A stretch of DNA of 64,000 nucleotides, from the NCBI RefSeq assembly GCF_004345665.1, contig NZ_SLWR01000001.1, positions 372,001-436,000 of the forward strand. Direction: 5' to 3'. The notes beneath the pieces are model-generated. The model searched no databases and was not told where the DNA came from. It was given only the letters and a program-made list of their open reading frames with translations. A program made the position numbers and the translations under genes. Every line of letters begins with the position of its first letter. Position 1 is the stretch's first letter. Of the stretch, positions 1-64,000 are shown one piece after another. The DNA is from Kribbella antiqua. GTDB lineage: Bacteria; Actinomycetota; Actinomycetes; Propionibacteriales; Kribbellaceae.

Positions 1-1
1 G

Positions 2-109
2 CACCTGCACGTCATCCCCCGCTACAAGGACGACCCGCTGCAACTCCCCTGGCACCCCACTTCGGGCGACATGGACGCGATCCAGGCGACCGCCGCCAAA
101 CTCCTGTAA
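2..109 (+). CDS. HIT-family protein, C-terminal end only
   Basis: The window opens inside a gene. The first in-frame residues, HLHVIPRYKDDPLQLPW, carry the end of the histidine-triad motif (HxHxHVIPR) that forms the nucleotide-phosphate hydrolase active site in HIT proteins. Thirty-five residues remain before a TAA stop. The PRYxDDP spacing after the triad resembles small HIT hydrolases of the Hint/Ap4A type. Substrate cannot be judged from this fragment. Confidence 0.75.
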   Translation, partial: HLHVIPRYKDDPLQLPWHPTSGDMDAIQATAAKLL

Positions 110-172
110 CACTTCCCCACCCTCATGACTCTGCAGAGCTGAACGGATAACCCGAGCCCTGCAGAGGTAGTC

Positions 173-1384
173 ATGTCGAACGCGGTCGCCATCGCACCTG
201 TAGAACCCTGCCTCGGGTTGAGGCAACGGATGCTGCCCTTGTGGGTGGGGACGTTTCTTCAAGGGTTTGCGTTGTGGGTGCCGGTGGAGAAGTTGTTCAT
301 GAGTGGGATCGGGTTCGACGCGGCGACGATCGGGGTGATGGTTGGGGCGTATGCCGCGTTGGTGCCGTTTGCCGAGGTGGTGTCGGGGGTGCTCGCGGAT
401 CGGTGGTCTCGGCGGGGGGTGCTGATGCTCGCGGGCGTGGCGATGCTGCTGAGTGTGTTCGTCGGCGCCGTGAGCTGGAACGTTCCGACGTACGTCGTGG
501 CCGCGCTGCTGTTCGGCGTGTACTTCGCGATGTACTCCGGGACCGTCGAGGCGGTCGTGTACGACTTGGTGCTCGAGGAGACCGGGGACGGCGAGCGGTA
601 CGAGCGGGAGATCGGCCGGGTCCGGTTCGTCGAGAGCGTGGCGCTGGTGGCGAGCGCGCTGGCCGGTGGGTGGCTCGCCTCGGTGCTGTCGACTCGGGCG
701 ACGTACTTTCTGACGCTGCCGTTCGTGGTGCTGTACCTGGTCGCGATCAGCCGGTTCTGCGAGCCCCGCCTGCACCAGGCCGGTGAACGGACCTCGCTGC
801 GCCAGCACGTCACCATCGCCTATCGCGCGATCACTCACCGCGGCCGGCTGGTCCCGATCGCGGCGGCGTCGATCATGGCGGCGATGATCCTGCAGGCGAT
901 GTTCGAGTTCGGCCCGTTGTGGCTGATCACGCTCGACGCGTCGGCCGTGTACTACGGCCCGTTCTGGGCCCTGCTGGTCGCGACTCTTGGGGCCGGCGGT
1001 TTGCTGGCCGGCCGGCTTCGCCTCGATCGGCCGGTGCCGGTGGCGATCGTCGTACTGGTCATGCTCGCGGCTTGCCTGACGCTGACGAGCAGCCGCGACC
1101 TCGCTGCGTTGACGATCGCGATGGTCGCTCTCACGTTCCTGCTGGTGGTGATCGGCATCCACGTGAGCCGGTTGATGCATGACGCCGTACCGTCGACGAT
1201 CCGGACCGGTGTCGCGTCCGGGATCAGTGCCGTGTCCTGGCTGGTGTTCACACCGTTCGCGCTGGTGTTCGGTGCCGTGAGCAAGCAGTTCGGCGTCTAT
1301 GTGTCCGGGTGGATGTTGACCGGTGCGGTCGCCTTGGCCGGTGCGGCGCTCGTCTGGGTCCGGCAGCATGCTCCACTACGCTGA
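173..1384 (+). CDS. MFS transporter
   Basis: A 403-residue polytopic membrane protein with about twelve hydrophobic segments. The loop after the second segment reads GVLADRWSRRGVL, the major-facilitator motif A (GxLaDrxGrr). An early acidic/Tyr-rich stretch in the middle (TVEAVVYDLVLEET) is common in actinobacterial MFS permeases of unknown substrate. The ATG is preceded by AGAGG at five-base spacing. The stop lies just before the likely start of the sigma factor gene downstream, so the two may be co-transcribed. Substrate is unknown; a drug or metabolite exporter is only an inference. Confidence 0.85.
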   Translation: MSNAVAIAPVEPCLGLRQRMLPLWVGTFLQGFALWVPVEKLFMSGIGFDAATIGVMVGAYAALVPFAEVVSGVLADRWSRRGVLMLAGVAMLLSVFVGAVSWNVPTYVVAALLFGVYFAMYSGTVEAVVYDLVLEETGDGERYEREIGRVRFVESVALVASALAGGWLASVLSTRATYFLTLPFVVLYLVAISRFCEPRLHQAGERTSLRQHVTIAYRAITHRGRLVPIAAASIMAAMILQAMFEFGPLWLITLDASAVYYGPFWALLVATLGAGGLLAGRLRLDRPVPVAIVVLVMLAACLTLTSSRDLAALTIAMVALTFLLVVIGIHVSRLMHDAVPSTIRTGVASGISAVSWLVFTPFALVFGAVSKQFGVYVSGWMLTGAVALAGAALVWVRQHAPLR

Positions 1385-1388
1385 CTCG

Positions 1389-2015
1389 ATGGCTGGGTTG
1401 CCGGCTGACGACGTACTGGTCGCGCGATTGCGGAGCGGCGACGAGGACGCGTTCGCGCTCCTGCTGGACGGGTGGTCGGGCGGGATGCTGCGGCTGGCCC
1501 GCTCGTTCGTGTCGACCGAGGCGTCCGCGGCGGAGGTCGTGCAGGAGACTTGGCTCGCCGTCATCGAGGGCATCGACGGGTACGAAGGCCGGTCGTCGCT
1601 CAAGACCTGGGTCTACCGGATCCTCACCAATACGGCCAAGCGACGCGGGATCCGGGAACACAAGGTTGTCCCGATGAGCAGCGTCGACGACTCCGGTCCG
1701 ACCGTGGATCCGAGCCGCTTCCGCCCGGCCGGCGATCCTTTCGCCGGGCATTGGTGGCAGTTCCCGCCGTCCTGGCCGACCCCTGAGCAGGGTCTGATGA
1801 GCAGCGAGGTCCGGGCGTATTTGGCCGAGGCATTGGCCGGGTTGCCCGAGCGTCAGCGCCTGGTCGTCGTACTGCGTGATGTCGAAGGACGCCCGTACGA
1901 CGAAGTGTGCGAACTGCTGGGCATCACGGCGGCGAACCAGCGGGTGCTGCTGCACCGGGCGCGAGCGTTCCTGCGCGGCAAACTGGAGGAGTACTACCTG
2001 GAGGAAGGTTCATGA
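1389..2015 (+). CDS. ECF-type RNA polymerase sigma factor
   Basis: A 208-residue sigma-70 family protein. Region 2 is seen in EDAFALLLDGW followed by the VVQETWLAVIEGIDGYEGRS block, and region 4 in LPERQRLVVVLRDVEGRPYDEVCELLGI, the helix-turn-helix that reads the -35 element. The reading frame is open further upstream (an ATG at 1368 overlaps the MFS gene); I chose 1389 because it follows the MFS stop directly. The stop overlaps the start of a small zinc-finger gene (ATGA), the usual sigma/anti-sigma arrangement. The signal sensed is unknown. Confidence 0.88.
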   Translation: MAGLPADDVLVARLRSGDEDAFALLLDGWSGGMLRLARSFVSTEASAAEVVQETWLAVIEGIDGYEGRSSLKTWVYRILTNTAKRRGIREHKVVPMSSVDDSGPTVDPSRFRPAGDPFAGHWWQFPPSWPTPEQGLMSSEVRAYLAEALAGLPERQRLVVVLRDVEGRPYDEVCELLGITAANQRVLLHRARAFLRGKLEEYYLEEGS

Positions 2016-2245
2016 GTCTTGATTGCCGGGATTTTGTCGAGCAGGTGACCCTGTTCCTCGACGGCGCGTTGGCGCCTGAGGCGGAGCAGGACATGATCGA
2101 CCACCTCGCCCTGTGCGACGGATGTGAGCGCTATCTCGACCAGATGCGCCAGACCGCCCGCGCCCTCGAGGACCTTCCTGCCGACGCCTTGCCTGGGGAT
2201 ACCCGGAGCACGCTGATCGACACGTTCCGCTCCCGCCGGGCCTGA
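2012..2245 (+). CDS. Zinc-finger anti-sigma factor (short, soluble)
   Basis: A 77-residue protein with H31-x3-C35-x2-C38 and an upstream Cys5, matching the zinc-binding anti-sigma domain that clamps ECF sigma factors. It starts within the sigma gene stop codon (ATGA overlap) and should be translationally coupled to it. There is no membrane segment, so it would act in the cytoplasm, either as a ZAS-type redox-responsive switch or as a partner of another sensor. Identity as the partner of the adjacent sigma factor is inferred from position and motif. Confidence 0.85.
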   Translation: MSLDCRDFVEQVTLFLDGALAPEAEQDMIDHLALCDGCERYLDQMRQTARALEDLPADALPGDTRSTLIDTFRSRRA

Positions 2246-2273
2246 CTCCCGGCCCGTTGGGTACCGGGTGGGC

Positions 2274-3215
2274 ATGGCTGAGGGTGTGCCTGAAGGTGTC
2301 ATGGTGTTCGCGCCGATGCCGCAGCTGACCGTGATGGTGGAGAAGCCGGGCGACGAGCCCGAACTGCACCTGCACGCGGGCGGTCAGGGGCTGTGGCAGG
2401 CGCGGATGATCTCGTCGCTGGGCGTACCGGTCACGTTCTGCGCCGTACTCGGGCAGGGCGAGGTCGGCCGGGTGCTGATCTCGCTGATCGAGGCGGAAGG
2501 GCTGACACTCAAGGCGGTACGGCGACACGCGGACAGCGGCTGGTACGTCCACGAGCGGCTTGGTGAGGAGCGCAACGTCCTCGCCGAGAATCCGGGGTCG
2601 CCACTCGGACGCCACGATGGCGACGAGCTCTACGCGCTGGCGCTGTCGGAGGGGCTGAAGGCAAACTTCTGCGTGCTGAGCGGAGCCGCCGATCCCAACC
2701 TCGTCCCGCCGGACGTCTACAGCCGCCTGGGACGCGACTTGCACAGCAACGGCACGCCGATCGCCGCCGATCTGGTCGGTGACCATCTCGAGGCCGTCCT
2801 GGACGCGAATCCGGTATTCATCAAGATCAGTGACGAGGAACTGCACGCGGACGGACTGGCCGACAAGGACGACGAGGAGACCATCGTCAAGGCCGGCCGG
2901 CAGCTGGTGGAGCGAGGCGCCGGGACTGTCGTCATCAGCCGGGCGGAGAAGCCGGCGATCGCGCTGACCGACGACTCGGCGTTCCATGTCGTCGTACCGG
3001 AGCTGAGCGTGCGCGATCACCGCGGAGCCGGTGACTCCATGACCGCCGGCGTGGTCGCGGTACTCGCGCAAGGCGGCGACATGCAGCAAGCGATCCGCAC
3101 CGGAGCCGCGGCCGGTGCACTCAACGTCACCCAGCACGGCCTGGGCGCCGGTCGCCCAGACGCAATCGCCGAGCTGGTCAAGCTAGTCCGACTCGAACCA
3201 CTGGAGTTCCCGTGA
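2274..3215 (+). CDS. PfkB-family carbohydrate kinase
   Basis: A ribokinase-fold kinase of about 313 residues. The N-terminal GGQGLWQARMISSLG fits the PfkB substrate-binding glycine-rich segment, and HRGAGDSMTAG near the C-terminus is the PfkB signature with the catalytic Asp (GAGD). The sequence is closest in style to 1-phosphofructokinase/tagatose-6-phosphate kinase relatives, but the sugar substrate is not evident. A GTG at 2268 and an ATG at 2301 (preceded by GAAGG) are alternative starts. The stop overlaps the GTG start of surE (GTGA), indicating an operon. Confidence 0.8.
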   Translation: MAEGVPEGVMVFAPMPQLTVMVEKPGDEPELHLHAGGQGLWQARMISSLGVPVTFCAVLGQGEVGRVLISLIEAEGLTLKAVRRHADSGWYVHERLGEERNVLAENPGSPLGRHDGDELYALALSEGLKANFCVLSGAADPNLVPPDVYSRLGRDLHSNGTPIAADLVGDHLEAVLDANPVFIKISDEELHADGLADKDDEETIVKAGRQLVERGAGTVVISRAEKPAIALTDDSAFHVVVPELSVRDHRGAGDSMTAGVVAVLAQGGDMQQAIRTGAAAGALNVTQHGLGAGRPDAIAELVKLVRLEPLEFP

Positions 3216-3991
3216 GAGTTCTGGTCACCAACGACGACGGCATCAAGGCTCCTGGTTTGCGGGCACTTGCTGGGGCCGCGCGGGAGGAAGGCTTCGAGGT
3301 CGTCGTTGCCGCGCCGGCCGAGGAAGCCAGCGGTGTGAGCGCGGCCATGAGTGCCTACCTCGAACAGGGCCAGGTGCCGATCACCCGGGTAGATCTGGCC
3401 GGGCTTGGCGGGATTCCGGCGTACGGCGTCGGCGCGTCGCCGGCGTACATCGTCGTACTGGCGACTCTCGACGCATTCGGGCCGGCGCCGGATCTGGTGC
3501 TGTCGGGGATCAATCGCGGCGCCAACGCCGGGCGGGCGATATTGCATTCGGGGACTGTGGGCGCGGCCTTCACCGCCGCGGCGTACGGGATGCCCGCGCT
3601 GGCGGCATCGCTCGACGTACTGTCGCCGCTGAGCGCCGAGCGCGGCGGCAACGCGCTCAAGGTGCTCGACGAGAGCAGTGACGAGGCGCACAACTGGCCG
3701 ACCGCCGCTCAGTACGTCCGGGACCTGCTGCCTCGGCTCAGCGAGCTGGAGGACGGGTATGTGCTCAACCTCAACGTTCCGGACCGGCCGCCGGGTGAGG
3801 TGAAGGGGATGGAGCGGGCGACGCTGGCCCGGTTCGGTCAGGTGCAGATGGCCGTGGCGGAGTCCGGTGAGGACTTCGTACGTACGTCGGTGGAGGAGAA
3901 CCGGGCCCGCGCGGACGAGGGCACCGACATCGCTCTCCTCACCGACGGCTACGCCACCCTCACCACAGTCCGCGCTGTCGCCGAGGTCTAG
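3212..3991 (+). CDS. surE: 5'/3'-nucleotidase SurE
   Basis: A 259-residue protein beginning MRVLVTNDDGIKAPG, the SurE metal-binding NDDG motif, followed by GVSAAMS and SGINRGANAGRAILHSGTVGA, which supply the other metal and phosphate ligands. SurE dephosphorylates nucleoside monophosphates in the cytoplasm and is linked to stationary-phase survival. The GTG start overlaps the kinase stop by four bases. The 3-prime end overlaps the 3-prime end of pimA on the opposite strand by 32 bases. Family assignment is firm; the physiological substrate is not. Confidence 0.92.
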   Translation: MRVLVTNDDGIKAPGLRALAGAAREEGFEVVVAAPAEEASGVSAAMSAYLEQGQVPITRVDLAGLGGIPAYGVGASPAYIVVLATLDAFGPAPDLVLSGINRGANAGRAILHSGTVGAAFTAAAYGMPALAASLDVLSPLSAERGGNALKVLDESSDEAHNWPTAAQYVRDLLPRLSELEDGYVLNLNVPDRPPGEVKGMERATLARFGQVQMAVAESGEDFVRTSVEENRARADEGTDIALLTDGYATLTTVRAVAEV

Positions 3992-5081
3992 CGACGAGTT
4001 CGTAGACCGACATCAGCTCTGGGAGCAGCACTGACCAGTCATAGCGTTGTACGGCGGTCAGTCCGGCGGTGTGGAGCTTGAGTCGCTCGTCGGGCGTGCT
4101 CAGGAGCTTTAAAGCGCGGGCGGTCAGTTCGGTGTGGTCGCCGGGCTCGAACAGCTCCCCCAGCCTGCCGCCGTCGAGCACCTGCCGGAACGCGGGAAGG
4201 TCGCTCGCGACGACTGGCGCGCCCGCGGCCATCGCCTCGAGGAGGACGATCCCGAAGCTCTCACCGCCCAGGTGTGGGGCGACGTAGACGTCCGAACCCG
4301 CGAGCATGTCGGCGCGGGCCTCGTCGTCGATCGCGCCGAGGAAGAAGACGTTGTCGCGGCAGCGCGCCGGCAGGGAGCGGCTGGCTTCGTCGCCTTGACC
4401 AGTGCCGGCCACAAGGATCCGCAGATTGGGGCGTTCGGCAACCAGTGCCGGGACGGCTTTCAGCAGGACGCCGAGGCCTTTGCGGGGTTCGTCCATCCGG
4501 CCGAGGAAGCTGATGGTGCCGTCACTGCCCTGCCACTCGGAGCGTGGGGTGCCTTTGAAACGGGACGTGTAGAGGCCGTTCGGGATGACTACGGCCTCGC
4601 CGCCGACGTGCTGGACCATCATCGAGCGGGCGTTCTCGGAGACAGCGATCCGGGCGTCGATCTTCTCCAGCGCCGGGCGGAGCAGGCCGGCCGCGGCGCT
4701 CATCGCGCGGGATCGGACCTGCCAGGTGTGGAAGGTCGCGACGAACGGGCCTTCGGCGGACCACAGCGCGATGATCGAGGCGCTCGGGGTGGTCGGCTCG
4801 TGCACGTGGACGACGTCGAAGTTGCCCTCGGTCAACCAGCTCTTCACCCGGGCCGCGGTACGTGGGCCGAAGGTGACGCGGGCGACCGACCCGTTGTACG
4901 GAACACCGACAGCCCGGCCTGACGAGACGACGTACGGCGGGACTGTGTCGGCGGCGTCGACGGGTGCGAGGACAGAGACCTCGTGGCCGAGGGCAAGGAG
5001 CGCTTCGGCGAGGTCGCGGACGTGGTTCTGCACCCCGCCAGGCGTGCCCAGCGAGTACGGGCACACCACACCGATCCTCAC
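3960..5081 (-). CDS. pimA: Phosphatidyl-myo-inositol mannosyltransferase PimA (GT4)
   Basis: A 373-residue GT-B glycosyltransferase starting MRIGVVCPYSLGTPGGVQNH, the typical PimA N-terminus. The GGESFGIVLLEAMAAGAPVV segment is the GT4 E-x7-E donor-binding motif. PimA transfers the first mannose from GDP-mannose to phosphatidylinositol at the inner face of the membrane. It is the last gene of the thrS-HIT-pgsA-patA-pimA block, the order also found in mycobacteria, and starts ten bases after patA ends. Confidence 0.93.
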   Translation of the reverse strand: MRIGVVCPYSLGTPGGVQNHVRDLAEALLALGHEVSVLAPVDAADTVPPYVVSSGRAVGVPYNGSVARVTFGPRTAARVKSWLTEGNFDVVHVHEPTTPSASIIALWSAEGPFVATFHTWQVRSRAMSAAAGLLRPALEKIDARIAVSENARSMMVQHVGGEAVVIPNGLYTSRFKGTPRSEWQGSDGTISFLGRMDEPRKGLGVLLKAVPALVAERPNLRILVAGTGQGDEASRSLPARCRDNVFFLGAIDDEARADMLAGSDVYVAPHLGGESFGIVLLEAMAAGAPVVASDLPAFRQVLDGGRLGELFEPGDHTELTARALKLLSTPDERLKLHTAGLTAVQRYDWSVLLPELMSVYELVARPRRQRGLW

Positions 5082-5091
5082 GCCATGATTG

Positions 5092-5961
5092 TTACTCGGT
5101 CAGGAAAATCCTCTGCAGCATGTGCCAGTCTTCGGGGTGGGCGGCGATTCCCTGGGCGAAGGCGTCGGCACAGCGCTGGGTCATGGCGGTCGTGCCGCCG
5201 TCTTGGTCGACTGTGTCGTGGAAGGTGATGACCAGGTCCGGGCCGTCGTAGTGGAGGGTCGCGGGAATGAGCGGCGCGCCGGTTCGCAGGCTCAGCGCGG
5301 CCGGGCCGGCGGGCATCCGGGACGGGCGGCCGAAGAACGTCACCGGGACGCCGCGTTCGGACAGATCCCGGTCGGCGACCAGGCAGACGAAGCCGCCGGC
5401 TTTGAGGCGTTCCGCGAGTACGCCGACGACGTCTTGGTCGCTGCCGGTCAGCGGGAGGACCTCCATGCCGAGCTTCTTGCGGTAGGCAATGAAGCGGTCG
5501 AACAACGACTCCGGCCGCAGCCGCTCCGCCACAGTCGACACCGGCATCCCAGTCCGACCGGCCCAGGCGCCGGCGTGGTCGTAGTTCGCCAGGTGCGGGA
5601 GGGCGCAGATGACGCCGCGGCCGGCCGCGTAGGCGTCACGCAGAAGCTTCTCGTTGACGGTGCGGACGCGGCCGACGATCTCCGCGTCCGTCCACTCCGG
5701 CAGCCGGAACGCCTCCTGCCAGTACCGCAGGTACGACCGCATCCCGTCCCGCGTCAGCCTGTCCAACTCCGCCGCATCGGCATCCGGCCTCACCACAGCG
5801 AGGTTGCCCCGCAACCGCTGCGCGCCGCGCCCATCCCGCCGTACGACGAAGTCCGCGATACGCCGGAACAACCACGTGACGGTCCGCTCCGGCAGCCGCC
5901 GTACGAGCGCCCAGGCCAACGCAAACGCGAGGTCGACCACCCCGTGGCGAATGCCCTCCAT
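5092..5961 (-). CDS. patA: Phosphatidylinositol mannoside acyltransferase (LpxL/HtrB family)
   Basis: A 289-residue member of the lysophospholipid acyltransferase family, with an N-terminal hydrophobic anchor and a central ICALPHLANYDHAGAW segment. This matches the H-x4-D/E catalytic motif of LpxL-type enzymes. In actinobacteria this position between pgsA and pimA is held by the enzyme that acylates the mannose of PIM. It starts three bases after the pgsA stop, so it is co-translated with it. Confidence 0.9.
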   Translation of the reverse strand: MEGIRHGVVDLAFALAWALVRRLPERTVTWLFRRIADFVVRRDGRGAQRLRGNLAVVRPDADAAELDRLTRDGMRSYLRYWQEAFRLPEWTDAEIVGRVRTVNEKLLRDAYAAGRGVICALPHLANYDHAGAWAGRTGMPVSTVAERLRPESLFDRFIAYRKKLGMEVLPLTGSDQDVVGVLAERLKAGGFVCLVADRDLSERGVPVTFFGRPSRMPAGPAALSLRTGAPLIPATLHYDGPDLVITFHDTVDQDGGTTAMTQRCADAFAQGIAAHPEDWHMLQRIFLTE

Positions 5962-5964
5962 CGC

Positions 5965-6639
5965 TCAGTCTTCAGAGCCCGGCTCAGCCGCGTCCGCAGG
6001 GGGCGGGGTGTCGAGGCCGGCGTTCGCGGGGTCCGCGAGGACCTGTTTGCGGACGGAGAGGGAGCGCTGGATGACGGTAATGGTGCTGGCGATGGCCAGC
6101 GCCCAGAGGACGATCTTCAGCAGGATCGGGAGGTTGAGGACGTCGGAGAAGAAGGCGATGACCAGCACCGAGACCAGGCGGTCGGAGCGTTCAGCCAGGC
6201 CGCCGCTCGCGTGCAGGCCGAGACTTTCCGCCTTGGCCCGCGCGTACGACGTGGTCGCGCCCATCACCAGCGCCCACAGCGTGACCGCCGCCATCAGGGT
6301 CGAGTCGCCGGCCTTCGAGTTGGCGTAGTACATCACCAGCCCGCCGAAGACCGCGCCGTCGCCGAGCCGGTCCAGGGTGGAGTCCAGGTAGGAGCCCCAC
6401 TTCGACGACGTCCCGGACGTCCGCGCCATGTAGCCGTCGATCAGGTCCGAGAACACGAAGCAGGTGATGATCACCACGCCCAGCCACAGCTGGCCGCGCG
6501 GGAAGAAGATCAGCGCACCGGCGGACACCCCGATGGTGCCCACCAGCGTGACCGTGTCGGGTTTGACACCGAGCCTGAGCAGGAGGTTGGCGATCGGCGT
6601 GATCACCTTGGTCCAGAACTGCCGGAATCTGTTAAGCAT
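5965..6639 (-). CDS. pgsA: CDP-alcohol phosphatidyltransferase (phosphatidylinositol phosphate synthase)
   Basis: A 224-residue membrane enzyme with the CDP-alcohol signature D-G-x2-A-R-x8-G-x3-D-x3-D, seen as LIDGYMARTSGTSSKWGSYL followed by DSTLD. With patA and pimA downstream it most likely joins CDP-diacylglycerol and inositol-1-phosphate. The frame is open far upstream, but MLNRFRQFWTKVITPIANLL is the conserved N-terminus of this family, so I place the start at 6639. The symbol follows the mycobacterial naming of the syntenic gene (pgsA1). A phosphatidylglycerophosphate synthase role is the alternative. Confidence 0.9.
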   Translation of the reverse strand: MLNRFRQFWTKVITPIANLLLRLGVKPDTVTLVGTIGVSAGALIFFPRGQLWLGVVIITCFVFSDLIDGYMARTSGTSSKWGSYLDSTLDRLGDGAVFGGLVMYYANSKAGDSTLMAAVTLWALVMGATTSYARAKAESLGLHASGGLAERSDRLVSVLVIAFFSDVLNLPILLKIVLWALAIASTITVIQRSLSVRKQVLADPANAGLDTPPPADAAEPGSED

Positions 6640-6778
6640 GGCGACGCGATCGTAGTCCAGCCGGATCACTGTCCGGTCACATGCCACCCCACTGGCACCC
6701 TGCCATCCAGCCGTCCACCTGCGGGCGAGCCGGTTTCGGGCCATTCTTGGAGGAAGCACTCCTGCTGGAGGTGGCCGC

Positions 6779-7747
6779 ATGCGAGTGAGGACGCTGCCGA
6801 CCGCGGTGGTGGGCGTACTCGTCGCGTGCGCGCTGGCCGCCGGCTGCTCCGTGGCGCGCCGGGCCGACAGCGCCAGGCCACTCCCGTCCCCCTCGCCTGT
6901 GCCCGCCGTAGTACCCACCGTGATCGCTCCCCCACAGGCCGAGGGCCTCGACGGTACGGAGGGTGCACCCGGACCACAGGTGTGTACGGCGATCACCCAC
7001 ACCCTGACGGCTGAACTCCGCACCACTGTCGCGGCGAAGCCCAACGCCTGGAACGACGGCGGGCTGCCCGCGCTCGACCTCTGCACTCTCCTGGTCGAGC
7101 AACGCCCAGTCACTATCGGGGTGAGCGCACTGCCCCGCCAGCCGGACTCCGTGGAGCGGCTGCTCGCCGACGCCGGTACGACGGCACCGTTGGCCGAGCT
7201 CGGCCCGGCCGCGCAGATCGCGCAGTCCAGGATCGTCTTCGTCGTCGGCGATCGGGTCGTGCGGATCACCCCAGCGGGCGGCATCGACCGCCGTACCGCA
7301 TCTGCCATCGACCGCGCCACGGCCGTCGCTATCGCCGAGGCGACGCGAGACGCCGTACCCCGGAATCTCCGGAATGCACGGCAGGCCGACTCGGCGTGCC
7401 AACTGGCGAACTCCGCAGCGGAGCGGTTCATCGGCCTGCAGGTCCAGCTGCGACGGGACTATCGGGTGCACGGTGCGCTCACGTGTATCTGGGGGTCGTA
7501 CGCCGCGACTGTGTCGATCGTGGAGGCGTTCGACCAGCCGTCCATTCCGGAGGCGCAGCGCGTACCGCCACCACGTCTCGCGCCGATCGGGCAGCCTGGC
7601 TACTACCTGCCGGAGCAAGGCGAACTCGTCTTCCGCCAAGGCCGCCGGGTGGTGCGCGTCACCGGGCTCACCAACCCACCGGGCGCGGTCCCGCTCGACA
7701 CGCTCCTCGAGATCGTCGACCCGCTCCTACCACTCTTTCTCCGGTGA
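6779..7747 (+). CDS. Predicted lipoprotein of unknown function
   Basis: A 322-residue protein with a lipoprotein signal: MRVRTL, a hydrophobic core and the lipobox LAAGC at about residues 20-24, followed by a Pro/Ser-rich linker. The mature part has paired cysteines (VCTAITH, LCTLLVEQ, SACQLANSA, LTCIWGS) that could form disulfides outside the membrane, in the manner of DUF3558-like actinobacterial lipoproteins. I do not recognise the family. An SD-like GGAGG lies upstream of the ATG. It sits on the opposite strand between the HIT and pgsA genes of an otherwise conserved block. Confidence 0.8.
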   Translation: MRVRTLPTAVVGVLVACALAAGCSVARRADSARPLPSPSPVPAVVPTVIAPPQAEGLDGTEGAPGPQVCTAITHTLTAELRTTVAAKPNAWNDGGLPALDLCTLLVEQRPVTIGVSALPRQPDSVERLLADAGTTAPLAELGPAAQIAQSRIVFVVGDRVVRITPAGGIDRRTASAIDRATAVAIAEATRDAVPRNLRNARQADSACQLANSAAERFIGLQVQLRRDYRVHGALTCIWGSYAATVSIVEAFDQPSIPEAQRVPPPRLAPIGQPGYYLPEQGELVFRQGRRVVRVTGLTNPPGAVPLDTLLEIVDPLLPLFLR

Positions 7748-7770
7748 CGGCCGGCTGCGGGCAGCCCCTG

Positions 7771-8409
7771 TTACTCCGGTGATGGCCAGGACTTGGCCAG
7801 CAGGGCGCGGGTGTCCGGGAGGAGCTGCGGCAGCACCTTCGTGTGGGCGATCGCGGGCATGAAGTTGGTGTCGCCGGCCCAGCGCGGCACGACATGCTGG
7901 TGGAGGTGGGCGGCGATGCCGGCGCCGGCGATCTCGCCCTGGTTCATGCCGATGTTGAAGCCGTGCGCCCCCGACACCGTCCGGACCGCCTGCATCGCCT
8001 GCCGAGTCAGCGCCGCCACATCGGCGACCTCTTCGTCCGTGAGCTCGGTGTAGTCCGCGACATGCCGGTACGGCACGACCATCAGGTGCCCGGGGTTGTA
8101 CGGATACAGGTTCAGTACGGCGTACGCCGCCGGCCCGCGCTGCACGATCAGCGCATCAGCGTCCGGCAATCCCGGCAACCGGCAGAACGGGCAGCCCGAT
8201 CCCGCCTCGGAGCTGGTCGGCTTGTTCTCCCCCTCGATGTACGCCATCCGATGCGGCGTCCACAGCCGCATGAACGGATCAGGCACTCCGGCCCCGTCCT
8301 GCGCCAGCAACTCATCCGGCTCGTACGGCGACCCCGGCGCGCCGCCTGGATCGGCGGAGGACGGGAGCGGTTCGTCGGCGGAGGACGGCTGGTCGGGGGT
8401 ACCCGTCAT
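7771..8409 (-). CDS. HIT-domain nucleotide phosphorylase/hydrolase (Rv2613c-like)
   Basis: A 212-residue HIT protein with [10 protein letters not shown] as the histidine triad and GCPFCRLP as a potential zinc knuckle, preceded by a Pro/Ser-rich 40-residue tail. The mycobacterial gene at the same position between thrS and pgsA1 is reported to be a diadenosine tetraphosphate phosphorylase; that function is inferred here from synteny. Its start codon overlaps the thrS stop (ATGA), so translation is coupled. Confidence 0.88.
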
Positions 8410-10427
8410 ACCTGCTCGCGCTTCTCGACGGCTTCGACGATTGCGCTGACCGCGTCGGCGATCGGGACGCCGTTCTGCTGCGAGCCGTCGCGGTACCGGA
8501 ACGACACCGACCCGGCGGCCATGTCGTCGTCACCGGCGATCAGCATGTACGGCACCTTGGACTTCTGCGCGTTGCGGATCTTCTTCTGCATCCGGTCGTC
8601 GGACGAGTCGACCTCGACCCGGATCCCCTGTGCCTTCAGCTGCGCGGCGACGTCGTACAGGTAGTCCACATGGCCGTCGGTCACCGGGATGCCGACCACC
8701 TGGACCGGAGCCAGCCAGGGCGGGAAGGCGCCCGCGTAGTGCTCGGTGAGGACGGCGACGAACCGCTCGATCGAGCCGAAGAGCGCGCGGTGGATCATCA
8801 CCGGACGCTGCCGCGACCCGTCCGGCGCGGTGTACTCCAGCTCGAACCGCTCCGGCAGGTTGAAGTCCAGCTGGATCGTCGACATCTGCCAGGTCCGGCC
8901 GATCGCGTCCTTGGCCTGGACCGAGATCTTCGGACCATAGAACGCGGCGCCGCCCGGATCCGGGACCAGCTCCAGGCCGGAGCTCTCGGCGACCTCGCGC
9001 AGGGTCTCGGTCGCTTCCTCCCAGACCTCGTCGGAGCCGACGAACTTGTCCGGGTTCTTGGTGGACAGCTCGAGGTAGAAGTCGTCCAGGCCGTAGTCGG
9101 CGAGCAGGCCGAGCACGAAGGTCAGCAGGTTGCGCAGCTCGTCGCGCATCTGCTCACGGGTGCAGTAGATGTGCGCGTCGTCCTGGGTGAAGCCGCGGGC
9201 CCGGGTCATCCCGTGCACGACACCGGACTTCTCCATCCGGTACACCGTGCCGAACTCGAACAGCCGCAGCGGCAGCTCACGGTACGACCGGCCGCGGGCG
9301 CCGAAGATCAGGTTGTGCATCGGGCAGTTCATCGGCTTGAGGTAGTAATCCTGGCCCTGCTTGCGGATCTGCCCGTCCGCGCCGCGCTCCTCGTCCAGGT
9401 GCATGGGCGGGTACATGCCGTCGGCGTACCAGTCCAGGTGGCCCGAGGTCTCGAACAGCTGTCCCTTGGTGATGTGGGGTGAGTAGACGAACTCGTACCC
9501 GTCCTCGACGTGCCGCTGGCGGGAGTAGTCCTCCATCACCTTGCGCAGTACGCCGCCCTTTGGGTGGAACACGGCGAGGCCGGAGCCGATCTCGTCCGGG
9601 AAGCTGAACAGGTCGAGCTCCGTGCCGAGCTTGCGGTGGTCGCGCTTGGCGGCCTCCTCCAGCCGGGTCAGGTACGCCTTCAGCTCGTCCTTGGACTCCC
9701 ACGCCGTACCGTAGATGCGCTGGAGCTGCGGGTTCTTCTCGCTCCCCCGCCAGTACGCCGCCGCGGTCCGCATCAGTTTGAAGTTGCCCAAGTACCCGGT
9801 CGCGGGGACGTGTGGCCCGCGGCAAAGGTCCTTCCAGGCGACGCTGTCGTCACGCCGTACGTTGTCGTAGATGGTGAGCTCGCCGCCGCCGACCTCGACG
9901 CTCGCGCCCTCGGCCGCGTCCGCTGCCGAGCCTTTGATGCCGATCAGCTCCAGCTTGTACGGCTCGCTCGCCAGTTCGCCGCGTGCGTCGTCGTCGGAGA
10001 CCACCCGGCGGCTGAACCGCTGCCGCTCCTTGATGATCTGCTGCATCTTCTTCTCGAGCTTGCCCAGGTCGTCCGGAGTGAACGGCGTGGGCACGTCGAA
10101 GTCGTAGTAGAAGCCGTTCTCCACCGGCGGTCCGATGCCGAGCTTCGCCTCCGGGAACAGCTCCTGCACCGCCTGCGCGAGGACGTGCGCGGTCGAGTGC
10201 CGGATGATCGCCCGGCCGTCCTCGGACCCGGCCTTGACCGGCTCGATCTCGTCGCCGTCGGCGACCACCCGGGACAGGTCCCGCAGCTCACCGTTGACGC
10301 GGGCGGCGATGGCGGAGCGGTCCTGACCGAAGATCTCGGCGAACAGCTCCCCGATCGTCGTCGTCTCGGTCACACTCCGCTCAGCCTCGCCCTCGACGCC
10401 GATCAGATGGACCTTGACTTCCGACAC
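8406..10427 (-). CDS. thrS: Threonyl-tRNA synthetase
   Basis: A 673-residue class II synthetase. It has an N-terminal TGS domain ([18 protein letters not shown]), an editing domain with [16 protein letters not shown], the zinc-binding core [10 protein letters not shown], class II motif 2 around [14 protein letters not shown], motif 3 and a C-terminal anticodon-binding domain. The reading frame is open upstream. I chose the GTG at 10427 because GGAG sits five bases before it and the TGS domain starts immediately after; the GTG at 10433 lies too close to that SD. No T-box-like structure was seen upstream. Confidence 0.95.
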
Positions 10428-10647
10428 GTTCACTCCTCTTTCCGTGGGCTCGCGGAACTGCGGGCCTTCACGCACAGATGGTATCCACTTCCGCGCCGCG
10501 TCCTGACGCCGTATCCACAGGGTCCGCTCCAGGGGTCCGCAGGACCTTACGAAAGTCGGGGGTAAGTCCCACCGTTGGTCCAATGCGGCGGCGGGGTCCG
10601 GATTCCTAGGTTCTAAGCAACGTTCCAGAACCAGGAGGGGCCACAGC
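10428..10647. other. Divergent intergenic region, thrS / ABC exporter
   Basis: About 220 bases between two divergent starts. It should hold both promoters. An AGGAGG ribosome binding site lies just before the ABC ATPase GTG start. I see no clear riboswitch or long hairpin here. Confidence 0.5.
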
Positions 10648-11562
10648 GTGATCACGCTCGAAGGACTCAGCAAGAGATACGGCGACACCCTCGCGGTGGA
10701 CACGCTGGACCTGACCGTCTCCCCGGGCCGGGTGACCGGCTTCCTCGGCCCGAACGGCGCGGGCAAGTCGACCACCATGCGGATGATCCTGGGCCTCGAC
10801 ACTCCATCGTCGGGCGCCGCGCTCGTCGACGGCCGCCCCTACGCCGCCTGGCCCGCACCACTCACCAAGATCGGCGCGCTGCTCGACGCGAAGGCCCTGC
10901 ATCCACGCCGGAGCGCGCGCAATCACCTGGTCGCGATGGCGCAGAGCAACGGCATCTCGGTCAGCCGGGTCGACGAGGTGCTGTCGATCGTCGGCCTCGA
11001 CTCGGTGACGCGGAAGCGAGCCGGGCAGTTCTCACTCGGCATGGGCCAGCGGCTCGGGATCGCCGGTGCGCTGCTCGGCGACCCCGAGGTGCTGATGTTC
11101 GACGAACCGGTGAACGGCCTCGACCCAGACGGGGTGCGCTGGGTCCGCCAGTTGATGCGCTCACTCGCCGTCGAGGGCCGGACGGTCTTCGTGTCCAGCC
11201 ATCTGATGAGCGAGATGCAACTCACGGCGGATCAGCTGGTGGTGATCGGTCGAGGCCGATTGATCGCAGATGCCCCGGTGGCCGAGGTGATCGCCGGCTC
11301 GTCCCGGACGACGGTCGTCGTACGTCTGCCGGATCGGCGGGACTTCGCCGTACTGCGGGATCGGCTGGTGGCGGAGGCTGATCGGGTCGAGTCCGCCGGA
11401 GACCGATTGGTCGTGACCGGCGTGGTGGCAGAGCGGGTCGGGGATCTCGCGCATGAGCTCGGGGTGCGGCTGCACGAGTTGCACACCGAACGGGCCTCAC
11501 TGGAAGAGGCGTACATGGAGCTGACGGCGGACAGCGTCCAGTACGGCGTGGTGACGTCATGA
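10648..11562 (+). CDS. ABC transporter ATP-binding protein (ABC-2 exporter type)
   Basis: A 304-residue ATPase with Walker [10 protein letters not shown], signature FSLGMGQR and Walker [13 protein letters not shown], plus a C-terminal extension typical of DrrA/CcmA-like ATPases that drive ABC-2 membrane components. It uses a GTG start with a strong AGGAGG SD. The stop overlaps the start of the DedA gene (ATGA), and the matching permease is the third gene of the operon. Substrate unknown. Confidence 0.92.
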
Positions 11563-12206
11563 GCGACGCGATCTTGCACTTCACCGAAGAGCTCATGTCG
11601 TCGTGGTGGATCTATCTGGCGCTCTGGGGGTTCGCGGCGCTGGACGGGTTCTTCCCGGCGATCCCCAGCGAGACGCTCGTGGTCACGGCCGGCGTGTTCG
11701 CCGCCACCGGTGAGCCCGACCTGTACGGCGTCATTGTCGCCGCCGCAGTCGGGGCCTTCGTCGGAGACCACGTGTCCTATGCGCTCGGCCGTGGCGCGGG
11801 CGGACGGCTGCTCGACCGGCTGAAGCCAGGGACCAAGCGACACGCGATGAGCCTGTGGGCGCAGAAGGCGTTGACCGAGCGCGGCGGTCTCGTGCTCGTG
11901 GTCGCTCGCTACATCCCAGGCGGCCGGACCGCGGTCACGCTGACGATGGGGTCGGTGCGCTATCCCCCGCGCAAGTTCTCGTTCTTCGCCGGGCTCGCGG
12001 CGGTCAGCTGGGGCCTGTACTGCGCGCTGGTCGGCTACATCGGCGGCAAAGCCTTCGAAGACAACCCGCTGAAGGGCGTCATCCTCGGCATCGGCCTCGC
12101 CCTCGCGGTGACCTTGATCGTCGAGGTCGTCCGCCACCGGCTCCGCAAGCGTCGGGAAGCTCAAGCTCAGGTCGAGCCTCAACTCGTGAAAGCAGGCGAA
12201 AGATGA
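11559..12206 (+). CDS. DedA-family membrane protein
   Basis: A 215-residue integral membrane protein of the DedA/SNARE-associated (VTT) family: FPAIPSETLVVTAG near the N-terminus and FVARYIPGGRTA-like RYIPGGRTAVTLTMG in the middle, where the conserved Arg residues lie in reentrant loops. DedA proteins support lipid carrier or phospholipid scrambling and membrane homeostasis. It overlaps both neighbours by four bases and is embedded between an ABC ATPase and its permease, suggesting a linked envelope function (inference). Confidence 0.88.
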   Translation: MSDAILHFTEELMSSWWIYLALWGFAALDGFFPAIPSETLVVTAGVFAATGEPDLYGVIVAAAVGAFVGDHVSYALGRGAGGRLLDRLKPGTKRHAMSLWAQKALTERGGLVLVVARYIPGGRTAVTLTMGSVRYPPRKFSFFAGLAAVSWGLYCALVGYIGGKAFEDNPLKGVILGIGLALAVTLIVEVVRHRLRKRREAQAQVEPQLVKAGER

Positions 12207-12997
12207 GTACGGCAACCATCACCCTCAGGTCGACCTCGGGACTCACCGATGCGGTCCGCTCGGAGTGGACCAAGCTGTGGACCGTCCGGTCCAGCTGGCT
12301 GAACATCGTGTCCGCCGCGGCTCTGACCGGTCTCCTCGGCCTCCAGTTCGGCTTCAACCTTGCCTATGACAACACGCACCTCGAAGCCGGTGAGACGGCT
12401 GTCCGGCAGGGCGTCGGCGAGTTCGGCATCTCGGTCGTCGTGATCGTGCAGGTCGTCGTCGCCGCCTTCGCCCTCCTGCCGGTCACCTCCGAGTACGCGA
12501 CCGGCAGCATCCGCTCAACCCTCCAGTGGACGCCCGTACGACGCAACGTCGTCCTGGCGAAGGCGATCGCCTTGGCTCCAGTCCTGTTCCTCTACGGGTT
12601 GTCGATGGCCGGCATCGCGTCCGTGGCAGGCGGTCTGGCCGCGGGCGAATGGGCCGACTGGAGCGGCGGTGCGCTCGTTGCGGACCTGGTCTCAGTCGGC
12701 TTCTACCTGACCTTGGCCGGGCTGTTCGCGGCGGGCCTCGCGTGGGTGATCCGCAGCACGGCCGGCACCCTGACCGCCGCCTTCCTCTTCCTGCTGGTAG
12801 TCCCCATGATGCTCAGCCAGAGCACCCTCCGCCCTCTCGTCTGGACCGCAGCCCTACTCCCAGGCGGCGCCGGCCAGAACTACCTGACCGGCGCCACCGA
12901 CCCGCTCTCCCCCACCTGGAGCGCCATCGTCCTACTAGCGTGGGCCGCCGTCAGCCTCATCCTCGGCACCCGCACCCTCACCCACCGCGACACCTGA
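12203..12997 (+). CDS. ABC-2 type transporter permease
   Basis: A 264-residue membrane protein with six or so hydrophobic segments. The N-terminus (SGLTDAVRSEWTKLWTVRSS) is the typical start of ABC-2 permeases that pair with DrrA-like ATPases, and it has an SEYATGSIRSTL segment after the second helix. ATG at 12203 overlaps the DedA stop. It is the membrane partner of the ATPase encoded two genes upstream. Substrate unknown. Confidence 0.85.
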   Translation: MSTATITLRSTSGLTDAVRSEWTKLWTVRSSWLNIVSAAALTGLLGLQFGFNLAYDNTHLEAGETAVRQGVGEFGISVVVIVQVVVAAFALLPVTSEYATGSIRSTLQWTPVRRNVVLAKAIALAPVLFLYGLSMAGIASVAGGLAAGEWADWSGGALVADLVSVGFYLTLAGLFAAGLAWVIRSTAGTLTAAFLFLLVVPMMLSQSTLRPLVWTAALLPGGAGQNYLTGATDPLSPTWSAIVLLAWAAVSLILGTRTLTHRDT

Positions 12998-12999
12998 CC

Positions 13000-13250
13000 C
13001 GCCGGCTCCGCACCGCGGCTTCTACCTCGCCGCGCCCGGCGTCCTTCACCCCCGCGGGGCGGCGGCTCTACACCGACGCGGCTGCGGCTTCGACCTCGGC
13101 GCGGACCGCCGCCCCTACCCCGACGCGCCCGCCGCCTCCACCTCGGCGCGGGCTGCCGCCCCTACCCCGGCGCGCCTGGCGCCTTGACCCCGCCGCGGGC
13201 TGCCGCCTCGACCTCGCCGCGGGCTTCGGCGAGGGACTGTGCCGCCTGCT
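13000..13250. repeat. Low-complexity GC-rich degenerate repeat at the azoR 3' end
   Basis: This stretch consists of imperfect copies of a roughly 20-60 base unit containing the phrase CTTCGACCTCGGCGCG (on the minus strand it encodes variants of AEVEAA). The copies run from just after the permease stop into the 3-prime end of the azoreductase gene. They look like tandem expansion of the codons for a helical Glu/Ala-rich tail. Confidence 0.6.
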
Positions 13251-13864
13251 CGCGCTGGTCCGCGTGGTGCTGGACCAGGTTGGCCAAGGTCCGCTCGGCG
13301 GGTGATGACGTGGAGGTCTCGCACGCCGTGCTTGGTGAAGTACTCCCGCAGGTACGGCGTCTCGTAGTCCCAGCCTTCGCGTGGAGTGCCGGGACCGTAG
13401 GCGCCACCGCGGCTGGTGACGATCACCACCTTGGTGTTCCGCAGGACGCGCGTACGGCTGGATGGGTCGACGAGCGCGCCCGGGAAACTGACGCGGTCGA
13501 TCCACGCCTTCAGTGCGGCCGGCAAGGTGTAGTTGTACATCGGCGCGCCGATCAGGACCGTCTGGCTCGACACCAGTTCGTCGATCAGCGGCCGGGTCAG
13601 CGCCCAGGTGGTCTCCTCGGCCTGGTTGTCGATCAGCGCATCCACCTTGGCCAAGGGCACGACGCCGTACCGCTCCGACCGTCGGCCCAGCGCGCAGTAC
13701 GCCGTGTCGATGGGCGGCGCGGGCTCGACGGCGAGGTCGCGGTACCGATAGCCGGCCTGGCCGTAGAGGCACTGCCAGGTCTCCGCGAACAGCCGGGTCA
13801 ACTGCCGTGTGACGGATTCGTCGGAGCGGTTGGCACTGGAATCAAGATGGAGCAAGGACGTCAC
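13115..13864 (-). CDS. azoR: FMN-dependent NADH-azoreductase, frame disrupted near the 3' end
   Basis: A flavodoxin-like fold protein: SLLHLDSSANRSDESVTRQL at the N-terminus and PMYNYTLPAALKAWIDRVSF in the centre are the FMN-binding landmarks of AzoR/AcpD. The start at GTG 13864 has GGGAG five bases upstream; ATG 13888 is the alternative. Near 13298-13303 the frame appears to shift. The expected C-terminal sequence, PAERTLANLVQHHADQREQA, is found in the next frame (ending at 13162), whereas the current frame reads into Gly/Arg/Ala-rich repeats. Most of the enzyme is intact, but the C-terminal helix is lost unless this is a sequencing error. Confidence 0.75.
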   Translation of the reverse strand: MTSLLHLDSSANRSDESVTRQLTRLFAETWQCLYGQAGYRYRDLAVEPAPPIDTAYCALGRRSERYGVVPLAKVDALIDNQAEETTWALTRPLIDELVSSQTVLIGAPMYNYTLPAALKAWIDRVSFPGALVDPSSRTRVLRNTKVVIVTSRGGAYGPGTPREGWDYETPYLREYFTKHGVRDLHVITRRADLGQPGPAPRGPARAGGTVPRRSPRRGRGGSPRRGQGARRAGVGAAARAEVEAAGASG

Positions 13865-13873
13865 TGCTACTCC

Positions 13874-13900
13874 CGTCACCTTCGTCATGTCGTGTTCGTC
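13874..13900 (+). promoter_or_regulatory. ECF41-type promoter candidate for the sigma gene
   Basis: CGTCACC at 13874-13880 and CGTC at 13897-13900 are separated by exactly 16 bases. This matches the layout of the reported ECF41 promoter (TGTCACA, 16 bases, CGTC) with five of seven -35 bases. It reads toward the ECF41 gene starting at 13938, suggesting autoregulation. Confidence 0.5.
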
Positions 13901-13909
13901 AGGTGGGGT

Positions 13910-13936
13910 GACGGCTCGCATCGAGGAAAGGTGACC
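13910..13936 (-). promoter_or_regulatory. ECF41-type promoter candidate for azoR
   Basis: On the minus strand, GGTCACC (13936-13930) and CGTC (13913-13910) are separated by 16 bases, again five of seven bases of the ECF41 -35 consensus plus an exact -10. It reads toward the azoreductase gene, the divergent partner of the sigma factor. Confidence 0.5.
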
Positions 13937-13937
13937 A

Positions 13938-14798
13938 GTGGACGACCTGGCGGAACGGTTCCAGCAGGAACGCGGCAAGCTGCGCGCGGTCGCCTACCGG
14001 ATCCTCGGCTCGGAAACGGAGGCCGAGGACGCATTGCAGGAAGCGTGGATCCGGCTCGGGCGCGTCGATGGGGTCGAGAATCTCGGCGGCTGGCTGCGGA
14101 CGGTGGTGACGCGCATCTGCCTCGACATGCTTCGCTCGCGGACGGTACGGCGGGAAGACCTCGGCACGGTCCTTGACGAAGTCGCCGCGCCTCGCAGTAC
14201 GCCGTCGCCGGAGGACGAGGCGCTGGTCGCCGACTCGGTCAGCCGGGCGCTGCTCGTCGTACTGGACACGCTAGAGCCGGCTGAGCGGATCGCGTTCGTG
14301 CTGCACGACATGTTTGCCGTACCGTTCGCCGACATCGCACCGATCGTCGAGCGGACGCCGGTCGCAACCAAGAAACTCGCCAGCCGGGCGCGGCAGAAGG
14401 TGCAGGGGTGTCCGGTCGTCCCCGCCGCCGAGCTGGACCGTCAACGCCGCACGATCTCCGCCTTCCTCAATGCCGCGCGCGCGGGCGACCTCACCGCCGT
14501 ACTGGATGTGCTGGACCCGGACGTCGTACGCCGCGTCGACGCCACGGCCCTGGCACCCGGCATGTCCCCCGAACTCCGCGGCGCCCGAGCAGTCGCCGAA
14601 GGCACCGTCGCCCTGGCCGCCCGCTCTCAGCTGGCCGAACTCGCCCTCATCAACGGCCGAGCCGGCGTCATCCTCGCGCCGCACGGCCGCCTGCTCCTAG
14701 CCATCACCTTCACGATCCCCGCCAACAAGATCACGTCGTACGACGTCATCGCCGACCCCACCCGCCTCAGCCAACTGACGCTAGCTGTCCTCGACTAG
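13938..14798 (+). CDS. ECF41-family sigma factor (SigJ-like) with SnoaL-like C-terminal domain
   Basis: A 286-residue sigma factor. Region 2 lies in LRAVAYRILGSETEAEDALQ and WIRLGRVDGVENLGGWL, region 4 in LEPAERIAFVLHDMFAVPF, and an extra C-terminal domain of about 110 residues (ISAFLNAARAGDLTAVLDVL onwards) resembles SnoaL/NTF2 folds. ECF41 factors are controlled by this fused domain instead of an anti-sigma protein. A GTG start with an AAAGGTG SD is used. The gene is divergent from the azoreductase, and both share ECF41-like promoters. Confidence 0.9.
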   Translation: MDDLAERFQQERGKLRAVAYRILGSETEAEDALQEAWIRLGRVDGVENLGGWLRTVVTRICLDMLRSRTVRREDLGTVLDEVAAPRSTPSPEDEALVADSVSRALLVVLDTLEPAERIAFVLHDMFAVPFADIAPIVERTPVATKKLASRARQKVQGCPVVPAAELDRQRRTISAFLNAARAGDLTAVLDVLDPDVVRRVDATALAPGMSPELRGARAVAEGTVALAARSQLAELALINGRAGVILAPHGRLLLAITFTIPANKITSYDVIADPTRLSQLTLAVLD

Positions 14799-15034
14799 CT
14801 CAGCCGACTGCTCCTCGCAGCACTCGAAGTCGCCCAGCTGGACGTACACAAGGACGGGGGAGGTACTCGGCATGCCGGGCTCGCGCCGCGCGTCGGCACG
14901 TGGCCAGAAGCCGCCTGCGTTCGAGTACTACCCGTTGTTCGGTACGCCTCTCGAACGACGTGATCGCAACCCCGCCCGCCTGAGTCGACTGGGGTTCTCG
15001 AGTAGTGGAGTTCTCCGGGGCCTGGGACAACCAG

Positions 15035-15073
15035 CGGAGACCTCGGACACCTTTGCGGTGTTCGAGGTCTCTG
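15035..15073. terminator. Bidirectional terminator hairpin
   Basis: Positions 15035-15051 and 15057-15073 pair over 17 bp with two G-U pairs and a five-base loop (TTTGC). The hairpin lies between the convergent sigma factor (+) and ParA-like (-) genes and has a short pyrimidine-rich side but no long T-run, as is common in actinobacteria. The rest of 14800-15090 shows no convincing gene. Confidence 0.7.
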
Positions 15074-15091
15074 GTTGGCGTGCGAGTTGTA

Positions 15092-16816
15092 TTACCGGGG
15101 GACGTTCAGGGCGATGGTGATCTGTTCGGAGACCTTCGCGGCCAGTTCGAGGGCGGCTCGGCGGGTGGTTGGCTGGAGGGCCGAGTGGTCGAGCGGGCCT
15201 TCGGCGGCGATGTGCTGGTCGGTCGGGATGTCGACCACGGCGGCCGCGCGGGACTCGAAGTACGGGCGGAGCTGCTTCTCGACTTCCTTGTTCACGTCGC
15301 CGGGGCCGTTCGACACCGCGATCACCGCGCGGCGGATCAGCCGCTGCGCCTCCGGGCCCTGGTTGTCGAGCTCCTCCAGCATCTGCACCGCGGCCGCGCA
15401 GGACAGGCTCTTCCACTTGATCGGGATGACGAGCGCGTCCGCCGCCTTCATCGCCTCGCGCCAGTTGCTGGAGCCCTCGTTGTTCCCGGTGTCGATCACC
15501 AGCACCTTGTAGAACCGGCTCAGCAGCCGGTGGATCTGGTCGAAGTCCTTGGCCTCGATCTGCGCGTACGTCGTCGTCGCCGACGTGAGTACGTCGTACT
15601 GACCGGCAACCTGATGCCGCAGGTACGCCGCCACGTCGCCGAGCCGCGCGTCGGGCTGGGTCAGCATCGGCATCGCCTGGAGCATGTCGGTGACCGTGGA
15701 CCGGCTGTTCGTGTCGTGCGTACGCAGGTGCATGTTGCCGCGCAGCTCGTTGTTGTCCCACGCCACGACACCGCCGCCGCGAGCTTGACCGAGCGCACCG
15801 GCGAGCAGCAGCGTGGTCGGCGTCTTGCCCGAACCGCCCTTGGGGTTGGCGACCACGATCGTCACCGGCCGGCGGAACGCGGTCGCGGCGGTCGCCCGAG
15901 CGATCCGCTCCGAGCGCTCCGTACTGCCCGGACGCAGCCGCAGCACACTCCGTACGCCGCGCTCGGCCGGAGCTTCACGCGGGAGCGGCAGAGCCTGGAT
16001 GAGCTCGTCCGTCCGGTACGAGACCTCGCGCTGCTGCGGTGGGTGCTGACCAGGGACGCCCTGCGGGAAGAAGTGCTGCGCGGCTGGCGACAACTGCCCG
16101 CCGTGCGCACCTCCCCGCGCACCTCCGTGCGCCCCAGGACCCACGCCCGGGCCACCCAGACCACCCGCGGCGGGACCGCCTGCGGTCTGACCACCTACGG
16201 TCTGACCGCCTGGCGCCGTACCACCGGCGGCCGGACCATCTGCGACTGCGCCGTCAGCGGCTGGACCGCCTATGGTGCCGCTGTAACCGCTGTAGCCGCT
16301 GCTGAAGGACGAGCCTCCGAAGATCGGTGCACCCGCCGCACCGCCGGACGTCGTACCGTCCGCTCCCCCAGCCTCGCCGTCGTGCTCCTGCTGGTCGTAG
16401 CCCGGGCCGTCGTGGCTGGCGTCGGTGTCAGCGTGCGTGCTCGTCGAGCCCGCCGCGCTGTCGGCGTCGTCGTACTCGTCGAAGTCGGCCGGCTCGGCGG
16501 CAGGCTGCGCCCACGAACCTGTCGACTCCGCCGCCGGCTGCGTCCAGGACGGAGCGGGCTGCTGCGACTGCGGCTGGGCCCACGGAGCAGCCTGGTGGTT
16601 TTGCGACGGGGCCTGCGGCTGGTTCCACGCGTCGCCTGGGAACTCCTGGGACAGGCCGTCCTGCTGGTCGTCGGCGTCTGCGGGCTCGGGGTCGCGTGCG
16701 GGCACCGGGTTCGGGTCCGGCTGGGTCCAGGAAGGGGTCGGTTGCCACATTCGCCGGACCTCGGCCGCCGCCGCTTCCCGGTCCTTGTGCTGTCCGGAGT
16801 TGTGCGAGTCGGTCAC
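15092..16816 (-). CDS. ParA/MinD-family ATPase with long disordered N-terminus
   Basis: A 574-residue protein. Residues 1 to about 290 are low complexity, rich in Pro, Gln, Gly and Ala (for example WAQPQSQQPAPSWTQPA and GGQTVGGQTAGGPAAGG). The C-terminal half is a P-loop ATPase: VVANPKGGSGKTPTTLLLAG is the deviant Walker A motif of ParA/MinD proteins, and VLVIDTGNNEGSSNW is in the Walker B position. Such ATPases position DNA or polar complexes in actinobacteria. No ParB lies next to it, so it is probably not the chromosomal ParA. Its partner is unknown. Confidence 0.8.
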   Translation of the reverse strand: MTDSHNSGQHKDREAAAAEVRRMWQPTPSWTQPDPNPVPARDPEPADADDQQDGLSQEFPGDAWNQPQAPSQNHQAAPWAQPQSQQPAPSWTQPAAESTGSWAQPAAEPADFDEYDDADSAAGSTSTHADTDASHDGPGYDQQEHDGEAGGADGTTSGGAAGAPIFGGSSFSSGYSGYSGTIGGPAADGAVADGPAAGGTAPGGQTVGGQTAGGPAAGGLGGPGVGPGAHGGARGGAHGGQLSPAAQHFFPQGVPGQHPPQQREVSYRTDELIQALPLPREAPAERGVRSVLRLRPGSTERSERIARATAATAFRRPVTIVVANPKGGSGKTPTTLLLAGALGQARGGGVVAWDNNELRGNMHLRTHDTNSRSTVTDMLQAMPMLTQPDARLGDVAAYLRHQVAGQYDVLTSATTTYAQIEAKDFDQIHRLLSRFYKVLVIDTGNNEGSSNWREAMKAADALVIPIKWKSLSCAAAVQMLEELDNQGPEAQRLIRRAVIAVSNGPGDVNKEVEKQLRPYFESRAAAVVDIPTDQHIAAEGPLDHSALQPTTRRAALELAAKVSEQITIALNVPR

Positions 16817-17041
16817 GACCTGGATCCCCGATTCTGTGAGGGGGCGGATGGGCCCCTGGAGTCTGCTGTTTCGAGTCCGGGAGGTGCGGTCCCCGGGAGA
16901 GGTCCACTATCCCATGACACGGAGTCCACACGATGTCACCACCCGGAGCGTCGGCCCACCACCCGCCAACACATTCTCCACAACATCACCCTCGATTCCC
17001 ACGCCTGTCCCCAACCGGCCACGCAGGCGGCTGGACGGCGG

Positions 17042-17707
17042 TCAGGTGGTGGTTAGGCCGGCTTCGCGGGCGAGGATGGCGGCTTGGACTCGGTTGGTGA
17101 CGTCCAGGCGGAGGAAGATTGCGCTGACGTAGGCCTTGACGGTGCCTTCGACCAGGAACAGGCGCTCGGCGATCACGTTGTTGGTGAGGCCGTCACCCAG
17201 CAGAGCCAGGACCTCGAGTTCGCGCGGGCTGAGCACGCTGACTCGTTCCTTGGCAGCCGCGGCCCGGGCCATGATGCCGCCACCCGGGCCGGAGCTGAGC
17301 TCGGCGATGACGCGTTTCGCGATCCGGGGCGAGAGATAGGCGGCGCCGTCAGCAACCGCCTTGACCCCCGCGATCAGTTCCCGGGGATCGCCGGACTTCA
17401 GCAGGAACCCGCTCGCGCCATCCCCCAGTGCGCGGGCAATATAAGCATCCTCGGAGAAAGTCGTCAGGATCACCACCGCCGTTTCCGGCACGCTGCTGCG
17501 GATCTCGGCAGCCGCGGCGAGCCCGTCCATCCGCGGCATCCGGATGTCGAGTACGGCGACATCCGGCCGGTGGTGCCGTACGGCGTCGATCGCCTCAACA
17601 CCATCGGCGGCCTCCGCGACGACCTCGATCGCGTCGTCTGTGTCGAGGATCGCGCGTACGCCAGCCCGCACCATCGCCTCGTCGTCCGCCAGCAACACCC
17701 TGATCAC
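17042..17707 (-). CDS. NarL/LuxR-type response regulator
   Basis: A 221-residue regulator. The receiver domain has the acidic pair in LLADDEAMVRAG, the phospho-acceptor Asp in VAVLDIRMPRMDG and the Lys in LLKSGDP. The C-terminal LuxR helix-turn-helix reads LSPRELEVLALLGDGLTNNV. It follows the histidine kinase gene on the same strand by about 60 bases and is its cognate partner by position. Confidence 0.92.
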   Translation of the reverse strand: MIRVLLADDEAMVRAGVRAILDTDDAIEVVAEAADGVEAIDAVRHHRPDVAVLDIRMPRMDGLAAAAEIRSSVPETAVVILTTFSEDAYIARALGDGASGFLLKSGDPRELIAGVKAVADGAAYLSPRIAKRVIAELSSGPGGGIMARAAAAKERVSVLSPRELEVLALLGDGLTNNVIAERLFLVEGTVKAYVSAIFLRLDVTNRVQAAILAREAGLTTT

Positions 17708-17769
17708 TCAACCACCCCCGTCCTGTACTTCCTTCACCCACACGTCGTCAGTGACCTACCAGAGCCGGC

Positions 17770-19341
17770 TCATCCCGTGGCCTCCGGAGTTGGCGGCAGG
17801 GAGCCGGTTTGGACGATGGACTTGGCGGTGAGGGTGTTGTTGGTGAAGCAGAGGCGGTAGGCGTAGTTGATGGAGAAGGGTTCGTCGGGGCGGTAGTAGC
17901 GGCAGGTCCAGCCCGGCGGTGGCTGGTAGCCCTCGCTGGGTGGGTCGATCATCTGCATCGCTGGTAGGAGGCGCTCCACCTCCTCCTGCGGCTGGCCGAT
18001 CGTCAGGGTGTCGTAGACGTTCGGCCGCAGGATCGAGCTGTAGCCGGCGATCAGGTAGTAGCCCATGGCAACCACCACGATCACTGTCCCGATCAGCACT
18101 GGCGCGGCCACCGCCATGATCAGCCCGCGCCGCGCGCTCCGTCGTACGGTCGCCCGTTCGACCGCGGCCGAAGCCACAACGGGCTCCGGCCGGCCGCCCA
18201 AGCGGGGCATCGTCGCGACCACCTCGAACCCGCCGCCGGCCCGCGGACCGGCGGTCAGCGTCCCACCCACCAACCGCACACGTTCGCGCAACCCGTCCAG
18301 CCCGCGCCCGCCAGAGGAGACAGACGGCACCAAGAGCGCCGCCCCCGTGTCCACGACCCGCACCTCTACATCGTCGGCTGCCGATGTCACCGTGACAGTC
18401 ACCGACGCACCCGGCGCATGCTTGCTCGCGTTGGTCAGCGACTCCTGTACGACGCGATGCACAGCGCGATCCACCATAGGCGAGAGTTCAGCCTCACCCG
18501 AGGCCGAGACAACCAACCGCACATCAAGCCCCGAAGCGGCCGCGCGCGAGACCAGCGAAGGCACGCTCTCGTCGCGCGGGACGACCGGAACTGCAGCGTC
18601 CTCCCGCAGTACGCCGATGATCTCGCCCAGCCGATCCGTCGCGACAGCCGCCATCTCCCGCAGCTCGGCAGCCTGCCGGCGCTGCGCCGACGGCAGCGCC
18701 GGATCAAGCGAGAGCGCAGCGGCCCGGAGCGCGATCAGGCTCAGCTCGTGACCGACCGAGTCATGCATGTCCTGCGCGATCCGGGACCGTTCCCTGAGCC
18801 GTTCCTGATCGATCGCCATCCGGTGCTCACGCTCGATCCGCTCAGCCCGGTCCCACCCGGCCGACACCAGCAGCGCCTGCTGCGCGCGATACCGCCCGAT
18901 CAACCACGGCAGTACGACGAGCAAGAGCGCGAGCAGCAGCATGATCAGCCAGCTGAGCACCGCCTCGGTCCGCTCGTCGCGACCCACGGTCAGCGCGAGC
19001 AGGAGCATCCCGAGCAGCGACCACGCGCACACCAACACAAAGTGCCTGACCAGAGTCTCTCGCCGGCCCGCAAGGTAACTCAGCAGCGCGATCGCCGGAA
19101 CCAGCGCGATCTGCACGCCGCGAGACGTCCCGAGCGACACCGTCAGGATCACGATCTGCGCCCACGCAACCACCGCCAACGCCAACAGCGGATAGATCCG
19201 CCTCAAAAACACGCCGAAGAACAGCACCCCGATACACGCCGCCTGCACCCAGTACGGATCCTGGCGCGCACCGCTCTCCGCGAGCACGAGGGAGCTCAGC
19301 ACGGCCCAGAGGCCGAGGTCTCCCACGCGTCGCCAGTTCAT
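17770..19341 (-). CDS. NarL-type sensor histidine kinase with an unusual C-terminal extracytoplasmic domain
   Basis: A 523-residue kinase. Residues 1-150 hold about five membrane helices. The HisKA_3 segment RIAQDMHDSVGHELSLIAL contains the phospho-acceptor His193, and the HATPase domain has SGGRGLDGLRERVRLVGG. After the ATPase there is a second membrane segment (APVLIGTVIVVVAMGYYLIA) and a region of about 90 residues, YDTLTIGQPQEEVERLLPA followed by CRYYRP and YRLCFTNNTL. This resembles a small BamE/SmpA-like domain facing outside. That tail is unusual for the family. Start at 19341 begins MNWRRVGDLGLW. Confidence 0.85.
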   Translation of the reverse strand: MNWRRVGDLGLWAVLSSLVLAESGARQDPYWVQAACIGVLFFGVFLRRIYPLLALAVVAWAQIVILTVSLGTSRGVQIALVPAIALLSYLAGRRETLVRHFVLVCAWSLLGMLLLALTVGRDERTEAVLSWLIMLLLALLLVVLPWLIGRYRAQQALLVSAGWDRAERIEREHRMAIDQERLRERSRIAQDMHDSVGHELSLIALRAAALSLDPALPSAQRRQAAELREMAAVATDRLGEIIGVLREDAAVPVVPRDESVPSLVSRAAASGLDVRLVVSASGEAELSPMVDRAVHRVVQESLTNASKHAPGASVTVTVTSAADDVEVRVVDTGAALLVPSVSSGGRGLDGLRERVRLVGGTLTAGPRAGGGFEVVATMPRLGGRPEPVVASAAVERATVRRSARRGLIMAVAAPVLIGTVIVVVAMGYYLIAGYSSILRPNVYDTLTIGQPQEEVERLLPAMQMIDPPSEGYQPPPGWTCRYYRPDEPFSINYAYRLCFTNNTLTAKSIVQTGSLPPTPEATG

Positions 19342-19396
19342 GTCCCGAACGCTACACAGTCGGCGTCCCGACGCCCTACTGACGAAAGTAAGGTCT

Positions 19397-20494
19397 TTAC
19401 ACCCCGTTGCCCGAGGCATCGATCAGCTCGAACGGGACGATCGACAGGTTCGGCACCGGCTCGCCGTGCAACTGGGCGAACAACAGGTCGACCGCCCGCC
19501 GGCCCATCTCCCGCTGGTTCTGCCGGACATGCAGGTACGGCGGCCCGCCGATCGAGTCCCCCGGCGAGTCGAAACACGCAACCAAAGCCTGCCGATCGAG
19601 CGCGCGATCCACCATCCGCGCCAGGTTGTACTCACACGCGATGTACGCCGTCACCGAAGGCTCCCGCTCACGGAACGCCCGGATCACCTCGATGTCCGCC
19701 GCCACGCTCTCCGACGTCGTCGAGCCAGGCAACGTACTGCGCAAATCAGTCAACTCGTAAGCCTGCCCGCGATCCCCGAACGCCGACCGGAACCCCTCCA
19801 GCCGGTCCTCGATCGACGACGTGTTCACCGGCGGCGGAGACACGAACGCGATGTGCTCATGCCCGCGATCCAGCAGCCGCGACGTCAACGCCCGCGAGGC
19901 CGCCACGTTGTCGGTGTGCACCGCCGCGACCGGGATCCCGGACAGATGCCGGTCGACCAGCACCACTGGATACCCGTCCAGCACTTGCCGCAACAGGCTC
20001 GCGTTGTAGAAGTCGCCGTACACCGGGAAGACGATCAGCCCGTCCACATCACCCGTCGCGACGAGCGAGTCGACCGCCTTCTCCTCCTCGGCCTGCCGCC
20101 CGCGCGTCCGCCGAACGATCAAATTCGCGCCCTGCTCGGCGCACCGCTCCTCGATCGCGAAGAGCAGGTCCAGGCCGTAGACCTCCGCCACATCCGGTAC
20201 GACGAAAGCGATCGTGCGGGCCACATGCTTCGGACGCGGCAACCGGCCGCGGAGCGGGAACGTGACGCCGGTCAGATCGGGCAGGTGCCGTACGACGAAG
20301 GAGCCCTTGCCGCGGATCCGCTCGACCAGCCCGGCCTCGCGCAGTACCTCCAGCGCCCGCTTCGAGGTGATCCGGCTGACGCCGAACTGCGCCGCGAGTT
20401 CCATCTCCGACGGCACCCGGTCGCCGGGCCGCAGCGCACCGCGCCGGATCTGCTCCAGCACGTGCGTACTGATCCGCTCGTAGAGCAGGGCCAC
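19397..20494 (-). CDS. GntR-HTH/LacI-type transcriptional regulator
   Basis: A 365-residue regulator with an N-terminal GntR winged helix (RPGDRVPSEMELAAQFGVSR followed by ALEVLREAGLVERI) and a C-terminal periplasmic-binding-protein-like sugar sensor (IAFVVPDVAEVYGLDLLFAI...LIVFPVYGD...VVLVDRHLSG). This is the AraR-like architecture that represses carbohydrate genes until sugar binds. GTG start preceded by GAGGTG. It is divergent from the SDR gene with an 83-base gap, so that gene is a likely target. Confidence 0.88.
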   Translation of the reverse strand: MALLYERISTHVLEQIRRGALRPGDRVPSEMELAAQFGVSRITSKRALEVLREAGLVERIRGKGSFVVRHLPDLTGVTFPLRGRLPRPKHVARTIAFVVPDVAEVYGLDLLFAIEERCAEQGANLIVRRTRGRQAEEEKAVDSLVATGDVDGLIVFPVYGDFYNASLLRQVLDGYPVVLVDRHLSGIPVAAVHTDNVAASRALTSRLLDRGHEHIAFVSPPPVNTSSIEDRLEGFRSAFGDRGQAYELTDLRSTLPGSTTSESVAADIEVIRAFREREPSVTAYIACEYNLARMVDRALDRQALVACFDSPGDSIGGPPYLHVRQNQREMGRRAVDLLFAQLHGEPVPNLSIVPFELIDASGNGV

Positions 20495-20577
20495 AGGTGT
20501 TTCACCTCATTTGTTGTCCGGTTGGCATATCAAATCATCCCCTGAACTGTCGGACCATCGTGGCAACGTGGTCCAGC

Positions 20578-21297
20578 ATGGATATCAACGGGAAACGAGC
20601 AGTCGTTACCGGTGCCGCGGTCGGCATCGGCCGGGCGATCGCGCAACGGCTCGCCGCCGAGGGCGCTGCCGAGGTGGTTGTCGCTGACATCGACGAGTAC
20701 GGCGGACGGCGCACCTGCGACCTGATCGGCCAACAGGCCAGATTCGTCCGCATCGACATGACCGACGACGACGCGGTCACCGACCTGATGGCATGCCAAC
20801 CACAGATCCTGGTCAACAACGCCGGCGGCGGACCGGACCTCAAACCCTGCTTCCCAGAGGCCCCGAAGACACGCTGGTCGGCCTCGCTCGACCTCAATCT
20901 GCGCGCACCGATGCTGACCACGCAGCTCGCGCTCGAGCCGATGCATAAGCTCGGCGGCGGCGCGATCGTGAACGTCGGATCGACCGGAGGCTTGGGACTC
21001 GGGCCGCACTCGTCACCCGAGTACGCCGCCGCCAAGGCAGGACTGATCAAGTTCACCGCGACACTGGCGTCACTCAAGGACAGTCACAGCGTGCGGGTCA
21101 ATTGCGTCGCGCCCGACTGGGTCGCGACCGAGCGCGGCCGACAAGAGCGCGAGGCACTACCAGAAGACGAACGCGGGCCCGAGCAGGTCTCCCTCGAGAC
21201 CCTCACCGACACCGTCGTCCGGCTCGTCGAGGACGAGACGCTGGCAGGTCGCGTGATCCTGCTGGGACGCGCAGAAGCGCCATACTTCCTGAACTGA
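20578..21297 (+). CDS. SDR-family NAD(P)-dependent oxidoreductase
   Basis: A 239-residue short-chain dehydrogenase. VVTGAAVGIGRAIAQRLA is the Rossmann GxxxGxG motif, LVNNAGGG is the NNAG motif, and YAAAK is the catalytic Tyr-x3-Lys with the preceding Ser in NVGSTGG. I chose ATG 20578 because the Rossmann fold begins ten residues later. It is divergent from a sugar-sensing GntR/LacI regulator, so a sugar or polyol substrate is plausible but unproven. Confidence 0.85.
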   Translation: MDINGKRAVVTGAAVGIGRAIAQRLAAEGAAEVVVADIDEYGGRRTCDLIGQQARFVRIDMTDDDAVTDLMACQPQILVNNAGGGPDLKPCFPEAPKTRWSASLDLNLRAPMLTTQLALEPMHKLGGGAIVNVGSTGGLGLGPHSSPEYAAAKAGLIKFTATLASLKDSHSVRVNCVAPDWVATERGRQEREALPEDERGPEQVSLETLTDTVVRLVEDETLAGRVILLGRAEAPYFLN

Positions 21298-21362
21298 AAC
21301 CACCGCACGACTCAAGCGGTCCTCACCGCGCTGCGGCGCATCGCTGGCTGACTTAGCCCCTG

Positions 21363-22832
21363 GTGACTGGCACTATTCCGGACATGACCGCCAGCCGCCC
21401 GTCGGTGCCTGCCTTTGCTGTCGCTCCCGTGTTCGCCGTGGCCGGGGTTGTGGCCACCGTACTCACGGCGCTGTCCGGGCGGTACGGGTACCACCGGGAC
21501 GAGCTCTACTTCCTGGTGGCCGGCCAGAAGCTGTCGTGGGGGTACGTCGACCAGCCGCCGCTCACGCCGCTGATCGCGCGAGTGTCGTCGGAGGTCTTCG
21601 GCAACACGCCGATGGGGCTGCGGGTGGTGTCGACGCTGGCCTGCGCCGCCACAGTGGTTGTTGTCGCGTTGCTGGCCAGGGAGTTCGGCAGTGAACGGCG
21701 TGGGCAGGTGCTGGCTGCTGTGTGTGCGGCGGTGTCCGGGTTCGTGCTCGGTGTCGGGCATCTGGTGTCGACTGCGACGTACGACCTGCTGGCGTGGATG
21801 CTGATCTGCCTGTTCGCTGTGAAGCTGCTGCGGACCGGTGACGGGCGTTGGTGGCTCTGGTTGGGCCTGACCGCCGGCGTCGCTCTGGAGAACAAGTATC
21901 TGGTCGTGTTGCCGATCGGTGCGCTGCTCCTGGCGCTGCTGATCGTCGGACCGCGTGGCGTACTGCGCTCTTGGTGGCTGCTGGCGGGTGTGGCGGTTGC
22001 TGGGCTTGTGGCGTTGCCGAACGTGGTGTGGCAGTTCCAGCACGACTGGCCGCAGCTAACGGTCGCCGGCGGGATCAGTGAGGACGACGGCACCGAGAAC
22101 CGCATCATGTTCATTCCGCTGCAGCTGCTGCAGCTCTCGCCGTTCCTGGTACCGGTCTGGGTCGCTGGCTTCATGCGTCTGTGGCGGATGCCGTGGGCCC
22201 GGGCCGTTGCCTTGGCGTACCCGCTGCTGTGCGTCGTCGTACTGGCTGTTGGTGGGAAGCCGTACTACGCCTTGCCGCTGCTACTGGTGCTCATCGCCGC
22301 AGGGTGCGAGCCGATGCTTCGCTGGCGTCGTACGACGCTTGTCGTTGGCCTGTCGTTGACTGCTGTGACGTCGGCGCTGTTCACGCTGCCGATCCTGCCG
22401 GCGTCCGCGGTCGACTTCGTCATACCGGTCAACAAGGAGCAGGGCGAGCAGATCGGGTGGCCTGCTCTCGCCACGTCTGTCGCCGGGGTGTGGAACACCA
22501 TTCCGGCCGACCAGCGCGACCGCGCCACCATCTTCACCGGCAACTACGGCGAGGCTGGGGCACTGCGTCGCTTCGCTCCGGCGCTACCGACGTACTCGGG
22601 TCACATGAGCTTTGCCGACTGGGAGCATCCGGCCGACACACAGAACGGTCCAGTGCTGCTGGTGGAGATGGAGCGGACGCCGTCGTTCGAGACCCACTTC
22701 AATCGCTGTAGGCAGGTGGGGACGATCGACAACATCGTCTCCAACGACGAGGACGGTACGGCGCTGGTGCTGTGCGACTCCCCCGCCGAGCCGTGGTCCA
22801 CCTTGTGGCCGAAGCTCCGCCGCTACTACTGA
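21363..22832 (+). CDS. GT39/ArnT-like membrane glycosyltransferase
   Basis: A 489-residue polytopic protein. The first extracytoplasmic loop reads YGYHRDELYFLVAG, containing the Asp-Glu pair used by dolichyl/polyprenyl-phosphate-dependent transferases (GT39, PMT_2). YVDQPPLTPLIARVS follows as the second conserved loop. About ten membrane segments precede a C-terminal soluble domain. Such enzymes move sugars from a lipid carrier onto envelope acceptors. GTG 21363 and ATG 21384 are both possible starts. Confidence 0.83.
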   Translation: MTGTIPDMTASRPSVPAFAVAPVFAVAGVVATVLTALSGRYGYHRDELYFLVAGQKLSWGYVDQPPLTPLIARVSSEVFGNTPMGLRVVSTLACAATVVVVALLAREFGSERRGQVLAAVCAAVSGFVLGVGHLVSTATYDLLAWMLICLFAVKLLRTGDGRWWLWLGLTAGVALENKYLVVLPIGALLLALLIVGPRGVLRSWWLLAGVAVAGLVALPNVVWQFQHDWPQLTVAGGISEDDGTENRIMFIPLQLLQLSPFLVPVWVAGFMRLWRMPWARAVALAYPLLCVVVLAVGGKPYYALPLLLVLIAAGCEPMLRWRRTTLVVGLSLTAVTSALFTLPILPASAVDFVIPVNKEQGEQIGWPALATSVAGVWNTIPADQRDRATIFTGNYGEAGALRRFAPALPTYSGHMSFADWEHPADTQNGPVLLVEMERTPSFETHFNRCRQVGTIDNIVSNDEDGTALVLCDSPAEPWSTLWPKLRRYY

Positions 22833-22953
22833 CGGACCTATCGTTTCGCCCATGATGGTCGACATTTGCCCACCCGACCCGCTGGCCACACCACCTCAAC
22901 GGCGCCCAACCCACCCCGCAGCGATCGACCCGAGCCCGGCGCCAGCCCTCCCG
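22833..22953. other. Short non-coding gap before the tRNA-cluster repeat arm
   Basis: No gene is evident. The last part (from about 22930) still shows weak inverted similarity to 31233-31255, so the repeat boundary is gradual here. Confidence 0.4.
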
Positions 22954-23097
22954 ACCTCACCTTGAGAACCCCTCAACCATTCCGAGCGCACCGAAATGGT
23001 CGGTGCGTGCTCAAGGTCAGAGCTCGCGAAGGCGACGCCCCAGTCAGGGAGCCGGCCCGCGGCGAGCCACCCAAGCCCATAACTGTTCAGCGGCCCT

Positions 23098-23285
23098 CAG
23101 CCCAAACCGGGAACCACACCACCGCGTGCCCGGAAACCGAACCGCGGCGCCCAGCCCAAGCCGACAACCAAACCACGGCGAGCAACCCCAACCGGGAACC
23201 CAACCAGCACGGGCAACCCAAGCCGGCAACCGAACTGCGGCGGGCAACCCACGCCGGCCACTCAACCGCGGCGATCGGCCACCGG
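23098..23285 (-). repeat. Degenerate ~30-bp tandem repeat array, left arm
   Basis: Imperfect units combining CGCCGCGGTTCGGTTGCC and GGCTTGGGTTGC (minus-strand reading) recur with about 30-base period. The array lies downstream of tRNA-Val on the same strand and has fewer units than its counterpart in the right arm. Confidence 0.7.
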
Positions 23286-23367
23286 AGCCGAGCGAAGCGA
23301 AGGCGCAAGGGGGTGCGGGTGGCGAAGCCCCCGCCGCGCGGCAAGCGAAGCGCAGCCGCACAAATAA

Positions 23368-23420
23368 CGAAGGCGAGGCGGTCTGCGCACTCCGCAGACA
23401 CACCTCGCCCATCGCCTTCG
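23368..23420 (-). terminator. Hairpin terminator of the left tRNA cluster
   Basis: Immediately after tRNA-Val on the minus strand, CGAAGGCGA and TCGCCTTCG pair as an outer stem, with GTCTGCG/CGCAGAC as an inner stem, followed by TTATTTG. This is the mirror of the structure at 30642-30694. Confidence 0.7.
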
Positions 23421-23492
23421 TGGACGATACTGGGATCGAACCAGTGACCTCTTCCGTGTCAGGGAAGCGCGCTACCGCTGCGCCAATCGTCC
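23421..23492 (-). tRNA. tRNA-Val (GAC)
   Basis: A 72-base tRNA with acceptor pair GGACGAT/ATCGTCC, T arm GGTTCGATCC and an anticodon loop CTGACAC (anticodon GAC). Identical to the copy at 30570-30641 in opposite orientation. CCA is not encoded. Confidence 0.95.
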
Positions 23493-23519
23493 AAAACCAA
23501 GAACCATGCGGGGTTCTCG

Positions 23520-23590
23520 AGGTGGAGACGGGATTCGAACCCGTGTACACGGCTTTGCAGGCCGTTGCCTCGCCTCTCGGCCACTCCACC
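23520..23590 (-). tRNA. tRNA-Cys (GCA)
   Basis: A 71-base tRNA with acceptor pair GGTGGAG/CTCCACC, anticodon stem CGGC/GCCG and loop CTGCAAA (anticodon GCA). Identical to the copy at 30472-30542. Confidence 0.95.
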
Positions 23591-23639
23591 ACTGAGGCTG
23601 TTCGACACTTGAGGACGGTGGCCTGCCGAACCCTCTCCG

Positions 23640-23712
23640 AGCGGACGACCGGGTTCGAACCGGCGACCTCAACCTTGGCAAGGTTGCGCTCTACCAACTG
23701 AGCTACGTCCGC
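23640..23712 (-). tRNA. tRNA-Gly (GCC)
   Basis: A 73-base tRNA with acceptor pair GCGGACG/CGTCCGC, anticodon stem CAACC/GGTTG and loop TTGCCAA (anticodon GCC). First gene of the left cluster; identical to 30350-30422. Confidence 0.95.
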
Positions 23713-23750
23713 ATCGCGACCGGCTTTTTGTTTCCCCCGGCGCGAGAAGA

Positions 23751-23778
23751 ACATTAGCCCATCTCCGCCGGAGTTCAA
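23751..23778 (-). promoter_or_regulatory. Sigma-70-like promoter of the left tRNA cluster
   Basis: On the minus strand TTGAAC (23778-23773) and TAATGT (23756-23751) are separated by 16 bases, about 38 bases before tRNA-Gly. This is a good housekeeping promoter. The right-hand cluster has a different upstream sequence with only a weaker match. Confidence 0.6.
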
Positions 23779-23888
23779 AAATCGGGGTCCCCCGGACGTC
23801 GACGTACGGTCATCAACCGGTCACCTTCGGACTGCCTGACGAGCCCGGATCGCCTGCACACTAAGGTGTTCCGCGGAAGGAGCACCAC

Positions 23889-24707
23889 ATGCGTATCTGG
23901 CTGAACGGGGCCCTGCAGGACGACCAGGCGACGGTCTCGCCGCTGGATCACGGCCTGACCACCGGCGACGGAGTGTTCGAGACGATCAAGATCGTCCACG
24001 GCCGTCCGTTCGCGGTGACGAAGCATCTGGAGCGGCTGGTCCGGTCCGCGGTCGGCCTCGGTCTGCCGGAGCCCGAGGTGGCGCGGATCGAGGAGGGCAT
24101 CGCGGCGGTGGTGAAGGCCGAGCCGGACATCCCGTTCGGCCGGCTGCGGATCACGTACACCGGCGGTGTCTCGCCGCTGTCGTCCGATCGCGGTACGTCC
24201 GGCCCGACGATCGTGGTCGCCGCGCAGGCGATCCAGCGGCCGGCGCCGACGTCGACGATCGTCACCGTGCCGTGGGTCCGCAACGAACGCAGCGCGGTCG
24301 CCGGTCTGAAGACGACGTCGTACGCCGAAAACGTCCGCGCGCTCGCCTACGCCAAGGAGCGCGGCGGCAGCGAGGCGATCTTCGCCAACACAGTCGGGAA
24401 TCTCTGCGAGGGCACGGGTTCGAACATCTTCTGCGTGTACGACGGTGAGCTCGTCACGCCGACCCTGGAGTCCGGCGCACTGGCGGGCGTGACGCGAGCG
24501 CTCGTACTCGCGTGGTTCGGTGCAGTCGAGCGGGATGTGCCGATCGAGCGGCTCTACGAGGCCGAGGAGATCTTCCTCACATCGACCACCCGCGACATCC
24601 AAGCCATCCACCGCGTCGACGACCACAACCTCCCCGCCCCCGGCAAAATCACCACAGCCGTCGCGGAGGTCTTCAAAACCCGCTCAGCCGAAGACCCAAA
24701 CCCGTAA
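23889..24707 (+). CDS. Aminodeoxychorismate lyase-like fold-IV PLP enzyme
   Basis: A 272-residue class IV PLP enzyme. The N-terminal LDHGLTTGDGVFETIKI is the PabC/D-amino-acid transaminase start; GLKTTSYAENVRALAYAK contains the PLP lysine, and EGTGSNIFCVYDGEL the phosphate-binding region. This matches 4-amino-4-deoxychorismate lyase, which makes p-aminobenzoate for folate, but branched-chain or D-amino-acid transaminases share the fold. SD GGAAGGAG lies eight bases before ATG. It lies just outside the left tRNA arm. Confidence 0.82.
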   Translation: MRIWLNGALQDDQATVSPLDHGLTTGDGVFETIKIVHGRPFAVTKHLERLVRSAVGLGLPEPEVARIEEGIAAVVKAEPDIPFGRLRITYTGGVSPLSSDRGTSGPTIVVAAQAIQRPAPTSTIVTVPWVRNERSAVAGLKTTSYAENVRALAYAKERGGSEAIFANTVGNLCEGTGSNIFCVYDGELVTPTLESGALAGVTRALVLAWFGAVERDVPIERLYEAEEIFLTSTTRDIQAIHRVDDHNLPAPGKITTAVAEVFKTRSAEDPNP

Positions 24708-25123
24708 CAACCGTCAACCACGCAGACGCCAGACGGAGCCGGACGCTGAAGCCTTCGAATCGCCTGGTGACGCACCGCATGGGTGACCTGGCGTCGAGTG
24801 TCAGGACTGTGTCATCGACAGTGGCTACCTTGTCGCCGGCAATCGCTTACCGGCGACCATTTCCCCACAGTCGACAACATGACCCTCTTCAAGCGACCGC
24901 GACTGAAGCCACCGGCGCCGAGTCATTCCGCAGGAGGCTGGACCGCTGTCTGTGACTGGGGGCATCCGATCCAGCGCCAACTGAATGGCATTCGGGTTGC
25001 CGCGTCGTGGCCTGGCGGCACGCCGGTTTGAGGTGTAGTCAGTTCCGCAGCGCGCTTGGCCGGCGGCGTGCTCGGGCTTGCAGCGTGTCGCCGTACTGGC
25101 GCATCGCTGCGGGCTTGGGGTGG
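24708..25123. other. 415-base intergenic stretch without a recognised gene
   Basis: No reading frame here looks coding. GTCGCCGG (24832-24839) and CCGGCGAC (24850-24857) form a perfect 8-bp stem with a ten-base loop, a possible terminator for the upstream gene. Confidence 0.5.
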
Positions 25124-25684
25124 TTACTCGCCGGAGGCTTTGCGGCGTTCGCGGTAGGCGGCTACATGGAGGCGGTTGCCGCAGGTGCGGGCGTCGCAGT
25201 AGCGCTTGGAACGGTTGCGGGACAGGTCGATCAGGGCGTCGTCGCAGTCCGGGGCCTCGCAGCGGCGGAGGCGTTCGCGTTCGCCGGCCGAGATCACCTG
25301 GGCGAGCGCGATCCCGCACTCCACCGTGATCCGGCAGGCCAGCGACGCGCCGTCGCGCGAGTAATGGATGTGCCACGGATGGCCGTCATGGTTGGTCAAC
25401 CGCGGCGTCGTCGTACCGCGCGCGACGATCGCGTTGATCATCGCCGCCGCGGTGGCGTCGGAGTCCGTGGTGAAGACCGGCGAGAACAGCGGCCGCAGAT
25501 CCCGGACCTCGGCCAGGTCCTTCTCCGTCAGCGTGCCGACCGCGCTGAACTCCCGCTCCTGGACGAACTTCTCCAGCTCTTCGAGCGTGTCCATCGTGTC
25601 GACCTGGCTGTTCGGCCCGGGCAGCGTGTTCACCAGCCGGACCAGCGTGCCGAGCGCCTGCTCGGTGTCGTGCGAGAAAGTCAC
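25124..25684 (-). CDS. CGNR zinc-finger regulator (ABATE domain)
   Basis: A 186-residue protein. The N-terminal part carries the ABATE-type stress-response domain beginning TEQALGTLVRLVNTLPG. The C-terminus is the CGNR zinc finger: RRCEAPDCDDALIDLSRN followed by RYCDARTCGNRLHVAAYR, giving C-x4-C and C-x4-C ligands and the CGNR signature. These are putative transcription factors common in actinobacteria; target genes are unknown. GGAG lies eight bases before the GTG at 25684, which favours it over the GTG at 25690. Confidence 0.87.
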   Translation of the reverse strand: MTFSHDTEQALGTLVRLVNTLPGPNSQVDTMDTLEELEKFVQEREFSAVGTLTEKDLAEVRDLRPLFSPVFTTDSDATAAAMINAIVARGTTTPRLTNHDGHPWHIHYSRDGASLACRITVECGIALAQVISAGERERLRRCEAPDCDDALIDLSRNRSKRYCDARTCGNRLHVAAYRERRKASGE

Positions 25685-25815
25685 AATCACGTCTCCAACG
25701 CGACGGGGTCTCCGTCTTGCAGCAAGAGTAGCCCGGCCCGATTAGATCGTCGCTGAATGATGCGCTATGGTTTCACCCGCAAGGCACCACAAGGCAACAT
25801 CAGTATCACCAGTAC

Positions 25816-25887
25816 GGGCGATTGGCGCAGTGGTAGCGCGCTTCGTTCACACCGAAGAGGTCACTGGTTCGAACCCAGTATCGCCCA
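25816..25887 (+). tRNA. tRNA-Val (CAC)
   Basis: A 72-base tRNA with acceptor pair GGGCGAT/ATCGCCC, D arm GCGCAGTGGTAGCGC, anticodon stem CTTCG/CGAAG and loop TTCACAC (anticodon CAC). It lies within the segment bounded by the inverted tRNA clusters and is followed by the same hairpin and repeat types. Confidence 0.95.
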
Positions 25888-25940
25888 CGAAGCCGAGAGG
25901 CGAGGTATGTCTGCGGAGAGCGCAGACGGCCTCGCCTTCG
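25888..25940 (+). terminator. Hairpin terminator after tRNA-Val(CAC)
   Basis: An inner stem GTCTGCG/CGCAGAC is nested in a partly conserved outer stem ending TCGCCTTCG. It is homologous to the hairpins after both tRNA-Val(GAC) genes, with substitutions. Confidence 0.65.
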
Positions 25941-26034
25941 TCATTTGTGCGGCTTCGCTCCGCTCGCCGCGCGGCGGGGGCTCAGCCACCCGCCCCCCTT
26001 GCGCCTTCGCTTCGCTCGGCTGCTGTGGCTGAGC

Positions 26035-26185
26035 ACGATGGATTGGTTGCCGGCGTGGGCTGGTCGCCACGGTTGTGTGGCCGGCTTGGGCTGAGCGCGC
26101 TGGTTTGGTTGCCGGCGTGGGTTGGCCGCGCGGTTTGTTGCCGGGCTTGGGCTGGTCGCCGCGGCTCGGTTGGCTAGGCACGCGG
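26035..26185 (+). repeat. Third degenerate ~30-bp repeat array, after tRNA-Val(CAC)
   Basis: Units such as TTGCCGGCGTGGGCTGGTCG and GCCGGCTTGGGCTGAGCGCG recur here in the same orientation as the tRNA. They resemble the arrays in both arms of the large inverted repeat. From 26186 to 26333 no gene is evident. Confidence 0.6.
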
Positions 26186-26333
26186 ACTCTGTCGTCGCGC
26201 GCTGCATCTACAGCCCCGTGATGTCGCCTGCGCGCCACCCGTCACGCCGGCGGGACTTGACCCGATGTCTCTTGCTTGGCGATGCACGAGCCGTGACTGT
26301 GCCGGTACGACGCGGGCTGTAGAAGTGCCAGTC

Positions 26334-27086
26334 TCACGCGGACTCGCAGATGCAGAGTTGAAGCGGCGTATCCACGGCAAATGGTCGACCGGACCAATCG
26401 CCGAAGCGCTCGACGAGCCGAAGGCCCCCGAGCGAGACGAGCAGCGGCAGCTCCTGCGGGAAAATGCACCTGATTTCGAGCGGTGCGACGACGAAGTCGG
26501 GCTCGGAGTCAGTCGAGAGGTACCACGTCCCGCGGGTGACTTGCGCGGGCGCATCGTAGATCTCAGCGACATCGACGCTGACGTTGCCACGGTCAGGATC
26601 CATGAACGACAACGACTCCCGGGTGCGCCGCACGCCATCGGCTTCGGCAAGTAGGCGCACGCTCGGGTTGAATACATCGAAGACGAACCGTGCTCCAGGC
26701 GACAGGTGTCTTCGAACCGACCGGAAGCAGCTCACCAGATCCTCAGCCTCATGCAGATGCAGCAAGGAATTGGCTGTGATGAACACGAAGTCGAATGTGC
26801 GGCCCAGATCGAAGGCCCGCATGTCGCCCTGCATCCATTCCACCGCTACACCGCGCTCGTTCGCCTTACGCTGAGCCTCAGCCAGCATGTCCGACGAGAA
26901 GTCCAGGCCGACGCACGGATGCCCGTCGGACGCGATGGGGACCAGCTTGTCCCCGGTGCCGCACCCGAGTTCCAATACGCTCCCGCCTTGCCGATTGACG
27001 TCGGCCCGGTAGAAGTCGACTGCGGGCCCGCCGCCCGGGAACATCAGGTCGTACAGCCTCGCGTGCGAGTAGAACGCTTGACTCAT
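26334..27086 (-). CDS. SAM-dependent methyltransferase
   Basis: A 250-residue class I methyltransferase. SVLELGCGTGDKLVPIA is motif I (SAM-binding GxGxG), VGLDFSSDMLAEA the acidic motif II, and FDFVFITANSLLHL motif IV. I chose ATG 27086 because AGGAGG lies nine bases upstream; an in-frame ATG nine bases earlier touches that SD. Substrate unknown; it belongs to the broad small-molecule methyltransferase group. Confidence 0.87.
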   Translation of the reverse strand: MSQAFYSHARLYDLMFPGGGPAVDFYRADVNRQGGSVLELGCGTGDKLVPIASDGHPCVGLDFSSDMLAEAQRKANERGVAVEWMQGDMRAFDLGRTFDFVFITANSLLHLHEAEDLVSCFRSVRRHLSPGARFVFDVFNPSVRLLAEADGVRRTRESLSFMDPDRGNVSVDVAEIYDAPAQVTRGTWYLSTDSEPDFVVAPLEIRCIFPQELPLLVSLGGLRLVERFGDWSGRPFAVDTPLQLCICESA

Positions 27087-27280
27087 TAAGCGCATCCTCC
27101 TTTCCAGCTCATCCGCAGTTGACCGTGTGGCGTGCTGATTCAAGCGAGTGCGCCGCCGACGTGTCTGCCGGTGGCTGCGTAGCAGGATACGAGCCTGGTA
27201 ATGCCGGTGGTTGCGGTAGCCGCGTGAACACCAGCTCGGATGGCTGGCTGCCGACCGCTCGACCCACGCAGCAAGTGCCT

Positions 27281-28015
27281 TCAGGCTGAGTTGGAGTGTT
27301 TGGGTGAGACGATTGATGGTGGAGCCTGGGCGAGCAGAGTGGGCATTTGCTCGAGAGTGAGGTCGACGAGCTCATGGCAATTTGGTTGGGCGCATTCGCA
27401 ATCGAATATGGCGGCCGGGCGGCTTCTTTCGGTTGATTGTTTGGCTAGTTGGCGGTTACTGATGCGAATTAAAGACTGTCGCTCGCTGATGGTGCGGGCT
27501 GCGGGGCTGGATTTCAGGATTGGGCCGAAGGACTGCTCTACCGCCATGAGGGTTTGCTCGATGGTTTGACCGTCGACCTCGATGACGGTTGCGGTGGTTC
27601 CCTCGAGTTGGGTGCGGACCAGGTCCCATCCCCAGACTTGGCCTTTGTGCGCGCCGCCTGGATTCCTGCGTTCCAGTCTTGTGAGTTGTTCCGCTTTGGA
27701 GGGCATCAGCCATACTGCGTTCTCGGCAACGCCGGCCATCGTGGGAGTGACGAATGCGCCTTCGACGACAACCGAGGTGTCCGTGGGCAATGACTGGATA
27801 TCTTCCATGATCATCGGCTTGCGGTCGAAGTCGCCTGGACCGGTTCCCAGGACATGCAGTCCGGCCGCGGCTGCGCGCTTCTCATGGGCGAATGCATAAG
27901 CATCTACGCCGTACCAGAGAAATCCATGCTTTCGGGCGAGTAGACGGCTCACCGTGGTCTTGCCCGCCGCCGCGGGACCGCCCACCCAGAAGATGCCCGC
28001 GCGCTCGTTAATCAT
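27281..28015 (-). CDS. P-loop kinase with a C-terminal CxCxxxxC tail
   Basis: A 244-residue protein. FWVGGPAAAGKTTVSRLLA is a Walker A loop typical of small-molecule or nucleotide kinases, followed by the lid-like LERRNPGGAHKGQVWGWD. After about residue 175 a separate segment begins, ISERQSLIRISNRQLAKQ, then FDCECAQPNCHELVDLTLEQ. It resembles small actinobacterial proteins carrying an F-x-C-E-C-x4-C motif that I cannot name. Fusion to a kinase is unusual. No SD is visible. Substrate unknown. Confidence 0.75.
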   Translation of the reverse strand: MINERAGIFWVGGPAAAGKTTVSRLLARKHGFLWYGVDAYAFAHEKRAAAAGLHVLGTGPGDFDRKPMIMEDIQSLPTDTSVVVEGAFVTPTMAGVAENAVWLMPSKAEQLTRLERRNPGGAHKGQVWGWDLVRTQLEGTTATVIEVDGQTIEQTLMAVEQSFGPILKSSPAARTISERQSLIRISNRQLAKQSTERSRPAAIFDCECAQPNCHELVDLTLEQMPTLLAQAPPSIVSPKHSNSA

Positions 28016-28114
28016 ATGAGGAGAGTTTAACGGCGTGTCGGATCGGGGGTGGAGCGTTCGTGGGAGTGGTGAGAGGCTCCCACGAAGGGGGCCTCAGGAC
28101 AGAGGAGATCGGTC

Positions 28115-28720
28115 ATGAAGCTGACGACGGTTACGAATGTTTCTGTTGACGGGGTGATGCAGGGGCTCGGCGGGGCGGAGGAGGATCGTCGGGGTGGGTT
28201 TGAGCGCGGCGGGTGGGCCTTGCCGTTGTTTCGCGGGGAGGCGGAGAGGCTTCTCGGTGAGGTGTATCAGCGTGCCGAAGCGTTTCTGTTCGGGCGGCGG
28301 ACGTACGAGATCTTTGCCGGCTCTTGGGGCGTGATGGAGGATCCGGGCAGTAGCCCGATCGGAGACGCTTTGAACTCGCGGCCGAAGTACGTCGCATCGG
28401 CCACGCTGACCGACCCGGAGTGGGCGGACACGACCGTCCTCGCCGGTGATGTCACGGCCGCCATCCGTGAGCTGAAAGCCAAGCCTGGGGGTGAGTTGCA
28501 GGTGCACGGCAGCGGCAAACTGGTGCGTTGGCTGTTCGACAATCAGCTTGTTGACGAGATCGTCCTGCTTACGTATCCCGTGGTGGTCGGCCAGGGCACG
28601 CGGCTGTTCTCTGACACGGGTCCGGACGCCGCGCTTGACGTGGTGGAATCGCGGTCCACACCGGAGGGGATCACGATCCAGGTCTACCGGCCCAACGGAC
28701 GGCCCCAGTATGCAGAGTGA
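28115..28720 (+). CDS. Dihydrofolate reductase family protein (RibD C-terminal-like)
   Basis: A 201-residue protein beginning MKLTTVTNVSVDGVMQGLGG, with FLFGRRTYEIFAGSWG and ELQVHGSGKLVRWL, the landmarks of the YyaP/YwjB-type DHFR-like reductase family, and LTYPVVVGQGTRLF near the C-terminus. These bind NADPH, but their physiological substrates are mostly unknown. SD AGGAG lies seven bases before ATG. Confidence 0.87.
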   Translation: MKLTTVTNVSVDGVMQGLGGAEEDRRGGFERGGWALPLFRGEAERLLGEVYQRAEAFLFGRRTYEIFAGSWGVMEDPGSSPIGDALNSRPKYVASATLTDPEWADTTVLAGDVTAAIRELKAKPGGELQVHGSGKLVRWLFDNQLVDEIVLLTYPVVVGQGTRLFSDTGPDAALDVVESRSTPEGITIQVYRPNGRPQYAE

Positions 28721-28726
28721 GATCGG

Positions 28727-29179
28727 TTAGACGAGCCAGGTGCCGTTTTTCATCAGGGTGCGGGTTTTCAGTTCGTTGACTTCGCGCCAGGCTTGGACCT
28801 TGGTGGGGGTCAGGCGGAAGTAGGGGTAGGGGTTGCCGGCCTGGCGGGGGTCGAAGCCGGCTTTGGCGGCGAAGGCTTCGGCTTCGGTGGGCGGTAGGTC
28901 AGTCGCGTGGATCAGGTCGGCGGTCGCGGTGATGTGGGTGACGTCTCGGGTGGGGCCGAGGGTCAGGTGGAGGGTGGGGTTCTGCGCAAGGTTCTGGGCG
29001 GTGGTGTTCGTGGCTGCCGTCGAGATCAGGAGGCTCTCGCCGTCCCAGAGGAACGAGAGGGGCATCAGGTACGGCGTACCGTCCGCGCCAGCCGTAGCCA
29101 CCCAGGCGTCGACGTCTTGCTCGAGGCGGCGGAGGGTGTCTTGTTTGCGTACCGACAGGGGGCGGGCCGGGTCTGTCAC
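28727..29179 (-). CDS. Pyridoxamine 5'-phosphate oxidase-family (split-barrel flavin/F420) protein
   Basis: A 150-residue split-barrel protein: VATAGADGTPYLMPLSFLWD and ISTAATNTTAQNLAQNPTLHL are the flavin/F420-binding segments of this superfamily. GTG 29179 has AAGGAG six bases upstream. It is divergent from an ECF41 sigma gene, and an exact ECF41 promoter match reads toward it. The short length and sequence suggest an F420- or FMN-binding redox protein of the MSMEG-type families; true pyridoxamine oxidase activity is unlikely. Confidence 0.83.
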   Translation of the reverse strand: MTDPARPLSVRKQDTLRRLEQDVDAWVATAGADGTPYLMPLSFLWDGESLLISTAATNTTAQNLAQNPTLHLTLGPTRDVTHITATADLIHATDLPPTEAEAFAAKAGFDPRQAGNPYPYFRLTPTKVQAWREVNELKTRTLMKNGTWLV

Positions 29180-29200
29180 GGTGAACTCCTTCGTCGCGGG

Positions 29201-29227
29201 TGTCACATGTGCGGGTGATTGTCCGTC
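29201..29227 (+). promoter_or_regulatory. ECF41 promoter of the sigma gene
   Basis: TGTCACA (29201-29207), a 16-base spacer and CGTC (29224-29227) match the published ECF41 target promoter exactly, reading toward the sigma gene at 29276. This implies autoregulation. Confidence 0.75.
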
Positions 29228-29235
29228 AGACCGAT

Positions 29236-29262
29236 GACGGCACGGGGCCGGAGTGTGTGACA
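29236..29262 (-). promoter_or_regulatory. ECF41 promoter of the divergent split-barrel gene
   Basis: On the minus strand TGTCACA (29262-29256), a 16-base spacer and CGTC (29239-29236) again match exactly. It reads toward the gene starting at 29179. Confidence 0.75.
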
Positions 29263-29275
29263 CGGTGAGAGGACT

Positions 29276-30157
29276 GTGGTCGAGATGGGTGAGCACGACT
29301 GGCTGGCAGCCCGGTTCGAGGAGAACCGGGAACACCTGGGCGCGGTCGCCTACCGGATCCTAGGATCCAGGGCCGAAGCCGAGGATGCGGTCCAGGAAAC
29401 GTGGATCCGGCTCAGCCGGTCGGACGCCGGCTCGATCGAGAATCTCGGCGGCTGGCTGACCACGGTCGTCGGGCGAATCTGCTTGGACATGCTGCGGTTG
29501 CGGCGGGGGCGGCCCGAGCAACCGGTCGGCGACCACTCCCCTGTACTGGCGGATGACGACGTACAGGATCCTGAGCTCGAGGCGGTGCAAGCTGACTCGG
29601 TTGGGCTGGCGCTGCTCGTCGTACTGGAGACGTTGACGCCGGCGGAGCGGCTGGCGTTCGTGTTGCACGACATGTTTGCGGTGCCGTTCGATGACATCGC
29701 GCCGATCGTGGGCAAGTCGCCGGCGGCGGCGCGGCAGTTGGCGAGCCGGGCGCGGCGGCGGGTTCAAGGTACGCCGGAGCCGCCGGACACGGATGCGAGC
29801 CGGCAGAAGGCGATCGTCGCCGCGTTCCTCGCCGCGTCGCGTGGTGGGGACTTCGAGGCGCTGCTCGAGTTGCTCGACCCTGGCGTCGTACTGCGGGCCG
29901 ACGAAGCGGTCGTGGCTCTCGGCGGCGCGGCCGCGATGGTGAGCGGTTCGGCTGCGGTCGCCGGGAACTTCTCAGGGCGGGCGCAGGCAGCCAAGCTCAC
30001 CCTGGTCGACGGGCTGGCGGGTCTCGTCTGGTCGCAGCACGGCGAACCGCGCGTGGTCTTCGCGTTCACGATCGTCGACGACCGCATCACCGCGATCGAA
30101 CTCCTCGGCGACCCGGACTACCTCCGTACGGTCGATCTCACTCCGATCGAAGCCTGA
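29276..30157 (+). CDS. ECF41-family sigma factor (SigJ-like)
   Basis: A 293-residue sigma factor with region 2 in LGAVAYRILGSRAEAEDAVQ, region 4 in LTPAERLAFVLHDMFAVPF, and a C-terminal SnoaL-like domain (IVAAFLAASRGGDFEALLEL). It resembles the ECF41 protein at 13938-14798 over its length. GTG 29276 or ATG 29285 may be the start. The two ECF41 loci in this window share gene order (oxidoreductase, divergent promoters, sigma). Confidence 0.9.
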   Translation: MVEMGEHDWLAARFEENREHLGAVAYRILGSRAEAEDAVQETWIRLSRSDAGSIENLGGWLTTVVGRICLDMLRLRRGRPEQPVGDHSPVLADDDVQDPELEAVQADSVGLALLVVLETLTPAERLAFVLHDMFAVPFDDIAPIVGKSPAAARQLASRARRRVQGTPEPPDTDASRQKAIVAAFLAASRGGDFEALLELLDPGVVLRADEAVVALGGAAAMVSGSAAVAGNFSGRAQAAKLTLVDGLAGLVWSQHGEPRVVFAFTIVDDRITAIELLGDPDYLRTVDLTPIEA

Positions 30158-30349
30158 GTTGTTGCCGGAGTACGACGTCCTGCGGGAGCGCCGGCGGCTC
30201 GTCGACGGGTGAGACTGGTGTGACGGGTGGGGTGAAAATCACGCTCCGGCGGTCCGGATCGCGACACCCCGGAATCTGGTTTTTGCAGACGGGAAAAGTG
30301 CGCTACTGTTCTGCTCTCGCACCGAGCAGGAACACCCCGCCGGAGCGAT

Positions 30350-30422
30350 GCGGACGTAGCTCAGTTGGTAGAGCGCAACCTTGCCAAGGTTGAGGTCGCC
30401 GGTTCGAACCCGGTCGTCCGCT
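30350..30422 (+). tRNA. tRNA-Gly (GCC)
   Basis: A 73-base tRNA identical to 23640-23712 on the opposite strand: acceptor GCGGACG/CGTCCGC and anticodon loop TTGCCAA. A weak promoter-like pair (TTGCAG at 30283-30288 and TACTGT at 30304-30309, 15-base spacer) lies upstream. Confidence 0.95.
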
Positions 30423-30471
30423 CGGAGAGGGTTCGGCAGGCCACCGTCCTCAAGTGTCGAACAGCCTCAGT

Positions 30472-30542
30472 GGTGGAGTGGCCGAGAGGCGAGGCAACGG
30501 CCTGCAAAGCCGTGTACACGGGTTCGAATCCCGTCTCCACCT
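30472..30542 (+). tRNA. tRNA-Cys (GCA)
   Basis: A 71-base tRNA identical to 23520-23590; acceptor GGTGGAG/CTCCACC and loop CTGCAAA. Confidence 0.95.
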
Positions 30543-30569
30543 CGAGAACCCCGCATGGTTCTTGGTTTT

Positions 30570-30641
30570 GGACGATTGGCGCAGCGGTAGCGCGCTTCCC
30601 TGACACGGAAGAGGTCACTGGTTCGATCCCAGTATCGTCCA
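30570..30641 (+). tRNA. tRNA-Val (GAC)
   Basis: A 72-base tRNA identical to 23421-23492; acceptor GGACGAT/ATCGTCC and loop CTGACAC. Confidence 0.95.
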
Positions 30642-30694
30642 CGAAGGCGATGGGCGAGGTGTGTCTGCGGAGTGCGCAGACCGCCTCGCCTTCG
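30642..30694 (+). terminator. Hairpin terminator of the right tRNA cluster
   Basis: Outer stem 30642-30650/30686-30694 (9 bp) and inner stem 30663-30669/30675-30681 (7 bp), followed by TTATTTG. It begins at the base after the tRNA discriminator, so it may also guide 3-prime processing. Confidence 0.7.
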
Positions 30695-30789
30695 TTATTT
30701 GTGCGGCTGCGCTTCGCTTGCCGCGCGGCGGGGGCTTCGCCACCCGCACCCCCTTGCGCCTTCGCTTCGCTCGGCTCCGGTGGCCGGTC

Positions 30790-31090
30790 GCCGCGGTTGA
30801 GTGGCTGGCTGGGGTTGCCCGCTCCAGTTGAGTTGCCGGCTGGGTCGTTCGCCGCGGTTCGGTTCCCGGCGTGGGTTGCCCGTGCTGGCCGGCAGTCCGC
30901 TTGGGTTACTCGCCGCGGTTCGGTTGCCGGCTTGGGTTGCCCGTGCTGGTTGGGTTCCCGGTTGGGGTTGCCCGCCGCTGGCCGGCTGTCCGCTTGGGTT
31001 GCTCGCCGTGGTTTGATTGTCGGCTTGGGCTGAGCGCCGCGGTTCGGTTTCCGGGCACGCGGTGGTGTGGTTCCCGGTTTGGGCTGAGGG
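30790..31090 (+). repeat. Degenerate ~30-bp tandem repeat array, right arm
   Basis: About ten imperfect units of the type CGCCGCGGTTCGGTTGCC plus GGCTTGGGTTGC. Unit boundaries are clear, but identity between units is only moderate. No gene is supported: all frames stay open here because the period is a multiple of three and GC is high. Confidence 0.7.
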
Positions 31091-31167
31091 CCGCTGAACA
31101 GTTATGGGCTTGGGTGGCTCGCCGCGGGCCGGCTCCCTGCCTGGGGCGTCGCCTTCGCTGAGCTTTG

Positions 31168-31226
31168 ACCTTGAGCACGCACCGACCATTTCGGCGCGGT
31201 CAGAATGGTTGAGGGGTGCTCAAGGT
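31168..31226. other. Nested hairpin at the end of the repeat arm
   Basis: ACCTTGAGCAC (31168-31178) pairs with GTGCTCAAGGT (31216-31226), and inside it ACCATT (31185-31190) pairs with AATGGT (31204-31209). The left arm conserves the inner stem and most of the outer one. Likely a terminator or structured RNA end. Confidence 0.55.
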
Positions 31227-31330
31227 GAGGTCAGGAGAGCTGGCCGGGCTTGAGTTGCTCGCCTCTTGTTGGCTGCTGGCTGAGGCCTGGGGAGAACTTG
31301 GCGAGGTCCGCGGTCTGTAGCTTCCGGTGC

Positions 31331-31825
31331 ATGACGTGGCTTCCGGTGGGGTTTGTTCATCCTGAGCGTGTGGTGGTGGCTGGTGGGTATCACTTGCGGC
31401 CCATTGGCGGGGGCGACGCCGAGTTCGACTATCCGGCTGTGATGGGGTCGCGGGAGCGGTTGTGGTCTATCTACGGCGAGGCCTGGGGGTGGCCGAAGGA
31501 ATCCATGACGCCGGAGCAGAACCGGGACGACCTGGTACGCCATGCGGTCGAGATCGCCGCGCATGTGTCTTTCAACTACGCGCTGTTCGACGATGCGGAA
31601 ACCGCCTTGCTCGGCTGTGTCTACATCGACCCGCCCAGGAAGGCCGGTGGTGACGCGGAGATCTCCTGGTGGGTCGTGGACGATCAGGTGGGTAGCGACC
31701 TTCAACGTTCCCTGGACGCACTCGTCCCACGGTGGATCGCCGAAGCCTGGCCGTTCGAGCGACCACGCCTCATCGGATACGACATCTCCTGGCAGGACTG
31801 GCTCGCCCTCCCCGACCACGCCTAG
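31331..31825 (+). CDS. GNAT-family N-acetyltransferase
   Basis: A 164-residue protein. YHLRPIGGGDAEFDYPAVMG, then ALFDDAETALLGCVYIDPPR and AEISWWVVDDQVGSDLQRSL give the GNAT beta4-alpha3 region that binds acetyl-CoA, although the classic Q/RxxGxG/A loop is weak (DQVGSDL). Start ATG 31331 fits the N-terminal strand; no SD is obvious. Substrate unknown. Confidence 0.75.
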   Translation: MTWLPVGFVHPERVVVAGGYHLRPIGGGDAEFDYPAVMGSRERLWSIYGEAWGWPKESMTPEQNRDDLVRHAVEIAAHVSFNYALFDDAETALLGCVYIDPPRKAGGDAEISWWVVDDQVGSDLQRSLDALVPRWIAEAWPFERPRLIGYDISWQDWLALPDHA

Positions 31826-31872
31826 GCGTAGGCGGTGGAAGCGGGTAGTGGCCCGGGAGTGGGCACAGGGTT

Positions 31873-31912
31873 CCGGGGCCTGGCACAGGTTATTGCGTGT
31901 GTCAGGCCCCGG
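31873..31912. terminator. Bidirectional terminator hairpin
   Basis: CCGGGGCCTG (31873-31882) pairs perfectly with CAGGCCCCGG (31903-31912) between the convergent GNAT and EamA genes. Confidence 0.7.
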
Positions 31913-31960
31913 GTTCTTGTGTCGGCCCCCGGGTAGGGCCGGGGCTTGGGGGCTGGAGGG

Positions 31961-32809
31961 CTACTCGCGCATCGCTTGCGCCACGACAGCGGCCAGTAGT
32001 ACGGCGGCGCCTGTGAGGTTGAGGGGGGTTAGGTGTTCGTGGAACGCGAGTACGCCGATTGCTGCGGCCAGGAGCGGCTCGATCAGGGCGATGACGGCTG
32101 CGGTGGAAGCGCGGACAGCGCGCAGGCCGGCGTAGAAGAGGGTGTAGGCGAGGGCGGTGGGGACCAGACCGAAGTAGGCGAGGAGGGGCCAGCTGGATGC
32201 TGCCGGCAGCACGCCTTCGATGATTGCTAGGGGCAACAAGAGGACGGCGCCGGCGGTGAAGCCGAGGAGGGCGCTGGTGGTGGGGTCGGACTGGTTTCGG
32301 TTGAGCAAGGTGGTGAGGGCGTAGCCGGCGGCCGAGAGGAGGGACAAGAGGATGCCGACGACGGAACCGTCGCCCCCGGAGCCGCCGCAAACAAGAAGGG
32401 CTAAGCCCAGTACGGCGAGCAGGAGGGCGGCGGTGATGCGTTCGCGGGCGCCCAGGGCGATCAGTAGCGGACCGGCGCCTAGGGCAACGACTGTGGAGAT
32501 GGCTACGCCGATGTGCGGGATCGCGGCGAAGTAGCCGAGTTGGCAGACGGCGAGGCCGACGCCGCTCAGCAGATGGCGCATCGGGGCAGCGGCAAAGTGC
32601 TGGATGATCGGGCTGCGGCCGAGCAGACGGCAGGCCAGCGCCAGCCAGAGAGCTCCGCCAAGCAACCGCCAGAAGGAGACCGCGGTAGATCCGAGACCGC
32701 TGTGCGAGAACAGCAGGGCTCCTGTCGGGCCGCCGGTGCCCCAGGCGATGCCGGCGAGGGCGACGTACAGGAGACCGCGCGCCGACGAAGGCGCGAGACG
32801 GTGGTGCAT
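31961..32809 (-). CDS. EamA/DMT-family transporter
   Basis: A 282-residue protein with ten hydrophobic segments in two EamA repeats (GIAWGTGGPTGALLF at the start of the first; FGLVPTALAYTLFYAGLRAV and LIEPLLAAAIGVLAFHEHL in the second). RhtA/YdcZ-type members export amino acids or metabolites. GGAG lies seven bases before ATG 32809. The 5-prime leader contains a possible leader peptide and an SD-adjacent hairpin, suggesting regulated translation. Confidence 0.88.
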   Translation of the reverse strand: MHHRLAPSSARGLLYVALAGIAWGTGGPTGALLFSHSGLGSTAVSFWRLLGGALWLALACRLLGRSPIIQHFAAAPMRHLLSGVGLAVCQLGYFAAIPHIGVAISTVVALGAGPLLIALGARERITAALLLAVLGLALLVCGGSGGDGSVVGILLSLLSAAGYALTTLLNRNQSDPTTSALLGFTAGAVLLLPLAIIEGVLPAASSWPLLAYFGLVPTALAYTLFYAGLRAVRASTAAVIALIEPLLAAAIGVLAFHEHLTPLNLTGAAVLLAAVVAQAMRE

Positions 32810-32819
32810 CAGACACTCC

Positions 32820-32863
32820 AGGGGTGTTCGCGAGAAGAGATAGGGGCGTCTGCGAACAGCCCT
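32820..32863 (-). promoter_or_regulatory. SD-adjacent hairpin in the eamA leader
   Basis: 32820-32831 pairs with 32852-32863 (12 bp, one mismatch) directly before the GGAG ribosome binding site of the EamA gene. Opening or closing it could control initiation. Confidence 0.45.
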
Positions 32864-32903
32864 GAGAAGCCCAGGTCAGAGACCTAGGCGATGAAGCCGT
32901 CCG

Positions 32904-32939
32904 CTAAGCGGCGGCCGGCGGAGTGATGATGCGATACAT
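32904..32939 (-). CDS. Putative leader peptide upstream of eamA
   Basis: An 11-codon frame, MYRIITPPAAA then TAG, with AAGG eight bases before its ATG. It lies in the 5-prime leader of the EamA gene, about 95 bases before that start and just before a hairpin that abuts the SD. The arrangement resembles ribosome-arrest leaders, and the Pro-Pro pair could slow translation. No homologue is claimed. Confidence 0.4.
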   Translation of the reverse strand: MYRIITPPAAA

Positions 32940-32971
32940 GTGCAGGACCTTAACCGATGAAGCCGACAGGT

Positions 32972-33715
32972 CTACATCCGGAGATGCGATCCGCCGTTGA
33001 AGTCGAGAACCGTGCCGGTGGCGAACTCGGCTTCCGGCGACGCGAGATACAGAATCGCTGCGGCGACCTCAGATGGGGCGGCGACGCGTTCCAGTGGGCT
33101 CTCGAGTCTGCGACGGTCGTAGCCCTCGCCAGTCAGGTGTACGGCGGCCATATCGGTCGTCGTCCAGCCGGGTGCGATGGCCGTGACCGCGATACCTTCC
33201 GGACCGAGGGCCCGCGCGAGTGACTGCGTGAACGAGACGATGCCGGCCTTCGAAGCGCCGTACGCGGGCTGGTTCGGCTCACCGCGGAACGCGCCGCGCG
33301 ACGAAACGTTGATGATCCGCCCGCCGCGGCCCATGTGCTGGACGGCGCACCACGACACGTTCGCCGGACCGACCAGGTTGACCGCGAGGGTGTCGGCCCA
33401 CGCCTGCTGCCATTCGTCGTACGACGCCTCGCGGATGCGGTGCGGGTGATACACACCGGCGTTGTTCACCAGTACGTCGATCCCGCCGAGCGCGGAGGCG
33501 GCGTCGTCGACCATGACCCGGATCGCGTCGGGGTCCGCAAGGTCGGCGTGCGCGAGGACGTGCCCGGAGCCCGGCAACTCCTTCAACACCATCGCAGCCG
33601 CTTCGGAAGACGAGCCGTAATGCACCGCCACCCGATCCCCCGCAGCGGCGAACGCATGTGCCACCGCCGCACCGATCCCCCGAGAAGCTCCCGTCACCAG
33701 CACCGAACGATCCAT
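32972..33715 (-). CDS. SDR-family oxidoreductase (FabG-like)
   Basis: A 247-residue short-chain dehydrogenase: VLVTGASRGIGAAVAHAFAA (cofactor loop), LVNNAGVY, and NVSSRGAF...YGASKAG with the Ser, Tyr and Lys of the catalytic set. It resembles 3-oxoacyl-ACP reductases, but no fatty-acid genes are adjacent, so the substrate is open. Confidence 0.88.
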   Translation of the reverse strand: MDRSVLVTGASRGIGAAVAHAFAAAGDRVAVHYGSSSEAAAMVLKELPGSGHVLAHADLADPDAIRVMVDDAASALGGIDVLVNNAGVYHPHRIREASYDEWQQAWADTLAVNLVGPANVSWCAVQHMGRGGRIINVSSRGAFRGEPNQPAYGASKAGIVSFTQSLARALGPEGIAVTAIAPGWTTTDMAAVHLTGEGYDRRRLESPLERVAAPSEVAAAILYLASPEAEFATGTVLDFNGGSHLRM

Positions 33716-33769
33716 ACTCTCGATCCTTTCACGACGGAAGAAACCGTGCGCCGGAAGGAGGCGCGACCG

Positions 33770-34831
33770 TCAGGGGCGTGGGTGGATGTCTCGGCGGTAG
33801 GACTTGGTTTGGCGGGCCCAGGCCTTCTTGGCTTCTGCGCGGAGGCGCATGTCGGTCCGGCGCGCCATGAACGCAGCTTCGCGTTGGAGCTTGGTCCAGC
33901 TCTCGTAGCGCCGTACGGGCAGGCTGCCATCCTCCAGCGCGGCCTGGACCGCGCAGCCAGGCTCAGTGACGTGAACACAGTCCTTGAACTTGCACTGCTC
34001 GGCCAGCGCGGTGATGTCCGGGAACGCCGCGGCCAGTCCCACGCCGGACTCCTGCAGCCCGATCCCCCGCAGCCCAGGCGTGTCGATGACGACTCCACCA
34101 CTCGGCAGCACGATCAGCTCGCGCCGTACGGACGTATGCCGCCCCTTGCCGTCGTCACGGATCTCCTGCACGTCCAGCAGCTCCGCACCGGCCAGTGCGT
34201 TCACCAGCGACGACTTACCCGCACCACTCGCCCCAAGCAACGCCACAGTCGCGTCACCAGCCAGCAACTCCCCTACAGCCTCCAGGCCCTCACCTGTCGT
34301 CGCACTGCACACAAGTACGTCGGCACCCGGCGCAGCACGCGCCACGTCGTCAGCAACGGAGTCCGCATCGCCGACCAGGTCCGCCTTCGTCAGTACGACG
34401 ACCGGCCGCGCACCGCTTTCCCACGCCAGCGCGAGGAACCGCTCGATCCGGCCGATGTTCGGCTCGGGGTGGAGCCCGACCACGATCGCGATCACGTCGA
34501 CGTTGGCCGCCAGCACCTGCCCCTTCGACGTACCGCTGACTTCTGCGCGCACGATCGCCGTACGACGTGGAGCCACCGACTCGACGGTGATGCGTTCGTC
34601 CGGCCAGTACCGCAGTACGACCCAGTCCCCTGTACATGGGCCGGCCTGGGGGTCGCTGGCCATCGCGGCGAGGAGCGCACCGGACCACGTCGCGCGGACC
34701 GGACCGTCCTCGGTGAATACCGTCGCCAGGCCCCTGTCGACCCTGGCGACGCGTCCCGGCACACCCGGGAAGTCGTTCAGATACGAAGCCGTGGAGCTGT
34801 CGAGTCCCAGGGCCTGGAGTGTTGCTGACAT
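33770..34831 (-). CDS. rsgA: Ribosome small-subunit biogenesis GTPase RsgA
   Basis: A 353-residue circularly permuted GTPase. An N-terminal OB-like domain precedes VVLTKADLV (G4), then GASGAGKSSLVNALAG (G1) and IDTPGLRGIG (G3), the order that defines the family. A C-terminal zinc knuckle, CKFKDCVHVTEPGC, provides C-x4-C-x-H-x5-C. RsgA helps mature the 30S subunit. A 19-residue frame with its own SD precedes it. Confidence 0.94.
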   Translation of the reverse strand: MSATLQALGLDSSTASYLNDFPGVPGRVARVDRGLATVFTEDGPVRATWSGALLAAMASDPQAGPCTGDWVVLRYWPDERITVESVAPRRTAIVRAEVSGTSKGQVLAANVDVIAIVVGLHPEPNIGRIERFLALAWESGARPVVVLTKADLVGDADSVADDVARAAPGADVLVCSATTGEGLEAVGELLAGDATVALLGASGAGKSSLVNALAGAELLDVQEIRDDGKGRHTSVRRELIVLPSGGVVIDTPGLRGIGLQESGVGLAAAFPDITALAEQCKFKDCVHVTEPGCAVQAALEDGSLPVRRYESWTKLQREAAFMARRTDMRLRAEAKKAWARQTKSYRRDIHPRP

Positions 34832-34865
34832 GCGGCGAACCTTTCGGAGGGTCCGGCCGCGAGAT

Positions 34866-34925
34866 TCAGCTCAGCGGACGGACAATGCGGGAGACGTCGG
34901 CCCCGTGGGCCTGGTCGAAGCTCAT
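34866..34925 (-). CDS. Putative 19-residue leader peptide upstream of rsgA
   Basis: MSFDQAHGADVSRIVRPLS, with a strong AAGGGAGG SD eight to nine bases before its ATG, ends 34 bases before rsgA begins. It is too short for most gene finders. It may be an attenuator peptide or a small protein. No homologue is claimed. Confidence 0.5.
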   Translation of the reverse strand: MSFDQAHGADVSRIVRPLS

Positions 34926-34980
34926 GGCGGGCGCCTCCCTTCTGAGTCCCGTGGTCCTGATCAAGAACCAGCTGATGCCG

Positions 34981-36213
34981 TCAGCGTAGGTCGTCGGATT
35001 CACTTTGCGCACCGGATTTTCCGACCGACGCGGGTTTCCGGACAACGGCCTCCCCATCGGACTCCGCAGACGACTCCGCAGGCGACTCCGCAGCCGATTC
35101 CGCAGTCGTGTCGGCAGCGGGCTCGGAGGCGGCCGCCGTGACTCCTTTACGAGTCGGTCGCCCGTCCGACCGTACGACGGCATCCGGCTGCTCGACCGGT
35201 GTCATCGGGTGCTCGTGGTGCGGCTCCGACTCGGCCTTCATCACCGGCTCGGCCTCGTCCTCGACAGCAGGCTCGTTAGCAGCCGCGGCAGCCTCCAAAG
35301 CTTCGGTCCGCGACTTGTGCGGCCACAGCCGGTCCACCACAGCGTTCAGCGCCGCCCCGATCAGTACGGCGATCGCCGTCATGTACAGCCACATCAGTAC
35401 GGCGATCGGCGCCGCCAGCGGCCCGTAGATCGACGTACCGCCGACCGTGCTCTGCAGGATCCAGCGCAGCACGAAGCTGCCCAGGATCCAGATCGACAAC
35501 GCCAGGAACGACCCGGGCAGATCGGACACCCACGGCGTCCGCACCGGTACCGACAAGTGGTAGAGGGTGTTCAGGAAGCCCGCCGACAGGATTGTCACCA
35601 CGGGCCAGTACAGCTGGTTCAGGAAGTCGAGCCGGTGCGGCAGCAACGCGTCGACCGCGTCCGGACCGGCCAGCACCAGCGGCAGCACGATCACGCCGAT
35701 CACGAGCGCGGCGCAGTACAGCGAGAAGGACAGCGCGCGGGTCCGGACGATGCCGCGCTTGCCGCCCATCCCGTACATGATCGTGATGGTGTCGACGAAC
35801 ACGTTCAGCGCGCGGCTGCCAGACCACAGGGCGAGGACGAAACCGATCGAGATGACGTCCGGCCGGCCGCCGTTCAGGACGCTGTTCAGGGTCGGCACGA
35901 TGACGCTCTGGACCGAGTCGGCGGTCAGCGCCTGGGCCGCGAGGTCGACGATCTGCGACTTGATCTCTTCGATCGTCTCGACCTCGAAGTACTTGCTCGC
36001 GATGTAACCGAGACTTCCGGCCAGCCCGAAGATCAGCGGCGGCAGCGAGAGGATGGCGAAGAACGCCCCCTCGGCCGCGAGTCCGGTGACACGGTAGCGC
36101 AGGCAGACACCGACGGTCTGGGTGAGCAGCTTCCAGGTCGTCGCGGGAATCTTGCGGACCCAACCCAATGAGAGGGAGCTCCCACCGCGGGCTCCTGCCC
36201 CTGAACGTGCCAT
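34981..36213 (-). CDS. YihY/BrkB-family membrane protein
   Basis: A 410-residue protein. About six membrane helices cover residues 30-300, with EGAFFAILSLPPLIFGLAGS at the first helix and YGPLAAPIAVLMWLYMTAIA at the last, both hallmarks of YihY/UPF0761. The C-terminal 110 residues are acidic and disordered and contain SAES-type repeats. The family has no settled biochemical role. ATG 36213 lies 19 bases from the divergent AidB-like start. Confidence 0.87.
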   Translation of the reverse strand: MARSGAGARGGSSLSLGWVRKIPATTWKLLTQTVGVCLRYRVTGLAAEGAFFAILSLPPLIFGLAGSLGYIASKYFEVETIEEIKSQIVDLAAQALTADSVQSVIVPTLNSVLNGGRPDVISIGFVLALWSGSRALNVFVDTITIMYGMGGKRGIVRTRALSFSLYCAALVIGVIVLPLVLAGPDAVDALLPHRLDFLNQLYWPVVTILSAGFLNTLYHLSVPVRTPWVSDLPGSFLALSIWILGSFVLRWILQSTVGGTSIYGPLAAPIAVLMWLYMTAIAVLIGAALNAVVDRLWPHKSRTEALEAAAAANEPAVEDEAEPVMKAESEPHHEHPMTPVEQPDAVVRSDGRPTRKGVTAAASEPAADTTAESAAESPAESSAESDGEAVVRKPASVGKSGAQSESDDLR

Positions 36214-36231
36214 ACCGCTTACCGTACTGAC

Positions 36232-37860
36232 ATGGCGGACCCATTCGCGGTAACGAACCAGGCTCCCCCACTGCGGGGCGTGAACTTCTTCACGCGGGAC
36301 GCGGCACTCGGTGACGCTCTGCGTCCGTACGCCGACTTGTCCGGCGATCTGGGACTGGCGAAGATCGGCGAGCTGGCGGGCAGCGAAGAGGCGCTCGCGC
36401 ACGCCCTTCCCGCGAACCAGCACCCGCCCGTCCTGCGCACCCACGACCGCTACGGCCACCGCATCGACGAGGTCGAGTTCCACCCGTCGTGGCACTGGCT
36501 GATGGAGCAGGCCGTCGGCTTCGGACTCCAGGCCGCGCCCTGGACCAGCGACCGACCGGCACCGCACCTCACCCGCGCGGCCGGCTTCTACGTCTGGTCC
36601 CAGGTCGAGCCCGGCCACGGCTGCCCGATCTCGATGACGTACGCCGCCGTGCCCGCGCTGCGAGCGGATGAACAGCTGGCGAAAGAGTGGGTGCCTCAGC
36701 TGGCTTCGACCCTGTACGACGTACGACGGCTGCCCGCGGCGGCGAAGAACGGCGTGCTGGCCGGGATGGGGATGACCGAGAAGCAGGGCGGATCCGACGT
36801 ACGGGCGAACCTGACCACGGCGACGCCGACGGGTAGTGACGGTGAATATCAGCTGAACGGGCACAAGTGGTTCTGCTCGGCGCCGCAGGTGGATGTGTTC
36901 CTGGTACTCGCGCAGGCGCCGGAAGGACTGAGCTGCTTCGTCGTCCCGCGGGTGCTTGCCGATGGCAACCGGAACGCGTTCGCGCTGCAGCGTCTGAAGG
37001 ACAAGCTCGGCAACCGGTCGAACGCATCCAGCGAGGTCGAGTTCCACAACACGATCGGCTACCGCCTCGGCGAGGAGGGCGCCGGCGTCCGCACCATCAT
37101 CGATATGGTCGCCGCCACCCGATTGGACTGCGTCCTCGGCTCAGCCGCCCTCCAGCGCCGCGCTCTGGTGGAGGCCGTCTGGCACACCCGCCACCGCTCC
37201 GCCTTCGGCGGCCTTCTCGCCGACAAGCCCACGATGCAGAACGTACTGGCGGACCTTGCGCTGGAGAGTGAGGCGGCGACTGCGCTGGGAATGCGGCTCG
37301 CGGCTGCCGTCGACTCCGCGGTCCAAGGTGATGCCAAGGCGGCGGCATTTCGGCGGATTGCGCTTCCGTTGGCGAAGTTCTGGGTTTGTAAGCGGACGCC
37401 GTTCATGGTGGCTGAGGCGTTGGAGTGTCTTGGCGGGAACGGGTTTGTCGAGGAGTCCGGGATGCCGTTGTTGTTCCGGGAGTCGCCGTTGAACTCGATC
37501 TGGGAAGGGTCGGGGAACGTCAACGCGCTCGACGTCCTGCGAGCACTGAGAAGGCCCGAGTCGCTGGAGGCCTGGCTGACGGAGCTGGCCGCGTGCCAGG
37601 GTGCCGACCAACGGCTCGATGCCGCGGTCAACGACGTACTGCAAGCGCTTGCTGATATCGAAGGCGCCGAGGCCGGAGCGCGCCGGCTGGCCGCGCGGAT
37701 GGCCGTGTGCCTCCAGGCATCGCTGCTCATCCGGCACTCGACGCCCGAAGTCGCCGACGCCTTCATCGCGTCCAGGCTGGCGAACGACTGGGGTGGTGTC
37801 TTCGGCACACTCCCGAGGACCACGCCGTTCCAGTTGATCCTCGATCGCGCGATAGGGTGA
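36232..37860 (+). CDS. AidB-like acyl-CoA dehydrogenase
   Basis: A 542-residue flavoprotein of the acyl-CoA dehydrogenase superfamily. The N-terminus (NQAPPLRGVNFFTRDAAL) and GMGMTEKQGGSDVRANLTTA are AidB landmarks, followed by GYRLGEEGAGVRTIIDMVAA, and ECLGGNGFVEESGMPLLFRE where the family keeps its flavin and DNA-binding features. AidB-type proteins are tied to alkylation damage responses. No ada or alkA gene is adjacent, so the role is inferred from family. Confidence 0.88.
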   Translation: MADPFAVTNQAPPLRGVNFFTRDAALGDALRPYADLSGDLGLAKIGELAGSEEALAHALPANQHPPVLRTHDRYGHRIDEVEFHPSWHWLMEQAVGFGLQAAPWTSDRPAPHLTRAAGFYVWSQVEPGHGCPISMTYAAVPALRADEQLAKEWVPQLASTLYDVRRLPAAAKNGVLAGMGMTEKQGGSDVRANLTTATPTGSDGEYQLNGHKWFCSAPQVDVFLVLAQAPEGLSCFVVPRVLADGNRNAFALQRLKDKLGNRSNASSEVEFHNTIGYRLGEEGAGVRTIIDMVAATRLDCVLGSAALQRRALVEAVWHTRHRSAFGGLLADKPTMQNVLADLALESEAATALGMRLAAAVDSAVQGDAKAAAFRRIALPLAKFWVCKRTPFMVAEALECLGGNGFVEESGMPLLFRESPLNSIWEGSGNVNALDVLRALRRPESLEAWLTELAACQGADQRLDAAVNDVLQALADIEGAEAGARRLAARMAVCLQASLLIRHSTPEVADAFIASRLANDWGGVFGTLPRTTPFQLILDRAIG

Positions 37861-37940
37861 GGCGTCGCGACTGGCGCGCTGAGGTGGAGAACCACCGGGG
37901 AGCGAAGAACGCGGGCACCGTGCGCCTGGGTGCCGGCGAC
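37861..37940 (+). promoter_or_regulatory. ZTP (pfl) riboswitch upstream of glyA
   Basis: Directly after the previous stop codon comes GCGACTGGCG, then GGTGG-AGAA-CCACC and GGGGAGCGAA, and about ten bases later the conserved CCGTGCGCCTGGGTGCC. These are the two halves of the ZTP riboswitch, which senses ZTP/ZMP when 10-formyl-folate is short and turns on one-carbon genes. The glyA SD (CAGGAGAG) follows within 20 bases, so control is probably at the ribosome binding site. Known family; assigned by eye. Confidence 0.85.
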
Positions 37941-37966
37941 CCACTGCAACCGCAGGAGAGACAACG

Positions 37967-39415
37967 ATGACTCAACCCTTCGATGCCGCCGCCGCATCGG
38001 CCGCGTACCGCAACGCGCTCGAGGTGATCGGCGCGGTGGAACCCACCATCGCCGGCGCGATCAAGGCCGAACTGGCCGACCAGCGCTCGTCGCTGAAACT
38101 GATCGCAAGCGAGAACTACGCCTCCCCCGCCACCTTGCTGACGATGGGCAACTGGCTGTCCGACAAGTACGCCGAGGGCACCATCGGGCACCGCTTTTAC
38201 GCCGGCTGCCAGAACGTCGACACCGTCGAGCAGACCGCGGCCGACCACGCGAAGGCGCTGTTCGACGCGCCACACGCCTACGTCCAGCCGCACTCCGGCA
38301 TCGACGCGAACCTGGTCGCCTTCTGGGCGATCCTGGCCCAGCGGATCGAGTCCCCGGCGCTGGCCGAGGCAGGCGCGAAGCACGTCAACGACCTGACCGA
38401 CGAGGACTGGACCAAGCTCCGCAAGGCGCTCGGCGACCAGAAGATGCTCGGCATGTCGCTGGACGCCGGCGGTCACCTGACCCACGGCTTCCGGCCGAAC
38501 ATCTCCGGCAAGATGTTCAACCAGCACTCCTACGGCACCGACCCGGAGACCGGGCTGCTGGACTACGACAAGGTCGCCGCGACGGCGCGTGAGTTCAAGC
38601 CGCTGATCCTGATCGCGGGCTACTCGGCGTACCCGCGCAAGATCAACTTCGCGAAGATGCGCGCGATCGCGGACGAGGTCGGCGCGACTCTGATGGTCGA
38701 CATGGCCCACTTCGCCGGCCTGGTCGCGGGCAAGGTCTTCACCGGCGACTTCGACCCGATCCCGCACGCGCACGTCACCACGACCACCACGCACAAGTCG
38801 CTCCGCGGCCCGCGCGGCGGCATGGTGCTGTGCCAGCCCGAGTACGCCGATTCCGTCGACCGCGGCTGCCCGATGGTCCTCGGTGGTCCGCTCAGCCAGA
38901 CGATGGCGGCAAAGGCGGTCGCGCTGGCCGAGGCGCGGCAGCCGTCGTTCCAGGAGTACGCGCAGGCGGTCGCGGACAACGCGGTCTCGCTGGCCGAGGG
39001 CCTGATGAAGCGCGGCGTCAAGCTCGTCACGGATGGCACCGAGAACCACCTGGTGCTGCTGGACGTGTCGTCGTACGGGATCACCGGGCGGCAGGCCGAG
39101 TCGGCGTTGCTCGACGCGGGCATCGTGACGAACCGGAACGCCGTACCGCGGGACCCGAACGGCGCCTGGTACACCTCCGGGGTCCGGATCGGTACGCCGG
39201 CGCTGACCACGCGCGGCTTCGGGGCGGACGAGTTCGACCGGGTGGCCGAGCTGATCGTCGACGTACTGTCCTCGACCACGCCGACGACGACGTCCGCCGG
39301 TGCTCCGTCGAAGGCGAAGTACGTGCTCGCTGACGGCGTCGCCGACAAGACCAAGGCGGCGTCGGCCGAGCTGCTCGACAAGCACCCGCTCTACCCGGGC
39401 CTCGAGCTCAGCTGA
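37967..39415 (+). CDS. glyA: Serine hydroxymethyltransferase
   Basis: A 482-residue PLP enzyme. [20 protein letters not shown] is the N-terminal SHMT block, [16 protein letters not shown] contains the PLP lysine, and [10 protein letters not shown] the late conserved segment. It converts serine and tetrahydrofolate to glycine and methylene-tetrahydrofolate. Somewhat longer than the usual 415-430 residues, with insertions around [14 protein letters not shown]. The upstream ZTP riboswitch links it to folate status. Confidence 0.95.
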
Positions 39416-39421
39416 CCGTGT

Positions 39422-39449
39422 GCGGAGCGCCCGCTCCAGGGCGCTCCGC
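39422..39449 (+). terminator. glyA terminator hairpin
   Basis: GCGGAGCGCCC (39422-39432) and GGGCGCTCCGC (39439-39449) form a perfect 11-bp stem with a six-base loop, seven bases after the glyA stop. Its last base is the first base of the downstream operator. Confidence 0.75.
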
Positions 39450-39474
39450 AACTATCACGAACGCGTGATAGTTG
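39449..39474 (+). promoter_or_regulatory. Palindromic operator upstream of the MarR-like gene
   Basis: CAACTATCACG and CGTGATAGTTG form a perfect 11-bp inverted repeat around AACG, 15 bases before the start of the MarR-like gene. It is probably the autoregulatory site. Confidence 0.7.
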
Positions 39475-39489
39475 CGATAGCCTGCAGCC

Positions 39490-39960
39490 ATGACTGATCC
39501 CACAGTCGAAGAGATCAGCCAGTTCGTCGAGCGGTTCGCCGGGGTGCTGGCGAACAGTGGGGTGCCGACGATGTCCGCGCGGGTGATGGGCCGGATGCTG
39601 GTCAGTCCGACCGGCACGTTGACCTCGGCCGAGCTGGCCGAGTCGCTGCGCATCAGCCAGCCGGCCGTGTCGGGCGCCGTACGGCAACTGCTGCAGGTCG
39701 GATTCATCTCGCGGGAGCGGATCCCGGGATCGCGCAAGGATCACTACCGGATCCGCGACGACGTGTTCGCCGCGATCCTCGAACGGCGCAACAGCGCGCT
39801 GGACGAGTGGGAGTCGACCAGCCGATCGGGCGTCGAGCTGTTCGGCGCCGACTCCCCCGTCGGCTGCCGGCTGGCCGAGGCGGCGGACTTCTTCGCCTTC
39901 ATCCACAAAGACCTCGATCAGCTGATCAAGAGCTGGCGGGCGGAACACGGGCGGCCGTAG
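39490..39960 (+). CDS. MarR/GbsR-like transcriptional regulator
   Basis: A 156-residue winged-helix protein: [20 protein letters not shown], then [20 protein letters not shown] (recognition helix) and [16 protein letters not shown] (wing). The C-terminal helices probably dimerise. A perfect palindrome lies just upstream. The 3-prime end overlaps the end of the opposing cyclase gene by 35 bases. The usual neighbour (an efflux gene) is missing, so its targets are elsewhere or it only controls itself. Confidence 0.85.
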
Positions 39961-42589
39961 TGGATCGCGCTACGTCCGGGAACTTGGCGAGGAGGTCTTC
40001 GACGCGTTCCGACCGACCCTGGCGGCGGTGGGCCTCCCATTCCTCGGGTGACATCACGCCGTCGATCAGCTCGAGCGCCTCCGCGAGCTCCTCGTCCCGA
40101 TGCGGGTTCGGCATCTCGAGGCGTTGCCCCATCGCCTCCTCCGCACCGAACAGGTGGGCAGCGCCGGCCGGATCGCCGCGCCGGAGGAGAATGTTCATCA
40201 CGGTGTTCGCGAACGCCATGGTCAGGCTCGGGCTGCCGAGCGCCACGACCGTATCGACCAGACCGCCGGCCAGCTCGCTCGCCTCATCGAGGCGATTCGC
40301 GACTGCGAGCAGGTAGGCCAGGTTCTGGCCTTGCACCGCCGCCTCGTGAACGTCGCCGATGTCGTCGAGGATCGACAACGACTCCCTCATCAGTACCTCG
40401 GCGCGATCGAGTCGGCCCAGTTGCTCCTGCACACCGCCGAGGTGGCCCAGGACCCTTGCGAGTCCGCCCCTGTCGTCGAGTTTCCGCTGCAGGTCGAGAG
40501 CTTCCCGCAGCGTGTCGCATGCGGCTTCGGCGTCTCCAGCCCGGGCCTGAGCCGAGCCCAATAGGCTCAGCGCGAGAGCCACTCCGGGGCGGTCGTTCAG
40601 CGTCGTCGCCATCGCGAGGCTTCTGGTGGCCACTTCGTGCGCGCGTTCGATCTCGCCTTGCAGCAGAAGCAGATTCCCCAACCCCCGCAGGCAAGCGGCG
40701 AGGTCTCCTGACGGTACGTCGCCGGCCCGCTCGACGACCTGTTCGTACCAGCGCCGCCCCTCCGCGACGTACCCGCCCAGCACCCACATCCAGCTGAGGG
40801 CGGCGCACAGCCGGAGGCCGGTGGCAAGATCACCGGCGGCATCGTCCGGTTCTTCCAGCGGCATAGCCCAGGCGAGTGCGGCACGGAAGTTGCCCAGCTC
40901 GGCCGTGGCCAGCTCGAGACTTGTCCAGAGCGCGGACTCCCGCATCTCTCGCAGCTTCTCCGCGAGATCCGCGTAGTAGCCGGCGTGCGCGCGATGAGAG
41001 GCTTCCGCCTCGCCGGCCGCTCGTAGCTCGTCGTCGGCGTACCGGCCGATCGTCTGCAGCAGCGAAACCCTCGGTCCTCCGTCCGGACCTTCGGCGATCG
41101 TGACCAGGTTGGCATCATGAAGTTCCGCGATCACCTCGAGCGGGTCGCCTTGTTGCGAGGGTGCGAAGGCGACGGCGGCGACGGCATCGAGGTCGGCACC
41201 GGCGGAGAAGACTGCCAGCCGTCGAAAGACGCCGCGCTGCGCCGGGCTGAGCAGACGATACGACCACGCGATGGTCTCGCGGAGCGTCCGCTGCCGCTCG
41301 GGCGTCACGTTGCTCCGGGAGACGAGGTCGAGGGCTTGATCGATGCGATCGAGCAGCGCCTTGGTGCTCAGCACCTTGGCCCGAGTCGCACACAGCTCGA
41401 TGGCGAGCGGCAGTCCGTCCAGACGGCGGCAGATCGCCACCACATCGGCGACGTTGCCTGCCGTGAGACTGAACCCGGGTCGCACGGCACGCGCGCGTTC
41501 GACGAAGAGCTGCACAGCTCCGGAGCTCTCGGCCGCGGACAAGGTCACGTCGTCCGGCAACGCCAGCGGCTGCACCGGGTACTGACGCTCGGCAGCCAGC
41601 CCGAGCGGCCGTCGCGACGTCGTGATGATGCCGACGCCCGGTGCCGCTTCGAGAATGCGGGCAACGACCGTGTCCGCGCCCTCGAGCTGCTCCAGATTGT
41701 CCAGCACAAGCAGCAGCGAGCGGCGCGCCAGATGGGCGAGCAGCCGCTCCGGCCGGCGCTCCCTCGGAGGGAGGTCGAGCACTTCGGCGATCGACGTCCA
41801 CATCACCGGTTCGGTGACTACTGCCGTGAGGGGTACGAAGTACACGCCGTTGCCGAACCGGGAGGACAACCACTCGGCCGCCGAGCAGGCCAGCCGGGTC
41901 TTGCCGGCCCCACCGGGCCCGGTGAGTGTCACCAGGCGGACGTCCGGCGCACGGAAGATCTCCGTCAGTCGCGCATGGTCGTCGTCCCGGCCGATCAGGG
42001 GCGTCGCCGGCGCGGGCAGGCTGGTCGCCGTACCGACGGTGCGTAGTGGCGGGAAGTCCTCGCGCAGGCCCGCGACGGTCAACTGGTACAGGTGTTCCGG
42101 CTCGGGGATGTCCTTCAGGTGGTGTACGCCGAGATCACGCAGCGACGTGCCATCGGGCAACGCTCCGCGGACCAGGTCGCCGGTCACGGCCGAGATCACC
42201 ACCTGGCCGCCGTGTGCGGAGGCGGCGATCCGTGCCGCCCGGTGCACATCCATGCCCCAATAGTCTCCATCCAGCACCGCGGGCGTACCTGCGTGGATGC
42301 CCATGCGCACGCGCAGCCGTTCACCTTCCGGCCAGTCATGGTCGTCGAGTCGCCGCTGTGCCGCTGCGGCCGCCTCGATCGCCTCGTGGGCCGTACGGAA
42401 GACGACGAAGAAGCTGTCCCCCTCGGTCGACATCTCCGTACCGCCGGTGGCCGCCCACACACTCCGCAAGATGCGGCGGTGGTCCTCCAGCACGTCGACA
42501 TAACGGTGCCCCAGGCGGGTCAGGAGCACTGTCGACCCCTCGATGTCCGAGAACAACATCGAGACCGTCCCCATCGGCACACCACTCAT
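39926..42589 (-). CDS. Adenylate/guanylate cyclase-domain regulator with NB-ARC-type ATPase and TPR repeats
   Basis: An 887-residue protein. Residues 1-170 form a class III cyclase domain: [13 protein letters not shown] and [11 protein letters not shown] carry the two metal aspartates, and [18 protein letters not shown] the later active-site block. Residues 190-480 form an STAND ATPase ([20 protein letters not shown] Walker [12 protein letters not shown] Walker B). The rest is helical with TPR-like repeats. This layout is common in actinobacterial signal proteins without a DNA-binding domain. ATG 42589 has GAGG upstream. Confidence 0.88.
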
Positions 42590-42655
42590 CGACCTCACCC
42601 CCACGCCCCAGCAGTATCGCACCGAGCACCCTTCGACTCCCTAGACTGCTGAGGG

Positions 42656-43672
42656 ATGAACCTGCATGATGCGAAGGCTCTGACCGGACCGGAGTGGCTG
42701 CAAAGTGCTGCTCGGATCGCTTGGGAAACCCGCATCATGCGCCGCCGGGTGCCGATCTACAAGGCGACGATCTGGGCCCTGCAACAGCTCAACAATCTGA
42801 GCCGGGGTCCTGATCGACCGTCGATGAAGGTCACCAACTGGGAGCGGATGGGGCCGGGCGGCAAGACCTTCTGGATGCCGAAGCTCGAGACGATGACTGG
42901 CCGGACCGACGACCCGATCACTTCTGCGCGGGAGCTGCGCACCCGGACGACGTTCGCGTCGCGGCTCGCCCGGGTGATCTCGGCCGATGAATGGCCGCAG
43001 ATCATCGCGGAGTACCAAAGCCGAAAGCAGGGCAATCCGCCCCGGTTCCACTACATCAGTCACCGGCCGTTGAATCTGGCCTCGCACGAGTTGATGGACA
43101 AGGCCTGGGCCAGTGGCGAGCTCCCCACCCCGGAGTACCGGCGCTGGAAAGAAGAGGTGAAACTCAACGACGCTCCCGGCCTCTACAGCGAGTTCTACAC
43201 GCACGGCGGATCGCGCACCATTCCCGGCGGTGAGACCAATCCGGCCTACCGGCTCGCCCGTCTCCTGTACGACGTCGCTTGGCGGGACAAAGCGTCGATG
43301 GGGAACGAGGTCCGCGTTCTCCGCAAGGCCCGGGTCCTGCGGGCTCAGCAAGTCGTCAAGTTCCTCAGGGCCGAGGTGTCCCAGGTCTTCAAGGGCGCCG
43401 GGACCGAACGACCGGCCGCACCGAAACCGGGAGACGTCCTCACCCCGGAAGTCATTGCCGCCGTGTACGACTTCACCAACCCACCCGAGCTTCGCAGTGC
43501 GGCCGCCCGTGGCGAGACCACACCGGACCGCGTCCACGCGAACGCCGTCGACCTCGCCACCACGGTCGCCCGTGCACTCCCTCCGCCCAGAGTCAAACGT
43601 GACCCGGAGGCAGCGCCCCCACCGGCAGCCCGCCCACCAAAGCATCCGCCGCGGAACGACCTGTCACGCTGA
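42656..43672 (+). CDS. Hypothetical protein, 338 residues
   Basis: I do not recognise this family. The protein is soluble, rich in Arg, Trp and charged residues (WETRIMRRRVPIYKATIWAL; PEYRRWKEEVKLNDAPGLY), and ends in a Pro-rich basic tail (PPPAARPPKHPPRNDL). Codon use fits the plus strand, and an overlapping minus-strand frame of similar length is a shadow. It is divergent from the cyclase/STAND gene with 66 bases between starts, so it may be co-regulated with it. Confidence 0.6.
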   Translation: MNLHDAKALTGPEWLQSAARIAWETRIMRRRVPIYKATIWALQQLNNLSRGPDRPSMKVTNWERMGPGGKTFWMPKLETMTGRTDDPITSARELRTRTTFASRLARVISADEWPQIIAEYQSRKQGNPPRFHYISHRPLNLASHELMDKAWASGELPTPEYRRWKEEVKLNDAPGLYSEFYTHGGSRTIPGGETNPAYRLARLLYDVAWRDKASMGNEVRVLRKARVLRAQQVVKFLRAEVSQVFKGAGTERPAAPKPGDVLTPEVIAAVYDFTNPPELRSAAARGETTPDRVHANAVDLATTVARALPPPRVKRDPEAAPPPAARPPKHPPRNDLSR

Positions 43673-43696
43673 TTCCCCCGACTGCAGTTGGGATCC

Positions 43697-43755
43697 TGGA
43701 GGGTTTTGCTCCATATAAGCAAGAACCCCTCCACCAATCGCCGCAAAACCCTCCA
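43697..43755. terminator. Long-loop hairpin between convergent genes
   Basis: TGGAGGGTTTTGC (43697-43709) pairs perfectly over 13 bp with GCAAAACCCTCCA (43743-43755). A second, imperfect partner (GCAAGAACCCCTCC, 43719-43732) sits in the loop, so two alternative hairpins are possible. Confidence 0.65.
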
Positions 43756-43758
43756 TGG

Positions 43759-44979
43759 TCACCGGCTCAGCGCTTGGGTGGCCTCCGGCCGTACGCGCGC
43801 GGCCGACCAGATCATCAGGGCGGCGAACGCTGAGCCGAGCACGGCGCAGGCCAGCGGGATGCTGGTCAGGCTGATGAAGGCACCGAAGGCGGTCATCGCG
43901 ACCGGCATCAACGCTTCGTCGGAGAGGTTGACGATGCTAGAGGTCCGGCCAAGGTACGACGGTTCGATCGTCTGCTGGAACGCGGCGGACAGCTGGGCGG
44001 AGGCCAGGCCGGCGGTGAATCCGATCATCGCCATGGCCAGGAACACGATGGTGCGTGGGACGACGCCGATCATCACGCAGCCGGCTGCCTGGATGATGAG
44101 CGCGAGCAGACCAGCCCTGGCCAGATTCCCTGGCTTCCAGCGCATGGCGAGGATCGCGCCGGCCGCGGCGCTGATGCCCGAGCAGGCCTGGAACCAACCA
44201 AGCGCCCCCGGACCCCAACCGGCCGAGTGAGTGCGCTGGACCAGCCCGACGGCGAGCACCGGACCGACGCAGAGGTTCAGGCCGAAGAACGCGATGACCA
44301 GGGTGCGTGCCCGCCCGTCCCGCCGCAGGTAGCCGAACCCGTCCCGCAGGTCGGCGCGGATCGACGTACCAGTTGAGGCGGCTCGTGGGAGACGTGGTCT
44401 GACCAGATACGCGAGGGCGAGCGCGATGACGGCGAAGGAGGCGGCGTCGACGAGCATGACCGTGGCCAGACCACCATGTGCCACCAGCAGAGCACCGAGC
44501 GGCGCACCGACGAAGACGGCCAATCGGTTGGCGAGTTGTGAACCGGCCGCGAGCTTGACCAGGTCGTCGGACCTGACCATCCGGCGCGGCAGCGTCCCGG
44601 AGGCGGGCGCGTAGATCGCGTCGACCGCACCGAAGACGACGGCGACCGTGAGCAGCAACGGCAGCGAGACGCCCCACAGCCCGACGACTGCGGCAGCAGC
44701 GGCAAGGACGACGATGCGGCCGAGGTTGGCCAGGATCATCGTCCGGCGTGCGTCGAAGCGATCCGCGAGCGCACCGCCGTACAGAAGGATCAGCGCCTTG
44801 GGCAGCGCGCCGATACCCATCACCAAGCCGACGCCGGCCGGGGTGGTCACCTGCGCCGCGCTCCACGCCAACCCGATGTACCAGGCCATGTCGCCGATCT
44901 GCGAGACGGCAGACGAGAAGACCCAGCCGTGCACCCGCCGATCCCGCCGCAGCGGCGGGAACTCCACGACGGTAGTCAT
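43759..44979 (-). CDS. MFS transporter (MFS_3/enterobactin-exporter type)
   Basis: A 406-residue permease with twelve predicted membrane segments; the first loop has LLYGGALADRFDARRTMI, motif A. SAVSQIGDMAWYIGLAWSA at the N-terminus is typical of the MFS_3 group that exports drugs or siderophores. ATG 44979 overlaps the stop of the ArsR-type regulator by four bases, so the pair forms an operon and the regulator probably controls it. Confidence 0.88.
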   Translation of the reverse strand: MTTVVEFPPLRRDRRVHGWVFSSAVSQIGDMAWYIGLAWSAAQVTTPAGVGLVMGIGALPKALILLYGGALADRFDARRTMILANLGRIVVLAAAAAVVGLWGVSLPLLLTVAVVFGAVDAIYAPASGTLPRRMVRSDDLVKLAAGSQLANRLAVFVGAPLGALLVAHGGLATVMLVDAASFAVIALALAYLVRPRLPRAASTGTSIRADLRDGFGYLRRDGRARTLVIAFFGLNLCVGPVLAVGLVQRTHSAGWGPGALGWFQACSGISAAAGAILAMRWKPGNLARAGLLALIIQAAGCVMIGVVPRTIVFLAMAMIGFTAGLASAQLSAAFQQTIEPSYLGRTSSIVNLSDEALMPVAMTAFGAFISLTSIPLACAVLGSAFAALMIWSAARVRPEATQALSR

Positions 44980-45542
44980 GGCCGAGCCGGTACGGCGTGG
45001 GCGAAGACGAAGACCGTACGCGCGTCGTCGCCATCCGACGGGTTGTCGACGTACTCCTGGATGAGTTCCCCCATCCGGGTACCGAGTTCCTCGAGTCGCT
45101 CCGGTGTCAATGTGACCCAACTCTCGGTCGAGAACGCGGCCCGCAGCCAGGGCTCGCCGTACTCCCGCCGGCGATCGAACCACTGGCGCACCTTGGCCTC
45201 GTGATGCGCCAGGTTCGCCTCCTCGGCCGTCGCCGCGACGAGCTCGCCGGCCGGGTCCCCCTCGGCATCCGCGATCGACCACGAGTACGACGCCTTCGCC
45301 GCTCGCCACCACCGTTCGCGCCGGTTCTTGGCCAGCTCGGGAGCCTCCTCGATGACGCCCGCAGCGGCGAGCACCTTCAAGTGATGACTGACATTTCCGA
45401 CCAGCTCGCCGGTCGCCTCGGCCAGCCGGGAGGCGGTCGCGGGGCCGTCGACACCGAGCAGGTCGATCAGCCGGCGCCGGAGCGGATGGTGGATCGCGGC
45501 GATGACGGAGGCATCGGCCGAGCGGCGGTTCGCGGGTGTCAT
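44976..45542 (-). CDS. ArsR-family winged-helix regulator
   Basis: A protein of about 188 residues. IHHPLRRRLIDLLGVDGPAT and LVGNVSHHLKVLAAAGVIEE form an ArsR-type helix-turn-helix; the C-terminal half (EANLAHHEAKVRQWFDRRRE...) is a helical dimer or ligand domain. Starts at GTG 45551 or 45563 are possible; I list ATG 45542. Two tandem 14-base operator-like sites lie directly upstream, and the MFS gene follows with a four-base overlap. Confidence 0.85.
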   Translation of the reverse strand: MTPANRRSADASVIAAIHHPLRRRLIDLLGVDGPATASRLAEATGELVGNVSHHLKVLAAAGVIEEAPELAKNRRERWWRAAKASYSWSIADAEGDPAGELVAATAEEANLAHHEAKVRQWFDRRREYGEPWLRAAFSTESWVTLTPERLEELGTRMGELIQEYVDNPSDGDDARTVFVFAHAVPARP

Positions 45543-45561
45543 GACGGTCACTCTAGATTCC

Positions 45562-45589
45562 ACAAGAGTTCTTGCACAAGAGTTCTTGT
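45562..45589 (-). promoter_or_regulatory. Tandem operator of the ArsR-MFS operon
   Basis: Two adjacent 14-base near-palindromes, ACAAGAGTTCTTGC and ACAAGAGTTCTTGT, lie directly before the regulator gene. Each half-site reads ACAAGA/TCTTGT, fitting binding by two winged-helix dimers. Confidence 0.65.
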
Positions 45590-45949
45590 GGAACAGATTT
45601 CACGCCTGGAACAATCCACACCAGACTGATCGAGATAGCCACATCGTGAGACCTAGTCTCGAAATGTGGTATTGGGAGTTGATTTGTCAGGCGTTGACGC
45701 TGACGCTTATGGACATGCTCGCTGCCCGCTCCACCCACCTGGTAGGTCGCATTCATGTCGACCTCGGGCGGATGCGCAGCGCCATCTGTTGTCCTTCGAT
45801 GTTCTGACAGCCACCCCGCCGGGCCAATGACGGCCCCCTGATCACCCCCGATCACCGCTGGGTGCGCACCGCGGAACGCATCGAACCGACGACGCTTCGA
45901 GGCCGCCTCCCGCGGACGCACCTGTCACGAGGACAAGGACACGTTCCGG
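45590..45949. other. Intergenic leader region before the sulfate operon
   Basis: No full gene is supported. A short frame ending in a Cys-Cys-Pro peptide (45772-45807) and a small GGGCC/GGCCC hairpin just after it are the only features noted. Confidence 0.45.
45772..45807 (+). CDS. Possible cysteine leader peptide (MRSAICCPSMF)
   Basis: An 11-codon frame with two adjacent Cys codons lies 143 bases before the sulfite reductase gene. Cys-rich leader peptides are known to attenuate sulfur operons in some actinobacteria. The ATG lacks a good SD, so this is tentative. Confidence 0.3.
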   Translation: MRSAICCPSMF

Positions 45950-47635
45950 ATGACTGGCGTCACGTCTGCTCCCCGCAAGCCCGCCCGCCCCCGCAAGGGC
46001 AAGGGCGAAGGTCAGTGGGCGCTCGGCTACCGCGAGCCGCTGAACAAGAACGAGGAGAACAAGAAGAACGACGACGGCCTCAACGTCCGCGCCCGGATCG
46101 AGAACATCTACGCGCACCGCGGCTTCGACTCGATCGACCCGGCCGACCTCCGCGGCCGCTTCCGCTGGTGGGGTCTGTACACCCAGCGCAAGCCCGGGAT
46201 CGACGGCGGCAAGACCGCGACGCTGGAGCCGGAGGAGCTGGACGACCGCTACTTCATGCTGCGGGTCCGGATCGAGGGTGGACAGCTCAGCACCGAGCAG
46301 CTGCGGGTGATCGCCGAGGTCTCGGAGAAGTACGCGCGGGACACCGCCGACATCACCGACCGGCAGAACATCCAGCTGCACTGGATCCGGGTCGAGGACG
46401 TCCCCGCCATCTGGCAGAAGCTGGAGGCGGTCGGTCTCTACACCACCGAGGCCTGCGGCGACGTGCCGCGCGTCGTCATCGCCAGCCCGGTCGCCGGGAT
46501 CGCGGCGGACGAGATCATCGACGGCACGCCGGCGATCAACGACATCGTCGAGAAGTACATCGGCAGCGACGAGTTCTCCAACCTGCCGCGGAAGTTCAAG
46601 ACCGCGATCACCGGTCACCCGTCGCACGACGTCGTACCGGAAGTGAACGACATCGCGTTCGTCGGTGTGGTCCACCCCGAGCACGGCCCGGGCTTCGACC
46701 TCTGGGTCGGCGGTGGACTGTCGACGAACCCGATGCTCGCGCAGCGGCTGGGCGTGTGGGTTCCGCTCGAAGAGGTGCACGAGGCGTGGTGGGGCGTCAC
46801 CAGCATCTTCCGCGACTACGGCTACCGCCGGCTGCGGACCCGGGCCCGGATCAAGTTCCTGGTCGCGGACTGGGGTGTCGAGAGGTTCCGCGAGGTGCTG
46901 GAGGAGAAGTACCTCAAGCGGAAGCTGATCGACGGGCCGGCTCCCGAGGTTCCCGCCGTACAGGGTGACCACGTCGGGGTGCACAAGCAGAAGGACGGCA
47001 AGTACTACGTCGGCGTCGCGCCGGTGGTCGGCCGGGTTTCCGGTACGACGCTGGCCAAGGTCGCCGACGTGGTCGCGGCGCACGGTTCGGACCGGATCCG
47101 GACCACGGCCCAGCAGAAGCTGATCGTTCTCGACATCGAGGAGTCGAAGGTCGACTCGCTGATCGCCGCGCTCGACGCGCTCGGGTTCAAGGCGAAGCCG
47201 TCGGCCTGGCGGCGGAACACGATGGCCTGCACCGGGATCGAGTTCTGCAAGCTGGCGATCGTCGAGACCAAGGCCAAGGCAGCACAGTTGATCGATGAAC
47301 TCGAGGAGCGGATCCCCGACCTCGACGTACCGATCACCGTGAACGTGAACGGCTGCCCGAACTCCTGCGCCCGCATCCAGGTCGCCGACATTGGCCTGAA
47401 GGGCCAGCTGGTGATGGATGCCGACGGCAAGCAGGTGCCGGGCTACCAGGTACACCTCGGCGGTGGCCTCGGCCTGGACGCCGGCTTCGGCCGGAAGCTC
47501 CGCGGCCACAAGGTCACCGCGGACGGTCTCACCGACTACGTGGAACGCGTCACCCAGAACTACCTGAAGGAGCGCAACGAGGGCGAGCGCTTCGCCCAGT
47601 GGGTCACCCGTGCTGATGAGGAGGCTTTGCAATGA
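45950..47635 (+). CDS. Assimilatory sulfite reductase (ferredoxin type)
   Basis: A 561-residue siroheme/4Fe-4S protein of the NirA/SirA family. The cluster ligands are CTGIEFCKLAI and NVNGCPNSCARI (C-x5-C and C-x3-C). The two nitrite/sulfite-reductase repeats are visible (GLYTTEACGDVPRVV in the first). It reduces sulfite to sulfide in the cytoplasm. It heads an operon with cysH, cysD, cysN and a siroheme-related chelatase, which supports sulfite over nitrite as substrate. Confidence 0.92.
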   Translation: MTGVTSAPRKPARPRKGKGEGQWALGYREPLNKNEENKKNDDGLNVRARIENIYAHRGFDSIDPADLRGRFRWWGLYTQRKPGIDGGKTATLEPEELDDRYFMLRVRIEGGQLSTEQLRVIAEVSEKYARDTADITDRQNIQLHWIRVEDVPAIWQKLEAVGLYTTEACGDVPRVVIASPVAGIAADEIIDGTPAINDIVEKYIGSDEFSNLPRKFKTAITGHPSHDVVPEVNDIAFVGVVHPEHGPGFDLWVGGGLSTNPMLAQRLGVWVPLEEVHEAWWGVTSIFRDYGYRRLRTRARIKFLVADWGVERFREVLEEKYLKRKLIDGPAPEVPAVQGDHVGVHKQKDGKYYVGVAPVVGRVSGTTLAKVADVVAAHGSDRIRTTAQQKLIVLDIEESKVDSLIAALDALGFKAKPSAWRRNTMACTGIEFCKLAIVETKAKAAQLIDELEERIPDLDVPITVNVNGCPNSCARIQVADIGLKGQLVMDADGKQVPGYQVHLGGGLGLDAGFGRKLRGHKVTADGLTDYVERVTQNYLKERNEGERFAQWVTRADEEALQ

Positions 47636-47781
47636 GCGAGAGAGCAGCACCTCTTTACTGCCCGTACTGCGGGGACGAGGACCTCCGTCCGTCGGAGGAA
47701 GGGCACGGCGCCTGGGAGTGCCGGCCGTGTGCACGGGTGTTCCAGCTGAAGATGATCGGGTTGCGGGTGACGGTGGAATGA
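47632..47781 (+). CDS. Small zinc-ribbon protein in the sulfate operon
   Basis: A 49-residue protein overlapping both neighbours (ATGA at each end). YCPYCGD and WECRPCARVFQLK form a CxxC...CxxC zinc ribbon. It is too small for many gene finders. Its fixed position between sulfite reductase and cysH suggests a role in metal or cluster supply or in redox pairing with the enzymes (inference). Confidence 0.8.
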   Translation: MSERAAPLYCPYCGDEDLRPSEEGHGAWECRPCARVFQLKMIGLRVTVE

Positions 47782-48464
47782 GTACGGATCTGAAGACGCT
47801 GGCCGAAGAGGCCAACGAACGACTAGCCGACGCCTCGGCGCAGGAAGTGCTGGCGTGGGCGCGGGAGACCTTCGGTGACGAACTGGTGGTGACCGCCTCG
47901 ATGGCAGACGGGGCCCTCCCCCACCTCGCGGCCGAGGCGGCCCCCGGGGTCGACGTCCTGTTCCTCGACACCGGCTACCACTTCGCCGAAACGATCGGCA
48001 CCCGCGACGCGGTCGCCGCGACGCTGCCGATCAACCTGATCAACGCCCTCCCGAAGCAGACCGTCGAAGAGCAGAACGCCGAGTACGGCGAGAAGCTCTA
48101 CGAGCGCGACCCGAACAAGTGCTGCGCCCTCCGCAAGGTCGAGCCGCTGAACCGGTACCTGTCCGGCTACAAGGCCTGGGTGACCGGCGTACGGCGGGAA
48201 GAGGCGCCGACCCGGGCCAACACGCAGGTCGTCGAGTACGACGAGAAGCGCGACATGGTGAAGCTCAACCCGATCGCGCCGTGGACCCAGGAAGACCTGG
48301 ACGGCTACATCGCCGAAAACGGCGTACTGGTGAACCTGCTCCAGTACGACGGCTATCCGTCCATCGGCTGCGAGCCGTGCACCCAGCGCGTCGCCCCCGG
48401 CGAGGACCCGCGCAGCGGCCGCTGGGCCGGCACCGGCAAGGTCGAATGCGGGCTCCACACATGA
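47778..48464 (+). CDS. cysH: APS (adenylylsulfate) reductase
   Basis: A 228-residue CysH. The paired cysteines KCCALRK and CEPCTQR ligate a 4Fe-4S cluster and mark the APS-using type; the C-terminal ECGLH supplies the catalytic Cys. FLDTGYHFAET is the adenine-nucleotide-binding region. It reduces APS to sulfite with thioredoxin. ATG 47778 overlaps the zinc-ribbon gene. No cysC kinase is present in the operon, consistent with direct use of APS. Confidence 0.93.
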   Translation: MSTDLKTLAEEANERLADASAQEVLAWARETFGDELVVTASMADGALPHLAAEAAPGVDVLFLDTGYHFAETIGTRDAVAATLPINLINALPKQTVEEQNAEYGEKLYERDPNKCCALRKVEPLNRYLSGYKAWVTGVRREEAPTRANTQVVEYDEKRDMVKLNPIAPWTQEDLDGYIAENGVLVNLLQYDGYPSIGCEPCTQRVAPGEDPRSGRWAGTGKVECGLHT

Positions 48465-49417
48465 CCGCCACGATCGACACGCCAACAGCAACCATCGCCG
48501 CCCCGGAGGCACCCCTGAGCACCGCGACCGTCACCGAACTCGACGCCCTCGAGAGCGAGTCGATCTTCGTCTTCCGCGAGGTGGCGGCGGAGTTCGAGCG
48601 GCCGGTGATCCTGTTCTCCGGCGGCAAGGACTCGATCGTCATGCTGCACCTGGCCCGGAAGGCGTTCGCGCCGGCCGGGGTCCCGTTCGCGCTGCTGCAT
48701 GTGGACACCGGGCACAACTTCCCGGAGGTCCTCGAGTACCGCGACGCGACCGTGAACGCGCTCGGCCTGCGGCTCGAGGTCGCGAGCGTCGAGGACTACA
48801 TCGCCGACGGCCGGCTGCGCGAGCGGTCGGACGGCACCCGGAACCCGCTGCAGACAATTCCGTTGCTGGACGCAATCAACGGGCACCGGTTCGACGCCGT
48901 CTTCGGCGGCGGCCGCCGGGACGAGGAGCGGGCCCGGGCGAAGGAGCGGATCTTCAGCCTGCGTGACGAGTTCGGCCAGTGGGACCCGCGCAACCAGCGG
49001 CCGGAGCTGTGGTCGCTCTACAACGGCAAGCACCGGCCGGGTGAGCACGTGCGGGTGTTCCCGCTGTCCAACTGGACCGAGCTGGACGTGTGGAACTACA
49101 TCGAGCGCGAGCAGATCCCGCTGCCGGGCATCTACTACGCGCACGAGCGGGACGTGTTCGAGCGCGACGGCATGTTGCTTGCCGTCGGCCCCTACTCCCA
49201 GCCCCGCGACGGCGAAACCGTCACCAAGCGGGTCGTCCGCTACCGCACCGTCGGCGACATGTCCTGCACCGGCGCGGTCGCCTCGACCGCGTCCTCCGCG
49301 GCCGAGGTCGTCGTCGAGGTCGCAGCCAGCGAGCTGACCGAACGCGGCGCGACCCGCGCCGACGACCGGGTCAGTGAAGCAGCCATGGAAGACCGCAAGC
49401 GGGAGGGGTACTTCTGA
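48461..49417 (+). CDS. cysD: Sulfate adenylyltransferase subunit 2
   Basis: A 318-residue PP-loop ATPase. VILFSGGKDSIVMLHLARKA is the PP motif SGGxDS, and the later NGHRFDAVFGGGRRDEERAR is a conserved CysD block. It forms APS from ATP and sulfate with the GTPase CysN. ATG 48461 overlaps cysH, and its stop overlaps cysN. Confidence 0.95.
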   Translation: MTATIDTPTATIAAPEAPLSTATVTELDALESESIFVFREVAAEFERPVILFSGGKDSIVMLHLARKAFAPAGVPFALLHVDTGHNFPEVLEYRDATVNALGLRLEVASVEDYIADGRLRERSDGTRNPLQTIPLLDAINGHRFDAVFGGGRRDEERARAKERIFSLRDEFGQWDPRNQRPELWSLYNGKHRPGEHVRVFPLSNWTELDVWNYIEREQIPLPGIYYAHERDVFERDGMLLAVGPYSQPRDGETVTKRVVRYRTVGDMSCTGAVASTASSAAEVVVEVAASELTERGATRADDRVSEAAMEDRKREGYF

Positions 49418-50703
49418 TGAGCACGCTCCTGCGACTCGCCACCGCTGGTTCGGTGGACGACGGGAAGTCGACCCTGGTCGGGCGGCTGCTGCACGACTGC
49501 AAGGCGATCCTCGCCGACCAGATCGCGCACGTGAAGACGGTCTCCGAAGCCCGCGGCGGCGAGTTCGACTTCGCGCTGCTCACCGACGGCCTGCGGGCCG
49601 AACGCGAGCAGGGCATCACGATCGACGTCGCCTACCGGTACTTCGCGACCGACAAGCGCTCGTTCATCCTGGCCGACTGCCCTGGGCACGTGCAGTACAC
49701 CCGCAACACCGTGACCGGCGCGTCCACCGCGGACGTGGTGATCATCCTGGTCGACGCCCGGCACGGCGTACTCGAGCAGACCCGGCGGCACCTCGCCGTG
49801 GCCGGTCTGCTCCGCGTCCCGCACGTCGTACTCGCGGTCAACAAGATCGACCTGGTCGGGTACGACGAGGCCGTCTTCACCGGCATCGCCAAGGACGTCG
49901 CGCAACTCGCCGACCAGCTCGGCATCGCCGACGTCCACGCGATCCCGGTCTCCGCGCTCGTCGGCGACAACGTGGTGGAACGCTCCACCGCGACCTCCTG
50001 GTATGACGGGCCGACCCTGCTGGAGTACCTGGAGAACGCGAACGGGCGGATCGACAACTCGGACGAGCCGCTGCGCTTCCCGGTCCAGTACGTGCTCCGC
50101 CCGCAGACCGACGACGAGTACCGCGACTACCGCGGCTACACCGGAACCGTTGCCTCCGGCACCGTCTCGGTCGGCGACCCGGTGATCGTGCTGCCGGCCG
50201 GCCGCCGTACGTCGATCGCCGGCATCGACAAACCCGTCGTCACCGCCACCGCGACCGCGGTCGCCGAACGGCCGTCCGCGGTCGCCGGCGAGGCCGTCAC
50301 GGTCCGGCTCGCCGACGACATCGACGTGGCCCGCGGCTCGGTGATCGTCGCGGCCGACGCCTCCCCCGGCACCCGCCGGGAACTGTCCGCCACCGTGTGC
50401 TGGCTGTCGGACCGCCCGCTGACCGTGGGCGCCCGGCTGCTGATCAAGCACACCACGACCACCGCTCAAGCGATCGTCACCAAGATCAACGGGGCGCTGG
50501 ACCTCGAAACGCTCGGAGTCATCGACGCCACCGGGCTCGACCTCAACGACATCGGCAAGGTGCAGCTCAAGGTCGCCGCACCGCTGGCCGCCGATCCGTA
50601 CTCCAGCAACGCCATCACCGGATCGTTCCTGCTGATCGACGCCCACGACGGGTGGACGCTCGCGGCCGGCATGATCGACGACGAAGAAGGGGAACTGCTG
50701 TGA
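49417..50703 (+). CDS. cysN: Sulfate adenylyltransferase subunit 1 (GTPase)
   Basis: A 428-residue EF-Tu-like GTPase: GSVDDGKSTLVGRLLHD (G1), DCPGHVQYTRN (G3) and AVNKIDLV (G4). Length fits CysN alone; the APS kinase domain that is fused to CysN in some bacteria is absent. GTP hydrolysis drives APS formation by CysD. It shares one base with the cysD stop and overlaps the next gene by four bases. Confidence 0.95.
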   Translation: MSTLLRLATAGSVDDGKSTLVGRLLHDCKAILADQIAHVKTVSEARGGEFDFALLTDGLRAEREQGITIDVAYRYFATDKRSFILADCPGHVQYTRNTVTGASTADVVIILVDARHGVLEQTRRHLAVAGLLRVPHVVLAVNKIDLVGYDEAVFTGIAKDVAQLADQLGIADVHAIPVSALVGDNVVERSTATSWYDGPTLLEYLENANGRIDNSDEPLRFPVQYVLRPQTDDEYRDYRGYTGTVASGTVSVGDPVIVLPAGRRTSIAGIDKPVVTATATAVAERPSAVAGEAVTVRLADDIDVARGSVIVAADASPGTRRELSATVCWLSDRPLTVGARLLIKHTTTTAQAIVTKINGALDLETLGVIDATGLDLNDIGKVQLKVAAPLAADPYSSNAITGSFLLIDAHDGWTLAAGMIDDEEGELL

Positions 50704-51494
50704 CTGCTCCAGCGCTCGTGATCCTCGCCCACGGCAGCCGCGATCCGCGTTCGGCCGCCACCGTCCACGCTCTCGTCAAGTGCCTGCGCGACATGCGTGA
50801 CGACCTGCGGATCGAAGCCTCCTTCCTCGACCACTGCCCGCCCACGCCGTACCAGGTGATCGGCAAGCTCGCCGCCGAAGGGGTGGAGGAAGTCGTCGTC
50901 CTGCCGCTGCTGCTGTCGTCGGCGTACCACGCCAAGATCGACGTCCCGGCCGTCGTCGACGAGGCCCGCAGCCGGTTCCCCGACCTGCGGATCATCGCTT
51001 CCGACGTGCTCGGGTACGACGAGTCGCTGCTCGACGTCCTGGATCGCCGGATGCGGGCCGAGCTCAAGGACGGCCGCGTGCGGGAACTCGACGCGCTCGT
51101 ACTCGCGTGCGCCGGATCGAGCGACTCGCAGGCCAACGCCAGCGTGACCCGGCTGGCGCGGCTGTGGGGTCAGCGGCACAAGCTGCCGGTGACCACGGCA
51201 TTCACCTGCGCGGCGTCGCCTTCGCCGGCTGAAGCTGTGCTGCAGTGGCGGCTCGAGGGTCGGCGGCACGTAGCCGTCGGTTCGCTGTTCCTGGCGCCGG
51301 GCGTACTGCCCGACCGGGCGGAGACGACCGCGCGGCGCGCCGGTGCCGTGGCGGTGTCACGGCCGCTGGGTGTGAGCGCCGAGGTCGCACGCCTGGTGCT
51401 CCTACGGTACGGCGTAGCCGGCCTGGACCTGCTCACTCTGGCCCCGGCAGCCCGCCCGACCGTCGTACGGCCTCAGCTGGTCCGGACGGCTTAG
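50700..51494 (+). CDS. Sirohydrochlorin chelatase-like protein (CbiX/SirB)
   Basis: A 264-residue protein starting at GTG 50700 in the cysN stop. VILAHGSRDPRSAATVHALV holds the metal-binding His of the CbiX family, and VVVLPLLLSSAYHAKIDVPA the second His region; the C-terminal half repeats the fold in weaker form. It likely inserts iron into sirohydrochlorin to make siroheme for the sulfite reductase heading the operon. Confidence 0.88.
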   Translation: MTAPALVILAHGSRDPRSAATVHALVKCLRDMRDDLRIEASFLDHCPPTPYQVIGKLAAEGVEEVVVLPLLLSSAYHAKIDVPAVVDEARSRFPDLRIIASDVLGYDESLLDVLDRRMRAELKDGRVRELDALVLACAGSSDSQANASVTRLARLWGQRHKLPVTTAFTCAASPSPAEAVLQWRLEGRRHVAVGSLFLAPGVLPDRAETTARRAGAVAVSRPLGVSAEVARLVLLRYGVAGLDLLTLAPAARPTVVRPQLVRTA

Positions 51495-51512
51495 TCCGCG
51501 GACCTCCGTCAC

Positions 51513-52724
51513 TCACGAACCCCGGCGGCCCTGGCTGGGCCGAGCGTGCCGCGCCCCACGAACGGCCGTGGGAGGCGGGTTGGTGAGTGCCACAGGTCCG
51601 AAGCGCGAGGGATCGATGAAGGAGGCGTCGGTAAACGGCGCCTCCTTTGTCGTGATCTGGGCCAACAGCTCGCCAAGCCCGGCACAGTGCTTGAAGCCGT
51701 GGCCGCTGTCGCCGCCGGCAATCAGCAGCCGGTCCTCGCACCGGCCAACCAGGAACTGGCCGTCCGGTGAGTCGGTGACCATGCACGGGATCACCTTCAC
51801 CGGCTGCGGATCCAACTCCGGGAACGCGTGGCTGATCGCATCGGCCAGCGCGCCGAAATCGTCCTGCGGGTGGATGTAGCGATCAAGGTTGTCCGGGTCG
51901 AAGCCTGCTGCCTGGACAGCACCGTCGAGGCCGACCTTCACCAGGAAGTCGTCGCCGGACCCATGGCCCCACAACCCGCGGCCGTCCGCGAACTCCCAGA
52001 TGAACGCCGGGAACCGCTCCAGCCGGAACGCGACGGACTCCGGATCCTTGGGCTCGAACCAGAACATCGGCGTACGCCTGGGCGTGAGCGGCAGCTCCGG
52101 CACCAGCTTCCCCAGCCAGGCGCCTGCGCAGACGACGACTTGGCCGGCCGTGAAGTCGACGGTCGGCGTACGGACGATCAACCCATCCGTGCCGAACTGG
52201 ATGCCGGTCACCATCGTGTGCGGAAAGACCCTGGCACCGAGCCGTTCCGCCTCCGCGACGTGGGCGCGGACGGTCGGCTCGGCGTAACAGATCCCCGCGG
52301 CCGGATCCCATACGGCCACGTCGCTCTCCGCGAGACCGTACTGCGGGTATCGGTTTCGCAACTCGTGGTGGCTCAGCTCGGCGACCTTCGCGCCGGCCTC
52401 GGTCGCGGCGCGCAGGGAGCCCTCGACAGGGCGACTGCTCGACGTACCGACGTTGAGTGAGCCGGTCTGGCGGACGTAGGTGTCCCCGGTCTGCTCCCCC
52501 AGTTCGGTCCACAGCTCGAGCGACTTCTGCGCGATCGGGGTGAGCCCCGGATGCTCCATGCACGCGACCCGGAACAGCCGGGTGCTGCCGTGTGACGACC
52601 CGAACTCGTGCCCGATCGCCTGCCGCTCGATCCCGATGACGTTGACCCCTCGTGCCGCGAGGCGCCACAGCGCCGCCGAGCCGAAGGCGCCCAGTCCCAC
52701 GACCACAACCTCAGCGCTGTCCAT
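51513..52724 (-). CDS. FAD-dependent amino-acid oxidase (SolA/monomeric sarcosine oxidase-like)
   Basis: A 403-residue flavoprotein. VVVVGLGAFGSAALWRLAAR is the FAD Rossmann motif, followed by HEFGSSHGSTRLFRVACMEH as in SolA/MSOX. Cys in FKHCAGLGELL near the C-terminus fits the covalent FAD attachment site. Members oxidise N-methyl amino acids to formaldehyde and hydrogen peroxide. Substrate not decided. Confidence 0.87.
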   Translation of the reverse strand: MDSAEVVVVGLGAFGSAALWRLAARGVNVIGIERQAIGHEFGSSHGSTRLFRVACMEHPGLTPIAQKSLELWTELGEQTGDTYVRQTGSLNVGTSSSRPVEGSLRAATEAGAKVAELSHHELRNRYPQYGLAESDVAVWDPAAGICYAEPTVRAHVAEAERLGARVFPHTMVTGIQFGTDGLIVRTPTVDFTAGQVVVCAGAWLGKLVPELPLTPRRTPMFWFEPKDPESVAFRLERFPAFIWEFADGRGLWGHGSGDDFLVKVGLDGAVQAAGFDPDNLDRYIHPQDDFGALADAISHAFPELDPQPVKVIPCMVTDSPDGQFLVGRCEDRLLIAGGDSGHGFKHCAGLGELLAQITTKEAPFTDASFIDPSRFGPVALTNPPPTAVRGARHARPSQGRRGS

Positions 52725-52742
52725 GGGCCAAGCCTTACCGGC

Positions 52743-52812
52743 TCACCTCTTTCGCACCAGTTGAACCGGGTTGCCGTCGGGGTCGGTGATCCAGGGGTCG
52801 ATCCGCTTGATA
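52743..52812 (-). pseudogene. VOC (glyoxalase) C-terminal remnant
   Basis: RIDPWITDPDGNPVQLVRKR then TGA, the typical last strand of VOC-family proteins, with no upstream domain. The rest of the gene is missing; it abuts the toxin-antitoxin-like locus. Confidence 0.55.
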
Positions 52813-52824
52813 TCGTGATATCTT
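52808..52824 (+). promoter_or_regulatory. TGATATC direct repeats and leaderless promoter before the RHH gene
   Basis: TGATATC occurs at 52808-52814 and 52816-52822. TATCTT at 52819-52824 could be a -10 element that starts transcription at or next to the ATG (52832), which has no SD. Ribbon-helix-helix proteins often bind such short tandem sites. Confidence 0.45.
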
Positions 52825-52831
52825 GCTAGCC

Positions 52832-53059
52832 ATGGCGAAGGAAGCGACGAAGAACATCCTGTTGCGGCTCGACCCGGTGCTCGCCGAGCGGCTGCAGACA
52901 GTGGCGTCGGTCGAGGGCCGGTCGGTGTCCGACGTCGCGCGCGAGGCGATCGCTTCGCTGGTGGATCAGCGCCGCAGCGACAGCCGATTCAGCCGCCTGC
53001 TCGAGCAGAACCTGGCGCGTCACGAGGAGTCCCTCAACCGCCTCCGCGGAGACGACTGA
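52832..53059 (+). CDS. Ribbon-helix-helix (antitoxin-like) protein
   Basis: A 75-residue protein. ATKNILLRLDPVLAERLQTV followed by EGRSVSDVAREAI is the strand-helix-helix of CopG/Arc-type DNA-binding proteins, with a charged C-terminal tail (FSRLLEQNLARHEESLNRL) of the kind that binds a toxin. Its stop overlaps the start of the next gene (TGATG). Likely autoregulated through the TGATATC repeats just upstream. Confidence 0.85.
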   Translation: MAKEATKNILLRLDPVLAERLQTVASVEGRSVSDVAREAIASLVDQRRSDSRFSRLLEQNLARHEESLNRLRGDD

Positions 53060-54105
53060 TGCGCTACCTCGACGAGTACGACGTACTCGCGGTGGCGGCC
53101 CGGGTCCTGCACTGCGACTCGGACACCGCCGTACGCCGGACGAATCTCGACGCCGTCCACGAGGTGCTGACCGACGTACGACGTACTCGCGGGCTGGCGG
53201 ATGGGGTCGCCGTGCTGTTGTCGGGGCTGGTCCGGGCGCGGCCGTTCGATGGGGCGAACCGGGTGGTCGCGGTTGCCGTCGTACTGCAGTTTGCCGCGTT
53301 GAACCACGCCGAACTGCGGCTCGAGCCGGTCGACGAGCTGGACTCACTGCTGGATCGACTTGCCGAGGCTGCGCCGGACGAGGTGGTCGCGTTCGTGCGC
53401 GATCGGCTGGAGACGGTTTTCGGGGTTTCGAGGAGGGACGAGGACATGTTCGAGAAGTTCAGCGACGGGGCGCGGCGGGTGATCGTGCTCGCGCAGGAAG
53501 AGGCTCACGGGTTCCAGCACAACTTCATCGGGACCGAGCATCTGCTGCTGGGGCTGATCGAGGAGGGTCACGGCGCCGCGGCGAAAGTGCTGACCGAGAG
53601 CGGCTCGAGCAGTCCCTGGCGCCCGGCCGGGATGGGGATCTCGGCGCCGGCGGTCCGTGAGCTGGTGGTGGAGATCATCGGTCGCGGTGCTCAGGACTCC
53701 GGCGGTGGAACGGTGCCTTTCACGCCCCGAGCGAAGGCCACGCTGGAGTACGCCGCCACCGAGGCTCGCGCGCTGGGCGACGATCAACTCGACACCGAAC
53801 ACCTGCTGCTCGGCATCCTTCGCGACGGCGAAGGCGTCGGCGCCCAGATCCTGGTCAAACTCGGCGGCGACCTCGAGGACATTCGCCACAAGGTGATCGG
53901 CTGGCGCGAGCACAAACAACGCGTCGAACAAGCCGTCACCGGCTTCCTCACCGAAGAGGCCGCCACCACCTGGCCCACCTTCGGCCGCCGCCACCACCTC
54001 CTCGCCGAACTCAACGCCGTACTCGACGAAAACGAACACCTCCACGAAGAAGTAACCCGCCTCCGCACCCTCCTCCGCCACCACAACATCAACCCCGACG
54101 GCTGA
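53059..54105 (+). CDS. Fic/Doc-like region fused to a Clp N-terminal domain
   Basis: A 348-residue protein in two parts. Residues 1-125 are helical and resemble Doc toxins, with RPFDGANRVVAVAVVLQF at 61-78 in the place of the HxFxDANKR motif. The catalytic His and the final Arg are replaced, so AMP or phosphate transfer is doubtful. From Met130 comes a ClpC-type N domain, MFEKFSDGARRVIVLAQEEA, with two Clp_N repeats (HNFIGTEHLLLGLIEEGHG; LDTEHLLLGILRDGEG), and a coiled tail ending NPDG. It overlaps the antitoxin-like gene. An AGGAGGG SD sits eight bases before Met130 (53446), so a short Clp_N-only product may also be made. Confidence 0.75.
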   Translation: MRYLDEYDVLAVAARVLHCDSDTAVRRTNLDAVHEVLTDVRRTRGLADGVAVLLSGLVRARPFDGANRVVAVAVVLQFAALNHAELRLEPVDELDSLLDRLAEAAPDEVVAFVRDRLETVFGVSRRDEDMFEKFSDGARRVIVLAQEEAHGFQHNFIGTEHLLLGLIEEGHGAAAKVLTESGSSSPWRPAGMGISAPAVRELVVEIIGRGAQDSGGGTVPFTPRAKATLEYAATEARALGDDQLDTEHLLLGILRDGEGVGAQILVKLGGDLEDIRHKVIGWREHKQRVEQAVTGFLTEEAATTWPTFGRRHHLLAELNAVLDENEHLHEEVTRLRTLLRHHNINPDG

Positions 54106-54187
54106 CCCCTCGCTCCCGCTGATCCGCTCCCGCACCAACCGCTAACGCGCTGGTCGGCATTGATCGACGTCACCGATCCCGAGGTCG

Positions 54188-55159
54188 CTAGCGACGGGCC
54201 AGCACGGTGTCGGTCAGCAAGGCGTTGAACTTCGCCGGCTCCTCGAACGGCATCAGGTGAGCCGACTGCTCGAACCAGTGCAGCTCCTTGACTGGTGCCT
54301 CGATCACGTCGAAGTACTCCACCGCGAGCTCGGCGGGCGTGTTCTGGTCGTGGCGCCCAACGACGATGTAGACCGGGATGTCGAACGTACGCGCTGTGCG
54401 ATCGAGGTCGGCCGCGAGGATATCCGGCAGCAGGCAGCCGAACGAGAACTCCTGCGCGAGCGTCGAGAGGTCGCCGAAGTACTCGTGACGAAGCTCCTGC
54501 ACAACGCGGTTGAACAGCGCCGCAGTGTCCCCGTTGACCGTGCCGCCGAATCGATCGAGCCAGGCCCGTTGAACGACGAGATCGGCGAACGTCAATCCAC
54601 CCGACGGGGTGTACCGATCCTCGATCGCCCGCAGCGCGCTGATCGCCTCGCTGTTCTGGCGTTCGATCGCCCTCCGCAGGGTGAACGCGTACGACGCCTG
54701 CTCGTTGCGCATCCCGGCGACGAGCTGACCCACGCCGACGAACGCGTGCAACTTAGCCGGCCGCTCGCTGGCGAGCATCGCGCCGACCAGGCTGCCCCAC
54801 GAGTGCCCGAGGAGGAAGACCTTGTCCTGGGCGAAGCGTTCGGTCAGCCAATCGATCAACTCGCCTGCGTCGGCGATGAACTGGCGCAGCGTCATCGACT
54901 CGGCCGGAATGTCGGAGGCATACGACCTCCCGGCGCCGCGCTGATCCCAATGCGCCACAAGGAAGTGCTGCTCCAAGTCCGCGTTGTACGCCGTGAACAG
55001 CGGCATCTCGGCGAACCCCGGACCGCCGTGCAGGATGAGCAGCAACGGATTGCCGGCGTCGGCGCCTCGTATCAAGACCTCTTGTGCAAGTCCGCCGAGC
55101 AGCACTCGCTGCCGGAGTTCCACGCGTTCCTTCACGGCGTGCCACACTACCCGCCGCAC
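54188..55159 (-). CDS. Alpha/beta hydrolase (proline iminopeptidase-like)
   Basis: A 323-residue hydrolase: LLLILHGGPGFAEMPL holds the HGGPG oxyanion motif of the proline iminopeptidase group, VFLLGHSWGSLVGAML the nucleophile elbow Ser, VVGRHDQNTP the acid and EQSAHLMPFEEP the His. Cytoplasmic, as no signal peptide is seen. Substrate unknown. Confidence 0.85.
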   Translation of the reverse strand: MRRVVWHAVKERVELRQRVLLGGLAQEVLIRGADAGNPLLLILHGGPGFAEMPLFTAYNADLEQHFLVAHWDQRGAGRSYASDIPAESMTLRQFIADAGELIDWLTERFAQDKVFLLGHSWGSLVGAMLASERPAKLHAFVGVGQLVAGMRNEQASYAFTLRRAIERQNSEAISALRAIEDRYTPSGGLTFADLVVQRAWLDRFGGTVNGDTAALFNRVVQELRHEYFGDLSTLAQEFSFGCLLPDILAADLDRTARTFDIPVYIVVGRHDQNTPAELAVEYFDVIEAPVKELHWFEQSAHLMPFEEPAKFNALLTDTVLARR

Positions 55160-55189
55160 TCATCATCGGGATGCCGACTGAACTTTTGT

Positions 55190-56182
55190 GGTTCTCCTGC
55201 TTGATGTGTGGGTGGTTGAGCGCGTTTGGAGTGGCGCACGCCGTTCTCTGTCTAGGTTCCTGAGCTGTCTAGGAACAGGAACCTGGTGAACAGGAGAACG
55301 GCGTGCGTGGCGGCAGTTTATGGCGTGCGGTTTTGGGGGTCGACAAGACGATCATCGAGGACGTCTGGTTCGACGAGGACCAGTTGGTCCTGGTGGTCGA
55401 TCACGACACCGGTCGGTTGCTGTGGGCCAAGGCCGGGCGCTCCAAGGACACCATGCGCGCCTTCTTCGCCGTCCTCTGCCCTGACCGCAGCCGGCAACTG
55501 ACGCACGTGTCGTGCGACGGCGCCACCTGGATCACCACCGTCGTGGCAGAGCGTGCCCCGCAGGCCGTCTTGTGCGCCGACCCGTTCCACGTCGTGGCCT
55601 GGGCCACCGACGCCCTGGACACCGTCCGCCGCGAAGTCTGGAACATCGCCCGCCGCGCCCAAGGCGGATCACGCCGAGAAGACAAAGGACGATCCCGGCC
55701 CGTCAACATCGCCCAAGGCGACGCACGCGCACTCAAACGAGCCCGCTACATGCTCTGGAAGAACCCCGAGAACCTCACCAGCCACCAACGCACCAAACTC
55801 GCCTGGATCGCCAAGACCCACCCCTACCTGCACCGCGCCTACCTGCTCAAGGAAGGCCTCAGAACAGTCTTCAAACTCCCCGCCCCCGACGCCACACACG
55901 CCCTGCAACGGTGGCTGCAGTGGGCAGCCCGCTCCCGCATCCCCGAATACATCCAGCTCGCCCGCCGCATCCGCGATCACCTGCCCGCCATCCACGCCAG
56001 CCTCGACCACGGCCTGTCCAACGCCCTGATCGAATCCACCAACACCAAATCCGGCTCATCACCCGCATCGCCTACGGCTTCGCCAACCCCACCAACCTCA
56101 TCGCCCTAGCACTACTCACCCTCGGCGGCCACCGCCCACCCCTCCCCGGACGCCCATAGCCCACACATCACGCAGAAGAGCC
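55190..56182 (+). mobile_element. ISL3-family IS, internally deleted copy
   Basis: A 993-bp element. Terminal inverted repeats 55190-55212 and 56160-56182 match at 20 of 23 bases, and ACTTTTGT is directly repeated on both sides (55182-55189 and 56183-56190), the 8-bp duplication expected for ISL3. It is shorter than intact members because the transposase gene has lost an internal part and is frameshifted. Nested inverted repeats lie upstream of the transposase start. Confidence 0.88.
55303..56159 (+). pseudogene. Truncated, frameshifted ISL3 transposase
   Basis: The start (RAVLGVDKTIIEDVWFDEDQ) is the ISL3 N-terminus, but it jumps straight to VVDHDTGRLLWAKAGRS, so the zinc-finger and helix-turn-helix segment is missing. 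The DDE core is visible (THVSCDGATW, CADPFHVVAWA). At the end, IESTNTK is followed by a frame change; the expected ITRIAYGFANPTNLIALALL continues in another frame to 56159. Not expected to be active. Confidence 0.85.
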
Positions 56183-56302
56183 ACTTTTGTTGCCTAAAGC
56201 AACACGGACTGATTGTCCACAGGCGTGGCTGGTTGTGGATAACGTCGTACGTCGAAATCCCTTGAAAATAAGGGGAATCGGGTTTGAAAACTGTCGGTGG
56301 GC

Positions 56303-58405
56303 ATGCCTATCGTTGACGGCATGGAACTCTTGGGCGGGCGACCGGTGTGGTCGATGAGCGGCAGCGAACTGCTGTCGGGTATCGACACGCTGGACGCCGA
56401 GATCGCCCGCCTGCAGACCGACCGGCTGCACATGGTCGCCCAGGTCGACGAGATCGGGTACGCCGAAGAGCTCGGTGCCCGTGACACGGTCCAGCTGCTG
56501 CAGTTCCGGTACCGGATGAACGGCTACGACGCCCGCCGCGACGTCCGGCTGGCCCGGGCGTTGCCGAGGTACCACGGGGTCTCCGCAGCCCTCGCCGAAC
56601 ACGACACTCCTCGTGGCGACGACAGCCCCGGCGACGACAGCCCCGGCGACGACGACGGCCTGCAGACCGACAGGGATGTGGAAACCGACAGCGACCTCAC
56701 AGCCGCCGGGGCCGACGGTGAAGGCGGCATGACCAGGAGCATCCACTGGATCCTGCGCCCGGCCCAAGCCGAGGCGATCGTGTCGACCCTGGAACGGTTC
56801 GCCTCCCGGATCTCGGTCGAGGACCGCGACGTCATCGAGCAGGAACTGGTGGGCCTGGCCGCGCACCTATCCCCGCAGGAACTGCGCAAGGCCGCGACGG
56901 AGTCGTGTGAGCTGATCGACGCCGACGGCCCCGAACCGGACGAGGCCAAGGCCTCCGAGCGCGAGTCGTTGAAGCTGTCGAAGGCCGATCATGGCGTGAA
57001 GTTCAACGGCTTCCTGGCCAACGACAACGCCGAACTGCTGCGTTCGTTGGTCGACGCCGGCGCCAAGCCCCGTAAGACCGTGACGGGTGAGTTCGACCCG
57101 CGGCCGCGGGACAAGCGCCAGGCCGACGCCCTATCCGCGGCGTTGTCCATCGCCGCAGCCGCATCCGACACCGGCTTCCCCACCCGCCCCGGCACGACCC
57201 CGCCGACAAGCACCACCGCCGAACCCGCCGCCGCATCCACCACCAACGACGCGTCGAGCAGCACTGCGTCCACCAGCGACGGCGAGTCCATCGAGGACAC
57301 GCTCTTCGACACCGGCTGCGCAGACTCAACCAGCACCGCCGCCACAAACCCCATAGCCGCCGACACCACCGGCACCGGTGAGACCGGCGCACACCCCGCC
57401 GCCACCCCCGGGACAACCGGCGCCGCCAGCGGCGGTTGGGTCCCGGGGTTCGGTGCCAAGGCGAACATCACCGTCACCATCGACTACAACGACCTCAAGA
57501 ACATCACCACGAACGCGACCGGACAACTCGTCTACGGCGACAACCTGTCCGCCGCCGCCATCCGCCGCCTGGCCTGCGACGCCAACATCATCCCCCTCAT
57601 CCTCGGGTCCAACTCCGAACCACTAGACGTGGGCCGCTCCGAACGCCTGGTCAACCGGGCCATGCGCCGCGCCCTGAACGCCCGCGACAAAGGCTGCGTC
57701 GTCTGCGGCGCCCCGCCCATCTACTGCGACGCCCACCACCTCACCCACTGGATCGACGGCGGCGTGACCGCAGTCTCCAATCTGGTCTTGTTGTGCCGCC
57801 GGCACCACGTCGACCTGCACCACGGCCACTGGACCATCCAGATCATCGACGGCCTCGTCCACGTCGCCCGCCCCACCTGGGCAGACCCCCAACCCCGCCA
57901 CAAACCGAAACCCGGCACATATCAACACCGCCTGCCCACCCCGGCCAGGCGGAGCAATCCCGACCCTCTGCTCGAGACCGGGCGGCCGTCACCCCGTGCC
58001 GAGACCTCACGTGCCGGTGACGTGACAATGAAAGCCACGACGTCCGTTGCAGCTGCTCAAGGGGCCAGCACCCGCGACAGCGCCGCCCGGAGCATTCGCG
58101 AGGCTGTCGAGCTGAGCCTGCGCACAGCCGTTCATATCGACCCCTGGGGCGAGCCGACCGACCCGAGGGACAGCGAGCAGCCCTCCCGCAACACAAAGGA
58201 ATCCCGGTCCCGATGGCACGCTGATGACGAGGCACTCCAGGAAGCCGCCAGATTCGCCGTCTGGGGCGACACCTCGCCCAGCGACCTGAACCAGACCGAC
58301 GAGCGCGACGCATCCCCGCACGCAACCGACCCCGACCGACGACACGACACCACTCTCCGCGCGGATACCGAAACGACCAGACTCGTATCGCATACCAAGC
58401 ACTAG
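56303..58405 (+). CDS. DUF222/HNH endonuclease-domain protein (13E12 family)
   Basis: A protein of about 700 residues. The N-terminal DUF222 domain begins SGSELLSGIDTLDAEIARLQ; a low-complexity Thr/Ala/Ser-rich linker follows around residues 290-380; the HNH nuclease motif is RDKGCVVCGAPPIYCDAHHL, then LVLLCRRHHVDLHHGHW. An acidic repeat (GDDSPGDDSPGDDDG) interrupts DUF222. These multicopy actinobacterial genes are often linked to mobile DNA, and an IS lies just upstream. GTG 56297 and ATG 56321 are alternative starts. Confidence 0.85.
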   Translation: MPIVDGMELLGGRPVWSMSGSELLSGIDTLDAEIARLQTDRLHMVAQVDEIGYAEELGARDTVQLLQFRYRMNGYDARRDVRLARALPRYHGVSAALAEHDTPRGDDSPGDDSPGDDDGLQTDRDVETDSDLTAAGADGEGGMTRSIHWILRPAQAEAIVSTLERFASRISVEDRDVIEQELVGLAAHLSPQELRKAATESCELIDADGPEPDEAKASERESLKLSKADHGVKFNGFLANDNAELLRSLVDAGAKPRKTVTGEFDPRPRDKRQADALSAALSIAAAASDTGFPTRPGTTPPTSTTAEPAAASTTNDASSSTASTSDGESIEDTLFDTGCADSTSTAATNPIAADTTGTGETGAHPAATPGTTGAASGGWVPGFGAKANITVTIDYNDLKNITTNATGQLVYGDNLSAAAIRRLACDANIIPLILGSNSEPLDVGRSERLVNRAMRRALNARDKGCVVCGAPPIYCDAHHLTHWIDGGVTAVSNLVLLCRRHHVDLHHGHWTIQIIDGLVHVARPTWADPQPRHKPKPGTYQHRLPTPARRSNPDPLLETGRPSPRAETSRAGDVTMKATTSVAAAQGASTRDSAARSIREAVELSLRTAVHIDPWGEPTDPRDSEQPSRNTKESRSRWHADDEALQEAARFAVWGDTSPSDLNQTDERDASPHATDPDRRHDTTLRADTETTRLVSHTKH

Positions 58406-58556
58406 CCGCGCCGAACCAAACGCCCCGCCCGACTCGACCGGCATCACCTGCCTGACGACGCGCGCTGATGTTCCGGTCCTCCGGACAGCCCAGTACCCAT
58501 GGGGACACTGCCCTGCGGCCTGGGAAAGCATGTGCTGTCCGAAAGCGGTTCTGTAA
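58406..58556. other. Non-coding stretch after the DUF222/HNH gene
   Basis: No gene recognised. It is followed by remnants of two unrelated genes. Confidence 0.4.
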
Positions 58557-58760
58557 GGCTTCGAGGGTGATGGACGTGACAGATGTGGAGATCTCCTCGG
58601 CCAACTCCTCCAAGTCAAGACGCTGGGCGCCAGCCGTCGCGACGAGAACTACGCGCTCACCAGAGCCTTCTACCTCTCCGCAGGCTTCCTGCCGCTCGAG
58701 GAGCTCAAGACACTCTGGCCAGGCAATCCATGCTTGCTGATGGTGATGCCACTCGCCTGA
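58557..58760 (+). pseudogene. GNAT acetyltransferase, 3' remnant
   Basis: The frame reads LLGQLLQVKTLGASRRDENY, then ALTRAFYLSAGFLPLEELKT and WPGNPCLLMVMPLA before TGA, the last third of a GNAT protein (the AFYLSAGF helix is typical). A TAA stop lies upstream at 58554 and no acetyl-CoA loop is present, so the 5-prime part has been lost. Confidence 0.7.
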
Positions 58761-58768
58761 CACGGCGC

Positions 58769-58939
58769 CATCGGTGAGCGGATCCGGTCGGTGTCGTTGT
58801 TCCCGGGATCGAGCCACGCCTCCCAGCTGTCCGGTGTGACGGTCATCGGCATGCGTTCGTGGATGTGGCCGGCGCGGTTTGTCGGTGGCCGCTGGTAGAT
58901 CTGGTCTTCGCCGTCCAGCGGGCCGAAGGAGGCTGTGAT
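58769..58939 (-). pseudogene. SRAP (YedK/HMCES-type) peptidase, internal remnant
   Basis: On the minus strand the frame reads GHIHERMPMTVTPDSWEAWL then DPG, matching the HxRMP...WLDP block of SOS-response-associated peptidases that shield abasic sites. The catalytic Cys2 N-terminus is missing. The fragment is cut by the RibD-like gene on one side and by the GNAT remnant on the other. Confidence 0.65.
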
Positions 58940-59705
58940 GCAGAAGCGACCGCGCGTGGTGGTCAGTGTGGGAGCCAGTGCCGACGGGAAGGTCGCTCTC
59001 ACCCGAGACGCGCTCTTGATGCACCAGCCCAGTTCGGATCTGTGGGGATCGATGACGCCGCGTGCCGCCGATCCGGTGCGGATCGACATCCTCGAGGTGC
59101 TCAGAGAGCAGTACGGCTGCAATGCCATCCTGGAGGGCAGCGGCAGCTTGGTGAGCGAGGACGCGATTCCGGAGGAGCTGCCCACGTACGACGGTGACAC
59201 CACCGGTCTCTACCGGCACTTCCTTCCACCGGAGATCACCGGACTTCCGTCGCCGCCGCACATGTGGTTCACCGTCGTCGACAGCCGCGGACGAGTGCGC
59301 TGGACCGAGAAACATCAGGACTGGGACGTGCTGGTCCTGGTGGCGCGGTCGACTCCGGCCGATTACCTCGGCTATCTCCGCCGGGAACGCATCTGCTATC
59401 TCGTCGTCGGTGAAGAGCGCGTCGACCTGGCGCGGGGGATCGTCGCGATGGGCACCGAGCTCGGCGTCAGTTGCGTCCTATCGACTGCGGGCGGCGGCCT
59501 CAACGGTGCGTTGTTGCGGGCAGGTCTGATCGACGAACTGCACCTGACGCTGGCGCCTGCTCTCATCGGCGGGCTCGGCACGCCGTCGGTCATGGATGGG
59601 CCACCGCTTGCTGTAGGCGAGCCTCCGACCCGATTGCAGTTGCTCTCGGTGCACGCTGATACCGGCGGCTCCGTTCGCCTGCACTACGCCGTGACCGAAA
59701 GCTGA
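58938..59705 (+). CDS. RibD C-terminal-like reductase (dihydrofolate reductase family)
   Basis: A 255-residue protein: VVVSVGASADGKVALTRDAL is the RibD reductase start, CVLSTAGGGLNGALLRAGLI the NADPH loop, and DELHLTLAPALIGGLGTPSV the end strand. Resembles 5-amino-6-(5-phosphoribosylamino)uracil reductase, but no riboflavin genes are near. GGAGG lies five bases before ATG 58938. It overlaps a SRAP remnant on the other strand. Confidence 0.82.
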   Translation: MQKRPRVVVSVGASADGKVALTRDALLMHQPSSDLWGSMTPRAADPVRIDILEVLREQYGCNAILEGSGSLVSEDAIPEELPTYDGDTTGLYRHFLPPEITGLPSPPHMWFTVVDSRGRVRWTEKHQDWDVLVLVARSTPADYLGYLRRERICYLVVGEERVDLARGIVAMGTELGVSCVLSTAGGGLNGALLRAGLIDELHLTLAPALIGGLGTPSVMDGPPLAVGEPPTRLQLLSVHADTGGSVRLHYAVTES

Positions 59706-59754
59706 CCTCTCCTGCGACAGCTTGACCAATGATCACCGGAACTTGGCTGGCTGT

Positions 59755-60627
59755 TCAGTCCTTGATGCCGGATTGGGTTACGCCTTGGATCAGGTAGCGC
59801 TGGAGGAAGGCGAAGATGAGGACGAGGGGGAGGATGGAGACCGCTACGGCCATGAAGAGTTCGTGGATGTTGATGGTTTGGGCGGTGACGAAGGTGGACA
59901 TCGCGACCTGAACGGTCCAGGACGAGGAGTCCTGGCCGATGACCAGGGGCCAGAGGAAGCTGTTCCAGTTGGCGATGAAGGTAATCGCGGCCAGGGCGGC
60001 GAAGAACGGCAACGAGTTGGGTACGACGATGCGCCAGAAGACGCCGAAGTAGCCGGCGCCGTCGACGCGGGCAGCCTCCTCCAATTCGCGGGGGAAGTTC
60101 AAGAAGTACTGGCGGAACAGGAATGCCGCGAAGCCGCTGAACAACGTCGGGATGATCAGCCCGCGCAAGGACGAGACCCAGCCCAGCGACGAGACGACGA
60201 TGAAGCTGGGGATGAAGGTGACCGCGGCCGGGATCATCAGCGTGGCGACGATCGCGTAGAAGATCTTGTCCGCGTGCCGGTACGGGATGCGGGCCAGCCC
60301 GTAGCCGGCCATTGATGCCAAGAGCAACTGTCCCGCGGTGCCGAGGACGCCGACCACGGCGGAGTTGTATAGCGCGCGCGCCATCGGCACTTGGGCGTCA
60401 TTGAAGAGCTCGCTGATGTTGCCCCACTGCAAATGCCGCGGGAACAGCGTCCACGAGGGTGCGGTGATGTCGGCCTCGGTGGACAAGGCGTTGCGCAGGA
60501 TCAGGTAGAACGGCACCAGGAACAGCACCACCGCGATGAACAGCGCGATCCAGCGCAACCCCACCGCGACCCGTCCGAGCGGAGTCCGCGAGTACCCGAT
60601 CGGTTGAGGTGCACCTGTGACGGACAT
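59755..60627 (-). CDS. Sugar ABC transporter permease (MalG/UgpE type)
   Basis: A 290-residue permease with six membrane segments. EEAARVDGAGYFGVFWRIVV is the EAA loop that contacts the ATPase. The gene is one base from its partner permease and forms the distal part of a binding-protein-dependent import operon. The ATPase subunit is not in the operon, as is usual where a shared MsiK-like ATPase is used. Confidence 0.92.
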   Translation of the reverse strand: MSVTGAPQPIGYSRTPLGRVAVGLRWIALFIAVVLFLVPFYLILRNALSTEADITAPSWTLFPRHLQWGNISELFNDAQVPMARALYNSAVVGVLGTAGQLLLASMAGYGLARIPYRHADKIFYAIVATLMIPAAVTFIPSFIVVSSLGWVSSLRGLIIPTLFSGFAAFLFRQYFLNFPRELEEAARVDGAGYFGVFWRIVVPNSLPFFAALAAITFIANWNSFLWPLVIGQDSSSWTVQVAMSTFVTAQTINIHELFMAVAVSILPLVLIFAFLQRYLIQGVTQSGIKD

Positions 60628-61592
60628 CAGTCACCCGCCTTCCCGAATCCGAGGATCCTGCTCTGCAGCAGGGTGACGATCATGATGATCACCGCCAGGA
60701 TCAGCGCGCCGGCCGACCCGTGCCCGAGGTCCTGGATCGTCCCGAGGGAGATCCCGTACAGATACACCAGCGGCGGCCGGGCGAAGTTCACATTGCCGAG
60801 GAGGTTGTAGAACTCGTCGAATGCCTGATACGCCGCGATCAGGTTCAGGATCAGTACGGCGACCGACGTCGTACGCAGCTGTGGAAGCGTGATGTAGCGG
60901 AACGTCTGCCACCCCGGCGAAGCGCCGTCGACGTACGCCGCCTCGTACAGCGTCGGCGAGATCCGCTGCAGTCCGGCGATGAACAGGATCATGTAGAACC
61001 CGAGCTGCAACCACAGGCGCACCGTCACGATCGGGATCCAGAACCAGGGCGGGTCGACGGTCGACAACCAGGCGATCCCGTCGATGCCGAACCAGCCGAG
61101 GATCGTGTTCGCCAGCCCGAACCGTACGCCGTTGAAGATCGACAGCCGCCAGATCAGCGACGCCACGACGTACGAGCAGGCGGTCGGCAGGAAGAACACC
61201 GACCGGAAGAACGCCCGCGCCACCTTGACCTGGTTCACCAGCAGCGCCAGCGCCAGCGACAACGCGAACGTCAGCGGCACGATGAACAGCGCGAAGATCG
61301 TGAACGTGCCCAGGCTGGACAGGAAGTTGTGGTCGGTCAGCATGTCGACGTAGTTCTGGAAGCCGACGAACTTCGAGGGCGTGACCGTGTTGTAGGCCTC
61401 GAAGAAGCTGAGGACCAGGCTCCAGATGATCGGCAGGTAGGAGAAGATCAGCAGACCGAGCACGAACGGCCCGACGAACACCCAGAACATCCGGGTGTTG
61501 CCGGTAATGCCGCGCGTGCGCGTCCGCGACGCTGCCCGCCGGCTCCCCCGCCGCTCACCAGTTGCGGCGGGGTCGGCGATCTTACTGCTCAT
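60627..61592 (-). CDS. Sugar ABC transporter permease (MalF/UgpA type)
   Basis: A 321-residue permease with six membrane segments and the EAA loop YEAAYVDGASPGWQTFRYIT. It has a basic N-terminal tail. Start ATG 61592 overlaps the stop of the binding-protein gene. Pairs with the downstream MalG-type permease. Confidence 0.92.
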   Translation of the reverse strand: MSSKIADPAATGERRGSRRAASRTRTRGITGNTRMFWVFVGPFVLGLLIFSYLPIIWSLVLSFFEAYNTVTPSKFVGFQNYVDMLTDHNFLSSLGTFTIFALFIVPLTFALSLALALLVNQVKVARAFFRSVFFLPTACSYVVASLIWRLSIFNGVRFGLANTILGWFGIDGIAWLSTVDPPWFWIPIVTVRLWLQLGFYMILFIAGLQRISPTLYEAAYVDGASPGWQTFRYITLPQLRTTSVAVLILNLIAAYQAFDEFYNLLGNVNFARPPLVYLYGISLGTIQDLGHGSAGALILAVIIMIVTLLQSRILGFGKAGD

Positions 61593-62872
61593 CCGAACAG
61601 CCGGGTCAGTTCGGTGTTGACGGTCTTCTCGGCCTTGCTGATCTCGGCAGCGGGGTCGGCCCCCTTCCGGATGATGTTGGTGAGCATGTCGCCGAACGCC
61701 GTACCCATCTTCGGCGTCCAGGCCGGGTTGTCGGTATGGCCGTAGTCCTGGTTGAGCTTGACCGTCTCGGCCGCGACCCCGCTCTGCAGCTTGGACGCCT
61801 TGGCGGCCAGGCTCTTCCGCGGCGGGATGTGGAAGCCGTAGCTGAGCGACCAGTCCTCCTGGAAGTCCGCCTTGTCGATCCACAGCCACTTGACGTACTT
61901 CTTCGCGGCCTCGATGTTCGGGCTCTTGGCGGAGACGAACTGGGTCCAGCCGCCGGAGTACACCGCCGGTTTGCCCTCCGCGTCCAGCTTCGGGAACGGG
62001 ATCACGCCGATGTCGTCGCCGAGCACCTTCTGCATGCCCGGCACCGCCCACATGCCGATCCACTGCATCGCGACCAGGCCCTGGGTGATCGCACCCGGAT
62101 CCCACCAGTCCGTCGGCGCGCCGAGCAGCACGCTCTTGCTCGCGTACAGCTCGTGCAGCTTCGAGAACGCCTGTGCCGCACGAGCCCCGGTGAACCCAGG
62201 CTTATGGTCGTCGGTCAGGTAGGAGCCACCGGACGACCACAGCGCCGGACCGCCCATCGCGAGGCCGCCGTCGTTGCCGACGAAGATGCCCTTCACCTTG
62301 TTCGTGGTGAGTTCCTTCGCCGCCGCGATCAGGTCGTCGACGGTCTCCGGCGGCTTGATTCCGGCCTGGTCCAGCAGGCTCTTCTTGTAGTAGATGACCT
62401 GCGGGTCGACGATCATCCGGACGCCGTAGATCTTGCCGTCGATGGTGTTGGTGGCCAGGTCGCCCGGCTGGAAGTCGTCCTTGACGTCGGCCATGATGTC
62501 GTCGAGCGGGACCACCTGGCCGCTCTTCACCATGCCGATGTTGAGCTGGCTCTCGAAGACGTCCGGTCCCTTGTTGGACAGCAGGCCGGACGAGAGCTTG
62601 CTGCCGTAGTCACCCGGCGTCCACTGCACGGTGACGTTCGCGTCGGTGTAGGCCTTGGCGTATCTGAGCGCCGCTTCCTTGGTCCCGGCTTCGCCGTACT
62701 GGTGGTACCACTGCGCGAGGTTCACCTTCGCGCCGCTGCCGCCGCCACCGCTCGACGGTCGGCCGGTATTGCCGCCACAGGCGGCGGTGAGTGCGGCGAG
62801 CGCCGCCAGGCCACCCGTCCGCTTGAGCAGATCACGTCGGGTCAGGCCGGCGTTCGGAACATGTGCAGGCAT
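61589..62872 (-). CDS. Sugar ABC transporter substrate-binding lipoprotein
   Basis: A 427-residue binding protein. The N-terminus LTRRDLLKRTGGLAALAALT followed by AACGG is a twin-arginine type lipoprotein signal with the lipobox Cys. A Gly/Ser linker precedes the family 1 solute-binding fold (VNLAQWYHQYGEAGTKEAAL). SD GGAAGGTGG lies before ATG 62872. Substrate is probably an oligosaccharide or glycerol-phosphate-type compound; not decided. Confidence 0.9.
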   Translation of the reverse strand: MPAHVPNAGLTRRDLLKRTGGLAALAALTAACGGNTGRPSSGGGGSGAKVNLAQWYHQYGEAGTKEAALRYAKAYTDANVTVQWTPGDYGSKLSSGLLSNKGPDVFESQLNIGMVKSGQVVPLDDIMADVKDDFQPGDLATNTIDGKIYGVRMIVDPQVIYYKKSLLDQAGIKPPETVDDLIAAAKELTTNKVKGIFVGNDGGLAMGGPALWSSGGSYLTDDHKPGFTGARAAQAFSKLHELYASKSVLLGAPTDWWDPGAITQGLVAMQWIGMWAVPGMQKVLGDDIGVIPFPKLDAEGKPAVYSGGWTQFVSAKSPNIEAAKKYVKWLWIDKADFQEDWSLSYGFHIPPRKSLAAKASKLQSGVAAETVKLNQDYGHTDNPAWTPKMGTAFGDMLTNIIRKGADPAAEISKAEKTVNTELTRLFG

Positions 62873-62935
62873 GGCAACCACCTTCCCGAGGAACCATCTC
62901 CTCCAGGTCAATCGTTGGAGAAGTGCCTAGCACAA

Positions 62936-62994
62936 TCGCTCAAAAGCGAGCGGCGCGCAAGAGTGAACGCGTCGTTATCTGTTGGATTTTGAGA
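62936..62994 (-). promoter_or_regulatory. Possible operator of the sugar ABC operon
   Basis: TCGCT/AGCGA (62936-62949) form a small inverted repeat, and CTCAAAA near 62939 and TTTTGAG near 62988 are inverted copies about 50 bases apart, all upstream of the binding-protein start. Weak evidence; no regulator gene is adjacent. Confidence 0.25.
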
Positions 62995-63022
62995 AGGCTG
63001 CTCGGGTACTGCGCGCTGCCCC

Positions 63023-64000
63023 TCAGCCGAAGGTTTCGCCGACCTCCGCCTTCCGGACCAGCAGGGCCGGCGGCTCGAAGCGGTGCCCGTACGACGCCGC
63101 CAGTTCCCGCGCCCGTACGACGAACTCCGGTAACCCATAGGCATTGACGTACTGCAGAGCGCCACCATGCAGTGGCGGGAAGCCGATGCCGAACATGGAG
63201 CCGATGTTGGCGTCGGCGACGGAGCGTAGTACTCCTTCCTCCACGCACTTGATCGTCTCGAGCGACATCGCGAACGTCATCCGCTCCCTCACGTCGGCGA
63301 CCGGGATCTCGGTCCGCGGGCCGAACTCCTTCCACAGGCCCGGCCAGAGATACTTCGCACCGACCTCCGGGTACTCGTAGAAACCCGCGCCGGCGGCCTT
63401 GCCCCGCCGGTCGAACTCGTTGACGAGCCGGTCGGTCACGGCCATCCCGGGGTGGTCGTCGAACGCGCCCGCGTTGTCGCCGGCGGCGCGAGCCGCGTCG
63501 CGGATCTTCTGCGGCAGCGTCAGGGTGACCTCGTCGAGCATCGCCAGCGGTGGCGCCGGGAAGCCCGCGGCAGTCGCGGCCCGCTCGATCGTCACCGGGT
63601 CGATGCCCTCGGCAACCATCGCGGCACCCTCCATCACCAGGGTGCCGAACACGCGGGAGGTGAAGAACCCACGGCTGTCGTTGACCACGATCGGGGTCTT
63701 CCGGATCTGCCGGACGATGTCGTACGCCTTGGCGATGGTGCGATCCGAAGTCTTCTCCCCCACGATCAGCTCGACCAGCTGCATCCGGTCCACCGGCGAG
63801 AAGAAGTGCATGCCGAGGAAGTCGTCGGGCCGGTCGATGCCGTCGGCAAGCGACGTGATGGGCAGCGTCGAGGTGTTCGAGCACAGCAACGCGTCCGGCT
63901 CGACCACGCCGGCGACCTCGGCGAAGACCTTCTGCTTGAGCTCCTCGCTCTCGAACACCGCCTCGATGACGAGGTCACAGCCGGCCAGGTCGTTCGGGTC
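63023..64000 (-). CDS. 3-hydroxyacyl-CoA dehydrogenase part of a fatty-acid oxidation protein (5' end missing)
   Basis: The frame is open to the window edge, so only the C-terminal 325 residues are seen. LLCSNTSTLPITSLADGIDR, FLGMHFFSPVDRMQLVELIV and VVNDSRGFFTSRVFGTLVME are the NAD-binding and catalytic (Ser, His, Asn) blocks of 3-hydroxyacyl-CoA dehydrogenase; the later GMAVTDRLVNEFDRRGKAAG and ANIGSMFGIGFPPLHGGALQ match the second dehydrogenase repeat of FadB/FadJ multifunctional proteins. Whether a hydratase domain is fused lies outside the window. Confidence 0.9.
   Translation of the reverse strand, partial: DPNDLAGCDLVIEAVFESEELKQKVFAEVAGVVEPDALLCSNTSTLPITSLADGIDRPDDFLGMHFFSPVDRMQLVELIVGEKTSDRTIAKAYDIVRQIRKTPIVVNDSRGFFTSRVFGTLVMEGAAMVAEGIDPVTIERAATAAGFPAPPLAMLDEVTLTLPQKIRDAARAAGDNAGAFDDHPGMAVTDRLVNEFDRRGKAAGAGFYEYPEVGAKYLWPGLWKEFGPRTEIPVADVRERMTFAMSLETIKCVEEGVLRSVADANIGSMFGIGFPPLHGGALQYVNAYGLPEFVVRARELAASYGHRFEPPALLVRKAEVGETFG

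Follow-up and report, generated by a model that had tools for sequence, protein, structure and literature searches.

An inverted duplication of a tRNA-Gly/Cys/Val cluster, probably ancestral in Kribbella, and a conserved trailer behind stable RNA genes of actinomycetes

The 64-kb stretch of Kribbella antiqua DNA analysed here (the window; genome G000) contains a tRNA-Gly/Cys/Val cluster in two inverted copies. ARAGORN places Val(GAC)-Cys(GCA)-Gly(GCC) at 23420-23712 (minus strand) and Gly-Cys-Val at 30350-30642 (plus strand); together with inverted matches far beyond chance, these calls confirm the inverted duplication reported in a first-pass annotation of this DNA. The features of the arms and of the segment between them are:

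22941..23025, minus strand: arm end of the PabC-side arm, a palindrome with dispersed copies elsewhere in the genome
23026..23286, minus strand: GT-rich imperfect repeats in units of ~31 bp, PabC-side arm
23287..23419, minus strand: trailer element (three hairpins), PabC-side arm
23420..23492, minus strand: tRNA-Val(GAC), PabC-side arm, no encoded CCA (ARAGORN)
23519..23590, minus strand: tRNA-Cys(GCA), PabC-side arm (ARAGORN)
23639..23712, minus strand: tRNA-Gly(GCC), PabC-side arm (ARAGORN)
23751..23778, minus strand: putative promoter (TTGAAC-16-TAATGT) of the PabC-side cluster, for the most part conserved on the PabC side genus-wide (by eye)
23889..24707, plus strand: PabC-like gene (aminotransferase class IV), adjoining the presumed ancestral cluster
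25124..25690, minus strand: ABATE / CGNR zinc-finger regulator gene
25816..25888, plus strand: tRNA-Val(CAC) (ARAGORN)
25889..26020, plus strand: trailer element behind tRNA-Val(CAC)
29276..30157, plus strand: sigma-70 family (ECF) gene, adjoining the second cluster
30283..30309, plus strand: putative promoter of the second cluster, TTGCAG-15-TACTGT (by eye)
30350..30423, plus strand: tRNA-Gly(GCC), ECF-side arm (ARAGORN)
30472..30543, plus strand: tRNA-Cys(GCA), ECF-side arm (ARAGORN)
30570..30642, plus strand: tRNA-Val(GAC), ECF-side arm (ARAGORN)
30643..30775, plus strand: trailer element (three hairpins), ECF-side arm
30776..31158, plus strand: GT-rich imperfect repeats in units of ~31 bp, ECF-side arm, longer than the PabC-side array
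31160..31244, plus strand: arm end of the ECF-side arm, the dispersed palindrome

The two 293-bp clusters are 100% identical to each other and exact identity runs from 5 bp upstream of tRNA-Gly to 144 bp downstream of tRNA-Val. The first-pass annotation had put the identical tail at about 160 bases and set the arm boundary at the first base of tRNA-Gly, 5 bases too far in. An ungapped inverted match of 500 nt at 98% joins 23218-23717 to 30345-30844, and similarity returns further out, as had been noted, with 163 nt at 98% (23026-23188 and 30996-31158) and then 85 nt at 92% (22941-23025 and 31160-31244). The matching blocks are separated by the GT-rich array, whose length is unequal in the two arms. 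Inside the segment tRNA-Val(CAC) with its tail matches both arms at 89% over 183 nt; neither this gene nor the conserved structured element in the arms had been recognised in the first-pass annotation. The identical stretch is longer than common short reads and draft contigs of several relatives stop in or near an arm (L063-L067), as might be seen if one arm were an assembly duplicate or the orientation of the segment a scaffolding error. However, the arms differ past 144 bp and in array length, their flanks are unique and the same layout is found in single-contig genomes such as G012 and G016. The differences further out make a duplicate unlikely, and an assembly artefact of either kind seems to us very improbable.

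Both clusters are present in 31 of the 34 Kribbella genomes for which at least one arm was read, the second one beside ECF41- or PPOX-type genes in most two-arm genomes, whereas all six outgroup loci read hold a single cluster. Two clusters are the rule in the genus, and the earlier remark that a duplicated tRNA-Cys is uncommon fails within Kribbella. This distribution indicates that the duplication is old, dating from the Kribbella ancestor, and not specific to the strain. Arm-to-arm identity is 81-94% in 19 of 22 two-arm genomes compared (gaps counted as differences); the arms are identical in this genome, G019 and G049, and 98.9% identical in G021. Across species the arms group by side (13 changes against a shuffle mean of 21.9; 0/500 shuffles) in a tree with only 5 of 59 branches well supported, suggesting that most copies are orthologous by side and that the identical pairs look converted. 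Identity in these three genomes amid diverged arms elsewhere thus appears to reflect recent homogenisation, a signature that by itself does not tell conversion from crossover. A recent duplication in this strain would also account for 100% identity over 293 bp and the 144 bp beyond, but the duplication is common to the 31 Kribbella genomes with both arms read and the upstream sequences are mostly conserved by side. With its position shared by relatives, such an event would need independent re-duplication at the same place and we rejected it as hardly credible.

The layout of the locus has changed in the genus. In G049 the whole arm-to-arm segment, bounded by identical arms, lies the other way round with respect to the PMT/GHK and SDR2/RsgA flanks, a reversal that rests on one assembly in which a wrong orientation is possible. 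The sub-segment arm-PabC-ABATE-tRNA-Val(CAC) is reversed in 10 of 31 scored species; by gene order, and at the resolution of gene intervals and not of bases, its inversion ends fall in intervals holding the tails of tRNA-Val(GAC) and tRNA-Val(CAC). The window's layout is found in 20/31 species, and at least three layout changes are required among the 31 genomes (in the species tree 9 of 39 rows have under half of the columns). The first-pass proposal that the arms invite a flip of the segment therefore stands as far as differences between species go, through the G049 reversal and the ten smaller inversions. Against it would have spoken a fixed layout with diverged arms in all relatives, a picture that the genus approaches (20/31 for layout, 19/22 for divergence) but does not fully match, since in some lineages the arms have become alike again and the layout varies. 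Long near-identical inverted arms are present, as expected of an inverted repeat acting through homologous recombination, and both orientations occur, between species only (1 full and 10 block inversions in 31). Inversion between the arms has thus most likely occurred in nature, between species, judging from these gene orders.

Both presumed promoters lie just inside the segment. They were proposed from side-wise conservation of the upstream sequences, judged by eye, in place of a consensus scan: a sigma-70 consensus scan of 22900-31300 gave no promoter-like site (0.9 in shuffles) and flagged neither of them. Most of each is conserved by side; for the second cluster the second hexamer, with the bases around it, is mostly conserved on the ECF side genus-wide and the first hexamer is variable. 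The geometry agrees with the earlier suggestion that a flip would swap the promoters, since each would move to the other flank. This, and the occurrence of both orientations in the genus, could be read as a programmed switch in which the segment flips often within a population and alters expression of flanking or enclosed genes. Such a switch is improbable given that one order prevails in 20/31 species, that the arms have diverged in 19/22 genomes and that the flipped products bear the same tRNAs. Furthermore, a Pfam search (E up to 0.001) of 10 nearby ORFs, including 7 within the segment, found no recombinase domain. A closer parallel is the flip/flop region of Saccharomyces, where, according to PMC9731477, 4-kb inverted repeats undergo recurrent homogenisation and repeated inversions across the genus. 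The Kribbella arms are likewise kept alike, with inversions in the genus, but they are bacterial, only ~0.3-0.8 kb long and contain tRNA genes, with at least three changes among 31 species. They would represent a bacterial example in which tRNA genes are the site of both homogenisation and inversion.

The trailer is an element of ~130 nt with three hairpins that directly abuts the tRNA 3' end, hairpin 1 starting within ~10 nt of it. In Kribbella 98.0% of alignment cells are paired and 12 of 31 pairs have changed on both sides (0/500 shuffles), rising to 20/31 with other genera added in an alignment fitted to the model. Of 38 Kribbella genomes, 37 carry it. Copies follow tRNAs for Val, Ala, His, Tyr and Gly as well as tmRNA, and in Streptomyces, Actinoplanes and other genera they likewise follow tRNAs or tmRNA; by eye, copies also stand behind bL31-like and Lsr2-like genes. 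The order and class breadth searches filtered strictly and scored few candidates in each genome, and their counts (this genome included) are lower bounds. A called tRNA or tmRNA 3' end lies within 12 nt of 56 of 66 further copies and within 8 nt of 25 of 30 class-search loci (two places counted twice). An Rfam 15 scan (E up to 1) of five loci of this genome reached the gathering score only for tRNA and tmRNA, with two chance-level matches, one elsewhere (MIR1432) and one on the tmRNA itself, and we discarded the idea of a known RNA family. Among the open-access papers listed in short searches none has a title or abstract start that describes the trailer, and a search with its sequence letters gave no paper, which is not proof of novelty; the trailer is the more novel part of the arms compared with the inverted duplication.

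Several copies per genome, three of them in tandem in one Wenjunlia contig, could suggest a selfish palindromic repeat of REP or MITE type aimed at tRNA 3' ends. In accordance with this, unlinked copies of one genome are alike beyond permutation, with a peak over the 30 nt that follow hairpin 3 (0.797; permuted mean 0.726; 0/1000). Yet such repeats would be dispersed between genes of all kinds, whereas 105 of 126 matches to a hairpin-3 pattern (Kribbella included) fall 1-160 nt downstream of a tRNA or tmRNA, compared with 295 of 23,600 random points. In addition, copies of hairpin 1 resemble each other more at the same locus than within the same genome, and only 9 matches at E up to 1 were found in this genome. 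The window's copy, used as the one query, had no match in 50,697 phage and 72,556 plasmid records, which also led us to drop a phage or plasmid origin. A selfish element is therefore unlikely.

The best reading is that the trailer is a composite terminator and 3' trailer of highly expressed genes, with termination itself presumed. A stable GC-rich hairpin stands directly behind the gene, as in an intrinsic terminator, but the tail of hairpin 1, TTCGTYRTTTG, is a poor U-tract. A terminator scan of the window did not flag the hairpin 1 copies (5 terminator-like sites against 6.1 in shuffles). In M. tuberculosis and Streptomyces terminator structures often lack a U trail, according to PMC8355165. 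The intrinsic and hairpin-cluster terminators of that paper resemble the trailer in having GC-rich hairpins in a row directly behind the transcription unit; the trailer differs in that its sequence and structure are conserved across unlinked genes of several actinomycete genera and fixed at the tRNA 3' end. Should hairpin 1 stop all transcription, the conserved structure of hairpins 2 and 3 would call for another reason.

One less probable possibility is that the trailer is a functional RNA freed from the tRNA precursor as a 3' external transcribed spacer RNA, which may include a structural switch. By eye, the letters of loops and single strands are kept across genera, and two alternative helices with one strand in common (GAAGGCGA or GGCGAC with UCGCCUUC) each have paired changes. 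However, the direct repeat could come from slippage, and the second helix does not exceed shuffles in two of five measures (pair types 500/500 as high; pairs changed on both sides 29/500). A skew of T over A and G over C extends several hundred nt behind the trailer, as expected under read-through; it is weaker behind genus copies without the trailer, and outgroups have little or none, but such a skew is indirect. We may further speculate, also tentatively, about an undescribed actinomycete stable-RNA element with a role beyond termination, which would adopt two folds, steer CCA-less precursors to endonucleolytic 3' processing and release a structured spacer RNA, while its copies would swap sequence inside a genome and provide the homology for inverting tRNA clusters. 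An encoded CCA is found in 0/80 tRNA-Val genes with the trailer, 2/19 genus copies without it and 5/12 outgroup copies; within the genus this contrast is a weak link between trailer and CCA.

Taken together, the duplication, the identity of arms amid divergence, the differing gene orders and the conserved structure and placement of the trailer fit a single account, to which we assign a probability of roughly 0.68. A tRNA-Gly/Cys/Val operon beside pabC would have been duplicated in inverted orientation in the Kribbella ancestor, and both copies kept, each probably transcribed outward from its own putative promoter. In some lineages including this one, recombination between the arms, presumably homologous, would restore their identity by gene conversion, sometimes being resolved as a crossover that turned the intervening DNA around. 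Hairpin 1 most likely ends transcription, and hairpins 2 and 3 with the GT-rich array may act as a back-up terminator or read-through zone. The same trailer would also serve further stable RNA genes, along with a few protein genes of presumed high expression, its copies probably exchanging sequence within a genome.

To our knowledge, there is no well-settled view of how high-GC actinomycetes, in the absence of clear U-tract terminators, end and mature their tRNA transcripts. A trailer of conserved sequence common to tRNAs and tmRNA provides a concrete target for this question and could join RNA family libraries. The rtT repeats of E. coli tyrT (Rfam RtT) are likewise a repeated structured tail behind a tRNA gene; they take in the tRNA 3' end and are part of a single operon, whereas the units of the Kribbella array are devoid of tRNA sequence (by eye) and the trailer stands on many unlinked genes. 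RtT, presumably among the 4227 Rfam families scanned, gave no match at E up to 1 in the five loci of this genome. The trailer can also be likened to the E. coli rrA, rrB and rrF RNAs, which according to PMC8144298 are near-identical sequences behind several stable RNA operons; they lie between the double terminators of rRNA operons, are reached when the first terminator is read through and are reported as transcribed. These follow rRNA, while the trailer follows tRNA and tmRNA and is known here from its sequence. Some tRNA-Val genes that have no trailer are followed in the same position by plain hairpins, as in the second cluster of G005, G012 and G023 (by eye).

The window holds the same tRNA cluster in two inverted copies, or arms, one on the pabC side and one on the ECF side, and a separate tRNA-Val lies between them:

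23420-23712, minus strand: tRNA Val-Cys-Gly genes, pabC-side arm
25816-25888: tRNA-Val(CAC), within the arm-to-arm segment
30350-30642, plus strand: tRNA Gly-Cys-Val genes, ECF-side arm
22941-23030 and 31154-31244: palindrome at the outer ends of both arms

The two clusters are identical over 293 bp, which confirms the first-pass annotation for the three tRNAs and their spacers. Exact identity continues past tRNA-Val, for 144 bases rather than the roughly 160 that had been proposed, and it also runs 5 bases past tRNA-Gly, so that the arm boundary does not fall at the first base of this gene as had been thought. The outer parts of the arms match as well (163 nt at 98% and 85 nt at 92%), and between these matches lies an array of imperfect GT-rich 31-bp repeats that differs in length from arm to arm. 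The outermost 85-90 bases form an imperfect palindrome, and this palindrome recurs as a dispersed repeat in the genome (29 matches listed at E up to 0.01, some sites counted on both strands), possibly a REP/MITE-like family. A second ECF41-like coding stretch was seen at 13941-14783, 52% identical to the one at 29276-30157.

The age of the duplication was judged from a search for the cluster in 39 genomes, 25 Kribbella (including that of the window) and 14 of the same order, and from layouts read in the 25 and in ten more Kribbella genomes. An arm was read in 34 of these Kribbella genomes (the contig of G009 has none) and both clusters in 31 of the 34. A single cluster was read whole in G001 and G015, on short contigs, and in the single-contig genome G043 within the 14 kb read, from which the second cluster of G043 may have been lost. 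At all six outgroup loci the stretch read contains a single cluster, close to pabC and Val(CAC), which makes the pabC-side copy the probable ancestor.

Across 22 two-arm genomes, gaps counted, cluster identity between arms was 100% in the window's genome and G019, 98.9% in G021 and 81.4-94.4% for the remaining 19. Some of those pairs differ chiefly in how long the spacers are (in G007 the 274 aligned bases hold 2 mismatches). G049 was the third genome with an identical pair, in the set that included it. In a tree of 65 arms from 34 genomes the side labels require 13 changes against a shuffled mean of 21.9, fewer than in any of 500 shuffles, so that most arm copies stay on their side; 5 of the 59 inner branches were well supported, and no weight is put on single placements. 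By eye, the 95 bases 5' of tRNA-Gly are unlike between sides and mostly alike across species within a side (TTTTTGAAC ... GCTAATGTTCTTCTCGCGCC on the pabC side, TTTTTG ... AAAGTGCGCTACTGTTCTGCTCTCGCAC on the ECF side); G003 and G022 are among the exceptions. These upstream sequences look like two separate putative promoters; a consensus promoter scan flagged neither.

The arms had been expected to invite recombination that flips the segment, and comparison with related genomes bears this out in part: gene order, scorable in 31 genomes, does vary, but 20 of the 31 have the window's order. In ten the block arm-pabC-ABATE-Val(CAC) is reversed, which leaves the two arms in direct orientation, and in one, G049, the whole arm-to-arm segment is reversed between its PMT/GHK and SDR2/RsgA flanks. 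Some scores are thinner, G043 being scored from the pabC-side flank alone, G013, G018, G045 and G050 from one flank and G021 from two contigs. On a five-protein tree at least three order changes are needed (shuffled mean 9.6), and two of the three concern the block inversion, which may have arisen as two gains or as one gain and one reversal. Inversion ends were placed by gene order, not to the base. Those of the block fall within intervals holding the tails behind the cluster tRNA-Val, Val(GAC), and behind Val(CAC), which in the window's order are inverted repeats of each other (89% over 183 nt); the G049 reversal ends at its arms, identical over the cluster and 221 bases beyond. These positions match what recombination between repeats predicts, an agent that we infer. 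For inverted repeats that are homogenised and flip, the closest parallel is the Saccharomyces flip/flop region (PMC9731477).

The sequence common to the tails of tRNA-Val in both arms also lies behind Val(CAC), tmRNA and tRNA-His of this genome, as a trailer element of about 130 nt with three hairpins numbered from the tRNA. In the first 25 Kribbella genomes read, 54 copies abut tRNA-Val genes; 50 of these were aligned with two copies from this genome, one behind tmRNA and one behind tRNA-His. The alignment supports the three hairpins, with 98.0% of cells paired, 12 of 31 pairs changed on both sides (shuffled mean 6.9, 0/500 shuffles as high) and a covariation score of 0.201 against 0.092 (0/500); pair types are less clear (23 vs 20.4, 35/500). 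Among 48 matches including other genera, in an alignment fitted to the model, 20 of 31 pairs changed on both sides and 0/500 shuffles reached any of five measures. Taken singly, four copies have folds 2.6-4.5 standard deviations below those of shuffles. A second helix using the 3' strand of hairpin 1 has 93.5% of cells paired, paired changes in 3 of 8 pairs (29/500 shuffles as high) and covariation of 0.171 against 0.086 (0/500); one of its pairs is unpaired in 23 of 52 rows and its pair types are not above shuffles. A scan of the trailer against Rfam gave no match.

For hairpin 1, similarity is higher between copies at one locus in different genomes (0.740) than between copies at unlinked loci within a genome (0.703, still slightly above permuted labels: mean 0.683, 3/1000). 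The reverse holds for the 30 nt after hairpin 3: copies within a genome score 0.797 (permuted mean 0.726, 0/1000), those that share a locus in different genomes 0.724 and the same locus in the nearest relative 0.795. The core is intermediate (0.901 vs 0.897; permuted 0.882, 0/1000). By these comparisons the terminator-like stem goes mainly with its gene, and the part downstream of it is exchanged among copies of one genome. Past the element the sense strand is enriched in T and G, its AT skew falling from 0.65 at 120 nt to about 0.1 by 700 nt (80 tails); the skew is weaker in 19 Kribbella tails lacking the element and little or none in 12 outgroup tails. Since such skew is known from strands exposed by transcription, one reading is read-through.

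Most likely, each cluster would be transcribed outward from its own putative promoter, hairpin 1, about 10 nt or less from the tRNA end, would stop most polymerases, and hairpins 2-3 with the array would act on the remainder. Where a tRNA gene lacks CCA, RNase Z or another endonuclease cuts the 3' end and CCA is then added; because CCA is encoded in none of the 80 tRNA-Val genes carrying the element, their 3' ends would be made in this way. Among the nearest kinds to the trailer is E. coli rtT. Others are hairpin-cluster terminators (PMC8355165) and the rrA/B/F RNAs (PMC8144298). The available part of a Streptomyces sRNA prediction (PMC2422843) gives tRNA-Lys, tRNA-Ala, tRNA-Gly and tmRNA as standards that it recovered and describes no shared tail, nor does that of the S. 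clavuligerus transcript-end work (PMC8269248).

A model search of this genome found seven copies at E up to 1.1e-8 and two weak ones at about 0.002. Seven of the nine lie directly behind RNA genes: the weak pair behind Arg(CCG) and Ser(GCT), the others behind Val(GAC) (two copies), Val(CAC), tmRNA and His. A lone copy (L079, G000:C4:260960-261098) is found some 300 nt downstream of Ala(CGC), a tRNA that carries a simple hairpin of its own; by eye, the bases preceding the copy are faintly like a tRNA 3' end. A trailer-like copy (L080, G000:C3:189268-189387) follows a gene named Lsr2-like by eye. In Kribbella, 37 of 38 genomes have 3-10 copies each, and G051 alone gave no match at E up to 0.001. 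Among the matches listed, 66 further Kribbella copies were fetched, and for 56 of them a called RNA gene lies no more than 12 nt away (23 Ala, 23 His, 5 Gly, 3 Tyr, 1 tmRNA and 1 Val, the tRNA-Val(GAC) of G044). By eye, the other ten comprise two behind tmRNA 3' sequence, three behind tRNA-Tyr 3' sequence, two behind a bL31-like gene and three unclear or fragment-like. The trailer-like copies behind bL31-like genes, identified by eye, are:

L125: behind a bL31-like gene
L167: behind a bL31-like gene

That copies also lie behind bL31-like and Lsr2-like genes suits a terminator serving highly expressed genes better than a part confined to tRNAs.

Val(CAC) lacks the trailer at L040 (G002), L045 (G007), L048 (G010), L054 (G016) and L058 (G020), where similar sequence, to the eye integrase-like, comes after it. 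Elsewhere in the region, G001, G002, G010 and G016 have a 40-nt tRNA 3' fragment, which adjoins a trailer copy in G010. The pattern resembles what a mobile element would leave on integrating into the tRNA. At the Streptomyces loci L237, L252, L254, L300 and L344 the element was also seen by eye behind tRNA-Lys 3' fragments uncalled by ARAGORN, suggesting integration sites.

Matches were found in 41 of 245 genomes of the order, four of the 41 outside Kribbella, and, this genome included, in 16 of 345 genomes of the class, or with a second model in 18 of 394 genomes and 8 of 138 genera. Thirty loci were drawn from the class searches, two places appearing twice. In 25 the element is within 8 nt of the 3' end of Lys(CTT), Val, Ala, Arg(ACG), Pro(GGG), Ile(GAT) or tmRNA; three lie 39-250 nt behind a tRNA or tmRNA and two have none. 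Scanning named genomes with just hairpin 3 gave at least 126 distinct matches at at least 118 loci in at least 12 genera. Among those listed, 76 are from Streptomyces and 32 from Kribbella, followed by Wenjunlia, Actinoplanes, Dactylosporangium, Sinosporangium, Actinacidiphila, Nocardioides, Yinghuangia, Winogradskya, Rhizohabitans and Paractinoplanes. Of the 126 listed, 105 lie 1-160 nt behind a same-strand tRNA or tmRNA (random points at the same loci: 295/23,600), and 11 of the other 21 follow, by eye, tRNA or tmRNA 3' sequence that was uncalled or just out of range. At L261, in Wenjunlia tyrosinilytica, three hairpin-3 copies occur at one place with 103-bp spacing.
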